From: Nitrososphaerota archaeon
Lineage (GTDB): Archaea; Thermoproteota; Nitrososphaeria; Nitrososphaerales; UBA183
Assembly: GCA_029784795.1 (NCBI GenBank)
Contig: JAFMAW010000061.1
Coordinates: 1-5,614 of the forward strand
Reading direction: 5' to 3'
DNA: 5,614 nt
This document shows, piece by piece, positions 1 to 5,614 of this stretch (within the stretch, counting starts at the first letter, position 1; the number at the start of each line of letters is the position of its first letter). The position numbers and the translations under genes are program-made. The notes beneath the pieces were generated by a model. It saw only the letters and a list, made by a program, of their open reading frames with translations. It made no database searches and was not told the origin of the DNA.

Positions 1-114
1 GAAGAAGGTCTTCCCCGGGTCGTAGAGAACCGCGATCACGTCTTTGGGTCCCAACCCTTCTTCTCCGGTCATCGCGACAGCCGCCCGCCCTACTCCGTCG
101 TCTACGTCCTGCAC
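1..114 (-). CDS. 5' part of an unidentified protein, cut by the left edge
   Basis: A minus-strand reading frame is open from an in-frame TGA at 120-118 to the left edge. It can start at GTG 114 (38 residues visible) or at ATG 72 (24 residues visible, beginning MTGEEGLGPKDVIAVLYDPG). The hydrophobic run DVIAVLY followed by DPGKTFF looks like the first beta strand of a soluble alpha/beta domain, but too little is present to name a family. It lies about 50 bases downstream of the small membrane protein on the same strand, so the two are probably co-transcribed. No clear Shine-Dalgarno sequence precedes either start. ATG 72 is the more conventional start; the GTG is used here only to show the maximal open frame. 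Function is unknown. Confidence 0.5.
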   Translation of the reverse strand, partial: MQDVDDGVGRAAVAMTGEEGLGPKDVIAVLYDPGKTFF

Positions 115-164
115 AAGTCAGACCCCGGTTGTATGCGATTCGTCAGACAAGACCCCGTCCTGGC

Positions 165-503
165 TTACTCGCGCCGGCTCCAGATTCGGTACTGGTCGAC
201 GAATGCGATGGTGAACAAGATGCCTGCGATGGAGTCGATCAACGCCCCGGCGTACAGGAGGTCGCTGGCGGCGGTTCCCACGATCGCCGTCGACAGAGCA
301 AAGACGAGGGTGGCGGCTGCGATGCACCCGGAACCGGCGGCAAGCAGGGTCCAGGGCCTCTGGTGCTTCCCGCCGCGGAACGTGAAGACGAGCCTCGCGG
401 CGAAGAAGAACATCACGAGCACGACCACCAGGTCAAAGGCATCCAGCAGGCCGAGGGCAAAGCCCAACCTGTTAGGTAGCGTCGGCAGCCGAAAGATAAC
501 CAT
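165..503 (-). CDS. small three-helix integral membrane protein, function unknown
   Basis: This 112-residue protein starts at ATG 503, and a stop lies 12 codons upstream with no other start between. Three hydrophobic segments are visible at about residues 14-43, 51-75 and 79-104. The first has the core LVVVLVMFFFAARLVF and is followed by a basic, polar FRGGKHQRP loop. The protein ends in a charged YRIWSRRE tail. Acidic residues inside or beside the helices (Asp21, Asp24, Asp80, Asp89) are unusual for a simple anchor and may be functional. I do not recognise a family. The next gene on the same strand begins about 50 bases later, so this may be the membrane partner or sensor of a soluble protein encoded off the left edge. 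That link is inference from position only. Confidence 0.65.
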   Translation of the reverse strand: MVIFRLPTLPNRLGFALGLLDAFDLVVVLVMFFFAARLVFTFRGGKHQRPWTLLAAGSGCIAAATLVFALSTAIVGTAASDLLYAGALIDSIAGILFTIAFVDQYRIWSRRE

Positions 504-661
504 TGTGCCTGATATGATGGGTGTGCGGTGCCCATGTCAATAGGCTTGGTACCCTTGCGTGGCGGGGAAACTGGATGATCGAGCCGGGTTCTGTCTGATT
601 TTGTGGGAAAAGAGCCGTGACCGCCCACGAGTTTGCTTGTTTCCTGTTGAATTGTTAAACA

Positions 662-711
662 GATAAATACCTTCCTTTTCGCCGCCTTTACCAGAAAAGG
701 GCGTATTTGAT
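662..711. promoter_or_regulatory. symmetrical divergent promoter / imperfect palindrome
   Basis: AAATAC (665-670) and CCTTTTC (674-680) face GAAAAGG (694-700) and GTATTT (703-708) across a 13-base centre, giving 13 pairs with one small internal loop. On each strand, reading outward, GAAAAGG is followed within a few bases by GTATTT(G)AT. This resembles an archaeal BRE plus TATA box. Expected start sites about 25 bases beyond each box would be near 733 on the plus strand and near 640 on the minus strand. The symmetry could instead reflect a regulator site overlapping both promoters. It is identified by eye only. Confidence 0.4.
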
Positions 712-746
712 GCAATTATCAGACATTTTTCACCTCGTGCCTATAC

Positions 747-774
747 TGTGCACGGTGTGCATAACGTGCACAGC
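747..774. promoter_or_regulatory. GTGCA repeat array / inverted repeat, candidate RHH operator
   Basis: Three copies of GTGCA(C/T) begin at 748, 757 and 766, exactly 9 bases apart. The outer copies form a perfect inverted repeat, TGTGCAC (747-753) and GTGCACA (766-772), with 12 bases between. The array ends about 9 bases before the GTG start of the first ribbon-helix-helix gene and lies just downstream of a TATA-like CTATAC at 741-746. RHH proteins of the CopG/Arc/ParG class commonly bind short repeats of roughly one-turn spacing in front of their own gene, so autoregulation is a reasonable inference. Confidence 0.45.
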
Positions 775-782
775 AGCGGGCA

Positions 783-998
783 GTGGCTACCAGAATGACC
801 GCGAACGCAGGAGTCTCTTTCGACAGCGGACTAGCGGAGCCAATCGGGAAGCGCTCTCCCCAGCCGAAGGGGTTCGGGGCCAATCGGGGCGAGGCGGTGA
901 ACGCGGTACTGACCGAATTCTTCGAGGCGGGGGGATGCACAACGGAATCGGGCTGGGAGGGCGTCAGCGGGCGGTGGACCATGCGGAGGGCTTCATGA
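783..998 (+). CDS. ribbon-helix-helix-like protein, first tandem paralogue (possibly degenerate)
   Basis: This 71-residue protein aligns without gaps from its GTG start to residue 51 with the protein encoded at 1090-1299. Both have AGVSFD at residues 9-14, Arg35, Glu37, an (E/I)xVNAxL core at 37-43 and FE at 47-48, and then share TTES near the end. By analogy, AGVSFD is the DNA-contacting beta strand and GANRGEAVNAVLTEFFEAG the dimer helix. The expected first helix (residues 16-33) is rich in Gly and Pro (Pro20, Pro26, Pro28) and unlike the helical segment of its neighbour. The gene may therefore be decaying, altered, or locally frame-disturbed. Start: GTG 783 matches the paralogue's length, and ATG 795 is the alternative. 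There is no good Shine-Dalgarno. The gap to the second copy is 91 bases, without an AT-rich promoter, so both are probably on one transcript. Confidence 0.55.
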   Translation: MATRMTANAGVSFDSGLAEPIGKRSPQPKGFGANRGEAVNAVLTEFFEAGGCTTESGWEGVSGRWTMRRAS

Positions 999-1089
999 CC
1001 AACCCACCTTGGACGGTCCACGGCGCTCTGCCGCGCAGGCTCGAACCGAGGAGCGGCGGGCTGCCGGACAAGTCCGCGAAGGGGGTCCC

Positions 1090-1299
1090 ATGATGTCTTC
1101 GAAGAAGATCCGGGCAGGCGTCTCATTCGACGGAGAAGTGGTGGTCGCGCTGGACATTCATGCGAAGAAGCTCGAGGAGCTTCAGGTCGACCGGAGCGAG
1201 ATAGTCAACGCCATCCTGGACGACTACTTCGAAGGCAACGGGACGACGGAGTCGATCTGGGGGATGGTCAGCAAGAGGAGGATCAAACGTAGAAGATGA
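1090..1299 (+). CDS. ribbon-helix-helix (CopG/Arc-type) DNA-binding protein, second paralogue
   Basis: This 69-residue basic protein has the RHH layout. A beta strand KIRAGVSFD (residues 6-14) is followed by a variable strand/helix segment GEVVVALDIHAKKLEEL (15-31). The characteristic (D)RSEIVNAILDDYFE helix comes at 34-48, then TTES and a strongly basic tail KRRIKRRR. Known RHH proteins dimerise, insert the paired strands into the major groove and usually act as repressors or partition/antitoxin factors. The start is ATG 1090, with ATG 1093 also possible. A G-rich stretch (GGGGG, 1081-1085) precedes it by about five bases. An upstream in-frame extension to TTG 1009 has low-complexity composition and no counterpart in the paralogue, so it is excluded. 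Its stop overlaps the next gene's ATG, which points to translational coupling and to control of the surface-protein genes downstream. No toxin-like partner is visible. Confidence 0.8.
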   Translation: MMSSKKIRAGVSFDGEVVVALDIHAKKLEELQVDRSEIVNAILDDYFEGNGTTESIWGMVSKRRIKRRR

Positions 1300-2174
1300 G
1301 TCCCTCGAGGCGCGAACCAAAGATAAGAAACATCCCAATCGTGCTGTTGGTAGTGGCATTGTTCGCCACTTCAACCTTGGCAGCGGTTCCTGTCACTCTA
1401 GCTGCGACCCCTGCGCTAGATTGCGGTGGGGTTGCATGTGTTGCGACCGTAGGCTCGGCAAGTGGGGGATCATCACATCCCATAACGATGTCAGGGTCCC
1501 TCAGCACCTCCAGTTCGCCCGATTTGATAGTCGTCATTGTCACCGGAGACGTGACGGGCGACACTCCTGCCACTCCAACTCTGTCCGGAGTAACATTCTC
1601 AAGCGTCTGCACTCTCACTAACAGCGCGCCGATAATCGCCATCTACGCAGGCAAGGCGGCCTCTACGCTTTCCAGTGCTACGGTTTCAGAGACAGAAAGC
1701 GGAAACGCGGGGAGCGCCACCGGAGGGATGGTCGCGTTCGGGATAAGCAACTATGACACGACCGACGCGAGCCCATTTGACGGGACGTGCACCCCGGTAG
1801 CTGGGAGCGGGACTACGCCGTCTCAGACGGTAAGCTCCTTGTCGGATGGCAACGACTTCATTTTCGCCGGTGTAACGACCAGTGGTGGCACGCTCTCCGC
1901 GACGGGGGCAACTACGCTCATCGTTGCAAACACGGGGACGGTGTACACCGCAGCTGGTTATCAGAACGGAGGGGGCGGGGGATCTTACACTCTGGCCTTC
2001 AGCGCTGCATCGGGCTCTTGGAGCGAAGGCGTGGTTGCGGTCAAATCTTCGACGCCGACGGCCGTCCCACTATTTCCTTCAGGGGTTCTTCCGATTCTTG
2101 TCACGTTGCCCTTACTTTACTACCTAGCGGCTCGATGGAGGAAGTCAGAACCCGTCCTCGGAGAGAGCCCATGA
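1296..2174 (+). CDS. secreted beta-rich surface protein with C-terminal archaeosortase sorting signal
   Basis: This 292-residue protein has a basic N-terminus and a Sec-type signal (hydrophobic residues 14-30, small-residue cleavage region near 36-39). About 210 residues of Ser/Thr/Gly/Ala-rich, beta-strand-like sequence follow. Four cysteines (43, 48, 105, 165) could form two disulfides. The pattern DLIVVIVTG...IIAIYAG...GGMVAFGISNYDTTD...SWSEGVVAVK resembles jelly-roll domains common in secreted proteins, but I cannot name a family. The C-terminus has the three-part sorting layout: VPLFP at 257-261, a hydrophobic helix at about 262-279, and a basic RWRK at 280-283, then a nine-residue tail. 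Such tails are processed by archaeosortases, and one is encoded just downstream on the other strand. The ATG overlaps the preceding regulator's TGA by four bases. A GGAGG lies at 1277-1281, rather far upstream. It is the probable target of the local sortase. Confidence 0.82.
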   Translation: MSPSRREPKIRNIPIVLLVVALFATSTLAAVPVTLAATPALDCGGVACVATVGSASGGSSHPITMSGSLSTSSSPDLIVVIVTGDVTGDTPATPTLSGVTFSSVCTLTNSAPIIAIYAGKAASTLSSATVSETESGNAGSATGGMVAFGISNYDTTDASPFDGTCTPVAGSGTTPSQTVSSLSDGNDFIFAGVTTSGGTLSATGATTLIVANTGTVYTAAGYQNGGGGGSYTLAFSAASGSWSEGVVAVKSSTPTAVPLFPSGVLPILVTLPLLYYLAARWRKSEPVLGESP

Positions 2175-2602
2175 CGCGATACTTGAACGGGAAAAAGAGA
2201 AAGCAGAGACTCCTAGCTTTAGGAGTCACTGTAGCTGCGATAGTGTTCATCGGTCTGAGCTCCTACGACAACGCTGTTGGGACCCACGTCGCGTACTCTT
2301 TCCAATCATACTGGGCGCAGCCTGCCTTGTACACCCCTGGGACGTTTCTACCTACAGCCTACCTTCAGATCAACTACACCGGAGGCGGGATGGGTCAATA
2401 CTATTACGTAATCAGCTACAACTCAACCAGCGGGTACATCGTAGCAGGCCACGGGACTGCCTCGGTCTCAGACCTTGCGGTGTTCCGGGCATATGTGAAC
2501 ATCCCCGCCCCGTCCAACGGAGTGACCGTCGCAACAGCACAGGTCTACAACGGCTCCGACCAGAACGGCACCCTCGTGTACACCGCCTCAATCGTCGTCT
2601 AG
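2171..2602 (+). CDS. short N-anchored, sequon-rich surface protein, function unknown
   Basis: This 143-residue protein begins at ATG 2171, overlapping the previous stop as ATGA, with GGAGAG (2160-2165) about five bases upstream. Residues 7-13 are basic (GKKRKQR), followed by a hydrophobic segment at about 14-30. This is either an uncleaved anchor or a signal peptide. The remaining ~110 residues are beta-strand-like and aromatic-rich (YSFQSYWAQPALYTPG, QYYYVISYN), consistent with a single Ig-like or fibronectin-like sandwich, although no family is recognised. Four N-glycosylation sequons are present: N68-Y-T, N84-S-T, N127-G-S and N132-G-T. There is no C-terminal helix or sorting signal, so it is not itself a sortase target. 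Coupling to the sorting-signal protein suggests a shared complex or 1:1 production. Its 3' end overlaps the convergent archaeosortase gene by 15 bases. Confidence 0.75.
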   Translation: MTRYLNGKKRKQRLLALGVTVAAIVFIGLSSYDNAVGTHVAYSFQSYWAQPALYTPGTFLPTAYLQINYTGGGMGQYYYVISYNSTSGYIVAGHGTASVSDLAVFRAYVNIPAPSNGVTVATAQVYNGSDQNGTLVYTASIVV

Positions 2603-3592
2603 CCCCTCCCTGGATTCTAAAGGATCCAAACCCCTTTTGTCCTCCTGGCCATTGCCCAGCCCCTGGCCAACGAGCGTCCCTGCTTCAGTGGCGTTTCTCG
2701 AGCGTCCTGGAACCTTCTTAGCTCCGAGGTAAAGAAAGAGAAGAAGAGTGTACCCGACGATGTAAAGTACATACCCGAGCCAACCATGCAGGTTCCACAT
2801 GAGGTTGGTGCCCGAATAGATGCCAGCGGTCACGAGGCCGACTACCCTGAGAGAGTTGAGGAGGACGAATAACGCAGAGCCACCAAAGGCGAAGAAGGCG
2901 CTCTTGGTCACGCTCGAGTTCATGTCGAGATGCATCATCCCGAGAATGAGAAGGAATATGGACATCGAAGCGATGCCCGAGCACTCCTGGGAGATCTCTA
3001 GATTGACGGCTTGCCCTCCCGCCCCTGTGAATGTTATGTAGACCGACGACCACTGAACAGGTTCTCCGAGCGCTCTTGTGAAACCGCTGCTTATCACCGC
3101 AACGACGACTGCAAGTGGGTCTCCGAACGAGGCCGTCAGCGCGCCGACAAATCCCACCGCCAGTGCATAGAGCATGAAGTAGGGGGCCAGAAACCGGAAA
3201 AGTGAAGGCCTGATCGCGGTCAGGATCCCGAAAAACGAACAGACAACTGCCAGTCCGGCATAAGAGTATGAGGCGTCGACTTGAGTTCCCAATGTAAGCT
3301 GAATTGCGAAGGGAGCGAAGGCTATGACGACCCCTGCCAGAGTCGTGGCCCAGTCGCGACTTTGGTCTGCCAAAAGCCGTTCTAGCTCCTTCCTCCTAAA
3401 TGACACGAACACAAGCACGAAGAACATCCCTGCAAGCGGATACGCCGGGACAGAGGTATCGAAGACTCCCCCGAGCACTTCGCCCACTTTCGAGACGAGG
3501 AGGAACACCGGCGCGCCATAAACGACCAAAGTGAAAGCGACAGCCGCTACCAGGGGCCACAGACGAGATAGATTCTGGTTGACGTGGTTCAA
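2588..3592 (-). CDS. archaeosortase/exosortase-family cysteine transpeptidase
   Basis: This 334-residue multi-pass membrane protein has about eight hydrophobic segments (roughly 12-37, 48-65, 83-101, 110-127, 131-153, 157-172, 207-221, 232-291 in two or more spans). The catalytic pattern of the family is intact: Cys204 in ECSGIASMSIF, Arg249 in LLNSLRVV, and His269 in NLHGWLGY. Family members cleave secreted proteins at a C-terminal tripartite signal and, in the ArtA model, pass them to a lipid. The likely local substrate is the VPLFP-tailed protein encoded at 1296-2174. The start is TTG 3592: the frame runs upstream to a stop at 3662-3664 with no ATG or GTG, and the next Met (56) would remove the first helix. 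An unusual feature is a hydrophilic C-terminal tail of about 43 residues (292-334), acidic at the end (GLDDD). The subfamily is not assigned; the thaumarchaeal and VP-type enzymes are the nearest comparisons from memory. Confidence 0.9.
   Translation of the reverse strand: MNHVNQNLSRLWPLVAAVAFTLVVYGAPVFLLVSKVGEVLGGVFDTSVPAYPLAGMFFVLVFVSFRRKELERLLADQSRDWATTLAGVVIAFAPFAIQLTLGTQVDASYSYAGLAVVCSFFGILTAIRPSLFRFLAPYFMLYALAVGFVGALTASFGDPLAVVVAVISSGFTRALGEPVQWSSVYITFTGAGGQAVNLEISQECSGIASMSIFLLILGMMHLDMNSSVTKSAFFAFGGSALFVLLNSLRVVGLVTAGIYSGTNLMWNLHGWLGYVLYIVGYTLLLFLYLGAKKVPGRSRNATEAGTLVGQGLGNGQEDKRGLDPLESREGLDDD
2611..2640 (+). terminator. possible terminator for the plus-strand cassette
   Basis: Nine bases after the TAG at 2600-2602, TGGAT (2611-2615) faces ATCCA (2624-2628) around an 8-base loop, followed by CCCCTTTTGT (2631-2640). 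Archaeal termination often needs only a short T-run, so the TTTT may suffice. The five-pair stem is weak, and the DNA also encodes the sortase's C-terminal tail on the other strand. Confidence 0.22.
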
Positions 3593-3697
3593 GCTAGGCT
3601 GAGCTATACGCGTGAAAGGGTGGGCCCACTTAAGCCCTATCGTGACGGATTCTCTCTATAATCATAGTTTTATGCGTGGAAACGGTGGCGGGCGGGA
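3593..3697. promoter_or_regulatory. divergent promoter region between archaeosortase and the DUF1616 operon
   Basis: For the plus strand, TTTTATG (3668-3674) is centred about 27 bases before ATG 3698. That is the expected TATA position for a transcript starting at or next to the start codon, so a leaderless mRNA is likely. For the minus strand, ATTATAG (forward CTATAAT, 3656-3662) would place initiation near 3633, giving a leader of about 40 bases before the TTG at 3592. A perfect 10-base palindrome GTGGGCCCAC at 3620-3629 sits in that leader, and could be an operator or a chance GC palindrome. All positions are read by eye. Confidence 0.4.
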
Positions 3698-4195
3698 ATG
3701 GTGAGTCGGTCAGCGGCTACCTTTGGACTCCGACGACGCAGGTGCCTCGCAATTCTTACCGCAGTAACGGTCATGCTAGCCTTCGTAATGGTCCCAGCTG
3801 TCCATTCGCAGACCTCTCAGGCAGATAGTGAGGTAAGCCAAGCCTACGCCGCGGTCCTCTCAGCCGAGAGGAGCGGGGGCAATGTGACATCGCTCGTGGC
3901 TCAGCTTAACACAGCCATCTCTCTTCTCCAGGAGGCCGACCGGCTTAACTCGACCGACCCCGCACTGGCAGCATCACTCTACACCCAAGCGTACAACAGC
4001 GCTTCGCACGTGCTCCAGGCCGCCCCGGGGGTGGCTTCGGCTGGTGCCGCATCCGTCAGGACGGCCCAGGTTGAACTCGGGGTCGAGACCGTCGTTCTGG
4101 TTGCTCTGGCGGCCCTCGCCTATCTTTACATCCCCCGCCTCTTCTGGCGCTACTGGTCGAGGACCCACAGCGACTGGAGGGTGAAGAAGCCGTGA
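3698..4195 (+). CDS. secreted helical protein with C-terminal membrane anchor
   Basis: This 165-residue protein begins with a signal peptide (RRRR at 12-15, hydrophobic core to about 34, likely cleavage near AVHS/QT at 37). Residues 43-110 are amphipathic helical, with the pattern AYAAVLSAERSGGNVTSL followed by LNTAISLLQEADRL and a third helix ASLYTQAYNSASHVLQ. This resembles a helical-bundle domain that recurs in archaeal exported proteins, recalled from memory and not nameable. Sequons occur at N62-V-T and N84-S-T. A transmembrane helix (about 129-145) is followed by an aromatic and basic cytoplasmic tail (RLFWRYW...RVKKP). The long tail and lack of a Pro motif before the helix argue against sortase processing. 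It opens an operon: its TGA overlaps the GTG of the next gene by four bases. The role is probably structural or scaffolding in a cell-envelope complex with the DUF1616 proteins. Confidence 0.8.
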   Translation: MVSRSAATFGLRRRRCLAILTAVTVMLAFVMVPAVHSQTSQADSEVSQAYAAVLSAERSGGNVTSLVAQLNTAISLLQEADRLNSTDPALAASLYTQAYNSASHVLQAAPGVASAGAASVRTAQVELGVETVVLVALAALAYLYIPRLFWRYWSRTHSDWRVKKP

Positions 4196-4674
4196 TCGAC
4201 GACGACATGAAGGTCGCGGCCGTGGGGGTCATAGTCCTCATCGCCGTCTTCAACGTCTCAGGCTACTACTTCGCCAACAGGAACGTCGAGCCCTTCTCCG
4301 AGCTGGGCATCCTCGGCCCCGGCCAGAAGATAGCCAACTACCCCACCAGCGTCTTCACCGGCCAGAACTTCTCCCTCTACCTCTACGTCGGGAACCACGA
4401 GGGCCAGGTGTCCTACTACCAGGTCCTGACCAAGCTCGGCACCAGGGCCAATGCCAACCAGAGCGTCCCCCTCGCCGCGCCCCCCATAGCCTCCTACGGC
4501 ATGGTCCTGCTCAACAACCAGAACGTCACAGAGCCCATCACACTGAGCCTGGGCCAGAACGGGACCAACGTCCGCCTCGTCTTCGAGCTCTGGATCTACG
4601 AGACGAACTCGAGCTCCTTCCAGTTCTACACCTCCAACTGGCTGTACCTCAACGTCACGGGGCCCTCGGTATGA
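4192..4674 (+). CDS. DUF1616 extracellular-domain protein (C-terminal half of the family as a separate gene)
   Basis: This 160-residue protein has one N-terminal transmembrane helix (about 7-28) and an exported beta-sandwich-like domain. Residues 35-51 (FSELGILGPGQKIANYP) and GNHEG at 67-71 match the C-terminal extracellular part of DUF1616 proteins as I know it, where the motif is followed by an NHEG turn. Six sequons lie outside the membrane (Asn59, 89, 111, 123, 139 and 154), so it is probably heavily glycosylated. GTG 4192 is preferred over ATG 4207 because GGAGGGTGA (4176-4184) sits seven bases before it and it overlaps the upstream TGA. The stop overlaps the next ATG as ATGA. The biochemical function of DUF1616 is not established. 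Here it is most likely the outer-face subunit of a complex whose membrane part is encoded next. Confidence 0.82.
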   Translation: MIDDDMKVAAVGVIVLIAVFNVSGYYFANRNVEPFSELGILGPGQKIANYPTSVFTGQNFSLYLYVGNHEGQVSYYQVLTKLGTRANANQSVPLAAPPIASYGMVLLNNQNVTEPITLSLGQNGTNVRLVFELWIYETNSSSFQFYTSNWLYLNVTGPSV

Positions 4675-5273
4675 GCGACCAGGTCAACCCCAGGCAGAAG
4701 CGCGCGAAGGAGGTCCTGAGCTCCGTCCTCGCCAGCGAGATGTCCGTCAAGGACGCCCTCTCAAGGGCGACCCAGGGGACCGGGGCCACCCCCGTCGACG
4801 CCTCGAGGGCGCTCTACTCGCTCCTGGAGGAGAAGAAGGCTGCGCTCGCCGACCCATCCCCCCCGGCCTCGACCTTCGAGTACCTGGGCCGCGCCTACTC
4901 CTCCTGGTTCTGGGTGACGGTGGCGTTCCTCGCGGTGACTGTGAGCTCGATCTACCTCCTCCCGCAGTACCCCCCCTTCGTCTACGTCAGGTACGTCTTC
5001 GGCGCCATAGCTGTGCTCTACTTCCCGGGCTACACCCTCATCGAGGCCCTCTACCCCAAGAAGGAGGACCTCGACAGCCTGGAGCGCCTCGCCCTCTCCA
5101 TCGGCCTGAGCCTGGCCCTGGTCCCGCTGGTGGGGCTCCTCCTCAACTACACCCCATGGGGGATACGCCTCGACCCCATAGTGGTCTCGCTCTCCATCCT
5201 CGGAGTCGGCCTGGCGCTGGTGGCCGCGGTCCGGAAGGAGTCGTACATCAGGCTCACCGCGAGGGCGGGGTAG
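4671..5273 (+). CDS. DUF1616 membrane-domain protein (N-terminal half of the family as a separate gene)
   Basis: This 200-residue protein has a cytoplasmic helical N-terminus (about 1-62, including MSVKDALSRA and ASRALYSLLEEKK, possibly a small winged-helix-like fold). Four transmembrane helices follow (about 78-97, 104-125, 139-158, 167-187). The stretch LYFPGYTLIEALYPKKEDLD, then SLERLALSIGLSLALVPLVG and NYTPWGIRLDPI, is the signature of the N-terminal membrane region of DUF1616 proteins. In the usual single-chain form a further helix and the extracellular domain follow. Here the chain ends soon after helix 4, and the missing part is the preceding gene. No Shine-Dalgarno is visible at ATG 4671, so translation probably relies on coupling through the ATGA overlap. 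The next gene starts four bases after the stop. Codons end almost only in C or G. Confidence 0.85.
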   Translation: MSDQVNPRQKRAKEVLSSVLASEMSVKDALSRATQGTGATPVDASRALYSLLEEKKAALADPSPPASTFEYLGRAYSSWFWVTVAFLAVTVSSIYLLPQYPPFVYVRYVFGAIAVLYFPGYTLIEALYPKKEDLDSLERLALSIGLSLALVPLVGLLLNYTPWGIRLDPIVVSLSILGVGLALVAAVRKESYIRLTARAG

Positions 5274-5277
5274 AGGC

Positions 5278-5614
5278 TTGGCAAGGTACTTCTCCTTCGG
5301 CGCCGGCATCGCCGCCTTCGGGGCCGTCGTCGCCTTCGTCTCCTACTACTTCCTCTTCAGCGCCCCCTTCGCCGCCCTGGGGGTGGCCTGCGTGATACTC
5401 GGCGGTGCGACCATCACCCTCCCCGAGTCCCCGGTCCCCAGCGGCGCGGTGCGGGGCGTCGTCCACGCGTCCGTCATGAACGTGGAGGCCCTCCTCGAGG
5501 AGTTCGACGTCCGCGAGAAGGCCGTCTACCTCCCCCCCAGGGAGGGGGAGTCCGTCGCCTACGTCCCGCTGGCGTCCAACCCTCGCGTCCCCTCGGCGGA
5601 CTCGCTCATGAAGG
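5278..5614 (+). CDS. membrane protein, 5' part, cut by the right edge
   Basis: An open frame of 112 codons starts at TTG 5278, four bases after the upstream stop, with GAGG (5273-5276) just before it. The protein begins MARYFSFGAGIAAFGAVVAF, with two transmembrane segments at about 7-27 and 29-48 separated by a very short turn. A cytoplasmic or soluble domain follows with MNVEALLEEFDVREKAVYLP, then PPREGESVAYVPLAS and NPRVPSADSLMK before the edge. The two-helix hairpin plus a 'VEALLEEFDV...AVYLPPR...AYVPL' pattern recalls uncharacterised archaeal membrane proteins, but I cannot give a family name. Strong C/G-ending codon bias matches the two genes upstream, supporting real coding and membership of the same operon. 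The next Met (67) would delete both helices, so the TTG start is preferred. Confidence 0.75.
   Translation, partial: MARYFSFGAGIAAFGAVVAFVSYYFLFSAPFAALGVACVILGGATITLPESPVPSGAVRGVVHASVMNVEALLEEFDVREKAVYLPPREGESVAYVPLASNPRVPSADSLMK

Follow-up and report, generated by a model that had tools for sequence, protein, structure and literature searches.

Archaeosortase C (TIGR03762) is paired with PEF-CTERM; ArtA serves many PGF-tailed proteins. The site of the plasmid RHH protein CopG is TGCA-N5-TGCA. A dedicated sorting system, in which one sorting enzyme and one target are encoded by adjacent genes, was defined for rhombosortase/GlyGly-CTERM (PMC3237569). Haloferax ArtA substrates are described as cut and lipid-anchored (PMC7157517), and the RHH proteins SvtR, AvtR and F55 of archaeal viruses as repressing their own genes and binding cooperatively (PMC5569661).

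We analyzed a window of 5,614 nucleotides, here meaning the whole stretch of DNA, which comes from an uncultured archaeon, together with its relatives, which are Nitrososphaerota MAGs. With a probability of about two in three, we read the locus as a dedicated archaeosortase cassette in which an RHH protein controls its own operon, the one that encodes the substrate, at a fixed site with exchanged versions. This reading builds on features obtained by computation: the architecture and its conservation, a unique array, a single tail of its class, the decay of RHH1 and a mosaic divergence.

The five open reading frames placed by an earlier note within positions 783..3592 were all found there, and its overall observation held once the strand of the sortase, the state of RHH1 and the basis of the RHH assignment were corrected. 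On the forward strand, the genes for RHH2, the tailed secreted protein (in the following called target) and the companion are joined into an operon by ATGA overlaps (Table 1). The sortase gene is convergent with this operon and overlaps the companion gene by 15 bp, placing the target within one gene of its presumed enzyme. The operon that follows has PF07760 matches on 4192-4674 and 4671-5273 and aligns beside the sortase in relatives whose contig is long enough to reach it; it marks the fixed site.

Table 1 Features of the cassette and its surroundings (positions in the window).
Feature	Position	Strand	Evidence
TATA-like ATAAATA, candidate promoter element	663..669	+	read by eye
Three-fold array GTGCAC-N3-GTGCAT-N3-GTGCAC, probable RHH operator	748..771	.	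unique in genome; recurrent at RHH genes
RHH1, RHH-type copy in decay	783..998	+	RHH-relative profile E 1.5e-10; dN/dS 1.08 (against G012)
RHH2, probable RHH-type regulator	1093..1299	+	kept in 10/46 family genomes; dN/dS 0.21-0.33 (0.33 against G012)
Target, secreted, with sortase tail	1296..2174	+	model: signal helix, beta-sandwich, C-terminal helix
Tail signature VPLFPSG (residues 257-263)	2064..2084	+	P258, P261 and G263 invariant across 8 targets
Companion, N-terminal membrane helix and beta-sandwich with N-x-S/T sites	2171..2602	+	alignment, model, fold matches
EpsH-type archaeosortase	2588..3592	-	Cys204 2981-2983, Arg249 2846-2848, His269 2786-2788
Flanking operon: 165-aa secreted protein, two DUF1616 pieces, start of a further gene	3698..5614	+	

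By its profile scores, the enzyme is assigned to the exosortase/archaeosortase superfamily, EpsH type, with 60.5 bits to PF09721 (cut-off 25.7) and 45.2 bits to TIGR04178 (cut-off 23). Its Cys, Arg and His, which lie in membrane segments and which we take to be the functional residues, are invariant in 9/9 aligned sequences including that of the window, in line with the archaeosortase set noted before. Membership in archaeosortase C was rejected (24.3 bits against a cut-off of 100). The sortase did not match the ArtA model, and no Thaumarchaeosortase/PEFG-CTERM model was among the matches listed. A profile search of solved structures gave nine matches (best E 0.017, receptors), taken as chance. 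A viral home was discarded, with no relative among viral_contigs.

The target combines a signal-peptide-like helix with VPLFPSG, a hydrophobic helix in its structure model (residues 264-283) and a final RWRK, bearing out the description of a secreted protein with a VPLFP-hydrophobic-RWRK tail. It has no family match in NCBIfam or Pfam, and its tail is matched by no NCBIfam model. Because its model found no PDB match at E ≤0.001 (best 0.035), we call it a beta-sandwich and give it no closer name. The tail motif P-x-x-P-x-G provides the sole invariant columns among the cassette targets. N-x-S/T sites are absent from the target; the sequon-rich surface protein of the earlier note is the companion, with four of them in 143 amino acids. 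Six aligned companions share a conserved L-x-I-N-Y-T, and that of G004 was found by tblastn (E 4e-29).

Neither RHH reading frame of the window matched the RHH models of Pfam and NCBIfam, and their assignment therefore relies on sequence pattern and relatives. Of these relatives, 5/36 weakly matched PF12651 (best E 0.0039) and 16/106 bear the JGI name CopG/Arc/MetJ by our own count. The single match in a profile search of solved structures (E 1.2) was taken as chance. RHH1 is recognizable as a copy but decaying, so that the proposed pair of tandem regulators leading the cassette is reduced to one sound and one decaying gene, both of RHH type by pattern and relatives.

The GTGCAC array lies 12 bp upstream of RHH1 and is the only site in the genome at ≤1 mismatch (control: 0). 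It occurs in 8/46 family genomes, its reversed control in 2. RHH genes of other species and of a second genus are accompanied by it as well, and the RHH gene of a second family by double sites. Ends coding for VH.VH were present in 16/106 RHH relatives and in 0/49 other proteins. Two one-mismatch arrays, in G022 and G004, are located away from RHH genes. The array, new here, is probably an autoregulatory operator. Since it precedes the substrate operon and none was found before the sortase, the regulated unit likely comprises substrate and companion without the enzyme. Of the proposed regulated surface-display module, the linkage and the unique operator-like array before the operon stand, but the enzyme falls outside the likely regulated unit.

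The block 661-720, which contains ATAAATA, is identical to G012 at 60/60 positions and is also present in G022. Judged against the archaeal consensus, we take this element to be TATA-like; should it be in use, transcription would start well upstream of the array, which counts against our main reading.

In the mechanism we propose, RHH2 would bind the array and presumably repress its own operon, and its release would allow target and companion to be made. The target would be exported and held by its C-terminal hydrophobic tail, until the archaeosortase, driven by its own promoter, could cut it near VPLFPSG; the cut target would probably be transferred to a membrane lipid. The companion would remain in the membrane through its N-terminal helix, showing a putatively glycosylated Ig-like domain next to the target, and the two may act together. 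The site would stay fixed within one genus, with versions of target, companion and sortase swapped by recombination.

The association of these genes extends beyond the window. RHH, tailed protein, companion and sortase share one contig in seven genomes (G000, the window's own, and G008 are nearly the same sequence), which upholds the claimed linkage of target and sortase. Among 46 family genomes, RHH and the window-type sortase each occur in 10 and together in 8, above chance expectation, a comparison that the earlier note had suggested (Fisher p 7e-6, kinship of genomes ignored). Sortases without target or regulators, named there as refuting, do occur in part: 2/10 (G009 and G023) lack RHH, and in G023 all that remains next to the sortase is a broken companion gene. 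Conversely, G021 and G068 have RHH without a window-type sortase.

According to an improbable but not negligible alternative, sorting is general and of PEF type: any IPxFP/VPxFP tail would be handled by both sortases of the genome, and the place of the enzyme next to one target would be historical. The second sortase in G000 is 33% identical and has its own IPxFP neighbor. Both tail classes are alike, and our tail model weakly finds an other-class tail at C32 (E 0.028). P-x-x-P-x-G tails are found elsewhere too: in G061, two proteins next to an other-class sortase carry them, and in G003 they adjoin a weak sortase match; with one of 14 other-class tails also carrying the G, the motif is not exclusive. 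Against general sorting, the two sortase classes are ~30% identical and each usually adjoins its own tail form: the G after P-x-x-P-x is present in 12/12 class-1 tails, which were picked as cassette targets or their relatives, versus 1/14 beside the other class. Moreover, G000, a MAG that is 90.9% complete, has a single tail match below E 1e-5, and of its 47 motif matches one is such a tail, rather than the many VPxFP-tailed proteins that would point to a general enzyme. A single substrate is no rule of the family, however, as G022 and G018 each encode two tailed proteins, the second one having a companion of its own.

Related archaea carry the set at the same site, often with surface genes in very different versions. 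In a comparison of two species, the promoter/RHH part is ~88% identical (dS 0.18-0.29 for RHH1 and RHH2), whereas synonymous sites have reached saturation in target, companion and sortase (dS 2.4-2.9). We conclude from this contrast that the three cargo genes were exchanged at a fixed site, which is new here. Surface proteins often evolve fast, and rapid divergence in place under selection, without exchange, would fit this habit, but we consider it quite unlikely: cargo dN/dS is low (0.13-0.30), and the neighboring genes for RHH2 and DUF1616 show no such saturation. Furthermore, the G022 and G029 targets are close (dS 0.26), and both look unrelated to that of G004 (dS 2.8-3.4; 2.8 for G029), although RHH2 of G004 and G029 differ by a dS of 0.15. 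From this set of comparisons, the VWA row, aligned in wrong frames, was left out. The DUF1616 gene at 4671-5273 was unmatched in 13/15 searched genomes without the cassette, and the G001 contig (3,258 bases) is too short to show what the site holds without it.

We tentatively extend the exchange reading to a 'socket and cartridge' locus, similar to a variable-antigen locus, in which promoter, operator and RHH are fixed while versions of sortase, substrate and companion recombine among close relatives. We put this at slightly below even odds because between G022 and G029, divergence is greater in RHH2 (dS 0.70) than in the target (0.26), which counts against the regulator as always the fixed part. 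If true, an enzyme-substrate pair changes here under lasting control.

A toxin-antitoxin-like reading of RHH2 and the target, which the overlap of a short RHH gene with the next gene and one relative's sub-threshold match to a MazE model (E 0.11) might suggest, was rejected as highly improbable: the supposed partner combines a signal peptide and a beta-sandwich with a sorting tail, its sole conserved part.

The proposed dedicated, RHH-regulated cassette offers a minimal archaeosortase-substrate pair whose specificity is testable through natural enzyme and tail versions. It also supplies a defined stretch as the candidate operator of an archaeal surface-display regulator. Archaea appear to swap surface-protein genes here, with the location retained and the regulator often retained as well.

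Compared with known systems, the cassette is a variant of dedicated archaeosortase systems with new features. As in rhombosortase/GlyGly-CTERM, the enzyme adjoins one target only, whose C-terminal tail is tripartite (PMC3237569), but it belongs to a different family, comes with an RHH gene, an operator array and an Ig-like companion, and its genes seem to be swapped at one fixed position. Archaeosortase C is the best archaeosortase model match of the sortase and its PEF-CTERM partners share the xPxFP tail; the score lies far below cut-off, though, and the window tail has a further G. Haloferax ArtA shares superfamily and tripartite tail, whereas processing in the window is a prediction. Like the autorepressors SvtR/AvtR/F55 and CopG, the cassette combines a small RHH-type protein with short sites repeated close to the gene for that protein; unlike them, its RHH-type protein has no sequence match to known structures, and its operon encodes a sortase substrate.

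An archaeal MAG (1.39 Mb, 32 contigs, 90.9% complete) contains the window on its contig C8, bases 4139–5614 of the window extending past the C8 end; the window matches JAKAUC010000009.1 (archaeon isolate YP3.bin16) at 98.7% identity over 5,590 aligned bases. Organism-named relatives of its sortase and RHH proteins come from Nitrososphaerota/Thaumarchaeota MAGs. A repeat on the same contig is seen in near-identical short ORF ends (VPSFPLQNVLTANQ...; G000:C8:11969-11982 and 13585-13598; L040, L041). ATGA overlaps join RHH2 to the target and the target to the companion, and the companion and sortase genes converge with a 15 bp overlap; from this layout, RHH2, target and companion look like one translationally coupled operon, with the sortase as a separate unit.

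Positions of the cassette genes and candidate control elements in the window
Feature	Position	Strand	Type
TATA-like box (candidate)	663-669		
Three-fold repeat array	748-771		
RHH1	783-998	+	ORF
RHH2	1093-1299	+	ORF
Target	1296-2174	+	ORF
Companion	2171-2602	+	ORF
Sortase	2588-3592	-	ORF

Among 46 family genomes, RHH relatives occur in ten, the window-type sortase (scoring 427 bits or more) in ten and both in eight (Fisher p 7e-6, relatedness ignored), the co-occurrence that the earlier note had proposed to check. Inside the genus (31 genomes) the association holds with p 5e-5, relatedness again being ignored. All ten sortase carriers belong to this one genus, and in the order-wide sample of 350 genomes the sortase is confined to the same ten, with RHH genes in 11 and both in the same eight. 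The full cassette sits on one contig in seven genomes (G000, the window's own, G008, G012, G018, G022, G004 and G030), G000 and G008 being nearly one sequence across it, but G009 and G023 carry the sortase without RHH genes. For G029 we infer linkage, since RHH-target and sortase lie at two separate contig ends. RHH genes without the window-type sortase are found in G021 and G068. Next to the G023 sortase, what is left of the companion gene is frameshifted and contains a stop, which indicates that the cassette decayed there. The most distant window-type sortase (G009, L072:9267-12245) has as its neighbour not a small target but a 992-aa protein with the tail IPEFPDG. In metagenomes, the longest contig of 8 of 38 sortase clusters is as long as that of an RHH cluster, equal size being a proxy for the same contig (73 of 106 RHH clusters compared); six longest-contig sizes are each common to two RHH clusters.

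The strand-helix-helix pattern of RHH2 (RAGVSFD ... RSEIVNAILDDYFE) was read by eye; alone, RHH2 matches no Pfam or NCBIfam model, 5 of 36 relatives match RHH_3 weakly, and by our count 16 of 106 bear the JGI name CopG/Arc/MetJ-type regulator. Between the window and G012, dN/dS is 0.33 for RHH2 (68 codons) and 1.08 for RHH1, a rough value given its few codons (71). The first RHH1 helix is unrecognisable in both, and the G022 copy carries a stop. Both copies look whole in G018 and G021, and in G030 within contig reach. The tandem pair noted earlier is therefore real and older than the window species, but its first window copy is decaying and probably not working. RHH-family members also precede a different secreted protein (end ...DKTNFSPP..V) at L167:11231-11966 and L169:3961-4700, so the family may control several surface operons.

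Directly upstream of RHH1 lies the candidate operator, GTGCAC, GTGCAT and GTGCAC separated by GGT and AAC, the sole such site in its genome with one mismatch allowed. It recurs in 8 of 46 family genomes (10 sites; reversed control, 2 sites in 2 genomes). Exact arrays, in seven genomes, each lie ~8–132 bp upstream of an RHH gene or RHH remnant. Of three one-mismatch arrays, that of G068, from a different genus, precedes its RHH gene, and those at G022 C3:253363 and G004 C55:7424 lie away from RHH genes. G018 retains two of the three units, and the G030 contig stops before the region. The triple array is absent from the stretches examined around RHH paralogues (L165-L170; G008, G022, G029, G018, G012), and the window holds no second array, hence none upstream of the sortase. 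Were the TATA-like box used, transcription would begin upstream of the array, and an operator function would then call for an elongation block or a different start site. In G071, from a different family, one TGCA-N5-TGCA lies just upstream of the conserved RHH start and one near the coding end, and VH.VH, a reading of GTGCACNNNGTGCAC, occurs near the C terminus of 16 of 106 RHH relatives and 0 of 49 other proteins. These ends may conceivably be conserved as protein and not as a DNA site; together with the G071 sites, they link the site to the regulator in a way that does not depend on the sortase. In a sister RHH group (P0116-P0143; L204 of G071, 1456-1740), operator-like GTGCAC repeats overlap both ends of the RHH gene and can be read as MHSVH/CTVCT at its 5' end and as VH.VH at its 3' end.

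The cassette site is common to relatives: where contigs reach, the flanking DUF1616 operon adjoins the sortase, and a gene resembling a VWA protein (by eye) lies on the RHH side. This operon (window 3698-5614; L064:1-8130) is itself patchy, its DUF1616 piece at 4671-5273 being without a match in 13 of 15 cassette-free genomes searched. The window and G012 share 88% identity over 1,284 bp on the left, dropping near window 1281, the RHH2 end; dS is 0.18 for RHH1 and 0.29 for RHH2, against 2.4 for the target, 2.6 for the companion and 2.9 for the sortase, values above ~2 being saturated and meaning only very diverged. Between G004 and G029, dS is 0.15 for RHH2, 0.24 and 0.61 for the DUF1616 pieces, 2.8 for the target and 1.4 for the sortase. 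Between G022 and G029 the regulator is more diverged than the target (RHH2 0.70, target 0.26, sortase 0.82, DUF1616 0.22). These contrasts indicate that gene versions were exchanged at the site, not always as one block.

The window sortase scores above the PF09721 and TIGR04178 cut-offs and fits no named archaeosortase model in Pfam or NCBIfam (ArtC 24.3 bits, cut-off 100). Cys204, Arg249 and His269 are invariant in 9 of 9 aligned window-type sortases. A different sortase is matched in 25 of the 36 family genomes lacking the window type, weakly in four (G021, G026, G066, G067), and in 8 of the 10 carrying it; the one in the window's own genome is 33% identical and adjoins a protein with the tail IPVFPF. 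An xPxFP tail lies nearby at 14 of 21 other-class loci (our filter; L002 of G000:C27, L012-L031), and RHH genes were not found at these 21 loci or at L073-L083, many flanks across the whole set spanning only ~1.5 kb. In this genus the other class thus tends to form a second, RHH-free pair with its own tailed protein.

The seven other cassette targets are 24–41% identical to that of the window, and across all eight P258, P261 and G263, all in the tail, are the only invariant columns; a 14-row alignment (cassette targets plus seven metagenome relatives, G018 omitted) additionally has P32, C48, W242 and P266 invariant. The predicted structure of the window target (pLDDT 82) combines beta strands with an N-terminal helix and another directly after the motif. 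Only 1 of the 14 other-class tails (L028) has G two residues after xPxFP, and the G-bearing motif is absent at L174, L179, L180 and L176. Both tailed neighbours of the G061 sortase (L181) carry it, as does one tailed protein in G003 (L177) whose sortase neighbour is a weak match, so P-x-x-P-x-G accompanies the window class, yet is not exclusive to it.

The window's own genome has 47 DNA matches to [V/I/M]PxFP (reversed control, 54), three of them C-terminal tails by our criteria: the window target, the second-sortase neighbour and a large protein (C32:18349, IPEFPLQ). A tail model searched in the ten window-type genomes (cut-off E 1e-5) gave one match each in G000, G008, G012, G004, G030, G029 and G009, two each in G022 and G018, and none in G023 (best 0.049); the next matches in G000 were C32 (E 0.028) and C27 (E 9.2). 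Most matched tails had gone into building the model; what the search tells us is that others are absent. A companion gene of its own accompanies each second target, in G022 (L167) and in G018 (C24, L195; truncated by the contig end), and the G022 pair (L167:7005-8679) is also led by an RHH gene; no sortase is among the genes listed around either. The single-substrate module proposed earlier thus suits the window's own genome, 90.9% complete and with a single tail of this class, but not G022 and G018, and its regulation needs correcting for a decaying RHH1 and a sortase standing as a separate unit without an array.

An RHH-led archaeosortase cassette was not found in the titles and abstract openings of the open-licence papers matched, and PMC7439475 contains the word archaeosortase once, in its reference list. 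The cassette is real and better supported than sequence alone could show. Its array presumably resembles the CopG operator, reportedly a 13-bp symmetric element. According to PMC5569661, RHH proteins of archaeal viruses are autorepressors that bind cooperatively to repeated sites. On the sorting side, dedicated pairs are already described in PMC3237569, and PMC7157517 reports lipid anchoring of ArtA substrates.
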